This document shows, piece after piece, positions 1 to 46,388 of a stretch of 46,388 bases of DNA. How positions within the stretch are numbered: the first letter of the stretch is position 1; each line of letters opens with the position of its first letter. This DNA comes from Alphaproteobacteria bacterium. GTDB taxonomy: Bacteria; Pseudomonadota; Alphaproteobacteria; HIMB59. The notes beneath the pieces are model-generated. The model had not been told where the DNA came from. It made no database searches and saw nothing but the letters and a program-made list of their open reading frames with translations. Location: the NCBI GenBank assembly GCA_029246865.1, contig JAQWMI010000022.1, forward strand, positions 1 through 46,388, in the 5' to 3' direction. The translations under genes were made by a program, and so were the position numbers.

Positions 1-828
1 GAAATTATCAAAGGGGACACATTACATAGACCGCAATTTAATTTATTGCTAGATGAAAAAATTATTCAGACAAATGAAATTGATAAAATAAAAAGTAAAA
101 TCCATCAATGGATTCAAAATACTATTGTTAACAGAGTGGACCTATCCTTGGAATTAGCGAACATTAATACAACTTCAGATGAGAGAACATTCGTATTCTC
201 TCTCATAGAAAATAACTTCAATTTTTATAAAAAAAGCATTTTAGATGTTTTCAAAAAAATTGATGAAAATAATAGAAAAAAGATCCATGCTCTTAACTTC
301 AGACTAGGAAAAAACACAGTATTTAATTCAGAACTATTGAGACCAGAATTAATGAATATCAGATTTGCTTTGTGGAGTATATTTTATGAAGTAAAGTATA
401 AATCTTCTGATTACATACCTCGTGATGGAAACTCTACAATAGGCTTTAACAATAACAATAAAGATTTGTTCACTTATCTTGGCTTTTATAAAGAATTGGA
501 TATTTTAATTCGATTTGATGTATTTAATGAATTTGAAAAAACTTTGTTTAAAAGAGATAGTAGAGGTCCATATGCTTTACCCATCGATCTCTCTAATCTT
601 CTAGGTATTAAAAAAGACAAACTAGTATCGATACTCTCTAAGAGAAATATGCAAATTCTTCCTATGGGGGAAAATGATCATATGATATTTAAAGCACCAC
701 CAATTCTAAAAAATCACTTCAAAGAGAAGAAGAAAACTAAAAAAACTGTTTTCAATCCAAAGCAGGAGAAAAAAAGTAAAAAGTTGTTTAATAATCCTTT
801 CAATGATTTGACAAAATTTAATGTTTAA
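1..828 (+). CDS. C-terminal part of a SUV3/MgpS-like ATP-dependent helicase (5' truncated by window edge)
   Basis: Frame 1 is open from base 1 (EIIKGDTLHRPQFNLLLDEK...), so the listed start at 46 is not the true start. The motif FRLGKNTVFNSELLRPELMNIRFALW resembles the conserved C-terminus of alphaproteobacterial helicases found next to fdxA/carD; Lys-rich tail. Confidence 0.7.
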   Translation, partial: EIIKGDTLHRPQFNLLLDEKIIQTNEIDKIKSKIHQWIQNTIVNRVDLSLELANINTTSDERTFVFSLIENNFNFYKKSILDVFKKIDENNRKKIHALNFRLGKNTVFNSELLRPELMNIRFALWSIFYEVKYKSSDYIPRDGNSTIGFNNNNKDLFTYLGFYKELDILIRFDVFNEFEKTLFKRDSRGPYALPIDLSNLLGIKKDKLVSILSKRNMQILPMGENDHMIFKAPPILKNHFKEKKKTKKTVFNPKQEKKSKKLFNNPFNDLTKFNV

Positions 829-1258
829 AGATCTTAAAAACTTCTTCTCTAAAAAAGAGACCCCAAAAGCAATAGACATCTCTACTAATAGTGATGTTTT
901 GAGAGTAATATACGAAATCATTGCTGCAGATCATGTTATTAAGGATGAAGAAATTGCTATTACTGCTGAACTACTTAAAAAATACTTTGATTATGATGAA
1001 AATCAAACTTCTGTCGATTTGTTTAAATTAAAAGAAGAAAACTTTTTCAATACGGATTTAACTAACATTACATACAGAATAAAAAATGCTTATGCTTACA
1101 GTGAGCGAATTAATATTATCAAAATTTGTTGGCATGTATTACTTATAGATAACACTGAAGATATACTAGAAGCAGCTTCAGTAAGGAAAATTTCAACTTT
1201 ATTAGGTATTGAAGATAAGGATTTTATCAGTATAAGAAACAATATAAGAGAAATCTGA
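821..1258 (+). CDS. TerB-like (tellurite resistance/DjlA-type) domain protein
   Basis: Helical acidic protein with [31 protein letters not shown] ... [37 protein letters not shown], typical of the TerB fold; overlaps neighbours. Confidence 0.75.
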
Positions 1259-1593
1259 TGACTTATCTTGTTAATGATAAATGCATTAAGTGCAAGCATA
1301 TGGATTGTGTTGAGGTGTGTCCTGTTGATTGTTTTTATGAAGGAGAAAATATGCTAGTGATTAATCCTGATGAGTGTATAGATTGTGGTGTGTGTGAACC
1401 TGAGTGTCCAGTCGAGGCAATCATTCCAGACACAGTTGAAGATGCAAATAAATGGTTGGAAGTAAACACAAAATATTCAGAATTATGGCCAAATATTGCA
1501 ACAAAAAAAGAACCTCCAAAAGATGCAAAGGATTGGGAAAACATTCCCAATAAATATGAAAATTATTTTAGTGAAAAAGGTGGAAATGAATGA
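1258..1593 (+). CDS. fdxA: 7Fe ferredoxin FdxA
   Basis: Two Cys clusters [18 protein letters not shown] and [16 protein letters not shown]. Confidence 0.95.
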
Positions 1594-2297
1594 TTAAAAA
1601 AATAACAAAGAAAAAAGCAGTAACCAAAAAAGCAGTAACCAAAAAAGCAGTTAAAAAAAAATCTGTAATTAAAAAACCTAAATCTCCCTCTAAACCAAAA
1701 GTTGTAAAAAAAACAATTACTAAAAAAGCTGTAAAAAAAATAATTAAAAAAAGAATTATAAAAAAAATTCCTATACCTAAACCTGCAAAAATAAAAAAAA
1801 TTATAGTAGCTCAAGAATTTAAAGCTGGAGATAATATTGTTTATCCTACTCATGGTGTTGGTAGAATTCTAACAGTTGAAAAATTTCAGTATGATTTGGT
1901 AGAGGAGCAATTATATGTTATTCAATTTTTTCAGGACAAATTAACAATTCGTGTTCCATTTAGTAAAGTTAAACTTATTGGTCTAAGAGACATTACGAGT
2001 AAGCCAACCATGGCTAGAACACTTTCTAATTTAAAACAAAAGCCAAAAATTAAGAAAGCAATGTGGAGTAGAAGAGCTCAAGAATATGATCAAAAAATTA
2101 ATTCTGGTGATATCAGACTTCTATCCGATGTTGTTAGAGATTTATTTAGAAAAGATGATCAAACAGAACAGTCTTACAGTGAGAGACAAATGTTTCAGGT
2201 AGCCTTTGAAAGATATACAAGAGAATACGCCATTTCTTACGCTATTAAATTTGAGGAAGCTTCTGAAAAATTATTAGAAATATTAAATAATAGATAA
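1590..2297 (+). CDS. carD: CarD family transcriptional regulator with Lys/Ala-rich N-terminal extension
   Basis: [23 protein letters not shown]...[25 protein letters not shown] is the CarD/CdnL RNAP-interaction domain, preceded by about 75 aa of basic repeats. Confidence 0.93.
1611..1652 (+). repeat. Short tandem repeat (15-bp unit AAAAAAGCAGTAACC, about 2.8 copies) coding TKKAV repeats in carD
   Basis: Identical units at 1611-1625 and 1626-1640, partial unit 1641-1652. Confidence 0.9.
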
Positions 2298-2299
2298 CT

Positions 2300-2623
2300 C
2301 TAGGAGTTTTCTTCAGGTTCTTTATTTGCTGATATATCAATTGTAATATCTTCGTTTAAGTCTTCAGCCTGAGTTGTTTCTGAGTCTTCTTCGCTAGGTG
2401 TTTCTTCAATTAAATCCTTAAGTTCGTCGTTTTCTTTGACGTTTTGTGTTGGATTTGCAACAACGCCTGCTCTTCTGCCTCTTTTAGGCTTATTAATATT
2501 AACAGCTTGTATAGTTTTACCACAAGAAGGGCACTCAAGCTCATCTTGATGAAAGTCATAATATTTAGCTGCACAAAGTGGGCAAACTCTTTTATGTCCG
2601 ATATCTAACTGCTGTTCCGCCAT
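2300..2623 (-). CDS. TIGR02300 (FYDLN_acid) family protein
   Basis: MAEQQLDIGHKRVCPLCAAKYYDFHQDELECPSCGK zinc-ribbon-like N-terminus and acidic tail; start set to MAEQ rather than the longest ORF start at 2641. Confidence 0.85.
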   Translation of the reverse strand: MAEQQLDIGHKRVCPLCAAKYYDFHQDELECPSCGKTIQAVNINKPKRGRRAGVVANPTQNVKENDELKDLIEETPSEEDSETTQAEDLNEDITIDISANKEPEENS

Positions 2624-2686
2624 TGAAGAATTTTTATACATTATTATTGTAATTTAAACAAATTTTTAATAAGTTAACGCTTCATT

Positions 2687-2929
2687 ATGGCAGTACCAAA
2701 ACAAAAAGTCTCTCCTTCAAGAAGGAACATGAGAAGGTCCCACGACCGAGCAATTTCTCAATCTTTTATTGAAGACAAAAAATCAGGTGAATTACGTAGA
2801 CCTCATCACATAGATCTAAGCACAGGTATGTATCGAGGAAAACAAATTATTGTTAAAAAAGCCAAAAAAGTAGATGAAACTTCAGCTCAAGCTGATAATA
2901 CCACTATTGAAGCTCCTGACTCTAAATAA
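2687..2929 (+). CDS. rpmF: 50S ribosomal protein L32
   Basis: [20 protein letters not shown] is the diagnostic L32 N-terminus. Confidence 0.97.
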
Positions 2930-3409
2930 CTAACTCTTTAAATACTTACCTATATTTTCGTTATTAAATCCCGCTTGGAACAATTTTTTTCTAAAGTTTA
3001 ATTCATCATCTATTCTAAGTTTCTTTTTTTTTACAAAATTGACTAATAAATCAAATTCTAAATCAGGATTTTCAAATATTGCATTACTTAAAAATTCATC
3101 TACATCATTTTTTTCAAATCCTTGCACATAAAACTTATTTTTCATTTTATTAATAGAAAACATCGATCGACAGTAATAATTAAATAAAGATTCTAAATAA
3201 TGCTTTTCATTTAAGATTTTAAGTTCAACTAGTCTTTCAATGACTTGCTCGATAGCATCCCTTAATTCTTCATCACTAACCTTATATTTATAAGAGTACC
3301 TTTTGCTTTTTATTTTTTTTTCTAAATGTGTCGCCAGTTTCTTTTTGGTAGCAGGATATCTTCCTAAATAGCTTATTGATTTGTTAAATAAAAATTCATC
3401 CAATTCCAT
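2930..3409 (-). CDS. recX: RecX family regulatory protein
   Basis: Helical repeats: ALSYLGRYPATKKKL-like N-terminus, VIERLVELKILNEKHYLESL, KNKFYVQGFEKNDVDEFL. Confidence 0.75.
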   Translation of the reverse strand: MELDEFLFNKSISYLGRYPATKKKLATHLEKKIKSKRYSYKYKVSDEELRDAIEQVIERLVELKILNEKHYLESLFNYYCRSMFSINKMKNKFYVQGFEKNDVDEFLSNAIFENPDLEFDLLVNFVKKKKLRIDDELNFRKKLFQAGFNNENIGKYLKS

Positions 3410-3475
3410 ATAAATGATATTTTATCTTCTAATTTAAAAATCAGTTAGTAAAATAAATTTATTAATTTTAAACAA

Positions 3476-3552
3476 GCACTCGTAGCTCAGTAGGATAGAG
3501 CACCAGATTCCTAATCTGGGGGTCACAGGTTCGATTCCTGTCGAGTGCGCCA
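3476..3552 (+). tRNA. tRNA-Arg (CCT anticodon), CCA encoded
   Basis: Acceptor GCACTCG/CGAGTGC, anticodon arm CCAGA-TTCCTAA-TCTGG, T-arm ACAGGTTCGATTCCTGT, GCCA end. Confidence 0.97.
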
Positions 3553-3553
3553 A

Positions 3554-3940
3554 TTATTTTGAAAAGTATTTCTTAATATTTATTCTAGAGGCGAGGTGAA
3601 CAATAATTGATGATATAATGAAGAAAATCGATATTTGATATTCTGCGAACCACACATCATTTGAAATGAAGATAAATGTAAAACTTATGACTAGAGCCTT
3701 AAGATATATATCTAAAAAATTAATTGGTGCTAACTTTGATGACTCAAAAAAAATGTATCGAAATGAAAAATATGCAAATGTTAAAAAAATTGAAACTCTC
3801 AATGACAGTAGTCTGTGATAGGGTATTTCCTCTGCTTGTGAAATTGTAAAAGGAAAATATATGGTTATTCCAATTATTTCCAAACAAGAAACAAATAGAG
3901 CCCAGACCCCAAGTCCTCCAACAATTAATTTTGCTATCAC
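3554..3940 (-). CDS. Hypothetical membrane protein (about 4 TM)
   Basis: 128-aa hydrophobic ORF; family not recognised. Confidence 0.6.
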   Translation of the reverse strand: MIAKLIVGGLGVWALFVSCLEIIGITIYFPFTISQAEEIPYHRLLSLRVSIFLTFAYFSFRYIFFESSKLAPINFLDIYLKALVISFTFIFISNDVWFAEYQISIFFIISSIIVHLASRINIKKYFSK

Positions 3941-4152
3941 TATATATGGCCTATCATGATTTAACTCATCCTTCTGGCCTTTTTTTTAGTAGGGCTAGTG
4001 ACCGACCTACGTTTAAAAAATAATATCTAAACTGTACCTTATCAAGCAAAAAATGGCTTTCTATCTTTAATCAAAGGTTAATATTTGATTTCTGTGAATC
4101 ATACAAATCCCATGAGTTTGGTTATTTATGATTTAGATATACCGGATGGCTA

Positions 4153-4263
4153 TTAGAGAAGTTTCATGGTTATGAGCATAAAAGAGATAAATAATAAATT
4201 CCCAATAACAAAAGCAATTGTTACTTTCCAAATCCAGTGAATTTTTTGAAAATATTTTTTCAT
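4153..4263 (-). CDS. Small single-TM protein, 36 aa
   Basis: Not in the ORF track; translates as MKKYFQKIHWIWKVTIAFVIGNLLFISFMLITMKLL*; AAGGA upstream of the start codon. Confidence 0.4.
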   Translation of the reverse strand: MKKYFQKIHWIWKVTIAFVIGNLLFISFMLITMKLL

Positions 4264-4297
4264 TATTAAATTCCTTAATTACTTTATTATTATGTTT

Positions 4298-4747
4298 CTA
4301 AAGCAATGTTCCTTTCAATATATATTTTAATATTTGAAAAGCTTGTTTTTGATCTGAGGCTACAGCAGCGGCAGAAGCATCCACTTCTTTAAGTGCATGT
4401 TGGTGTTCTTCATTATGAATAACTATTATAGATTTATCAAGTGCTGCAGCATAACCTGCATCAAATGCTGCATTCCATTGCTTATATTTTTCACCAAACT
4501 TAACAATTATTACATCACTTTCTTTAATGGCTTTTTTTGTTCGAATGGAATTAATACCAGCACCTTTTCTATCTTTCCAAAAATTTTTTTCTTCTACACC
4601 TAGAATTTCTACACCACAGTTATCTGATGCTTCGTGATCAGTAACAGGAGAAGTAAAAGTGATATCCAGTTTTTCTTTTTCAGAAAGTTGAATTATTTCT
4701 TCTCTCCAATTACTATGAATTTCGCCTGCTAAATATACTCTCATCAT
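4298..4747 (-). CDS. YtoQ family protein
   Basis: MRVYLAGEIHSNWREEI...FTSPVTDHEASDNCG...KIYKQWNAAFDAGYAAALDKSIIVIH pattern (nucleoside deoxyribosyltransferase-like). Confidence 0.85.
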   Translation of the reverse strand: MMRVYLAGEIHSNWREEIIQLSEKEKLDITFTSPVTDHEASDNCGVEILGVEEKNFWKDRKGAGINSIRTKKAIKESDVIIVKFGEKYKQWNAAFDAGYAAALDKSIIVIHNEEHQHALKEVDASAAAVASDQKQAFQILKYILKGTLL

Positions 4748-4842
4748 TTATATCCCCTTATTAATTATAAAAAATATTTCTGAATTTTTATTTCTCATTT
4801 ATGATATTAAAAATAATTCTCATAATATTTACTTTTAAAGTG

Positions 4843-5013
4843 TTACCCCAAGAGGCGTGATGTATCAAAATAATAAACAAATAGTAAGTATGCTACTAAA
4901 GCCAAAATTAATCGAATTTTATTTTTAGGTTTTTTATATTTATCAGACTTGTGTTGTATTACAAAAAACATCGCAATGGCAATGATTGTCATTATTACCA
5001 TAAACCAATTCAT
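4843..5013 (-). CDS. Small membrane protein, 56 aa, 2 predicted TM segments around a basic loop
   Basis: Not in the ORF track; MNWFMVIMTIIAIAMFFVIQHKSDKYKKPKNKIRLILALVAYLLFVYYFDTSRLLG*. Confidence 0.5.
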   Translation of the reverse strand: MNWFMVIMTIIAIAMFFVIQHKSDKYKKPKNKIRLILALVAYLLFVYYFDTSRLLG

Positions 5014-5086
5014 ATTATCTAAATTTAGTCTGGATATGATTGAAGAAATTATTCATTAGGACTTATAATAATAATCAAAAATAGAT

Positions 5087-5569
5087 TTAATTTTTAGTTT
5101 TATCGTGTAAAAAATCTAAAAGTCTGTCTAAGTATTTCTCATCAACATTGTAAGCCTGTTTATAATGTTCAATGCAGTATGGCTTAGTAGGAATATTTTC
5201 ATCTCCACAGAAGTGAAAACCCTCTTTGAGGGGATCTCCAATGGGCCATTGGCACTTATTAAAATTCCCAGTTCCAACAATACTTTTCTTAAATTGAAAT
5301 TTATCTCTTTTCTTAGTGGAAGAGACTTTTACTTCATTTTGAGTATGGATGTCAGTACTAGGTACTGTTTCTCGGTATATTGTTGAGGTGGTTTGCTGAA
5401 CCGGTCCAGTTCTTTTTCTTGAATTTTGTCTTCTTTCCAGACCTAAACGGAAAGCTTTTCCAATGACCGCATTCTTTGTGAAACCCAGTTGTTGCCCTAT
5501 TTGGCTTGTAGCGACACCATCATCCCAAAGTTTTCTTAGACTTTCGATTTTTTGTGTATTCCAAGACAT
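5087..5569 (-). CDS. gcrA: GcrA cell cycle regulator family protein
   Basis: MSWNTQKIESLRKLWDDGVATSQIGQQLGFTKNAVIGKAFRLGL plus C-terminal CQWPIGDP...FHFCGDE...PYCIEHYKQAY. Confidence 0.93.
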   Translation of the reverse strand: MSWNTQKIESLRKLWDDGVATSQIGQQLGFTKNAVIGKAFRLGLERRQNSRKRTGPVQQTTSTIYRETVPSTDIHTQNEVKVSSTKKRDKFQFKKSIVGTGNFNKCQWPIGDPLKEGFHFCGDENIPTKPYCIEHYKQAYNVDEKYLDRLLDFLHDKTKN

Positions 5570-5664
5570 TTAATACCTACCTCATATAGTTAATTTATCA
5601 ATAATTTATACTATATATAGTAGTAGTAATAAAGGTAAAAAAACAATAAAAATGTGAATAAATA

Positions 5665-6831
5665 ATGAATAATCTTAACAATTTAGATTTTACTGAAATA
5701 AAAAACGTTATTTTAAGAGTTGATTTTAATGTTCCAATTGATCAAAACTTTATCATTCAAGATTTTACTCGAATTAGTAGATCTCGGGAAACCATAGAAA
5801 AACTTCATACAAATAAATGTAAAATATTAATACTTACTCATTTTGGCAGACCAAATTCTAAATTCGAAGAGAACTACTCTCTTAAAAATATTTACATACA
5901 AATCTCAAAAGAGTTAAACAAAGATATACAATTTATTTCCTATGATGAATTTCAAAGAAATAGCCTCTCAAAATTCCATGATGCAAAAGATGGTATTTTC
6001 TTATTAGATAACATCCGTTTTCTAGCTGGTGAAAAAGAAAATGATCCTGCTATGAGTGATGTATTTACTCAAAATATGAATTTGTACGTAAATGAAGCCT
6101 TTTCAGCAGCACATAGAAGTCATGCATCTGTAGACCAAATGGCTAAAAATATTCAATCTTGTCCAGGTATAAATTTTTTAAAAGAAATAGAAGCAATTGA
6201 TAGTATAAAAAAAATTGACGGCAAAACTTTGGCCATTATAGGAGGATCCAAAGTCTCTACTAAAATTGAAGCTCTTTTATCTTTAGTTAAATCTTGCTCA
6301 AATATTTTTATAGGTGGTGCAATGGCAAATAACTTTTTAAAGTTTCAGGATTTCCATGTAAGTAATTCGTTAGTCGAAGAAAATATCGATATAAAGGTGA
6401 AAGCTATCTTGCATGAAGCTGAAAAAAATCAATGTAAGATTCATTTGCCTCAAGATGTTGTCATAAACTCTGGTCATGAAATTTTAGTTCAAGATTTAAA
6501 CAATAATCATGATTTTAAAATCTTTGATATTGGTAGTCAGTCAATTAATACAATTAAAAATATTACTAAAGATTCTGATGTAATTTTATGGAATGGTCCT
6601 TTAGGTTTGATTGAAAATACAAAATTTTCAAAAGGTTCTGTGGATATAGCAAAATATTTATCTAAATCTCATTCTAAGGTTATTGTTGGTGGTGGAGATA
6701 CTTTGCTTGCGCTTAAAATAGCACAACTAGACTCTAGTAATTATTATTTTGTGTCTACAGCGGGGGGAGCTTTTTTAGAAGCACTAGAGGATAAAGTTCT
6801 ACCGGCTGTTAAAGCCTTGGCTATTCAATAA
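5665..6831 (+). CDS. pgk: Phosphoglycerate kinase
   Basis: VILRVDFNVPID, ILTHFGRPNSKF, NPA-like nucleotide motif, VGGGDTLLAL, STAGGAFLEALE. Confidence 0.97.
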   Translation: MNNLNNLDFTEIKNVILRVDFNVPIDQNFIIQDFTRISRSRETIEKLHTNKCKILILTHFGRPNSKFEENYSLKNIYIQISKELNKDIQFISYDEFQRNSLSKFHDAKDGIFLLDNIRFLAGEKENDPAMSDVFTQNMNLYVNEAFSAAHRSHASVDQMAKNIQSCPGINFLKEIEAIDSIKKIDGKTLAIIGGSKVSTKIEALLSLVKSCSNIFIGGAMANNFLKFQDFHVSNSLVEENIDIKVKAILHEAEKNQCKIHLPQDVVINSGHEILVQDLNNNHDFKIFDIGSQSINTIKNITKDSDVILWNGPLGLIENTKFSKGSVDIAKYLSKSHSKVIVGGGDTLLALKIAQLDSSNYYFVSTAGGAFLEALEDKVLPAVKALAIQ

Positions 6832-7351
6832 AATATTTTTTTAACAGTGGTATTTGCACAATAGTGAAGGCAATTGTGACACCCATTATTCCGAATACTT
6901 TAAAATTAACCCAAACATCAGTTGGATAATTTCTCCATACAATTTCATTTAAAACTGCTAAAAAAATAAAATAGCCTGTCCACATTTTATTGAGCATTGT
7001 CCAGCCTTGATCCTTAAGCTTTATGGATGAATTTAGCATCATTTTCAATATTGGCTTATTTAAATAATTGCTGATAATTAATGCTATAGCAAAAAGAGCA
7101 TTAATTATTGTAGGCTTCATTTTAAAAAAAATTTCATTTTTAAAAAATAAGCTCAGACCACCAAAAATTACCAATATGACTGTACTTACAAGCATCATAG
7201 TAGATATTTTTCTCTCTTTAACATAAAGAGCTATAAGTGAGATAAGTGTTGCAATAATAACGGCAGCAATGCTGAAATATAAATCTTTATCAGATTTATA
7301 ATAAACGGCAAAAAATACGATTAATGGGAAAAATTCAAATAATTGTTTCAT
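6821..7351 (-). CDS. Septation protein A / YciB (IspZ family) inner-membrane protein
   Basis: Multi-TM with FFPLIVFFAVYY, KPTIINALFAIAL, WTMLNKMWTGYFIFLAVLNEIVWR, DVWVNFKVFG. Confidence 0.9.
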   Translation of the reverse strand: MKQLFEFFPLIVFFAVYYKSDKDLYFSIAAVIIATLISLIALYVKERKISTMMLVSTVILVIFGGLSLFFKNEIFFKMKPTIINALFAIALIISNYLNKPILKMMLNSSIKLKDQGWTMLNKMWTGYFIFLAVLNEIVWRNYPTDVWVNFKVFGIMGVTIAFTIVQIPLLKKYFIE

Positions 7352-7352
7352 T

Positions 7353-8171
7353 TTAAAGTAATCTATCTAAGTATTTTTCAAATTCAAACATTCTTAATTC
7401 TTTTATGTCTTCGCCATATCCTTCAAAAACTATAGGAATATCGAAGTCATTTATAATGGTAAGCAAGGCACCATATTTTGCATTAGAATCAACTTTATTA
7501 ATTATTAACCCATCAATAGATACATAACTTTGAAATCCTTCTATTATCTGTTTAGAGGCAAGACCAATATTTGCATCAAGAGTGAGTAAAGTTTTAATGT
7601 TTAAAAATTGATTTTGATTTTTTTCTATTATGTTTGATATTTTTTTTAACTCATCCATTAAATTTTTATTATTATGTTGTCGTCCTGATGTATCTACAAT
7701 TAGAACGGAATTATCTTCTTTGAAATTGATCATACCTTTATAAACAACTGCAGCTGGGTCTTCCTTGTCAGTGCCCTTAAAAAAAGGTACATCCATTTTA
7801 TTGGCAAAATGTTCAAGTTGCTCCATAGCCGCTGCCCTAAATGTATCTGCCGCAACAACAGATGGTTTTAAATTTTTTTCTTTAAGTAAATGAAGAAATT
7901 TTCCTATAAATGTAGTCTTCCCAGATCCATTATTCCCAATAATTAAATAAAGTGTATTAGGTTCAAAATTCCAATCAATATTATTTTGAGGGTTTAATTT
8001 CTCTTTAATATTTTTCTTTAATGCGTCTTTAATATCTAACTCTTGTGCCTCTCCAGAAAGTGTATCAATAATAATATCAGCAAATTTAGGTTCCACTCCA
8101 TTTTCATACAACGCATCCTCTAATTCTGAGATTTCAAATTTCTTGGAAAAAAACTTTTTTAAGAAAAACAT
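7353..8171 (-). CDS. ftsY: Signal recognition particle receptor FtsY (short form)
   Basis: GNNGSGKTTFIGK, AADTFRAAAMEQL, VDTSGRQHNNKNLMDEL, NKVDSNAKYGA, FEGYGEDIKEL; begins close to the NG domain. Confidence 0.95.
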   Translation of the reverse strand: MFFLKKFFSKKFEISELEDALYENGVEPKFADIIIDTLSGEAQELDIKDALKKNIKEKLNPQNNIDWNFEPNTLYLIIGNNGSGKTTFIGKFLHLLKEKNLKPSVVAADTFRAAAMEQLEHFANKMDVPFFKGTDKEDPAAVVYKGMINFKEDNSVLIVDTSGRQHNNKNLMDELKKISNIIEKNQNQFLNIKTLLTLDANIGLASKQIIEGFQSYVSIDGLIINKVDSNAKYGALLTIINDFDIPIVFEGYGEDIKELRMFEFEKYLDRLL

Positions 8172-8205
8172 AAAGTATTTATAACTTTGTAAACACTATT
8201 CGCAT

Positions 8206-9018
8206 TTAAATTATAATTTCACTTTGAAAAACAATTTCTGCTGGACCTGTGAGTAAGACAGTATTTTTTTGAATTGAAGTAAACAAATGAGAGGACTCTG
8301 TCTCAATTTTAATATTCTCTTTAGTAAATTTATTTATGAAAAGAGTATAGGCTGTAGCGCAAGTTCCTGAACCACATGCCAAGGTATGACCTCCGCCTCT
8401 TTCCCAAAATAAAACTTTAATGTATGAAGATGATTTTTTTTCAACAAAAGTCACATTAGCCTGATTTTTAAATAATTTGTGACTAACAAGTTTCGGTCCT
8501 AAATCTTCAATTTTGATAGAGTTCAAATTTTTTACCAGTACTATGCAATGTGGATTACCAATACTAGCGCTCATAATTTTAATTAATCCTGGTATTTGTA
8601 TATTTTTAAATTTTAGATCTTGAGTATTTTTATCTTCAATAAGAGGAATTTTTTTCCAATCTAGCGAAACATCCCCGACATTGATTTGATATAAATTTTT
8701 AATTTTTTTTCCAGAATGCATAAAATCATCAGACTTAATAACTGGGTTATGAATTTTTCTAACTTCCGTTAAGTATTTATAAACACATCTTAAGCCATTT
8801 CCGCAATTTTTAGCTTTAGATCCATCCGAGTTATAAAACTTAACTTGATATAATTCCTTATTTTTTTTGATTAAAATGATTTGATCACAGCCAATTCCAA
8901 CTTTGCGATTACTCAAAAATTTGATTAATTTCTTAGATTTAGCAATAATATCAGTATTTTTATCAATAATAATGAAATCGTTGCCTGCCCCCTGAGCTTT
9001 AATAAAAGGTATTCTCAT
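8206..9018 (-). CDS. dapF: Diaminopimelate epimerase
   Basis: GAGNDFIIID, GSKAKNCGNGLRCV, GNPHCIV, ERGGGHTLACGSGTCA; start set to MRIPFIKAQGAGNDF. Confidence 0.96.
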   Translation of the reverse strand: MRIPFIKAQGAGNDFIIIDKNTDIIAKSKKLIKFLSNRKVGIGCDQIILIKKNKELYQVKFYNSDGSKAKNCGNGLRCVYKYLTEVRKIHNPVIKSDDFMHSGKKIKNLYQINVGDVSLDWKKIPLIEDKNTQDLKFKNIQIPGLIKIMSASIGNPHCIVLVKNLNSIKIEDLGPKLVSHKLFKNQANVTFVEKKSSSYIKVLFWERGGGHTLACGSGTCATAYTLFINKFTKENIKIETESSHLFTSIQKNTVLLTGPAEIVFQSEIII

Positions 9019-9110
9019 TTGGTTTCTATAGTGATATAAAAACACCCACTAATAAAGAAAAATTTGGTCGGTTGATGAGTTTCATTCACCGATCCTTTTT
9101 TTATTTTAAA

Positions 9111-10463
9111 ATGCTAGATAACATAACAAATAAACTAACTGGAATTTTTAAATCACTCTCTAACAAAGGAGCGATTACTGAAAAAGACCTTAGTCTAACA
9201 TTAAGAGAAGTGAGAGTTGCTTTACTTGAGGCTGATGTCTCATTGAAGGTTGCAAAAGAATTGGTAGCTGTTATCGAGCAAAAAGCTATTGGTCAAAAAA
9301 TTATTGAAAGTGTTCAACCGGGCCAGCAAATTGTTAAAATTGTTAGTGATGAACTTACTTCAATCTTAGGGCATGATAACCATGAGTTAAACTTAAAAAG
9401 TAAGCCAGCTATTTTTCTTTTATGTGGTTTACAGGGTGCAGGTAAAACTACAACAGTTGCTAAGTTGGCTCACTATTGTCAAAACACTCTAAAAAAAACT
9501 GTTTCTTTAGTTTCAACAGATTTAAGAAGACCAGCTGCGATAGACCAACTGCGTACCCTTTCAAAAGAAAATTCATTCCATTTTATCGAACCTCATAATG
9601 AAAATGTTACTGATATTGTTAAGCATGCGGTAGATCAAACTGAAAAACAACTATCAGATATTCTTATTATTGATACTTCAGGAAGAGTGAGCACCGATGA
9701 AGAATTACTTAAAGAATTAAAAACTATTTATGATTTGGTTACCCCTCAAGAAAATTTTCTAGTTCTTGATGCTATGATGGGTCAGCAGGCTTTGGAAGTG
9801 GTTGAGAATTTTAATTTAACAGCCCCATTAACAGGTTTTATTTTAACAAGACTTGATGCAGATCCAAGAGGCGGTGTAGCTCTTTCCGCAAAATACCAAA
9901 CTGGATTACCTATTCGATTTTTCGGTTCAGGTGAAACTGTAAAAGATTTTGAAGTTTTTTATCCTGAGAGAATAGCGTCAAGAATATTAGGAATGGGAGA
10001 TGTTGTTTCTCTAGTTGAAAAAGCACAACAAGAATTTGATGAAAAAGAGATGGAAACAATGCAAGCCCAAATGATGAGCGGGCAATTCAGCTTTAACGAT
10101 TTACTTAAACAATTTCTACAAATGAAAAAAATGGGAGGTATGTCAGGAGTTATGTCTTACCTACCAGGAGTTTCTAAAGTCAAAGATATGTTAGAAAAAA
10201 GTGATATGGATGAAAAAGTCATAGATCATCAAATCGCAATTATAAGGTCTATGACTAAAGAAGAAAGATCTGATCCCGACATCTTGAAAGCATCACGAAA
10301 AAAAAGAATTGCTGCAGGATCTGGGCGTCAAGTTCATGAAGTTAATAGATTGCTGAAACAGTACGAGCAAACTAAAAAATTTATGAAACAAGCCAAAAAG
10401 CCCGGTTTCGCCAACAAATTAAAAAATATGTTTGGTGGAAGCGATATGCCAACTATGGAATAA
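9111..10463 (+). CDS. ffh: Signal recognition particle protein Ffh
   Basis: CGLQGAGKTTTVAKLA, IDTSGRVSTDEEL, TRLDADPRGG and Met-rich M domain; start MLDNITNKL. Confidence 0.97.
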   Translation: MLDNITNKLTGIFKSLSNKGAITEKDLSLTLREVRVALLEADVSLKVAKELVAVIEQKAIGQKIIESVQPGQQIVKIVSDELTSILGHDNHELNLKSKPAIFLLCGLQGAGKTTTVAKLAHYCQNTLKKTVSLVSTDLRRPAAIDQLRTLSKENSFHFIEPHNENVTDIVKHAVDQTEKQLSDILIIDTSGRVSTDEELLKELKTIYDLVTPQENFLVLDAMMGQQALEVVENFNLTAPLTGFILTRLDADPRGGVALSAKYQTGLPIRFFGSGETVKDFEVFYPERIASRILGMGDVVSLVEKAQQEFDEKEMETMQAQMMSGQFSFNDLLKQFLQMKKMGGMSGVMSYLPGVSKVKDMLEKSDMDEKVIDHQIAIIRSMTKEERSDPDILKASRKKRIAAGSGRQVHEVNRLLKQYEQTKKFMKQAKKPGFANKLKNMFGGSDMPTME

Positions 10464-10482
10464 ATCTTAGAAAGGAGAACCC

Positions 10483-10929
10483 ATGGCAACTAAAATAAGA
10501 CTAGCAAGAGGTGGTACCAAAAAAAGACCATTTTATAGAATAGTAATAGCTGACGAAAGAGCACCAAGAGACGGTAACTTTATTGAGAAAGTTGGAAACT
10601 TTAACCCAATGCTACCTAAAGATCACAAAGAGAGATTGATATTTAGCAAAGAAAGAGTTGAATATTGGCTAAAGGTGGGAGCACAACCAACTGAAAGAGT
10701 TCAGAAATTTTTAGCTGAGCACGGACTTGTTGATGCGCCAAAAGTCACTGAGAAAACAAAACAACACTTACCAAAAGCTAAAGCGCAAGAGCGTATGAAG
10801 CAAAAAGAAGAAGCTTCCAAAAAGGCTGAAGAAGAGGCAAAAGCAGCTGCAGCAGCACCTGTCGTAGAAGAGCCAGCAGCAGAACCTGTAGCAGAAGCAG
10901 CTCCAACTGAAGAGGCAACAAAAGAATAA
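10483..10929 (+). CDS. rpsP: 30S ribosomal protein S16 with Ala/Glu/Pro-rich C-terminal extension
   Basis: [36 protein letters not shown] Shine-Dalgarno; acidic tail. Confidence 0.98.
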
Positions 10930-10940
10930 TAAAATTATCT

Positions 10941-11441
10941 ATGGTTATTAATTCCAAAGATTACATCCAAGTTGGTAGAATCGGCAGACCTAAAGGAACA
11001 AAAGGTCTGCTTAGATTCCAAAGTTTTCTTCATGATGATAGAGAAATAAATGATTTTAGAACCTTTTACTTAGAAAGTTCTGAAACAATACAAATTAAAA
11101 TTGTTTCTTTTGACTCAAAGGGGCCAATTATCAAGATTAACGATCTTATTGAAAGAAATAAAATAGAGAATTTTGTAAATCAGTTTGTATTTTTAGAAAA
11201 AAAATTTTTAGATAAACCTACAAAAGAAGATGAGTTCTACATATATGATCTAGAGGGTCTAAATGTTATTAATAAAAAAAAAGAGAGCGTAGGAATAATA
11301 TCTTCAGTAGTTAACTTTGGTGCTGGAGATTTAATTGAAATACTTTTTCACAAAAGTAAAAAAAAAGAATTTTTTAGATTCACAAAAGAAGAATTCCCTG
11401 AAGTGGATATAAAATCTAAAAAAATTTATATCAATTCATAA
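10941..11441 (+). CDS. rimM: 16S rRNA processing protein RimM
   Basis: VGRIGRPKGTKGLLRFQSFL, DEFYIYDLEGLNV, PEVDIKSKKIYI; between rpsP and trmD. Confidence 0.93.
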   Translation: MVINSKDYIQVGRIGRPKGTKGLLRFQSFLHDDREINDFRTFYLESSETIQIKIVSFDSKGPIIKINDLIERNKIENFVNQFVFLEKKFLDKPTKEDEFYIYDLEGLNVINKKKESVGIISSVVNFGAGDLIEILFHKSKKKEFFRFTKEEFPEVDIKSKKIYINS

Positions 11442-12167
11442 ATGTTAAGTTTTAAAATCTATTCTCTTTTTCCTGAAATCTTTCCGGGCAGCCTTCAACA
11501 TGGGTTAATTGGAAAAGCTTACAAAAATAAAGTTTGGGATTTTCAGACTATTCAAATAAGAGATTATAGTAATTATTCAGGAAATTCAGTTGATGATAAA
11601 CCATTTAGTGGAGGAGCTGGAATGGTTCTAAGGCCAGATGTAATTTCTGATGCAATAGAAAAAACTACATCTACAGAAGAGTTAACTAATAGTGTTAAAA
11701 TTTGTTTCTCAGCAAAAGGTAAATCTTTAAACCAATCTTTAATTGAAAATTTAAAAAAAAAAGAAAATTTTATTTTACTTTCTGGAAGGTATGAGGGTAT
11801 AGATCAAAGAGTAGTAAATCATTACAACTTTGAAGAAATATCTATAGGTGATTATATTTTAAATGGTGGTGAGAGTGCTTGTATAGTTTTTATGGAAGCC
11901 ATAATCAGATTACAGAATAATGTTTTAAATAATCCTGAAACACATTCTAATGAGTCTTTCAAAAATGAATTACTAGAACATGATCAATTTACAAGACCAT
12001 CAGAGTGGACTGCTCCAGATGGATCAAACTATAAAGTTCCTAATGAATTGCTAAATGGTAACCATAGTGACATAGAAAAGTGGAAAAAAGCCAATTCAGA
12101 GCAAAATACATCAAAAAATCGTCAAGATTTATGGAAAAACTATTTAAAAAGTAAGAAAAATGAGTAG
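11442..12167 (+). CDS. trmD: tRNA (guanine-N1)-methyltransferase TrmD
   Basis: [31 protein letters not shown]-like, [27 protein letters not shown]. Confidence 0.97.
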
Positions 12168-12214
12168 AATGTCGAAACTCGGGATCACCCTTACTGTACC
12201 TCATGGAGCAAGCA

Positions 12215-12796
12215 ATGAATGATATTATAAAAAATTATGAAAAAAACCAAATAACTGAAATCCTAAAAACTTCTAAAATTACTGATTTTAATCCTGGAGA
12301 CACAGTTAAAGTAAATATTAAAATTAAAGAAGGAGACAAAGAACGAGTTCAGGCTTTTCAAGGAATTTGTATTGCTAAAAAAAATAATGGACTTAGTTCA
12401 TCTTTTTCAGTTCGTAAAATTTCGAGTGGAGAAGGTGTTGAGAGAGTATTCCCTCTTTACAGTAATATAATTGAATCAATTGAAAGAGTTAAGACAGGTG
12501 ATGTAAGAAGAGCAAAGCTTTATTATCTTAGAAATCTTTCTGGTAAAAAAGCTCGTATCGCAGAGAGAACTGATGGAAGATCTTATAATGATGCTCAGTT
12601 TGAGTCACAACCAGAAATCACTGAACCTGAAGTTGTAGCAGAACCTGTAGCAGAAGCAGCTCCGACTCCAGAACCTGTATCAGAAGCAGTTCCAGAAACT
12701 GTAACAGAAACACCAGTTGAAACAGCTCAAGAGAAACCTAAAGATAACACTGCTCCAGAAGTAGAAGTTGTAGCTGAAGAAGCTGATAAAAAATAA
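12215..12796 (+). CDS. rplS: 50S ribosomal protein L19 with acidic C-terminal extension
   Basis: [35 protein letters not shown]...[39 protein letters not shown]; about 60-aa E/P/V-rich tail. Confidence 0.97.
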
Positions 12797-12804
12797 TTTT
12801 TACT

Positions 12805-14214
12805 TTGAGTACAGACTCACCAAAAACATTATTTGATAAAATTTGGAGTGATCATTTAGTTAAGCAAAGAGATGACGGTACAAGTTTATTATATATTGAT
12901 AAACATCTTGTCCATGAAGTAACTAGCCCACAAGCATTTGAGGGTTTAAAAATTGCAAGTAGACCTGTAAGAAGACCTAGTGCAACGGTTGCAGTTGCCG
13001 ATCATAACGTTCCTACTTTTAATAGAGAGAATATTGAAGATGAGCAAAGTAGAATTCAAGTTCAAACTCTTGCAAATAATACTAAAGAACATGGAATAGA
13101 ATATTTTGAACTATCAGATAAGAGGCAAGGTATTGTTCATATTATTGGACCAGAGCAAGGAATAACACAACCGGGAATGACAATGGTTTGTGGAGACAGT
13201 CATACTTCTACCCATGGTGCATTTGGAGCTCTTGCATTTGGGATTGGTACAAGTGAAGTTGAACACGTTTTAGCTACGCAAACTATAGTCCAAAAGCCTG
13301 CAAAAAATATGAGAATTTCGGTGAATGGTGATTTACCATTTGGCGTTACTTCCAAAGATTTAATTTTATATATAATAGGACAAATCGGAACTGCTGGAGG
13401 TAATGGTCATGTAATTGAATACGCAGGATCATCATTAAAACCACTATCCATGGAATCACGAATGACGATTTGTAATATGAGTATTGAAGCGGGGGCTAGA
13501 GCTGGATTAATATCTCCAGATCAAATAACTTTTGATTATTTAAAAGGTAGACCTTACGCGCCAACAGACGAACATTGGCAACAAGCCATAGATTATTGGT
13601 CTTCTCTTCCAAGTGATACAGATGCTTTTTATGATAAAGAACTTGTTATAAACAGTTCTGAAATTGCTCCAATGGTTACTTGGGGAACAAGCCCAGAAGA
13701 TGTTGTGGCTGTTAGTGGATTAGTTCCAGATCCATCAAGTGCTAAAACTGAAAATAAAAAGAAAAGTATCGAAAGATCTTTGGATTATATGGGACTGAAG
13801 TCAGGAACTAAAATCACGGACATTAAATTAGATAAAATTTTTATAGGATCCTGTACAAATGGTAGAATTGAAGATTTAAGAAGTGTGGCTTCAATCGTGA
13901 AAAATAAAAAAATTGCCCCTCATGTTGAGGGAATGATTGTTCCAGGATCAGGTCTAGTGAAACTACAAGCAGAAGAAGAAGGTCTTGATGTTATATTAAA
14001 AGATGCCGGTTTTGATTGGAGAGAAGCAGGATGTTCAATGTGTTTAGGAATGAATCCAGATCAACTAAAGCCTGAGGAAAGATGTGCCTCAACATCAAAT
14101 AGAAATTTTGAAGGACGACAAGGTAGAGGTGGAAGAACGCATCTTATGAGTCCTGAGCTGGCAGCGGCATCAGCCATTAAAGGCTCCATAGCAGACATAA
14201 GAGACTTTGATTAA
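12805..14214 (+). CDS. leuC: 3-isopropylmalate dehydratase large subunit (TTG start)
   Basis: [70 protein letters not shown]. Confidence 0.97.
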
Positions 14215-14216
14215 AA

Positions 14217-14828
14217 ATGGATAAATTTATAACACTCAAAGGCATTGCTGCTCCTTTACCAATTGTAAATATTGATACTGACATGATAATACCAAAACAG
14301 TTTTTGAAGACAATTAAGAGAACTGGCTTAGGTATTAGTTTATTTTATGAAATGAGATATGATCACCAAGGTCAAGAATTAAAAAATTTTATTTTAAATA
14401 CCAAACCTTTTAATCAATCAAAAATATTAGTTGCTGGAGACAATTTTGGATGCGGATCTAGCAGGGAGCATGCGCCTTGGTCATTAAAAGATTTTGGCAT
14501 TAGCTGTATCATATCAACAAGTTTCGCAGATATCTTTTATAACAATTGTTTCCAAAATGGTATTTTACCCATTGTAGTTTCTCCTGAAAATTCAAAAAAA
14601 TTAATGGATTTTGCAAGTGATCAAAAAGAATTTGAAATTGATCTTCCATCTCAAAATATTTCAGTTGAGGGAGAAAAAATCGGTTTTGATATTGAGCCAT
14701 ATAGAAAAGAAAGATTAATTGAAGGGTTAGATGATATTGGTATTACGATGAATTATGAACAAAGCATTACAGATTACGAGCTACTACAAAAAAAAAATAA
14801 ACCCTGGATATTTAAGGATATTAAATAA
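14217..14828 (+). CDS. leuD: 3-isopropylmalate dehydratase small subunit
   Basis: [33 protein letters not shown]. Confidence 0.97.
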
Positions 14829-14830
14829 TT

Positions 14831-15916
14831 ATGAAAAAAATCTTAGTCCTACCTGGTGATGGCATAGGCGTTGAAGTTGCCGATCAAACTATTAGAGTAA
14901 TCGACCACTTAAATACAAAAAATAATCTCAACATTGAATACGAAAAGGAATTAGTTGGAGGCGCTTCATATGATGTTCATGGTGAAGCTTTAACCCCAGC
15001 TGTTTTAGAAAAAGCTAAAGAAGCTGACGCTATTTTACTAGGTGCTGTTGGTGGATCTAAATGGGATAATGTTGAAAGAGATAAAAGACCTGAAGCTGGA
15101 TTGTTAGGTCTTAGAAAAGAATTAGAGTTATTTGCAAATTTAAGACCTGCTATAGTTTTTGATGCATTACTTTCTGCATCTTCATTAAAAGAAGAAATAG
15201 TTAAAGGACTTGATATTGTGATTGTTCGTGAACTTACTGGTGGTGTTTATTTTGGACAACCAAGAGGTATTGAAGAATATGAGCCAGGAAAACAAAAAGC
15301 ATTAGATACACAAATTTATTTCGATTATGAAATTGACCGTATAGCACGTGTTGCTTTTGATCTTGCAAAAAAAAGAAACAACAAAGTAACATCTGTTGAA
15401 AAAGCAAACGTTATGGAAACAGGAGTTCTTTGGAGACAGGTTGTTAAAAAAACACATGAAGATTACAGCGATATTACTCTGGAGAATATGCTTGCTGATA
15501 ATTGTGCGATGCAATTAGTGAGAAATCCAAAGCAGTTTGACGTTTTGGTCACAGATAATTTATTTGGTGACTTATTAAGTGATTGCGCTGCCATGTTAAC
15601 GGGATCGTTAGGAATGCTCCCTTCAGCATCTTTAGGGGCTGAGATTGATGGAAAAAGAAATGGACTTTTTGAACCTGTTCATGGTAGTGCGCCAGACATT
15701 GCTGGTGAAAATAAAGCTAACCCTATTGCTACTATTCTCAGCTTTGCAATGATGTTGAGATATAACTTAAACCAACAAGATTTAGCTAAAAATTTAGAAG
15801 ACGTAATTCAAAAAGTTCTCAATGAAGGTTTTAGAACTGCAGATCTTTATAGTTCTGACGATCAAACCTTAGTGTCTTGCTCTAAAATGGGAGACCTCAT
15901 TTTAGAGAGACTTTAA
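14831..15916 (+). CDS. leuB: 3-isopropylmalate dehydrogenase
   Basis: LPGDGIGVEVADQ, GAVGGSKWD, ELTGGVYFG, DNLFGDLLSDCAAML, EPVHGSAPDIAG. Confidence 0.98.
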   Translation: MKKILVLPGDGIGVEVADQTIRVIDHLNTKNNLNIEYEKELVGGASYDVHGEALTPAVLEKAKEADAILLGAVGGSKWDNVERDKRPEAGLLGLRKELELFANLRPAIVFDALLSASSLKEEIVKGLDIVIVRELTGGVYFGQPRGIEEYEPGKQKALDTQIYFDYEIDRIARVAFDLAKKRNNKVTSVEKANVMETGVLWRQVVKKTHEDYSDITLENMLADNCAMQLVRNPKQFDVLVTDNLFGDLLSDCAAMLTGSLGMLPSASLGAEIDGKRNGLFEPVHGSAPDIAGENKANPIATILSFAMMLRYNLNQQDLAKNLEDVIQKVLNEGFRTADLYSSDDQTLVSCSKMGDLILERL

Positions 15917-15918
15917 TT

Positions 15919-16947
15919 ATGACTGCCAAAAAACCTAAAATTGCTATCGTTGGTGCTACAGGAAATGTTGGAAGAGAAGTTTTAGATATTATTGACGACA
16001 GAGAAATTCAATATTCAGACCTTGTTGCACTTGCATCCAAAAAATCAGAAGGTATGGAGATAAATTTTGGAGAAGACAAATCAATTATTGTAAAAAACTT
16101 AAGTGAATATGATTTTACAGGAACTGATATTGCTATATTTTCTGCCGGAGCAAGTGTTTCTGAAGAATATGCACCTATTGCTGCAAAAAAAGGCTGTATT
16201 GTAATTGATAATACTTCTCATTTTAGAACAGATCCTGATGTCCCTCTTGTGGTTTCAGAAGTAAATCCAGAGGATATTAAAAACTATAGAAAAAAAAATA
16301 TTATAGCCAATCCCAATTGCTCAACTATGGGAATGTTGGTGGCTATTAAACCATTGCACGACCAATTCAAAGTAAAGAGATTAGTTGTTTCTACTTATCA
16401 ATCTGTGTCTGGTTCCGGTAAGGAAGGAGAAGATGAATTAGATAATCAAACTAGAAGCTTGCTTAACAATAAACCAATTACGAAACAAAAATTTACAAAA
16501 CAAATAGCATTCAATCTTATACCTCACATTGACGTTTTTCTTGATGATGGCCAAACAAAGGAAGAATGGAAAATGTATCAAGAAACAAAAAAGATTTTAG
16601 ATCCTAATATTGAATTAACAGCTACTTGTGTTCGAGTTCCAGTTTTTGTTTCTCATTCCATAGCAGTTAATGTTGAACTCGAAAAACCATATGAAGAGGA
16701 CCAAGTAAGAGAAATATATAAAACTGCTCCAGGACTTAAGGTTGTGGATTTCAGAGTTGATGAAGGTTATGTCACTCCAGTTGAAGTAGCAGGCCTTGAT
16801 CCAGTCTATGTTAGTAGAATTAGAAGAGATAAAACAATTGAGAATGGATTAAATTTTTGGTGTGTTTCAGATAACTTAAGAAAAGGTGCCGCATTAAACA
16901 CTGTCCAAATTACGGAAATCTTAATTAAAGATTATTTAAGCTCTTAG
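15919..16947 (+). CDS. asd: Aspartate-semialdehyde dehydrogenase
   Basis: VGATGNVGREVL, NPNCSTMGMLVAIKPLH, YQSVSGSGKEGEDEL, GAALNTVQI. Confidence 0.97.
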   Translation: MTAKKPKIAIVGATGNVGREVLDIIDDREIQYSDLVALASKKSEGMEINFGEDKSIIVKNLSEYDFTGTDIAIFSAGASVSEEYAPIAAKKGCIVIDNTSHFRTDPDVPLVVSEVNPEDIKNYRKKNIIANPNCSTMGMLVAIKPLHDQFKVKRLVVSTYQSVSGSGKEGEDELDNQTRSLLNNKPITKQKFTKQIAFNLIPHIDVFLDDGQTKEEWKMYQETKKILDPNIELTATCVRVPVFVSHSIAVNVELEKPYEEDQVREIYKTAPGLKVVDFRVDEGYVTPVEVAGLDPVYVSRIRRDKTIENGLNFWCVSDNLRKGAALNTVQITEILIKDYLSS

Positions 16948-17749
16948 TCTTAAACTTAAAAACTTCTTTCTTACTTATAACATCGTCAATTGCAATCTTA
17001 TTATTTTTTATTTTTTTGATAATATTAAACATTTGATTAGTTGTAAGTTCTAACGTTTTGTTTAGATCTTTAATTGTAAATATATAATGCGTAAATAATG
17101 CAGTTGATATATCTCCAGCTCCATCAACTCTTTTCTTGAATTTAACATTAGGCGTTTCGATATAAAAACACTCCTTATTTGAAACAATCATATTAATTAA
17201 AATTTTATTCTTTCCAATTATACTTCTAATAAATAATATTTTGTTATTTTTTATACAGTAATTTTTTGCATCTTTTGCAATTTCATTAAAATCATAACGC
17301 AGATAATCTTTATTTGTTAGAATTGACCATTCAAAAAAATTCAATGAAATATGGGATGCCTGTTCAATAATCTTGGGCAAAAATTTAATAACATCTTGGC
17401 TTACATAAATTCCAGTATCTGTATCTCCCATCACAGGATCCACAATAACCTTTTTTTGTCCCCTAATAATTTTAATAACGGAATTACCAATTTTTCTATT
17501 AGGCACATATCCCACCAAAAAAGTAGCATTATTAAACGTATATAATTTTTTAAGTGCGTTAAAAAAACTGTGAGGAGTATTGTGCTTGATTGGAATTTCA
17601 ATAAAATTTTTATTTCCCTTATGAGATGATAGAATAATTGTTGGAATTTGAAGTACTTGATAGCTCAAATTGCCTAAAATAAGAGATGCTGCCTGATTGC
17701 CAACTAAATCGTTGAGTACAGTTGATTGAATTGTAATAATTTTTTTCAT
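16925..17749 (-). CDS. Pyridoxal kinase-like (PdxY/PdxK, ribokinase fold) protein
   Basis: VGNQAASLILGNLSYQVLQIPTIILSSHKG, VDPVMGDTDTGIYVSQDV, VDGAGDISTALF. Confidence 0.85.
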   Translation of the reverse strand: MKKIITIQSTVLNDLVGNQAASLILGNLSYQVLQIPTIILSSHKGNKNFIEIPIKHNTPHSFFNALKKLYTFNNATFLVGYVPNRKIGNSVIKIIRGQKKVIVDPVMGDTDTGIYVSQDVIKFLPKIIEQASHISLNFFEWSILTNKDYLRYDFNEIAKDAKNYCIKNNKILFIRSIIGKNKILINMIVSNKECFYIETPNVKFKKRVDGAGDISTALFTHYIFTIKDLNKTLELTTNQMFNIIKKIKNNKIAIDDVISKKEVFKFKTKSLNNL

Positions 17750-17821
17750 AATCTGCCTTTAAGAATTGATAATATTATAGTAATAATAGTGTTTTAAAAT
17801 TAAGAAAAGGAACCTGTTATT

Positions 17822-18415
17822 ATGTCATTTGAACTACCAAAACTTAGCTATGGAAATGATGCCTTAGCACCAATTATGTCTGCTGAAACCTTAGAATTTC
17901 ATCACGGTAAACATCATCAAACTTATATTACAAATTTAAATAACCTTACTAAAGATACAGAATTATCTGGAGCGTCTTTAGAAGAGATCATTACTAAAAC
18001 CAGTGGAGATGCTTCAAAGGCTGGTATTTTTAACAACGCTGGACAGCATTGGAATCACATTATGTTTTGGCAATGTATGAAGCCTAATGGCGGTGGAGCT
18101 ATGCCCTCTGAACTAGAAAGCAGAATTGTCTCTGATTTTGGTAGTGTTGAAAAGTTTAAAGAAGATTTTATTCAAGCTGGAGTAACTCAGTTTGGTTCGG
18201 GTTGGGCTTGGTTGGCAATTGATAATGGCAAGCTTGTTGTCACTAAATCAGCTAATGCCTCAAATCCACTTGTTGACGGTATGAAGCCAATTTTTGGATG
18301 TGATGTATGGGAGCATTCTTATTACATAGATTTTAGAAATAGAAGACCTGATTATTTGAAGGCTTTTGTCGATAGTTTGGCTAATTGGGAGTTTGTTGCT
18401 TCTCAACTATCATAA
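17822..18415 (+). CDS. sodB: Superoxide dismutase (Fe/Mn)
   Basis: ETLEFHHGKHHQTYITNLN, QHWNHIMFW, FGSGWAWL, DVWEHSYYIDFRNRRPDYL. Confidence 0.97.
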   Translation: MSFELPKLSYGNDALAPIMSAETLEFHHGKHHQTYITNLNNLTKDTELSGASLEEIITKTSGDASKAGIFNNAGQHWNHIMFWQCMKPNGGGAMPSELESRIVSDFGSVEKFKEDFIQAGVTQFGSGWAWLAIDNGKLVVTKSANASNPLVDGMKPIFGCDVWEHSYYIDFRNRRPDYLKAFVDSLANWEFVASQLS

Positions 18416-18444
18416 ATTAAAAACAATAATTTAATTACGAAAAT

Positions 18445-18469
18445 GGGACTACCTTGTTAAGGTAGTCCC
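18445..18469. terminator. Perfect 11-bp inverted repeat between convergent sodB and hsp20
   Basis: GGGACTACCTT-GTT-AAGGTAGTCCC; short T-tract only on the minus side. Confidence 0.6.
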
Positions 18470-18479
18470 GTTGGGTTTA

Positions 18480-18932
18480 CTAGGCACTAATAGTCTTTGC
18501 GTTAGAGCCGATTTCAATCTTTCTTGGCTTTTTATGTTCTGGGATTTCTCTTTCCAAACCAATAACAAGAAGACCATTTTTTAAATCAGCTTCATTTACC
18601 TTTACTGTGTCTGCTATTTCAAATCTTCTCTCAAAGTTTCTTGTAGCAATGCCTCTATGTAAGTATTCGACATTTTCATCTAAGCCATTTCCAGATTTAT
18701 TATCTCCTTTGATTACTAATAAGTTCTCCTCTAAAGATATATCTATATTGCTCTCGTCAAAACCAGCTACAGCCATTGTAATTTGATAATTATTTTTATC
18801 TGTCTTAACAATGTTATAGGGCGGATAAGCATTAGCCTTAGTTTCTGATGAAAATACAGTATCGAACAGTCTATCGAACTCATCAAAACCAACGGTTGTT
18901 CTCCATAATGGAGATAAGTCAAATGTAGTCAT
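18480..18932 (-). CDS. Hsp20/IbpA-family small heat shock protein
   Basis: PLWRTTVGFDEFDRLF, YPPYNIVKTDKNNYQITMAVAGFDESNIDISLEENLLVIKG, YLHRGIATRNFERRFEIADTV. Confidence 0.95.
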   Translation of the reverse strand: MTTFDLSPLWRTTVGFDEFDRLFDTVFSSETKANAYPPYNIVKTDKNNYQITMAVAGFDESNIDISLEENLLVIKGDNKSGNGLDENVEYLHRGIATRNFERRFEIADTVKVNEADLKNGLLVIGLEREIPEHKKPRKIEIGSNAKTISA

Positions 18933-18933
18933 T

Positions 18934-19008
18934 ATTAACCTCCTTAAAGCGTTAATTTAATTTGCAGTATTAAAACCTGCTGTTATGTAGGTCCGTCATG
19001 GCACCTAC
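18934..19008 (-). promoter_or_regulatory. Structured 5' leader of hsp20, candidate RNA thermometer
   Basis: Inverted repeat ATTAAC(18934-18939)/GTTAAT(18951-18956) enclosing the Shine-Dalgarno, plus upstream GTAGGT/ACCTAC and GCAG/CTGC hairpins. Confidence 0.4.
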
Positions 19009-19045
19009 AATTTATATATGGGATTATTTAAATAAAATTCAAGAC

Positions 19046-20185
19046 TTAAGTTTTAAATAGTTGTTCTGAAAAATTAGAAATATCAGAATTCCAAAATACA
19101 TTTTTCTTTATTTGTTCAAATTCTAAATCTAATACAGCAGACATAGCCGAAGCGTAAATACCTCTCGCATCAACAGTGCTCTGTAAATCTCTATTTTCAA
19201 AAAGTTTATTTAATCCAGGCCAATCAGTTAAGACTTGGGATTTTTTTAATAATCCGCCTGCCATTAAAATAGCAGAGCCATACCCATGTTCTGTTCCATA
19301 TCCACCATTTTGCTCAACTGTTCTTCCAAATTCAGTAAGTGTCAGTATTAAAGTATTATCAAATTCTTTTCCAAGCCCCTCGTACAAGTTTTTAATAATC
19401 ATATCTATTTCTTCAAGTTTATCAGCATGTCCTCCTTCATCATTACCTTGTCCAGAATGAGTGTCAAATCCTTCTATGTCAAAAACAGCAATTCTTGGAC
19501 CTAGAGGATCTTGTAATATTTTTGAAGCTTTTTTTGATAAACTATCAAGACTTTGATCTCCACCTTGCATCGTCAGTGGTCTATTCATGATAACATCTAT
19601 AATATTAAGAAGTTTCTTTTCAGAAGCTCCCTCGTAAGCTGTTCTTAATTTTTTTACAATCTCAATTCTTGGCATTGTGTTGTGAGCTGGATAAAAATTA
19701 TTATTTTGTTCAATACCCCTTAGTAAAAGAGGCATAGGAAGCGTTAACGCTAAACCTGATCCATCCAAATTTGCAAGTTTTAAACCTCTTCCTAGCCAAC
19801 CAGTCTTTTCTCTATAAGGAACAAGACCACCAGTCTCCATTAAATTTTGCCCATCAAAATGTGATCTTTGAGTGTAAGGGATACTAGTGGCATGAACTAC
19901 TGAGGCCTTACCCTTCTTCCATAAATTATGAAGTGTTGATAGTTTGGGATGAAAACCAAAATCTGAATTTAGCTTTAGTTTTTGATCAAGTAATAATTCT
20001 GATCGATAGCTCTTAATTTTAGGATCACCAATTACTGGTACAGCAGTTAGGCCGTCCATTCCCCCTCTTAGAGATATAATTACTAAATTTTTCTTAACCG
20101 ATGCAGCGAGTAGCGGTAAGTTCAAACCACCTACAAACAAAGTTGCTAAACTTCCTTGTAAAAAACTTCTCCTGGTACAATTCAT
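19046..20185 (-). CDS. DUF1501 family protein, TAT signal
   Basis: N-terminal RRSFLQGSLATLFVGG twin-arginine signal; LRGGMDGLTAVP, HFDGQNLMETGG, TEFGRTVEQNGGYGTEHGYGSAILMAG. Confidence 0.93.
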   Translation of the reverse strand: MNCTRRSFLQGSLATLFVGGLNLPLLAASVKKNLVIISLRGGMDGLTAVPVIGDPKIKSYRSELLLDQKLKLNSDFGFHPKLSTLHNLWKKGKASVVHATSIPYTQRSHFDGQNLMETGGLVPYREKTGWLGRGLKLANLDGSGLALTLPMPLLLRGIEQNNNFYPAHNTMPRIEIVKKLRTAYEGASEKKLLNIIDVIMNRPLTMQGGDQSLDSLSKKASKILQDPLGPRIAVFDIEGFDTHSGQGNDEGGHADKLEEIDMIIKNLYEGLGKEFDNTLILTLTEFGRTVEQNGGYGTEHGYGSAILMAGGLLKKSQVLTDWPGLNKLFENRDLQSTVDARGIYASAMSAVLDLEFEQIKKNVFWNSDISNFSEQLFKT

Positions 20186-21645
20186 GTTTTTAAGACCTCC
20201 GGCATATTAGCAAACATTACAAATCTATTTTGAGTACTATTTGCAGAAAATACAGTCTTTAATGCATTTTCAGGATTACTAAAATTTTTATAAATAATAT
20301 TTTCAAAAAATTCATCATCATAGGTACTTTGATTTTCTCTTCTAATATTTTTTAGATATGTTTGAAATTGATTAGCATAAACCATTCTTCTAATCATTAA
20401 TTCTGGCGATGTCCATTCTTCCTCATTATCTGTAAATCCATTTGGTTGACTAGGTTTAAAAACAGGATGACCTAAATCTTCTAGTATCCATTGTATGTTT
20501 CTTTCTCTTTTGGGCGGTATTTTACCAGGTTTAAATACATATCTATCCGGCCCCCAGTAGTGTTTAAAATTTAGCATTTTTGCATTCTGAATAAGCCAAG
20601 GTTCTGGCATCAAAAATTTTTTATGTTTATTTCCATATTCAAAGGCAACTTTCATTGTAGCTTTATGAATTTCAGGGAGAAAACCATCTGATTTAACCCA
20701 AGCCTGAATGATTGGGTCGATCATTTCTTGGCTAGGTTCATCTGTTATAAAATGCTGACATAATTTTTTTGCTATAAATTCTCTACATGATTTATGATTA
20801 CAAAGGTCTTTGATAACAGCAAACAATTGTTTATTGCCAGTTATCTTATTTTCTTTTGTATTGTAAGATTTACCTAATATATTTTTTTGCCCCATCTCAT
20901 GTAATTCCGGTTGAAATATTAAGGGTCCTGCCCATGAATTTTTCTTAGACCATTTTTTAGCCCATCCAGTTAAAACCTTTGCCATATTAATCACATCATC
21001 TTGGGTATAATTAGCAGCTGGAGATACAGTATGGAGTTCTAAGAGCTCTCTTCCGTGATTTTCATTTAAGCCAACTTTTCTTTTATCGCCATCCGAGTTC
21101 TCTCTTCGACCTTCTTGCGAGTTGGGACCAATATTATCAGTGTTATCTAGGTGGTGGATCATGCCCCACGAAGTGGTAACCTCAACTACCATTTCCTCAA
21201 ATGTTTTATCCATTGATGGTCTGATCGCTTCTCTCATGTAAGGCCCATAATGCCAGTCAGATATAAAGTCTTTATCACTTAAAGAAAAATGATTGCCCCA
21301 AAAATGCCACATTCTCTCAAATGCAGGAGCACCATTATTTAAAGCATTATGATGTCTTATTGAAAGTTCAAAAGCCTGAAAAAATTTTTCACCCTTTTGA
21401 TGTCTTAATTTGTTAAGCTCTTTCTCATATATCATCGCATCCTTGCCAAATTTTTCTTGAATCTTATCCTTTTCAGTAATGTATTGTCTAAATATTTCTC
21501 TTTGATCTTCAACTGATGGAAGTTTTTCTGACCAGCTAAGAGGAGGCAGGCTATTAAATTGATCGGTTGCCCATTTTAATGGGTCTTCAGGAATGGTTTC
21601 CTTATAACTTAAACCAAAACCAACTTTTCTAAAATAATTATTCAA
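20182..21645 (-). CDS. DUF1800 family protein
   Basis: RMWHFWGNHFSLS, LNENHGRELLELHTVSPAANYTQDDVINMAKVLTGW, REFIAKKLCQHFI; overlaps the DUF1501 gene. Confidence 0.93.
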   Translation of the reverse strand: MNNYFRKVGFGLSYKETIPEDPLKWATDQFNSLPPLSWSEKLPSVEDQREIFRQYITEKDKIQEKFGKDAMIYEKELNKLRHQKGEKFFQAFELSIRHHNALNNGAPAFERMWHFWGNHFSLSDKDFISDWHYGPYMREAIRPSMDKTFEEMVVEVTTSWGMIHHLDNTDNIGPNSQEGRRENSDGDKRKVGLNENHGRELLELHTVSPAANYTQDDVINMAKVLTGWAKKWSKKNSWAGPLIFQPELHEMGQKNILGKSYNTKENKITGNKQLFAVIKDLCNHKSCREFIAKKLCQHFITDEPSQEMIDPIIQAWVKSDGFLPEIHKATMKVAFEYGNKHKKFLMPEPWLIQNAKMLNFKHYWGPDRYVFKPGKIPPKRERNIQWILEDLGHPVFKPSQPNGFTDNEEEWTSPELMIRRMVYANQFQTYLKNIRRENQSTYDDEFFENIIYKNFSNPENALKTVFSANSTQNRFVMFANMPEVLKT

Positions 21646-21755
21646 GGTAACATCATAACATTAATTATCTCAATAACTCAATTAAAGTCTTCTAATTATG
21701 ATAGATGTATTAGAACAATCTTGTATATAATAAGATCATGAATTAATCTGTTTTT

Positions 21756-22739
21756 ATGCCTTACTGTATGATAGCAAATGAACCAGGAAATTCTTCTGTG
21801 TTAATTAAAAAAGAATTCGTACTAGAAGCTCCTAAAAAGTATGAAGTTATTATTAAGAATGAAAGTATAGGTGTTAACTTTATTGATATTTATATTCGTA
21901 AAGGAATTTATCCTTGGCCCCCTGAAACTAATAACCAACATTTAATTTTAGGCTCTGAAGGTGCTGGTATAATAGAAGCAATCGGTTCTGAAGTTACAAA
22001 ATTTAAAATAGGGGATAGAGTCGCTTTTCTAAAAACGAATGGAGGTTATACTTCTCACAGAACTATAGAGCAAGATTTCGTTGTTCACTTGCCTGACTTT
22101 ATATCTTTTGAACAGGCTGCTGCAGTGATGCTGAAAGGTCTTACAGTAAAATATCTTTTAAACGATAGTTATAAAATTAAAGGTCACGAGAATGTTTTGT
22201 TTCATGCTTCAGCTGGTGGTGTAGGAACAATAGCCGGACAATGGTTAAAATCCTTAGGTATTAAGACTATTGGTACTGCTGGAACAGATGAAAAATGTGA
22301 AATTGCCAAGCAACAAGGATATGAATATGTCATTAATTATAACAAGGAAGATTTTCAAAAAGTAGCAATGGAAATTTCAGAAGGAAAAGGCTTTGATATC
22401 ATTTATGATAGTGTCGGTCAGGCCACGATGCCAGGGTCTTTTGGTTGTTTGAAAAATCATGGAACATTAATTAGTTTTGGTCAGTCATCAGGAACTTATA
22501 CAGATTTAAAAATTACAGACCTACAAGCAGGATCTTTCTTTCTTTCTAGGCCTATATTATTTCATTTTACGTCAATTCCTGGATGGCTTGATGAGGCATG
22601 CTCAGTTCTATTTGATATGATACGTTCAGGAAAAATTAATATTCAATTTGATAACTCTTATCATTTAGAAAATTTAGGCGCAGTTCATGATGAAATTGAG
22701 AATCGCAAAACTTCTGGTTCAATTGTTTTAAAAGTTTAG
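21756..22739 (+). CDS. Quinone oxidoreductase (zinc-type ADH/MDR family)
   Basis: GVNFIDIYIRKGIYPWP, GSEGAGIIEAIG, GDRVAF, HASAGGVGTIAGQWLKSLG. Confidence 0.93.
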   Translation: MPYCMIANEPGNSSVLIKKEFVLEAPKKYEVIIKNESIGVNFIDIYIRKGIYPWPPETNNQHLILGSEGAGIIEAIGSEVTKFKIGDRVAFLKTNGGYTSHRTIEQDFVVHLPDFISFEQAAAVMLKGLTVKYLLNDSYKIKGHENVLFHASAGGVGTIAGQWLKSLGIKTIGTAGTDEKCEIAKQQGYEYVINYNKEDFQKVAMEISEGKGFDIIYDSVGQATMPGSFGCLKNHGTLISFGQSSGTYTDLKITDLQAGSFFLSRPILFHFTSIPGWLDEACSVLFDMIRSGKINIQFDNSYHLENLGAVHDEIENRKTSGSIVLKV

Positions 22740-24079
22740 TTACTAACTTTTATATCGTTAAAAACTTCTTTCAAAGTATCTTCAAGAGTAGTGTACATAA
22801 AATCAATTTGTTCAGGAGTGGTAATAAATGGAGGACATAAAACAATCGACGGACCTAGAGGACGACATATTAACCCTTTTTCAATTGCCTTATTAGCAAC
22901 TCTTTCGCCCATATTCATATGACCGTCAAAAGGTTTTTTAGTCTTTTTGTCTTGCACCATTTCTAATGCTCCCATGAGGCCTATTCCTCTTGCTTCACCA
23001 ATAAATTCCATATCTTCAAATTTTTTCAAACCTCCCATAAATAAAGGTTCTAACTTTCTAACATTCTCAACTAATTTTTCTTCAATAATAATATCAATCG
23101 CTTGGACTGCTAATGCGCATCCAACTGGATGACCTCCAGCTGTAAAACCATGTGGAAACTCCTCTGCAGCATAAGAGGCATCTATTAATTCTTTTGTAAT
23201 TTCTTCACCTGTAATAACAGCACCTAGAGGAAAAAATCCTGAAGTTATACATTTGGAAGCTATGATCATATCTGGTTTGATATCATAAGTAGTTGAGCCC
23301 CATAGATTTCCAGTACGCCCAAACCCACAAATAACTTCATCAGCAATTAATGGAATATTATGTTTTTTCAAAATAGGTTGGATAAGTTTAAAATAATCTT
23401 TTGATGGAGGTATTACACCACCAGCACCCATGACTGGCTCTGCAAAAAAACCAGCTATAGTTTCTGCTCCCTCTTTTTCAATAACGTCTTCCAAGTCTTG
23501 AGCCATTCTTAAAGAAAAACTTTCTTCACTTTCTCCCTCATTACCAAACTTCCAGTAATGTGGACATGCTGATCTTATAAAATCAGGAAGAGGTAATCCA
23601 AATACATCATTATAGGGTTTTCCTGTCATAGAGGCAGCCCCAACGGTAACACCGTGATAAGAATTATAACGTGTTATAATTTTCCTCTTTTTAGGCATTC
23701 CTTTATGCGAATTCATAAACCAAAGTAATTTTACAGCAGTATCGTTAGCCTCAGATCCAGAATTTGTAAAAAAAACTTTTCCCTCATCAAAAGGGGAGAC
23801 TTCAATTAATTTATTTGTAAGGTTGATCGCAGGCTCAGTTATTCTTCCAAATAGAGAATGGTATCCAGATAATTCTTCATATTGTTTTTGAGCAGTTGCT
23901 ATCATTTTAGGATGATCAAATCCAACAACAGAATTCCAAAGTCCTGAATTTCCATCAAAATATTTTTTGCCATTTGTATCGTAGACATAAGCGCCTTTAG
24001 CCTTATTTAAAACAATAGGGCCATGGGAGTCTAGATTTTTTAGATCAGTAAATCCGTATAGAACATGAGAGGTATCCAT
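22736..24079 (-). CDS. Class III (omega) aminotransferase
   Basis: YDTNGKKYFDGNSGLWNSVVGFDHP, FTNSGSEANDTAVKL, YNSYHGVTVGAASMTG, AEPVMGAGGVI, LIADEVICGFGRTG, FTAGGHPVGCALA. Confidence 0.95.
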   Translation of the reverse strand: MDTSHVLYGFTDLKNLDSHGPIVLNKAKGAYVYDTNGKKYFDGNSGLWNSVVGFDHPKMIATAQKQYEELSGYHSLFGRITEPAINLTNKLIEVSPFDEGKVFFTNSGSEANDTAVKLLWFMNSHKGMPKKRKIITRYNSYHGVTVGAASMTGKPYNDVFGLPLPDFIRSACPHYWKFGNEGESEESFSLRMAQDLEDVIEKEGAETIAGFFAEPVMGAGGVIPPSKDYFKLIQPILKKHNIPLIADEVICGFGRTGNLWGSTTYDIKPDMIIASKCITSGFFPLGAVITGEEITKELIDASYAAEEFPHGFTAGGHPVGCALAVQAIDIIIEEKLVENVRKLEPLFMGGLKKFEDMEFIGEARGIGLMGALEMVQDKKTKKPFDGHMNMGERVANKAIEKGLICRPLGPSIVLCPPFITTPEQIDFMYTTLEDTLKEVFNDIKVSN

Positions 24080-24083
24080 TTTT

Positions 24084-24209
24084 TTATTCTACTCTTTTAT
24101 ATAGATCTTCCAAATACGGCATTTTATCAAATGGAATATTAATAATCTCTAACTCAGCAATAAAGTAGCCAGCAAAAAAACAAAAAAACATTAAAATCAA
24201 TTTAATCAT
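24084..24209 (-). CDS. Small membrane-anchored peptide, 41 aa, coupled to the aminotransferase
   Basis: Not in the ORF track; MIKLILMFFCFFAGYFIAELEIINIPFDKMPYLEDLYKRVE* ends 4 nt before the aminotransferase ATG. Confidence 0.5.
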   Translation of the reverse strand: MIKLILMFFCFFAGYFIAELEIINIPFDKMPYLEDLYKRVE

Positions 24210-24253
24210 AATCACCCAATCTATTGAATTATTTAATAAAAAGAACAAAAAAA

Positions 24254-24282
24254 AAGGGCCAAAAGGTATTCTTTTGACCCTT
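24254..24282 (-). terminator. U-tailed hairpin (third in series, minus direction)
   Basis: Minus strand AAGGGTCAAAAG-AATAC-CTTTTGGCCCTT followed by a long T run; 12-bp stem with one mismatch. Confidence 0.65.
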
Positions 24283-24293
24283 CTCGAAGAAAA

Positions 24294-24320
24294 AAGTGAC
24301 CACTAAGAAAAAAGCCACTT
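24294..24320 (-). terminator. U-tailed hairpin (second in series, minus direction)
   Basis: Minus strand AAGTGGC...GTCACTT (7 bp with one G-U) followed by TTTT. Confidence 0.4.
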
Positions 24321-24338
24321 AATTTAGTCTGCAAAAAA

Positions 24339-24356
24339 AAAGGATCGAAATCCTTT
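24339..24356 (-). terminator. U-tailed hairpin with UUCG tetraloop (first in series, minus direction)
   Basis: Minus strand AAAGGAT-TTCG-ATCCTTT followed by TTTTTT. Confidence 0.6.
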
Positions 24357-24361
24357 AAATA

Positions 24362-24390
24362 ATTATAGTTTCATTCAAAATACACATCAA
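24362..24390 (-). promoter_or_regulatory. Sigma70-like promoter candidate, minus strand
   Basis: TTGATG - 17 nt - TATAAT. Confidence 0.4.
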
Positions 24391-24462
24391 GAAATTTGCA
24401 AATTGTACTGTATCTTGTTACTTATAAAGACATAATCTACTATAGATAGATATAGCAATCTA

Positions 24463-26025
24463 ATGATCAATTTTATCCACCGAATCATAGTCAATATTCC
24501 TGCTCTTGTGGTTATCTTCTTTTCTGCAATTTGTATTGCTGTAATGATTTATTTTACTCCAGTCTTAGATAGGGATGAGGCTCGATACGCGCAGACTTCT
24601 TTTCAAATTTCTGAAACAAATGATTTTATTAATCTCAAATTTGATGAGAGTTTAAGGTTGAAAAAACCACCAGGTATTTATTGGATACAATTTGCCACTT
24701 ACAAACTATTAAATAACTTTAGTGATAAAGAAATATGGATGTTTAGGATCCCATCATTCTTAAGTTTTATGCTAATGCTTTTTTACACCCATAAATTAGC
24801 AAGATTATTATTTTATGATTTAAATACTATGATTCCGATGGCTGCATTAGCTGGAACAATTATAGTAATATTTGAATCTCTTCAAGGTACAACAGATATG
24901 GCGTATGCATCTTTTTCATTAATGTCATATTATTATTTTTTTAAATCTTTTCACGAAGATAAAAATTATTCATATATTTTTTTTATTATTACCAGTCTGA
25001 TAGCCATATTAATTAAAGGACCTACTTTTTTAATTATACTCATTCCATTACTCGTATTTAAATTGTTAGATTTTAATATCTTGCTTAAAAAAAAACTATT
25101 ACAACTCTCAAACTTATCCATTGTAGTATTTTTGACGATTTTACTTGCAATTATTTATAACATGCTAACAGAGGGACAATTTCTACAGCAATCTTTAATG
25201 AAAGATTTTGGCAATAAGTTAATCTCTACTCAGGAGTCTCATGGAGGTATCTTTGGGTATTATTTATTAGGTTCTTTTGTAATTATTTTTCCAATTTATC
25301 CACTTTTAATAATTTGTATTTTTTATAATTTTTTCAAGAAAATTAATTGGGATAAAAATTTAATTATTATTTTAAGTTCAATATTTTTATATGTATTGAT
25401 CTTAGAAATTATTCCAACAAAGCTTCCACATTACATTTTGCCAGTAGTTCCATTAATGGCTATCTACATGTCAAGAACATTGGAATTTATTGAATTTAAA
25501 TGGAGTAAAATTTTATTAGGTTTCAACGCGAGTTTGGTCATTGCATTAATATTTCTAGATATCAAAGCCTATGAAATAACAGGAGAAAATAGAAATAATT
25601 TTTCATATATCTTTTATGGCCTCATGGTTATTCCCTTAGTTTTAAATCCTATTTTCTTTAAAAATAACCAGTCTTTATTGAATATCGTGAAATTATCGTC
25701 CTTATCCTCCTCATTTTTAGTACTCATTACAGTGCTAAATCTAGTATTTATACATAAAAATCTTTGGATAGCGGACGGGATTAAAGATTTTGTAAATAGT
25801 CATTATGGATGTAGAGACGATTATAATATTAATATAGACGGTATAAATGAACCAAGTCTTATGTTTACATTTTATCAAAATTTTAAATTAGAAAGTAATT
25901 GTAATATCTATATAAAAGCATCAGAACTAAATGATATTCCAATTGATAATACAAATTCAACTAACAAAACTTTTTTTAATTATTCAAATGGTAAAAAAAT
26001 TAATTTAAATTTTTCAAAACAATGA
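24463..26025 (+). CDS. ArnT/PMT-like GT-C glycosyltransferase
   Basis: Multi-TM with early TPVLDRDEARYAQTSFQI (DE motif), LRLKKPPGIYWIQ, LPHYILPVVPLMA. Confidence 0.88.
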   Translation: MINFIHRIIVNIPALVVIFFSAICIAVMIYFTPVLDRDEARYAQTSFQISETNDFINLKFDESLRLKKPPGIYWIQFATYKLLNNFSDKEIWMFRIPSFLSFMLMLFYTHKLARLLFYDLNTMIPMAALAGTIIVIFESLQGTTDMAYASFSLMSYYYFFKSFHEDKNYSYIFFIITSLIAILIKGPTFLIILIPLLVFKLLDFNILLKKKLLQLSNLSIVVFLTILLAIIYNMLTEGQFLQQSLMKDFGNKLISTQESHGGIFGYYLLGSFVIIFPIYPLLIICIFYNFFKKINWDKNLIIILSSIFLYVLILEIIPTKLPHYILPVVPLMAIYMSRTLEFIEFKWSKILLGFNASLVIALIFLDIKAYEITGENRNNFSYIFYGLMVIPLVLNPIFFKNNQSLLNIVKLSSLSSSFLVLITVLNLVFIHKNLWIADGIKDFVNSHYGCRDDYNINIDGINEPSLMFTFYQNFKLESNCNIYIKASELNDIPIDNTNSTNKTFFNYSNGKKINLNFSKQ

Positions 26026-27437
26026 ACTTTTTTAAAAATTTAGAAATAAGAGATAAAAAAATACTTTTTTCTTTTATTGTAGTTATTTTATTGACTTTTT
26101 TAATTGATAGTAAATTAACGTTATTTATTTTTGAACTGAACGAACCGTTTAAATCTTTTTTTCATACAGCAACAAAGTTTGGCGATTCATTTTACTATTT
26201 AATCATAATTGTACTTTTATTTTTTATCTTAAGAGTAAAAAAAAATATATCACCTATATTTAAAAATCTCTATGACCTGAATACATTTATTTTTTATAAC
26301 ATTATGTTAAGTGGGATTGTTACTCAAATTCTCAAACACATTGTAGGTAGACCAAGGCCAAAAATGTTACTATCTGAATATCAGTCATTTGATATTAACC
26401 TTTTGAGTTTTAACTCAAATTTTCATTCTTTCCCCTCTGGTCATACTTCAACAATATTTAGTATTGTTTTTGTTTTTTATTTCCTTTTCCCAGTTATTAA
26501 AAAATACATTATTTCTTTAGGAATTTTCATTGCTTTGACAAGATTGATAATTGGTGCACACTACCTTAGTGATGTAATAGCAGGTTGTGCAGTTTCTTAT
26601 TTTGTCTTTATTTTTCTTAGAGATAAATTTTTAATTCAAGAAAGATTATTTATACGAGAAAAGGATATCTTGCCAAATACTCATATCAATCAAATTGGCT
26701 CAATGTGCTTAAATTTCTTTAAAGGGTATTATTCAAAAATAATTGTAACTCATTACTATCTTAAGTATTTTTTATTAATAATCTCTATTTCTATTATATT
26801 TTTTATATTTCCCACTATTGATATTACGGTTAGTGGTGTCTTTTATAAAGGCGGAGGCAGCTTTTTTGCTAATTCTTTTGATTGGAATGTCTATTTATTA
26901 AGAAAAATTATTCTACCTTTTATTGCGAGTGTAATTGTATTAGTTCCAATTATAGGAATACCGTATTATCTTTTTACTAAAAAAAAATTTCTTACCTTGA
27001 CATTAAATAATCTAACTTATTTATTCCTATCTTCCCTTCTATCTTTAGGCATAGTTGTAAATGTAATCTTAAAAAATCTTTGGGGTAGGGTTAGACCTAA
27101 TGATACTGTTATTTTTGGTGGAGATCAGCCTTTCTCGATTCCATGGTTAAAAGTCTCTCATTGTGATCACAACTGTAGTTTTGTTTCTGGTGATGTATCG
27201 GCTTACACCTTGTTACTTGCCCTAATCTTAGTATTTTCAAAACCCCAATTTAATAAATTTGCTTATATGTTGATTATATTGATAGGGATAACTCGCATTA
27301 TGGAAGGGGGACATTTTTTTAGTGATGTGATAATGAGTTTTATGATTACACATTTTATAATCAAAATCTTATTTGATTTTTTTTCCCATCTACCTGATAA
27401 TTTAAATGTTGATAAAATTAGATTCATTAAAAAATAA
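26022..27437 (+). CDS. Tandem double-PAP2-domain membrane phosphatase-like protein
   Basis: N-half: KHIVGRPRPK...FPSGHTSTIF...GAHYLSDVIAGC. C-half: KNLWGRVRPND...NCSFVSGDVSAYTLL...GGHFFSDVIMSFM. Confidence 0.9.
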   Translation: MNFFKNLEIRDKKILFSFIVVILLTFLIDSKLTLFIFELNEPFKSFFHTATKFGDSFYYLIIIVLLFFILRVKKNISPIFKNLYDLNTFIFYNIMLSGIVTQILKHIVGRPRPKMLLSEYQSFDINLLSFNSNFHSFPSGHTSTIFSIVFVFYFLFPVIKKYIISLGIFIALTRLIIGAHYLSDVIAGCAVSYFVFIFLRDKFLIQERLFIREKDILPNTHINQIGSMCLNFFKGYYSKIIVTHYYLKYFLLIISISIIFFIFPTIDITVSGVFYKGGGSFFANSFDWNVYLLRKIILPFIASVIVLVPIIGIPYYLFTKKKFLTLTLNNLTYLFLSSLLSLGIVVNVILKNLWGRVRPNDTVIFGGDQPFSIPWLKVSHCDHNCSFVSGDVSAYTLLLALILVFSKPQFNKFAYMLIILIGITRIMEGGHFFSDVIMSFMITHFIIKILFDFFSHLPDNLNVDKIRFIKK

Positions 27438-28809
27438 TTACTTATTTTTACTTATTTTTATTATTTTTTGTATAAGAATTATAGGTCTTTATTTTTCTCC
27501 ATTAGAGGTTCAGGGGGATGAAGCACAATATTGGTATTGGAGTACTTATTTTGATTGGGGTTATTATTCAAAGCCCCCTTTAGTAGCATGGATAATAGGT
27601 TTCTTTACTTCAATATTTGGTAATTCTATATTCATATTAAAGTTCCCTTCACTTCTAGCTCATTTTTTAACGTCATTCATACTCTTTAATCTTTCCAAAG
27701 CTTTCAATAGAAATACCGAAGAAAGTTTATGGCTTTCTATTACATATTTATTATTTTTTGCTGTAAGCCTCTCATCAAATATCATATCGACCGATCCATT
27801 TTTATTATTATTTTGGTCTAGCTCATTATTATTTTTTAAAATTTGTCTGAATAAAAAATCTATTAAAAATATAATTCTAACAAGTATTTTTGTCGCTTTA
27901 GGATTTTATGCAAAGTACGCAATGATATATTTTTTCCTAAGTAGTATTGTTTTAATATTATTTACAGACGATAAAAAAGAACTGATCAAAAATATTTTAA
28001 TTATTTTTTTCATTGTTTTAATTTTAATTAGCCCTCATCTATATTGGGTGTATAGCACTAATTGGGTTACTTTTATTCATACGGGTGATAATTTTAATTG
28101 GAATGCATCATTATATAATTTTGAACAACTAATTAACTTTATTGTAAGTCAATTTTTTATCTCAACACCTATTATTTTATTTATTTTTATTAAACAATTT
28201 GCAAAAACTAAAAAATTCATTCAATCCTATTCTTTTGAAATAGCTTACTCATTGCCCATTTTAGTATTAATAACTGCTCAAAGTTTTATAAGTAGGGCTA
28301 ATGCTAACTGGTCATCTGTAGCATTTATTGGAGTCACAATGATAGCTGTAAATATTTTATATAAAAATTATAAAAAAATTTTTCTCCTCAATACCACTCT
28401 TGGATTAGCTGTTTTAATTTTAGTAAGTACTTTTATAATCAACCCCCCTAATATTTCTCCGTTTAATAAGCTTCAAGGCATGAAAGATGCCGCCAAAGAA
28501 ATACAATTTTTAGATGAATCTCTTAATTCAGATTACATAGTCTTTGATGATCGCATGAATATAGCAAAATTTTTATATTACTTACCTTCCAAAAATGAAA
28601 AATTAAAGTATTTATCTTATGGCGATCATCCTGGTAATCATTTTGAAATGTTAATGCCAATTACTATTGACGATATTATAAACAAAAAAATTATTATAAT
28701 TCACCGTTATGATTTACCATCAAATTTTTTAAAAGAAAACCTATTGGTAAAGCAAATGTATGAAATGCCAAATTCCAAGAACAATTTCTACATTAGTTAC
28801 TTCGAATGA
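27406..28809 (+). CDS. PMT_2/ArnT-like GT-C glycosyltransferase
   Basis: FSPLEVQGDEAQYWYWSTYFDWGYYSKPPLVAWIIGFFTSIFGNS, typical of the family. Confidence 0.9.
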   Translation: MLIKLDSLKNNYLFLLIFIIFCIRIIGLYFSPLEVQGDEAQYWYWSTYFDWGYYSKPPLVAWIIGFFTSIFGNSIFILKFPSLLAHFLTSFILFNLSKAFNRNTEESLWLSITYLLFFAVSLSSNIISTDPFLLLFWSSSLLFFKICLNKKSIKNIILTSIFVALGFYAKYAMIYFFLSSIVLILFTDDKKELIKNILIIFFIVLILISPHLYWVYSTNWVTFIHTGDNFNWNASLYNFEQLINFIVSQFFISTPIILFIFIKQFAKTKKFIQSYSFEIAYSLPILVLITAQSFISRANANWSSVAFIGVTMIAVNILYKNYKKIFLLNTTLGLAVLILVSTFIINPPNISPFNKLQGMKDAAKEIQFLDESLNSDYIVFDDRMNIAKFLYYLPSKNEKLKYLSYGDHPGNHFEMLMPITIDDIINKKIIIIHRYDLPSNFLKENLLVKQMYEMPNSKNNFYISYFE

Positions 28810-28814
28810 ATCTT

Positions 28815-28889
28815 TGGCGGTTTCGTCAGGACTCGAACCTGAAACGCAAGGGTCGAAACCTTGAATGATATCCATTTCACCACGAAACC
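28815..28889 (-). tRNA. tRNA-Arg (TCG anticodon), CCA encoded
   Basis: Minus strand GGTTTCG...CGAAACC-GCCA acceptor, CAAGG-TTTCGAC-CCTTG anticodon arm, TCAGG-TTCGAGT-CCTGA T-arm. Confidence 0.92.
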
Positions 28890-28952
28890 TAATTCTTTAT
28901 ACTTTTATAATAAGTATGCTTCAAAAGGTATGATAATCTGATAATATAATCT

Positions 28953-29075
28953 ATGAGTAAAATTCCAAAATTAGCAAAGATGGGGACTGGCGGTAAGATT
29001 ATCTTAGGCGTTAATATCTTTCTTGCAATTGCAGTGGTATCAATAATCTTCTATAACCATTTCATTGGTCTTTAG
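28953..29075 (+). CDS. Small single-TM protein, 40 aa
   Basis: Not in the ORF track; MSKIPKLAKMGTGGKIILGVNIFLAIAVVSIIFYNHFIGL*. Confidence 0.45.
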   Translation: MSKIPKLAKMGTGGKIILGVNIFLAIAVVSIIFYNHFIGL

Positions 29076-29131
29076 AAATTAATTGTTTCACTACTGACTA
29101 AAGAAGTAGAAGATATTTAATTAAAATTATT

Positions 29132-29560
29132 ATGAATGATAACTTAAATAGAATTCGTACGTTCAACTTTCCTATTAAAGTATATTATGAAGACACTGAT
29201 GCTGAGGGAGTAGTTTATTATGCTAACTATTTAAAATTCATAGAACGTGCTAGAACAGAAATGATTAATGTATGTGATACTAGTTTAAAAATTTTACACA
29301 AAGATTATGACTCTAGATTTATTGTCAAAATTTGTAATTTAGACTTTATTAAATCAGCACATCTAGAAGATGTGCTTGAAGTAAAAACTTCCCTCAAAAA
29401 AATCTCTAATGCCTCTTTTGTATTAGACCAAAATATATTTCATAATGAACATCTCATATTAAAAGCTGAAGTTGTAATTGTTTGTATCAATAGAGATTAT
29501 AAGCCTTCAAAAATTCCTGATTTTTTAAAGAGAAAAATTCAATTATTGATTGGTCAATAA
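29132..29560 (+). CDS. YbgC-like hotdog acyl-CoA thioesterase
   Basis: VYYEDTDAEGVVYYANYLKFIERARTEMI. Confidence 0.92.
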   Translation: MNDNLNRIRTFNFPIKVYYEDTDAEGVVYYANYLKFIERARTEMINVCDTSLKILHKDYDSRFIVKICNLDFIKSAHLEDVLEVKTSLKKISNASFVLDQNIFHNEHLILKAEVVIVCINRDYKPSKIPDFLKRKIQLLIGQ

Positions 29561-31485
29561 TGAAAGCTCTCTGGACACCGAGCGAAAGCTTCATAAAAAA
29601 AACCAATATTTTTAAATTCCAAAAATTTCTTGAAAAAGATATTAAAAAAAAATTTACTAACTATGAAAAACTTTGGAAATGGTCTTCTGACAATAAAGAA
29701 ATATTCTGGTTAAAATTATCTGAATATTTAAATATTACAGTCCATAAAAAAAAAAATTTTATTAGTTATAAGAATAATAAAAATTTTATTGATTGCGTAT
29801 TTTTTAATAATTCTGAAATTAATTACTATCATGAAATTGATAAACTTCATTCAGATAGTATCGCCATAAAATTTCTATCAGAAAACAATTACTCAAATCA
29901 TATTACTTATAAGAATTTACATAACAGAGTTAATTCTCTTGCTTGGTATTTTAAAGAAAAAAAATTAAAAAAAGGCGACCGAGTTGTTGGCTATTTGCCA
30001 AATATTCCGGACACAATCATATGTTTGTTAGCTTGTGCAAAACTAGGTTTGGTGTGGTCTTCCTGCTCTCCTGATTTTGGCGTCAAAGCTGTGATCGACA
30101 GGTTTCGTCAGCTAAATCCTAAAATATTAATAATATGTGATTATTATATTTATAATGGTAAAAAATTTAATTACTCAAACCAACTAGCTAAAATCCAAAA
30201 GATTTTACAAATACCTCACATACTTAAAACTTCTTACCCTTCTAAATCATCAAAAAAACTTGATCTAGAAAAAATTTATCAAAAATATCAAAATAATAAG
30301 GCGCTAAAAACTACTTTTGTTTCTTTTGATCATCCTCTTTATATTTTATTTTCAAGTGGTACCACGGGACTGCCCAAGTGTATTACTCATAGTCACGGTG
30401 GTGTGACTTTGCAGCACTTAAAAGAATTATCTCTTCATACAAATATTTCTTCAAAAGATAATATGCTTTTTTTTACAACATGTGGTTGGATGATGTGGAA
30501 CTGGATGGTTTCAAATTTATTAATTGGCGCTACTATTTCTCTTTATGAAGGTTCACCTTTCTATCCAGATGCTAAAAATTTTATTAAAATTATAAAGAAA
30601 AGCGAAGCTACTATATTAGGCGCAGGTGCAAAAGCTTATGAACATTTATATTCAAAGCAATTACAAAAAAAAGATACATATATTAAAAATTTAAAATCTA
30701 TCTTATCTACAGGATCTCCTCTGTCTGATGATACTTTTAATTTTATTAATAAAAAAATTAATAAAAGTATCCCGATACATTCTATAAGTGGAGGAACCGA
30801 TATAGTGTCTTGTTTCATGTTGGGCAATCCAATGAAACCTGTTTTTAAAGGCGAAATCCAATCTCCCGGACTGGGAATGGATATTGATGTATTTGATGAT
30901 CGCGGTCTTCCCACACGTAAAACAGGTGAGTTAGTTTGTAAAAGTCCTTTTCCCTCAAAACCGATTTATTTTTGGAATGATAGAAATAATAAAAAATATC
31001 AATCAGCATACTTTACTAAATATAACAATATTTGGAGCCACGGTGATTTTGTAAAAAAAACAGGTAATGGTGGATATAGGGTTTTTGGAAGATCAGATGC
31101 AACATTAAATCCTGGAGGTGTTAGAATTGGAACCGCTGAAATTTATAATGCCTTGAATTCTCTTGCTTTTATCTCTGATTCTTTAGCCGTAGGTTACAAA
31201 GACAAAAATGATGAAAAAATCATCCTTTTTTTAAAATCTAATTCTCAAATACATATTACCAGTAAGCAAATTACAGACATCAAAAAATTAATTAAAAAAC
31301 AGCTTAGCCCAAGGCATGTTCCATGGAAGTGTTTTCAAGTAAATGACATTCCAAGAACAAAAAGTGGAAAAAATTCAGAAATTATAGTCAAAAAAATACT
31401 TAATAATGATAGAGTTTTAAACTTAGACGCTTTGGCCAATCCCGAGTCTCTAAAAGAATATAAAAGTATAAAAATTTATGAGTGA
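29560..31485 (+). CDS. Acetoacetyl-CoA synthetase
   Basis: LFSSGTTGLPKCITHSHGG, TTCGWMMWNWMVSNLL, GGTDIVSCFMLGNPMKPVFKGEIQSPGLGM, TLNPGGVRIGTAEIYNAL. Confidence 0.94.
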   Translation: MKALWTPSESFIKKTNIFKFQKFLEKDIKKKFTNYEKLWKWSSDNKEIFWLKLSEYLNITVHKKKNFISYKNNKNFIDCVFFNNSEINYYHEIDKLHSDSIAIKFLSENNYSNHITYKNLHNRVNSLAWYFKEKKLKKGDRVVGYLPNIPDTIICLLACAKLGLVWSSCSPDFGVKAVIDRFRQLNPKILIICDYYIYNGKKFNYSNQLAKIQKILQIPHILKTSYPSKSSKKLDLEKIYQKYQNNKALKTTFVSFDHPLYILFSSGTTGLPKCITHSHGGVTLQHLKELSLHTNISSKDNMLFFTTCGWMMWNWMVSNLLIGATISLYEGSPFYPDAKNFIKIIKKSEATILGAGAKAYEHLYSKQLQKKDTYIKNLKSILSTGSPLSDDTFNFINKKINKSIPIHSISGGTDIVSCFMLGNPMKPVFKGEIQSPGLGMDIDVFDDRGLPTRKTGELVCKSPFPSKPIYFWNDRNNKKYQSAYFTKYNNIWSHGDFVKKTGNGGYRVFGRSDATLNPGGVRIGTAEIYNALNSLAFISDSLAVGYKDKNDEKIILFLKSNSQIHITSKQITDIKKLIKKQLSPRHVPWKCFQVNDIPRTKSGKNSEIIVKKILNNDRVLNLDALANPESLKEYKSIKIYE

Positions 31486-32623
31486 AGTATTTATTATTGA
31501 TGCGATTAGAACACCTATAGGGAGTTTTTTAGGGCAATATAAAAAAACAGATGCAGTTGACTTAGGGTCTTTGTGTGTGGAAGGTATATTCAACAGAAAT
31601 AAAAATTTAAATAAAAAACAAGTAGAAGGTCTGATCTTGGGTCAAGTTCTCACAGCTGGACTTGGTATGAATACAGCAAGACAAGTGCTTCTAAAATCAG
31701 AACTTTCTCAAAATAGTTTTGCTTATTGCGTTAATCAAGTTTGTGGTAGTGGAATGAGAGCTGTTATGGAAACCGCATTAAAAATTAAAAGCAATGAAAA
31801 TCAACTCTTAGTTGCTGGCGGACAGGAGAGCATGTCACTTGCTAGGCACACTTCCCTTCAGCGCGTAGTTACAAAACTAGGTCATGATATGATGACAGAT
31901 TCTATTCTCTCTGAAGGATTAACAGATGTTTTTTCAAAAGATCATATGGGCATCACCGCAGAAAACGTGGCAAGAAGATATAAAGTCACCAGATTGGAAC
32001 AAGATGAATTCGCCTTTCATTCATATAAGAAAGCTTATAATGCTCTTAAAAAAAATTATTTTAAAAATGAATTAATATCAGGCCCATTGGTTGATGAGGT
32101 AAGGCAAGGAACTAAATTAGAAAAACTATCTTCACTAAAAGCTGTTTTTAAAAAGAATGGAACTGTGACGGCAGGAAATGCATCCTCACTTAATGATGGT
32201 GCTTCTATGCTTTTGATTGGCTCAAGTAAGTACTGTGATAGTAATAAAATTAAGCCAATTGCTAAAATTATTGGATGGTCAGATTATGCTGGAGATCCTG
32301 ATTATATGGGTATCACACCAATTCATGCTATTAAAAATTTAATGAAAAAATTAAATGTATCATTAGATTTTTTTGACTTAATAGAAGTAAATGAGGCTTT
32401 TTCAGCAACTTCTGTGGCAGTTCAAAAAACACTTGGTATTAAAAAAGAAAAGCTCAATATTTGTGGTGGTGCAATTGCCCTTGGTCATCCCATTGGTTGT
32501 TCTGGTTCTAGAGTTATAACTACGCTTGTACATCAACTAGTAAGAACGAAACAAAAATATGGTGTTGCAAGTATGTGTATAGGTGGCGGTCAAGGGCTAG
32601 CCGTTGCTGTCGAAATCATTTAA
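31478..32623 (+). CDS. Acetyl-CoA C-acetyltransferase (thiolase)
   Basis: IRTPIGSFLG, NQVCGSGMRAVM, AGGQESMS, NEAFSATSVA, GGAIALGHPIGCSGSR, CIGGGQGLAV. Confidence 0.95.
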   Translation: MSEVFIIDAIRTPIGSFLGQYKKTDAVDLGSLCVEGIFNRNKNLNKKQVEGLILGQVLTAGLGMNTARQVLLKSELSQNSFAYCVNQVCGSGMRAVMETALKIKSNENQLLVAGGQESMSLARHTSLQRVVTKLGHDMMTDSILSEGLTDVFSKDHMGITAENVARRYKVTRLEQDEFAFHSYKKAYNALKKNYFKNELISGPLVDEVRQGTKLEKLSSLKAVFKKNGTVTAGNASSLNDGASMLLIGSSKYCDSNKIKPIAKIIGWSDYAGDPDYMGITPIHAIKNLMKKLNVSLDFFDLIEVNEAFSATSVAVQKTLGIKKEKLNICGGAIALGHPIGCSGSRVITTLVHQLVRTKQKYGVASMCIGGGQGLAVAVEII

Positions 32624-32631
32624 TAACTAAA

Positions 32632-33528
32632 ATGGAATTAAATAATTCCGTCAAAGCGGCAATTGTATTATGCCTCGCTTCACTCTTTTGGTCTGGAAAT
32701 TTCATTGTTGGTAGACTTGCCTCAACAGAGTCGATTATTTCTCCCCTCTCTCTTGGTTTCTATCGATGGCTTATAGCTTTTTTAATCCTTACACCTTTTT
32801 GCTTACCTTCTGCTATAAAAGTTTTTCATCTTATTAAAAATCAACCCTTAGTTTTTTTTCTTGTAGTTCTAACAGGACCAACACTTTTTAATACTTTTAT
32901 TTATATGGGACTTACTTCTACCAAGGTGATTAATGCTCTTTTAATTGTTTCAACTACTCCAATGTTAATTGTACTGTTCAATTTTTTACTATTTAAAATT
33001 CAATCATCAAAAATTCAATTTTTAGGAATTTTTATTTCTTTAGTTGGAGTTAGTTATGTAATTACAAAAGGTGATTATAATAATTTTTTTAATTCAGAAT
33101 TTTATGGAGGAGATATTTTCATTATCATGGCTGTAATAAGTTGGGCTATCTATTCAATTTTTTTAAAAAAAAATAAAACTGGAATTACAGGACTCTCTTT
33201 TCTTTATATATCCTTTGGTTTCACGATCGTATTATTATTTCCCGTTTACCTTTTTGATGTACTTGTTTTAGACCACAGTATCACCATAAACATGGAAACA
33301 ATGATGACGATTGGCTATACGGGAATCTTTCCAAGTATTTTTTCCTACTTATTTTGGAACATGGGAGTATCGTTAATTGGGGCAAACAAATCAGGGCCTT
33401 TTCTTCACTTAATGCCAATTTTTGGCGGAATTCTTGCTTTTTTAGTTTTCCAAGAAACTTTAGAATATTATCATTATGTAGGGATCATTTCGGTCTTCCT
33501 TGGCATCATAATTACTAATAAAAAATAG
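32632..33528 (+). CDS. EamA/DMT family transporter
   Basis: Ten-TM pattern, SLFWSGNFIVGRLAS, second-half SYLFWNMGVSLIGANKSGPFLHLMPIFGGILAFLVFQE; start set to MELNNSVK. Confidence 0.92.
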   Translation: MELNNSVKAAIVLCLASLFWSGNFIVGRLASTESIISPLSLGFYRWLIAFLILTPFCLPSAIKVFHLIKNQPLVFFLVVLTGPTLFNTFIYMGLTSTKVINALLIVSTTPMLIVLFNFLLFKIQSSKIQFLGIFISLVGVSYVITKGDYNNFFNSEFYGGDIFIIMAVISWAIYSIFLKKNKTGITGLSFLYISFGFTIVLLFPVYLFDVLVLDHSITINMETMMTIGYTGIFPSIFSYLFWNMGVSLIGANKSGPFLHLMPIFGGILAFLVFQETLEYYHYVGIISVFLGIIITNKK

Positions 33529-33575
33529 AAATTTGATATAATATAAAATTATAATTTCTATAGGAGGAAATAATA

Positions 33576-34691
33576 ATGGCTAATAAAAAACCAATGAAGA
33601 GAAGAGGTTTTCTTAAAGCTGCTGGCGCAACCGTTGCGGCGGCTGCTGCTGTATCTTCTTTTCCAGCTCCTGCAATTTCAGAGGGTCACAAAGAATGGAT
33701 AGCTTGTTCTGCTTTTGGCAAAACTGGTATACTAGGTGACGCCCTTTCACAATTTGCAGCTTTTGTAAATTCACAATCTAGTAAAGTAAAAATTAAAGTT
33801 TATTTTTCTGGAGAACTAGTCCCAGGTTTGGAATCATTAGATGCAGTAAGATCTGGTGCAGCACAAATGGCATACGGAGCTCCTTATTACTGGACAAATA
33901 TTAGTAATGCAACCTCACTTGTTGCTGCTATGCCTTTTGGTTTAACTGCCCAAGAACAAAATGCTTGGTGTTACTATGGAGGTGGTATTGAAGCCGCTGA
34001 CGTCGTTTATAATGAATTAGGTGTCAAGTTTTTACCATTAGGTAATACAGGTAATCAGATGGGCGGATGGTACAATAAAGAAATTAACTCCGTTGAAGAT
34101 TTCCAGGGCCTTAAGTTCAGAATGCCAGGAATTGGCGGTAAGGTATTAGAAAAACTTGGTGCTTCAGTAATACTTCTAGCTGGTGGTGATGTTCTTCCCG
34201 CTCTTGCCTCAGGAGCAATCGATGGAACTGAATGGATTGGACCTGCAGCAGATTTAGGTAAAGGTCTGCATCAGGCAGCAAAATATTATTACAACCCTGG
34301 TTGGCATGAGCCTGCAACTATTCTTGATTGCTCCATTGACTTAAAAGAATGGGAGTCTCTTGATGATGATACCCGAAGTCTTATTACGCAAGCTTCAAAG
34401 GCAACAAATATGGAAGTACTCTCTAGATTTCAAGCAGCTAACGATGGCGCGTATCAGAAGTTGATTAATGAACACGGTGTTCAAATGAGACAAATTCCTG
34501 ATGAAGTAATGAATAAGATTGGAGAGACTGCAGCAGAAGTTCTAACAGAATATGCTGCTCAAGACTCACAATCACAAGCTTTATTTTCTCATCTTGCGAA
34601 GTTTAGATCAACGGTTATTAGATGGACAGGTGTCTCTGAGAAAGAATACTTAAGGATCAGAAATCTTCCTTTTAAATTTCCAAACGCATAA
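33576..34691 (+). CDS. TRAP transporter substrate-binding protein (DctP family), TAT signal
   Basis: KRRGFLKAAGATVAAAAAVSS TAT leader; QMGGWYNKEINSVEDFQGLKFRMPGIGGKVLEKLGAS; ALASGAIDGTEWIGP. Confidence 0.95.
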   Translation: MANKKPMKRRGFLKAAGATVAAAAAVSSFPAPAISEGHKEWIACSAFGKTGILGDALSQFAAFVNSQSSKVKIKVYFSGELVPGLESLDAVRSGAAQMAYGAPYYWTNISNATSLVAAMPFGLTAQEQNAWCYYGGGIEAADVVYNELGVKFLPLGNTGNQMGGWYNKEINSVEDFQGLKFRMPGIGGKVLEKLGASVILLAGGDVLPALASGAIDGTEWIGPAADLGKGLHQAAKYYYNPGWHEPATILDCSIDLKEWESLDDDTRSLITQASKATNMEVLSRFQAANDGAYQKLINEHGVQMRQIPDEVMNKIGETAAEVLTEYAAQDSQSQALFSHLAKFRSTVIRWTGVSEKEYLRIRNLPFKFPNA

Positions 34692-34699
34692 TAATTAAT

Positions 34700-34728
34700 A
34701 AAGGCCCTCTGCTATAAGGGGGCCTTTT
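34700..34728. terminator. Bidirectional hairpin between convergent TRAP genes
   Basis: AAAGGCCC...GGGCCTTTT. Confidence 0.75.
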
Positions 34729-36100
34729 AAAAAATTTTACGAGGTAGCCATGTCGCTATTTCAGGAATAAACCCTACAACAATAATAGCAATTACCTGAA
34801 TTCCAATATAGGGAATTACTCCTCGGTAGATATTTTTTGTTTGTATTTCAGGTGGGGCTACGCCTCTGAGAAAGAAGAGTGAAAAACCAAAGGGGGGAGT
34901 TAAAAAACTCGTTTGTAAATTTAATGAGATCATTATACCCAGCCACAGAGGGTCGGCTCCATTTGCAATAAGAACTGGACCAACCAAAGGCACAATTACA
35001 AAAATAATTTCAATGTAATCAAGAAAAAATCCAAGAACAAAAATTGCTAGCATTACAATTATTAGTGCCCCAACTTGCCCACCAGGAAGGCCTCCTAATG
35101 CATGTTCAATTAGTTCATCGCCATTAAAACCTCTAAAGACTAGAGAGAACATTGAAGCGCCAATTAAAATTACAAATACGAAGGAGCTTAATTTGACCGT
35201 GCTAAAAGAAACATCCTTTAAATTTTTAAATGTCAATTCACCTTTAGCAAAAGCCAATAATGAGGCACCGGCTGCTCCAACTGAGGCAGACTCAGTGGGC
35301 GTAGCGATACCTAGTAGGATGGAACCAAGCACTAATAAAATTAAAATTAATGGAGGAAGAACATTTTTAAATGCTTCAATGTAGATTTCTAATCGTGATC
35401 GCGTTGTTTCTATAGGCGGGCAAGATAGTGGATAAATTTTTGCATAAATATAAATAAATAAAATAAACATACAAACCAACATCATGCCTGGCATCATCGC
35501 ACCAGCAAACAAATCAATTGCAGTTATTGGTTCAGGTGCAAGATTACCAGAAATTAATGCCGCTTCTTCATTTGCTCCCTGAAGGATATCTGCTAGCAAG
35601 ACTAGAACTATAGAGGGTGGAATAATTTGCCCTAATGTTCCCGCAGCACAAATTGTTCCTGTAGCAATTTTTTGGTCGTAGCCTGCTTTAAGCATTGTAG
35701 GTAATGAGAGCATACCCATCGTAACGACTGTTGCTCCAACAATTCCTGTTGATGCCGCTAGAAGCATACCTACAATAACAACACCTATTCCAAGACCACC
35801 TTTGGTGGTGCCAAATAATTCTCCAATAGATTGAAGTAGTCCAGCTGCAATTTTGGTTTTCTCAAGCATAATGCCCATAAAAATAAATAGTGGCACTGCA
35901 ACAAGAGGTTCATTAATCATCACACCGAAAATTCTTTGAGGAAAAAATCCCATCATTCTAAAATTAAAAATATCTAAGTAGTCTCCTAAAAATCCAAAAA
36001 ATAAAGCTGATCCTGCTAATGTGAATGCCACAGGAAATCCAAATAACAAAAGTGTTAAGGTTGTAAAAAACATGATCATAGAAAGAATTTCTGGGGTCAT
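34727..36100 (-). CDS. TRAP transporter large permease (DctM)
   Basis: FGFPVAFTLAGSALFFG, PLFIFMGIMLEKT, GIVGATVVTMGMLSLPTML, CAAGTLGQIIPPSIVLVLLAD, LQTSFLTPPFGFSLFFLRGVAP. Confidence 0.96.
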   Translation of the reverse strand: MTPEILSMIMFFTTLTLLLFGFPVAFTLAGSALFFGFLGDYLDIFNFRMMGFFPQRIFGVMINEPLVAVPLFIFMGIMLEKTKIAAGLLQSIGELFGTTKGGLGIGVVIVGMLLAASTGIVGATVVTMGMLSLPTMLKAGYDQKIATGTICAAGTLGQIIPPSIVLVLLADILQGANEEAALISGNLAPEPITAIDLFAGAMMPGMMLVCMFILFIYIYAKIYPLSCPPIETTRSRLEIYIEAFKNVLPPLILILLVLGSILLGIATPTESASVGAAGASLLAFAKGELTFKNLKDVSFSTVKLSSFVFVILIGASMFSLVFRGFNGDELIEHALGGLPGGQVGALIIVMLAIFVLGFFLDYIEIIFVIVPLVGPVLIANGADPLWLGIMISLNLQTSFLTPPFGFSLFFLRGVAPPEIQTKNIYRGVIPYIGIQVIAIIVVGFIPEIATWLPRKIF

Positions 36101-36612
36101 GAGCTTTCCTTAGATGTTAGATGGATGATACTTTTAATAATATTTGAGAGAGCTTGTATGAAAAGAAGAATACAAAAAATTAAAATTGCACTTTTTAAAA
36201 TATACAAAGCAGGCAATCCTCCAACTTCCCGAGAAACTTCATTCATTGACCATGATCTAGCAATAAAAGGAAAACTAAATTTCCAAATCACAAATATGAA
36301 TGGTATGAGTAAAAAAAGATTTCCAAGAATATCGACAATGGATTTATATTTAACTGATGCTCCTCGATAAAAAACATCTATTCTCACATGTTCGTTGCTT
36401 AGGTAGGTATACCCGCTACCCATCATAAATATATATGCATGCAGCCAGACGTAAGCTTCTTGCATCCATATAAAGCTTATTGAAAAACCATATCGAAGCA
36501 CGACAACACCTAGAACAACAAGAACCATGGATGCTGCAAAAAAGGCACAGATACTTCCTGTAATTTTATTGATCAAATCAAAGAAAGAAGAAATAGACTT
36601 TAATATATTCAT
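36097..36612 (-). CDS. TRAP transporter small permease (DctQ)
   Basis: Four-TM protein overlapping dctM; WMQEAYVWLHAYIFMMGSGYTYLSNEHVRIDVFY. Confidence 0.93.
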   Translation of the reverse strand: MNILKSISSFFDLINKITGSICAFFAASMVLVVLGVVVLRYGFSISFIWMQEAYVWLHAYIFMMGSGYTYLSNEHVRIDVFYRGASVKYKSIVDILGNLFLLIPFIFVIWKFSFPFIARSWSMNEVSREVGGLPALYILKSAILIFCILLFIQALSNIIKSIIHLTSKESS

Positions 36613-36664
36613 AACAAAAAAGTCATATTATACAGTATGTGAACTACAGCAAATCAATAAAAAT

Positions 36665-36799
36665 TAGGTCGTGGTGCCCACTTTACTTTCGTAAAGCAGT
36701 GCCTCATGCGGGGTGAGATAGGCACCCCTAAATACATAAATAGTAAGGTTGCACTTATTATTTTGGTACTAATACCTTTGTATTTAGGTTTGCGACCTA
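36665..36799 (+). ncRNA. Candidate structured RNA / sdh-operon leader element (novel candidate; orientation inferred)
   Basis: Closing stem TAGGTCG(36665-36671)/CGACCTA(36793-36799), CTTTAC-TTTC-GTAAAG, GGGGTG/CACCCC, CCTAAATACA/TGTATTTAGG, AATAGTAAG/CTTATTATT, GGTA/TACC, all inside a non-coding gap. Confidence 0.5.
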
Positions 36800-36893
36800 G
36801 TTATTAGATTTATCAATTAATTGAATGTATTTTAAGTAAATAAAATCAACTATTTTAAAGATATAAACAAGTTACTCACAGTTGGTTATTTAT

Positions 36894-36930
36894 AACTATC
36901 TTGCATATATTCATTAATAGATAGTTTTTT
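36894..36930 (+). terminator. U-tailed hairpin upstream of sdhC
   Basis: AACTATCT...AGATAGTT followed by TTTT (6-T run overall); low-GC 8-bp stem. Confidence 0.45.
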
Positions 36931-36964
36931 ACTATAAAATCATTGATCTATATATTCTTATTAA

Positions 36965-37342
36965 ATGACAAAAATGAACAGACCACTATCCCCTCACTTA
37001 CAAATTCATAAACCCTTACTTACAATGGTTTTTTCTATTACCCATAGAATTTCAGCTATAGTTTTCTTTGTATCTTTAATTCCAATAGGACTATGGATTA
37101 GTTCAATCTATTTAAATGAAGGTATATTCAATCTCATAAATATTGTTCTGAATTCTTCTGCTGTTAAGATTTTGATCCTATTGTGGTTAGCTTTCGTAAA
37201 TCATTTTATATTGAATGAGATTAAACATCTAATATGGAGCCAAGTTAAAGTAATGGAACTTAATCAGGTTTATCCTTTTTCTTATATGATTTTATCTTTA
37301 AATTTTTTTATTGTTTGTTTAGTTGGGGTAAAAATAATTTAA
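36965..37342 (+). CDS. sdhC: Succinate dehydrogenase cytochrome b556 subunit
   Basis: NRPLSPHLQIHKPLLTMVFSITHRISAI and three TM; upstream of sdhD/A/B. Confidence 0.96.
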   Translation: MTKMNRPLSPHLQIHKPLLTMVFSITHRISAIVFFVSLIPIGLWISSIYLNEGIFNLINIVLNSSAVKILILLWLAFVNHFILNEIKHLIWSQVKVMELNQVYPFSYMILSLNFFIVCLVGVKII

Positions 37343-37659
37343 TGAAATCCTCACATAAATGGAACCTTCACAGATTAAGCTCCTTGAGCTTAATTTTTAC
37401 AACCATATCTTTTTTAATTTTTTTCTTTAATAGCATCCAGCTTAACCAATTAGAAGTTCAAACAAAATTAAGTTTCTTACCTGCTAAATTATTAATATTT
37501 TTCTTTTTTCTTAACGCTCTTTTTCACGCAAGATTAGAGCTGTGGTCAATTTATGATGATTATTTTAAAGGCACCCAAAAAAAAATATTTCAAATTACAA
37601 CTTACGTGTTTTTAACCGTTTTATTAATTTTAGTATTACCAATTTTAGGAGTGAAATAA
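37342..37659 (+). CDS. sdhD: Succinate dehydrogenase membrane anchor subunit
   Basis: [27 protein letters not shown]; start set to MKSSHKW, TAATG overlap with sdhC. Confidence 0.9.
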
Positions 37660-39443
37660 TGAGCTATGAAATTCAAGACCATTTTTTAGATGTTGCTGTT
37701 TTAGGAGCAGGAGGTTCAGGACTAAGAGCATCTCTTGGGTGTGCGGAAAAAGGTTTAAAAACTGCCTGTATTAGTAAAGTCTACCCAACCAGAAGCCATA
37801 CTGTTGCAGCCCAAGGTGGTGTTGGTGCAGCTTTAGGTAATATGGGAAAAGATGATTGGAAATGGCATATGTACGACACAGTAAAAGGTTCTGATTGGTT
37901 AGGCGATCAAGATAGTATTGAATATCTGTGCTCAAATGCACCTGAGGCTGTTGTTGAGCTTGAACATTTCGGAATGCCTTTTTCCAGAAATAAAGAAGGT
38001 AAGATTTATCAAAGACCTTTCGGGGGACACTCAACTGAAAATGGAAAAGGTGAGCCGGCTCATAGAGCTTGTGCCGCTGCTGATAGGACGGGACATGCAA
38101 TGCTTCACACTTTATATCAGCAATGCTTAAAGTATGACGTTAATTTTTATAGTGAGTATTTTGCTCTAGATCTTTTAAAAGATGATCAAGGAGAGATATG
38201 TGGTTTCTTTGCTATCAATATACAAGACGGAAGTATGCACAGATTTCTTGCAAAAATTACAATTTTGGCAACAGGAGGTTATGGAAAAATTTTCCAATCA
38301 TCAACTAGTGCTCATATTTGTACAGGTGATGGCGCTGGCATGTCATTAAGAGCAGGACTGCCCTTATCTGATATGGAGTTTATTCAGTTTCATCCTACAG
38401 GCATATATGGTGTTGGTGTTCTTATATCCGAAGCGGCTCGAGGAGAGGGTGGTTATTTAAAAAACTCTGAAGGTAAAAGATTTATGTTAGATTACGCGCC
38501 TCATGCAAAAGATCTTGCTGCAAGAGACGTTATCTCAAGATTTATAAGTATTGAGATAAAAGAAGGAAGAGGATGTGGGCCAAATAAAGATTATATCAAT
38601 CTTCATCTTGATCATTTAGACGGTGACCTTTTGGCAAAAAGATTGCCCGGTATTTCTGAGTCCGCAAAAACATTTTGTGGCGTAGATATTAATAAAGAAC
38701 CTATTCCTGTCGTGCCTACAGTGCATTTTTGTATGGGAGGAATTCCAACTAATTTTAGGTCAGAAGTGTTAATGCCAACAAGTGGTAATTCTGAGGAAGT
38801 TCGTCAAGGGTTAATGGCTATTGGAGAAGGGGCTTGCGCTTCTGTACATGGCGCAAATAGATTAGGAACAAATGCTTTATCAGAATTATTAGTTTTTGGT
38901 AAGGGGGCAGCCATAAGAGCTTCAGAGGTTCTAGAGAATGAAAAATTCAATAAGCATCCAAGTCAATCTCAAACAGATGAAATTATCAACCGCTTTGATA
39001 CAATCCTACATAACAAAGGAGATATCTCAGTTGGGCAATTAAGAGAAAAAATGCAAAAAACAGTGCAATCCAGATTTGGTGTTTATAGAGATGAAAAAAC
39101 ATTAGCTATGGGCATTGAAGAATTAGCTCAAATGTCATCTGACTTAAATCATATTGATGTAAAAGATAAATCAAGTGTATTTAATACAGACATAGTGGAA
39201 GCACTGGAGCTTCATAATTTAATGCAGATTTCAAGAAGTGTAGGAGCTTCCGCGATTAACAGAACTGAGAGTAGAGGAGCTCATGCTAGAGATGACTTCC
39301 CTAACAGAGATGATGATAATTGGATGAATCATTCAATTGTTTGGATGAAAGATGATAAATTTGAAGTTACAAAAAGACCCGTAAGAATGACAACAATCAG
39401 CAATCAAGCTAAAGTTATTGCTCCTGAGGTTAGGGTGTATTAA
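37659..39443 (+). CDS. sdhA: Succinate dehydrogenase flavoprotein subunit
   Basis: [62 protein letters not shown]. Confidence 0.98.
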
Positions 39444-40243
39444 TGGTCCAGTTAAGATTACCAAAAAACTCAGTACCTGTTGAAGGAAAAAAGTTTTCTA
39501 ATATTGATGGATTAGATGAAGCCGCTGCTAGTAATAAAGTAAAAACATTTAAGGTTTACCGCTGGTCAGGTAATGCTGAAGAGAATCCAAAGATAGATAC
39601 TTTTGAAATTAGTTATCCAAAATCAGACACAATGGTATTAGATATACTCAATAAAATTAAAAGTGAAGTTGATCCCTCACTTGCTTTTAGAAAATCATGT
39701 AGAGAAGGAGTTTGTGGATCTTGCTCAATGAATATTGATGGTGTAAATACTTTGGCTTGTCAAAAGCCATTAGATCAATGTCAAGATGAAGTTAATGTTT
39801 ACCCACTGCCTCATATGCCAATAATTAAAGACTTAGTGCCAGAGCTAAATCATGCTTTTGAGCAATATAAATCAATAAAACCATGGTTAAAAAATGATGA
39901 AAATGAAGTATTAGATCCCAAAAAAGAGAGAATTCAAACTCCTGAAGAAAGAGAAAAATTAGATGGAAAGTGGGAATGTATTTTATGTTTTTCTTGCTCG
40001 ACATCATGTCCTAGTTACTGGTGGAACGGAGATAAATATCTTGGTCCAGCAGTTCTACTACAAGCAAATCGATGGATTAACGACAACAGAGACAAGGATA
40101 AAAATAAAAGAATAGAAGATCTTGATGATAATTTTAAACTTTATAGATGCCATTCAATTATGAATTGTACAAAGTCCTGTCCAAAAGGTCTAAATCCTGC
40201 TAAAGCTATTGCAGAAATAAAATTAGAAGCTTCTAATAGATAA
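39443..40243 (+). CDS. sdhB: Succinate dehydrogenase iron-sulfur subunit
   Basis: [53 protein letters not shown]. Confidence 0.98.
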
Positions 40244-41193
40244 TGAAAAAAAAAATTACTTTAATCGGAGCCGGTAATATTGGCGGAACACTTGCTCACT
40301 TAACTCTTTTAAAAAAGTTAGGAGATATTGTTTTAATTGATGTTATGAAAGGTATGCCTCAAGGCAAAGCCCTAGATTTAAGTCAATCAGCAGCAGTCGA
40401 AGGATTTCCATGCAATGTGGAAGGAACCAATGATTTTTCTAAAATGAAGAACTCTGATGTTGTAATTATTACAGCCGGTCTTCCAAGACAACCTGGCATG
40501 AGCCGAGACGACTTATTAGAAACTAATGGAAAAATAATTAAAAAAATTGGTCTTGATATTAAAAAATATTGTCCAAAAGCTTTTGTTATTTGTATCACAA
40601 ATCCTCTGGATGCAATGGTTTATGTATTGCAAAAGTATTCTAAGTTACCAGTTGAAAAGTGTGTGGGCATGGCTGGTGTTCTTGACTCCTCTAGATTAAA
40701 ATATTTTCTCTCTGTAGAATTAAATGTTTCAATAAATGATATACAAACATTTGTCTTAGGAGGTCATGGAGATGATATGGTTCCTATGGTTAACTATACC
40801 ACTATTGGAGGAATAAGCCTTTTAGATTTTATCAAAAAGAAAAAAATACCAATTTCAAAAATTAATAAAATATTCGATAGAACTAGAATGGGTGGTGGAG
40901 AGATTGTAAGGCTACTTCAGAGAGGATCTGCATTTTATGCTCCTGCTAGTTCTGCTATACAAATGGCAGAAGCCTATTTATTAGATCAAAAAAAACTTCT
41001 TCCATGTGCAGCTTTTATTAAAAATAAATATGGACTTAAAAGTATGTATATGGGAATGCCGGTTATAATCGGCTCCAAAGGAGTTGAGGAGATAATAGAA
41101 GTTTCCTTAAGTAGCTCTGAGAAAAATATGCTTAAAAAATCTATTAAATCAGTTCAAGGATTAGTTTCCGCTGTAGATAAGATTTTGAAGTAA
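40243..41193 (+). CDS. mdh: Malate dehydrogenase (LDH-like type)
   Basis: ITLIGAGNIGGTLAHL, ITAGLPRQPGMSRDDLL, TNPLDAMVYVLQK, GVLDSSRLKYFLS, VLGGHGDDMVPM. Confidence 0.97.
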   Translation: MKKKITLIGAGNIGGTLAHLTLLKKLGDIVLIDVMKGMPQGKALDLSQSAAVEGFPCNVEGTNDFSKMKNSDVVIITAGLPRQPGMSRDDLLETNGKIIKKIGLDIKKYCPKAFVICITNPLDAMVYVLQKYSKLPVEKCVGMAGVLDSSRLKYFLSVELNVSINDIQTFVLGGHGDDMVPMVNYTTIGGISLLDFIKKKKIPISKINKIFDRTRMGGGEIVRLLQRGSAFYAPASSAIQMAEAYLLDQKKLLPCAAFIKNKYGLKSMYMGMPVIIGSKGVEEIIEVSLSSSEKNMLKKSIKSVQGLVSAVDKILK

Positions 41194-41206
41194 CCATTTT
41201 TTCTAA

Positions 41207-41327
41207 TTAAATAGACTAAGTGATAAAAAAAAATTATATTTTAAAAAATGCTTACAACAATGCATAAAAGAAAATCTTCTTTCTTGATTCCGTATTTTTT
41301 CTATATAGGTCGCCTTAAATAGACTAA
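41207..41327. repeat. 13-bp direct repeat flanking most of the mdh-sucA intergenic region
   Basis: TTAAATAGACTAA at 41207-41219 and 41315-41327. Confidence 0.9.
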
Positions 41328-44170
41328 TGAGGTCTTATAACTCATTTCTAACAACTAACAATACATCTCAAATTATAGAAATATATAAGAGTTATAAGTC
41401 TGATAAGAATTCTGTTGATAAAAGCTGGATTGATTTTTTCAAATCTCTAGACCCACAGGAACTTGCTATAATTGAAGATTATCAAACTCTAAATTGGACC
41501 AAGGTCGAAAATAATTATCGTCAAACAGACTCCGATCAAGCTATTACTGATTCATTAAAAGCCGTAATGATTATAAGAGCATATAGAGAAATTGGTCACT
41601 TAACTGCAAATTTAGATCCTCTAAATATTTACCGCCCAGATTTTCCCTCTGGTCTTGAACCTAGTTACTATGGATTTGAAGAAAAGGATATGGATAGAAA
41701 AATATTCCTTTCTGGTTACTTAGGATTTGATTTTGCAACCATAAGAGAGATTATTGCTAAACTAAAAAATATTTATTCAGGAACTTTTACCTCTGAATAC
41801 AAACATATTCAAAGTTCAGAGGAGTATCTTTGGTTAAAAGATAGAATTGAAGATAGAACTGAAATGAGCCTTACTCTTAAAGGTAAGAGAACTATTTTGG
41901 AAAGGTTAATTAGTTCTGAAATTTTCGAAAAATTTTTAGATAAAAAATACAGAGGAAGTAAGCGTTTTGGTTTAGATGGTTCTGAGTCAACAATCCCCGC
42001 TTTGGAGCAAATCCTAAAAAGATCCTCTGATCATGGTATTCAAGATTTTTCTTTTGCATGTGCTCATAGAGGAAGGTTAAATATTTTAGCTAACATTATC
42101 AAAAAGCCACAAGTGCAAATATTTAGTGAGTTTATTCATGGTGGAGAAAATGCTTTAAGCAATCAAGGGTCAGGAGATGTTAAATATCATTTAGGCGCTA
42201 GTTCAAATAGAAGTTTTGACGGAAATATTATTCATGTAAGTATGGCAGCAAATCCCTCACACCTTGAGGCAGTTAACCCCATTGTTGCTGGCAAAATTAG
42301 AGCAAAACAAACTATTATAAATGATCACAGTAATGATTTAGTTTCAGGCTTATTAATACACGGTGATGCTGCAATTGCTGGTCAAGGAGTTGTGGCAGAA
42401 ACATTCACTATGTCCCAGTTAAATGGATACAGAATTGGAGGACTGATTCATTTTATTATTAATAATCAAATTGGATTTACTACTAGTCCTCAGTACAGCC
42501 GTTCTGCCCCATATCCATCAGAAATTGCTAAAATCGTTCAAGCACCAATATTTCACGTTAATGGTGATGATCCAGAAGCTGTGGTTTTAGCAGCAAGAAC
42601 TGCCACAGATTTTAGAAATAAATTTAAAAAAGATACTTTGGTAGATATGTTTTGCTATCGAAGACATGGTCATAATGAAGGTGATGAGCCTTCATTTACT
42701 CAGCCATTGATGTATAAGTCCATAAAAAAACACAAAACCACTGCGGAAATTTATGCTGCAAAACTAATATCAGAGGGGGTCACTAAAAATGATCAAGTAG
42801 AAAATTATAGAGAGAGTGTATGGAAAGATTTGGAGAGAAAATTTGTCAAAGCAGAAAATTATAAAGTTAAAGGAAAGTCTTGGTTGGGTGGACAATGGAC
42901 TGGTTTAACAAGCGCACCCAAAGATACTAAAAGAAGAGGCCATACTTCAGAAAGTGCTAAAGCGCTCAAAGATACTGGATTAAAATTAACTCAAATTCCT
43001 AAAGGATTTAATCTTCATCCAAAATTAACTAAATTCAATGATCAAAGAATAAAAGCAATAAAAACTGGTCAAGGTATTGATTGGTCATTCGCTGAGGCAT
43101 TGGCTTTCGGATCTTTATTAAGAGAGGGTTTTAAAGTAAGGTTAGCAGGTCAAGACTCAGGTAGAGGTACATTCAGTCAACGTCATTCAGTTTTTTATGA
43201 TCAAAACACTGAACAAAGATACATTCCTTTAAATAATTTATCAAAAAAACAAAAGCAATTTGAAGTTATAGATAGCTTCCTTTCTGAATTAGGCGTTTTA
43301 GGGTTTGAGTATGGATATTCTCTTGCCGATCCTAATTCTTTAGTTTTATGGGAAGCGCAATTTGGTGATTTCGCAAATGGCGCACAAATAATTATTGATC
43401 AATTTATTTTACCTGGAGAGAGAAAATGGATGCAAATGAGTGGTTTAGTTTTACTTCTCCCTCATGGTCATGAAGGTATGGGCCCTGAACATTCAAGTGC
43501 AAGAATCGAGAGATTTTTGCAAAGCGCCTCTGAAGATAATATTCAAATTTTAAATTGTACAACTCCTGCAAGTTACTTTCATGCATTAAGAAGACAGTTG
43601 CGTCGTAAATTTAGAAAGCCACTAATAATCTTTACCCCTAAGTCAACATTAAGACATCCAAATAATGTCTCTAATCTTGAAGATTTTACAGGCAGAACAT
43701 CCTTTCATAGGATTATTAGTGAAAAAATAAAAAATACCAAGAGGGTAATCTTTTGCTCAGGAAAAATTTTCTATGAATTGGATGATTTTAGAACTGAACA
43801 TAATATTAAAGGAATAAAAATTGTTAGAATCGAGCAACTCTATCCTTTCCCATTTGATACAATTAAAGACGTTATTATTGAAAATAAAAACTGTGAATTT
43901 TTATGGGTCCAAGAAGAACCTAAAAATATGGGCGCTTGGTCATTTGTAAAAAGCAGATTGAGACATACTATGAGAAAAGAGGGAATTCCAAACAATCTAT
44001 ATTATGTGGGAAGAAAAAGTTCTGCTGCTCCTGCAACTGGAATAGCTAAGCGTCATATTGCAAATCAAACATTAATTAAAAAATTAGCTCTTCAAGCATC
44101 ACTTAAAAATGTTATAAAAGAGAAGATGGGAGTAAGTTTTATGAAATTTAAAAACTTACCAAAAGAATAA
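41327..44170 (+). CDS. sucA: 2-oxoglutarate dehydrogenase E1 component
   Basis: [88 protein letters not shown]. Confidence 0.98.
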
Positions 44171-44177
44171 AAAAATT

Positions 44178-45248
44178 ATGACAGACATACTAGTTCCAGA
44201 ATTGGGAGAATCTATCATTGACGGCACTCTTACAAGTTGGCTGGTTAAAGAGAATGAAAGTTTTAAATCGGGAGATAATTTAGCTGAAATAGAAACTGAT
44301 AAAATTACAATTGAAATACCCGCTCAAGCAGATGGAGTTATGAAAAAAATTATTACTCAATCAGGTGAAAACGTAAAAGTAGGTCAGATCATTGCTGAAT
44401 TCGAAACTACCCATAAAAAAGAAACTCCAAACATTAATAAAGAAGAAGTAGTTCCAATTAAAAAGAATGAAGAAGTAAAAGAGATCCTAAAAACTCATAA
44501 GCCATTAAGTCCAATCGATGACATTCCAAACTTTGATAAGAGCGGAAATTCAAAAAGAGAAAAAAGAATTCCTATTTCTAAATTAAGACAGACGGTAGCT
44601 AGAAGGCTTAAAGACGCTCAAAATACAGCAGCAATACTTACTACTTTTAATGAAATTGATATGACGGAAGTCATGAACATTAGAAAAAAAGAACAGAAAA
44701 TATTTCAAAAAAAACACAATATTAAATTAGGTTTCATGTCTTTTTTTGCAAAAGCCGTCATCGAGGTCTTAAAAGAGATACCTGAAATCAATTCTGAAAT
44801 TTATGAAAATGAAATTGTTTACAAAAATTATTTTGATTTAGGGATAGCTATAGGTTCAGAAAAAGGGCTAGTAGTTCCAATTATTAGAGATGTGGATAAT
44901 TTATCATTTGCAGAAATAGAACAAAAAATATCTGAGTTATCTCTTAAAGCTAATACAAACAAATTAGCTATGGCAGATCTTTCTGGAGGAACTTTTTCTA
45001 TTACTAATGGTGGTGTCTATGGCTCAATGATGAGTACCCCAATTATCAATCCACCTCAAAGCGCAATTTTAGGAATGCACTCAATTATTGATAGACCAAT
45101 AGCCATTAACGGTAAGGTTGTAATTAGACCTATGATGTATGTTGCTCTAAGTTATGATCATAGATTAATTGATGGCAAACAAGCGGTCACTTTTTTAGTC
45201 AAACTAAAAGAAATATTAGAGAACCCAAAAAAAATATATTTAGCTTAA
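44178..45248 (+). CDS. sucB: Dihydrolipoyllysine succinyltransferase (E2 of 2-oxoglutarate dehydrogenase), short form
   Basis: Lipoyl motif [11 protein letters not shown]; catalytic [28 protein letters not shown]. Confidence 0.96.
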
Positions 45249-46388
45249 TATATTTTTGAGAACAAAATTTAAAATTCCATCAGCTTTGTAGTATTCTAAT
45301 TCATTAACTGTATCTATTCTCAAAATACAATCTACGTTTATTATATTCCCTGATTGATCTATCCTAACTTGAATATTTTGTTGAGGTTTAATTTTATCAT
45401 CAATAGCTATAGATATAAGATCTGTTGAACTGATGCTTAGTTCTTTAATTTTATTTGCAGATTTTAACTGAATTGGAAGAATTCCCATTCCTATTAAATT
45501 CGATCTATGAATTCTTTCAAAACTTTCAGCAATAACAGCTCTCACTCCAAGAAGTTTTGTTCCTTTTGCAGCCCAATCCCTAGAAGATCCAGTGCCATAC
45601 TCCTTGCCGGCAAAAACAACCATATCTTCTCCACGATTTCTATATGCCATAGCAACATCGTAAACACTCATTTCTTGGCCCTCAGGTTGTAAAATTGAAT
45701 AACCACCTTCCACTTCGTTCAATAATTCGTTCTTAATTCTTATATTAGCAAAAGTACCCCTCATCATAACCTCATGATTCCCTCGCCTTGCTCCATATGA
45801 GTTAAATTCATTTTGAGGAATATTATTTTTTAAAAGGTAGGATCCTGCTGGACTTTTTTCTTTAATTGCTCCAGCTGGAGAAATGTGATCTGTTGTAACA
45901 CTATCGCCAAGTAGAAGCAGAGGCCTTGCATTTTGAATGGTTTCTATTGATTTATTTAATGAGTTAAAACTATTGAAAAAAGGGGGTTTTTTGACATAAG
46001 TTGAGTCTTCTTGCCAATCATATAGTTCACTATCAACTGTTTTAATATTTTTCCACTCTTCCGTTCCTTCTAAAACATTTTGGTACTGTTCATTAAAAAT
46101 CTTTTGTGTTACATGTTTTTCGACAATTACATTAATTTCAGAATTGGAGGGCCAAATATCTTTGAGATAAATGTTTTCACCAGTCTTAGACAGACCAATT
46201 GGTTCAGACGTCATATCAATATTCACAGTTCCTGCTAATGCATAGGCAACAACAAGAGGTGGAGATGCTAAATAATTAGCTTTTACATTAGGATTTACTC
46301 TCCCTTCAAAATTTCTATTGCCGGACAGTACAGATGCGACTGATAAATTATTTTTTGATATTGTTTGAGTAATATCTGAGTCTAATGG
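45240..46388 (-). CDS. acnA: Aconitate hydratase A, C-terminal part (truncated by window end)
   Basis: [60 protein letters not shown]; the frame stays open to 46388 ([35 protein letters not shown]). Confidence 0.97.

Follow-up and report, generated by a model that had tools for sequence, protein, structure and literature searches.

A genus-wide structured RNA between dctQ and sdhC in HIMB59-like Alphaproteobacteria, a candidate stand-alone small RNA

Streamlined bacteria of the SAR11 type are thought to be poor in transcription factors and reliant on RNA-level control, and few of their RNAs have been described. Among the Alphaproteobacteria, a precedent for one small RNA (sRNA) acting on others comes from Caulobacter crescentus, in which CrfA is a sponge of the α-r8 sRNAs SisA–D, and in which pairing between CrfA and SisA depends on Hfq (PMC12559287). 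Here we describe RNA1, which, on comparative sequence evidence, is a structured RNA found throughout a HIMB59-like genus (SAR11 clade V) and absent from Rfam.

The window (the whole 46,388-nt stretch of DNA analysed, contig C22) belongs to a genome of 1.29 Mb; the same genus includes a single-contig genome, G029, that we take to be HIMB59 (SAR11 clade V). RNA1 lies in the 352-bp gap between two divergent genes: dctQ, encoding the small permease of a TRAP transporter (36097–36612, minus strand; Pfam PF04290), and sdhC, which opens sdhCDAB–mdh–sucAB (36965–37342, plus strand; assigned from PF01127 and the genes downstream). It occupies this position at every locus checked. On the 3′ side of dctQ is dctM (34727–36100, minus strand; PF06808). 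The neighbouring dctP, with a Tat-like signal (33576–34691, plus strand), is convergent with dctQM (34727–36612, minus strand) instead of being part of one shared operon.

Read on the minus strand, RNA1 extends from a 5′ end at 36799 to a 3′ end at 36665, with its parts in the order 5′-P1-P3-P2(P2b,P2a)-P1′. The closing stem P1 joins GGUCG (36797–36793) to CGACC (36671–36667), and reads GGUUA/UAACC in relative L060. The P3 arm, CCUAAAUAC.../...GUAUUUAGG (36727–36788), is long in the window clade and a short hairpin in the rest of the genus. P2, formed by GGUGCC (36726–36721) and GGCACC (36678–36673), covaries, with pairs appearing as U-A, C-G or U-G, as G-C or A-U, and as C-G or U-G. It encloses two hairpins, P2b (CUCA-CCCCGCA-UGAG, 36703–36717) and P2a (CUUUAC/GUAAAG, 36681–36696), the latter with pair changes. 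P2b carries a single change among 30 sequences, with the pair retained on the minus strand, and its near-invariant C-rich loop is our proposed pairing seed.

The pairings listed in a preliminary description of this gap, which had taken the element for a leader of the sdhC operon, can all be found in the sequence, none of them more than a base or two from the place given there: TAGGTCG/CGACCTA (36665–36671/36793–36799), CTTTAC/GTAAAG (36681–36686/36691–36696), GGGGTG-N7-CACCCC (starting at 36710), CCTAAATACA/TGTATTTAGG (36727–36736/36779–36788), the AATAGTAAG/CTTATTATT hairpin, GGTGCC with GGCACC (36673–36678 with 36721–36726) and, closer to sdhC, AACTATC/GATAGTT (36894–36900/36920–36926). Its two broader claims about the element, that it is a structured RNA and that it lies outside known families, are borne out by what follows; its assignment to sdhC is not.

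A structured RNA conserved at this locus is strongly supported. First, the predicted fold is more stable than chance on both strands: the minus-strand fold (137 nt) has an energy of −45.4 kcal/mol and a z score of −5.45, matched by none of 200 shuffles, and the plus-strand fold (331 nt) has a z score of −4.22. The fold recurs in relatives, most of which have z scores of −3 to −6 (weakest in L063, −2.0).

Second, the element is a single-copy feature of the genus. BLAST matched it in most genus relatives, and covariance model R1 detected exactly one copy per genome in 42 of 52 genus genomes, with none in the 98 sister-family genomes of the same draw; in G029, the stretch from P1 to P1′ corresponds to 246,527–246,623 of contig C1. 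When five of the genus genomes without a match were checked, four also had no match to sdhA, and in the fifth the contig stops inside sdhC. Across 385 genomes of the class, R2 matched genus members only; applied with permissive filters to 38 sister-family genomes, it gave nothing below E 0.3. When Rfam 15 was scanned, no family reached the gathering threshold for the element, and no credible match appeared up to E 5 for the window copy or E 3 for relatives.

Third, P1, P2, P2a and P3 all retain compensatory pair changes. Among 25 distinct sequences, 7 pairs changed on both sides and 16 cells carried such changes, compared with 3.8 pairs and 4.8 cells in a shuffling control that reached these values in 13 of 500 and 0 of 500 cases, respectively. 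Cells were 88.9% paired in the register used and no more than 51% paired once the partners had been slid. As the alignment depends on structure, we read these figures as support and not as proof. Both conserved structure and compensatory change, as looked for in a stand-alone sRNA, were found.

The pattern of wobble pairs places the RNA on the strand opposite sdhC. In a fixed register set by hand (20 pairs in 30 sequences, 600 pair cells), 15 cells are G·U on the minus strand and 2 are A·C, which would be G·U on the plus strand; by our own tally these represent about 11 and 2 separate changes, respectively, in sequences that are related by descent, so that the counts carry no formal probability. 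RNAalifold run on both strands did not separate them, nor did mean single-sequence energy. The other discriminator is the spacing of a −10-like box: TAnnAT stands exactly 7 nt 5′ of the P1 GG on the minus strand in most relatives, and no comparably constant box was seen on the plus strand among the sequences listed. The corresponding putative extended −10 of the window copy, TTGATAAATC (36807–36816, minus strand), is slightly shifted, as it is in its clade, and the predicted promoter has no clear −35. From these two discriminators, we consider RNA1 very likely to be encoded on the minus strand.

On balance, we think it fairly probable, judging from sequence comparison, that RNA1 is a stand-alone minus-strand sRNA gene. 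A separate RNA of 86–135 nt would be made, independently of dctQ and sdhC, from a promoter of its own at the TAnnAT box 7 nt upstream of P1. It may then act in trans, and here we are less confident, by base pairing through the invariant loop CCCCGCA, with a second element, RNA2, as its best candidate partner.

The candidate partner, RNA2, is an sRNA-like, almost invariant element located where ogt ends (3′ end; contig C2, 6479–6548, in the window's own genome; locus L188, 330–399; plus strand). Of the 52 genus genomes, 42 carry it; a search of the sister family did not detect it (best E 0.25), and 19 of the copies listed are identical to the query over 105 bp. A conserved TTTGAC box lies upstream. 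Read on the strand bearing UGCGGGG, its 10-bp stem includes a U-G pair that does not vary, and its CU-rich loop holds the anti-Shine–Dalgarno sequence UUUCCUCCUCU. The core resembles the 5′ end of tmRNA (GGGGGCUGAUUC), but neither ARAGORN nor Rfam places a tmRNA there; R3 matches outside the genus look like chance, and no Rfam family overlies them.

RNA2 emerged from the distribution of TGCGGGG, which is complementary to the invariant loop. This heptamer is not enriched in five genomes and is no commoner than its reverse, and besides RNA1 itself, the one site that recurs in all five is intergenic and lies in RNA2. The RNA1 core, CCGAAUC-UCA-CCCCGCAUGA, has its complement there in UUCAUGCGGGG-GCU-GAUUCGG. 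The predicted duplex between the core and RNA2 has an energy of −32 to −38 kcal/mol in each of 12 genomes and, with RNA1's own complement excepted, is the best at any TGCGGGG site in three genomes. In a target screen limited to a 200-kb sample of HIMB59, RNA2 ranked first of 19,960 windows, the RNA1 locus itself aside. The altered core of G094 (GGGUC) still pairs through G·U. If the two RNAs do pair, RNA1 would open the RNA2 stem that presents the UUUCCUCCUCU loop and would serve, from its place between the dctQM and sdh operons, as an anti-sRNA or sponge.

The same loop complement did not yield mRNA targets: TGCGGGG is unenriched. The ribosome-binding region of ftsZ contains it in two of the genomes inspected. 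In HIMB59 (G029) and in G018, UUGCGGGGA at the ribosome-binding position of ftsZ is complementary to the RNA1 loop (L085 and L098, near position 1500, minus strand), and it is absent from the inspected sites of other genomes.

Other observations sit less easily with pairing. The gain from cofolding RNA1 with RNA2 falls mostly inside the range of shuffled controls, because both RNAs must unfold, and RNA2 varies too little for covariation between the two to be informative. The window clade has lost the GAAUC half of the match, and L065–L067 have a weakened form of it. Such a loss, and the invariance of RNA2, would be unexpected were selection acting on the entire duplex, and they favour a different reading of the minus-strand sRNA, in which the shared UCAUGCGGGG...GAUUCGG is a DNA-binding site, the trace of an inverted duplication or a coincidence, and RNA1 has another mode of action, for instance via a protein or mRNAs. 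Against this, both match sites fall inside predicted transcripts, with part of each in loops; 10 + 7 matching letters are improbable as a coincidence in a genome of 31% G+C; and RNA2 comes first in the scans. We hold pairing with RNA2 to be a tentative proposal, and the reading without such pairing to be possible to a similarly limited degree.

RNA1 might also be a cis-acting 5′ leader of dctQM on the minus strand, riboswitch-like or protein-binding, that controls the TRAP transporter. Transcription from the box before P1 would then continue to dctQ, 50–62 nt beyond. RNA1 does share the strand of dctQ and lies at this short, constant distance upstream, and its compact closed architecture with invariant nucleotides recalls an aptamer. 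No strong intrinsic terminator follows P1, where the sequence is U-rich in some clades and U-poor in others, so read-through into dctQ is possible. However, a TATAAT/TATACT box between RNA1 and dctQ is kept genus-wide, about 9 nt from the ATG in most clades (TGTATAAT, 36627–36634, minus strand, as the putative dctQ −10 of the window), so that transcription of dctQ probably starts separately, with almost no leader. In genes sampled from HIMB59 and the window, −10-like boxes are weakly in excess 12 nt ahead of start codons, which suits mRNAs with very short leaders. Further, the interval between P1 and dctQ showed neither conserved structure nor an anti-P1 sequence, and the invariant part of RNA1 is an exposed hairpin loop. 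We consider a dctQM leader unlikely.

Far less probable still is a plus-strand sdhC leader, the riboswitch or attenuator of the preliminary description, ending in a terminator at 36894–36930. The element is indeed upstream of sdhC on the plus strand, the window copy taken alone folds slightly better on that strand (−49.8 kcal/mol compared with about −45 on the minus strand) and some pairs of the window clade are G·U there. Across the genus, however, the wobble count (2 against 15) favours the opposite strand, and sdhC has promoter-like boxes of its own downstream of the element, conserved within 40 nt of its ATG: TTTACT-N16/17-TATATT is retained near the start codon in 18 aligned relatives (with TATACT in L006) and appears in the window as a putative promoter at 36928–36956 on the plus strand (TTTACT, 36928–36933; TATATT, 36951–36956, 8 nt before the ATG). 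Judged from these boxes, transcription of sdhC would start downstream of 36930, which the preliminary description itself had named as an outcome that would overturn its reading.

Nor is there a conserved expression platform. The alternative pairing behind the proposed bistability exists in the window sequence but extends to at least 5 bp in just 6 of the 25 relatives in the alignment, and the U-tailed hairpin, also present in the window, has its stem broken already in the close relative L005 and beyond. Because neither is conserved, the alternative GGGGTG/CACCCC pairing and the U-tailed hairpin are probably non-functional. The U run of the supposed terminator sits within an imperfect palindrome, ATAGTTTTTTACTAT (36921–36935, plus strand), that overlaps the sdhC −35 and is recognizable in 18 of 18 aligned relatives.

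Other candidates found no support: the branched fold differs from the long hairpin with a central bubble of 6S RNA (RF00013, a model that may miss divergent 6S RNAs, gave no match in 6 of the order's genomes, although positive controls did match), a single copy per genome does not suit a mobile repeat or MITE, the core is absent from the viral contigs searched, frames that end at different places and invariant third positions speak against a coding peptide in RNA1, and the RISPRM reading common to RNA1 and RNA2 does not survive the indels that separate clades.

Since RNA1, dctQ and sdhC each have their own boxes, the simplest reading of the sequence is that they may form three separate transcription units. 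Two further features of the gap may concern regulation. About 100 bp before sdhC are strongly conserved genus-wide (36830–36960, plus strand; TTTTTCCACA...GCATGAATTAATAAAATAATAG in relatives); regulators of the TCA operon probably act there. Separately, a palindrome-like TTTTGANTCAAAA box lies about 30–50 nt upstream of the RNA1 start on the minus strand in the deep clade L057–L063; it is found in several deep-branching relatives and is unrecognizable in shallow clades, and an activator might bind there.

If the proposed pairing with RNA2 is correct, a 7-nt loop of RNA1 binds the 5′ part of an ultra-conserved anti-Shine–Dalgarno sRNA. A search for Hfq (PF17209) gave no match in five genus genomes (G000, G017, G018, G028 and G029), with positive controls. 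It is conceivable, though on present evidence rather doubtful, that RNA1 and RNA2 constitute an Hfq-independent sRNA/anti-sRNA pair that, in a streamlined ocean bacterium, ties the translation of RNA2 targets to respiration or carbon uptake. The genus offers a cultured member (HIMB59), a named second RNA as candidate partner and no detectable Hfq. The locus also illustrates that counting wobbles pair by pair can reassign what looks like an operon leader to a gene on the opposite strand.

Comparison with described systems places RNA1 near, and outside, several of them. Candidate RNAs of ‘Candidatus Pelagibacter ubique’ (PMC2704228) are likewise structured and intergenic in streamlined SAR11-type genomes; the main text of that report mentions neither sdhC, succinate, TRAP nor dct, and RNA1 was not found in the sister family of the same order. 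The α-r sRNAs (ar15/AbcR and ar8/Sis) resemble RNA1 in being intergenic and short, with an apparent promoter of their own and a conserved C-rich single-stranded element, and resemble RNA2 in carrying UUUCCUCC in the loop of a GCUGA/UCAGC stem. RNA1 matches no α-r family in Rfam, whereas RNA2 reaches 20.1 bits against ar15 (RF02345), below the gathering score of 40 and the only Rfam match worth noting for it. CrfA differs in using a G/A-rich loop that pairs with a UUUCCUCCCU core with the help of Hfq (PMC12559287); RNA1, compared here with the published description of CrfA, would instead present a C-rich loop to a different part of its partner. As in our proposal, however, a stem-loop of CrfA pairs with an sRNA carrying UUUCCUCC, in a system tied to carbon supply.
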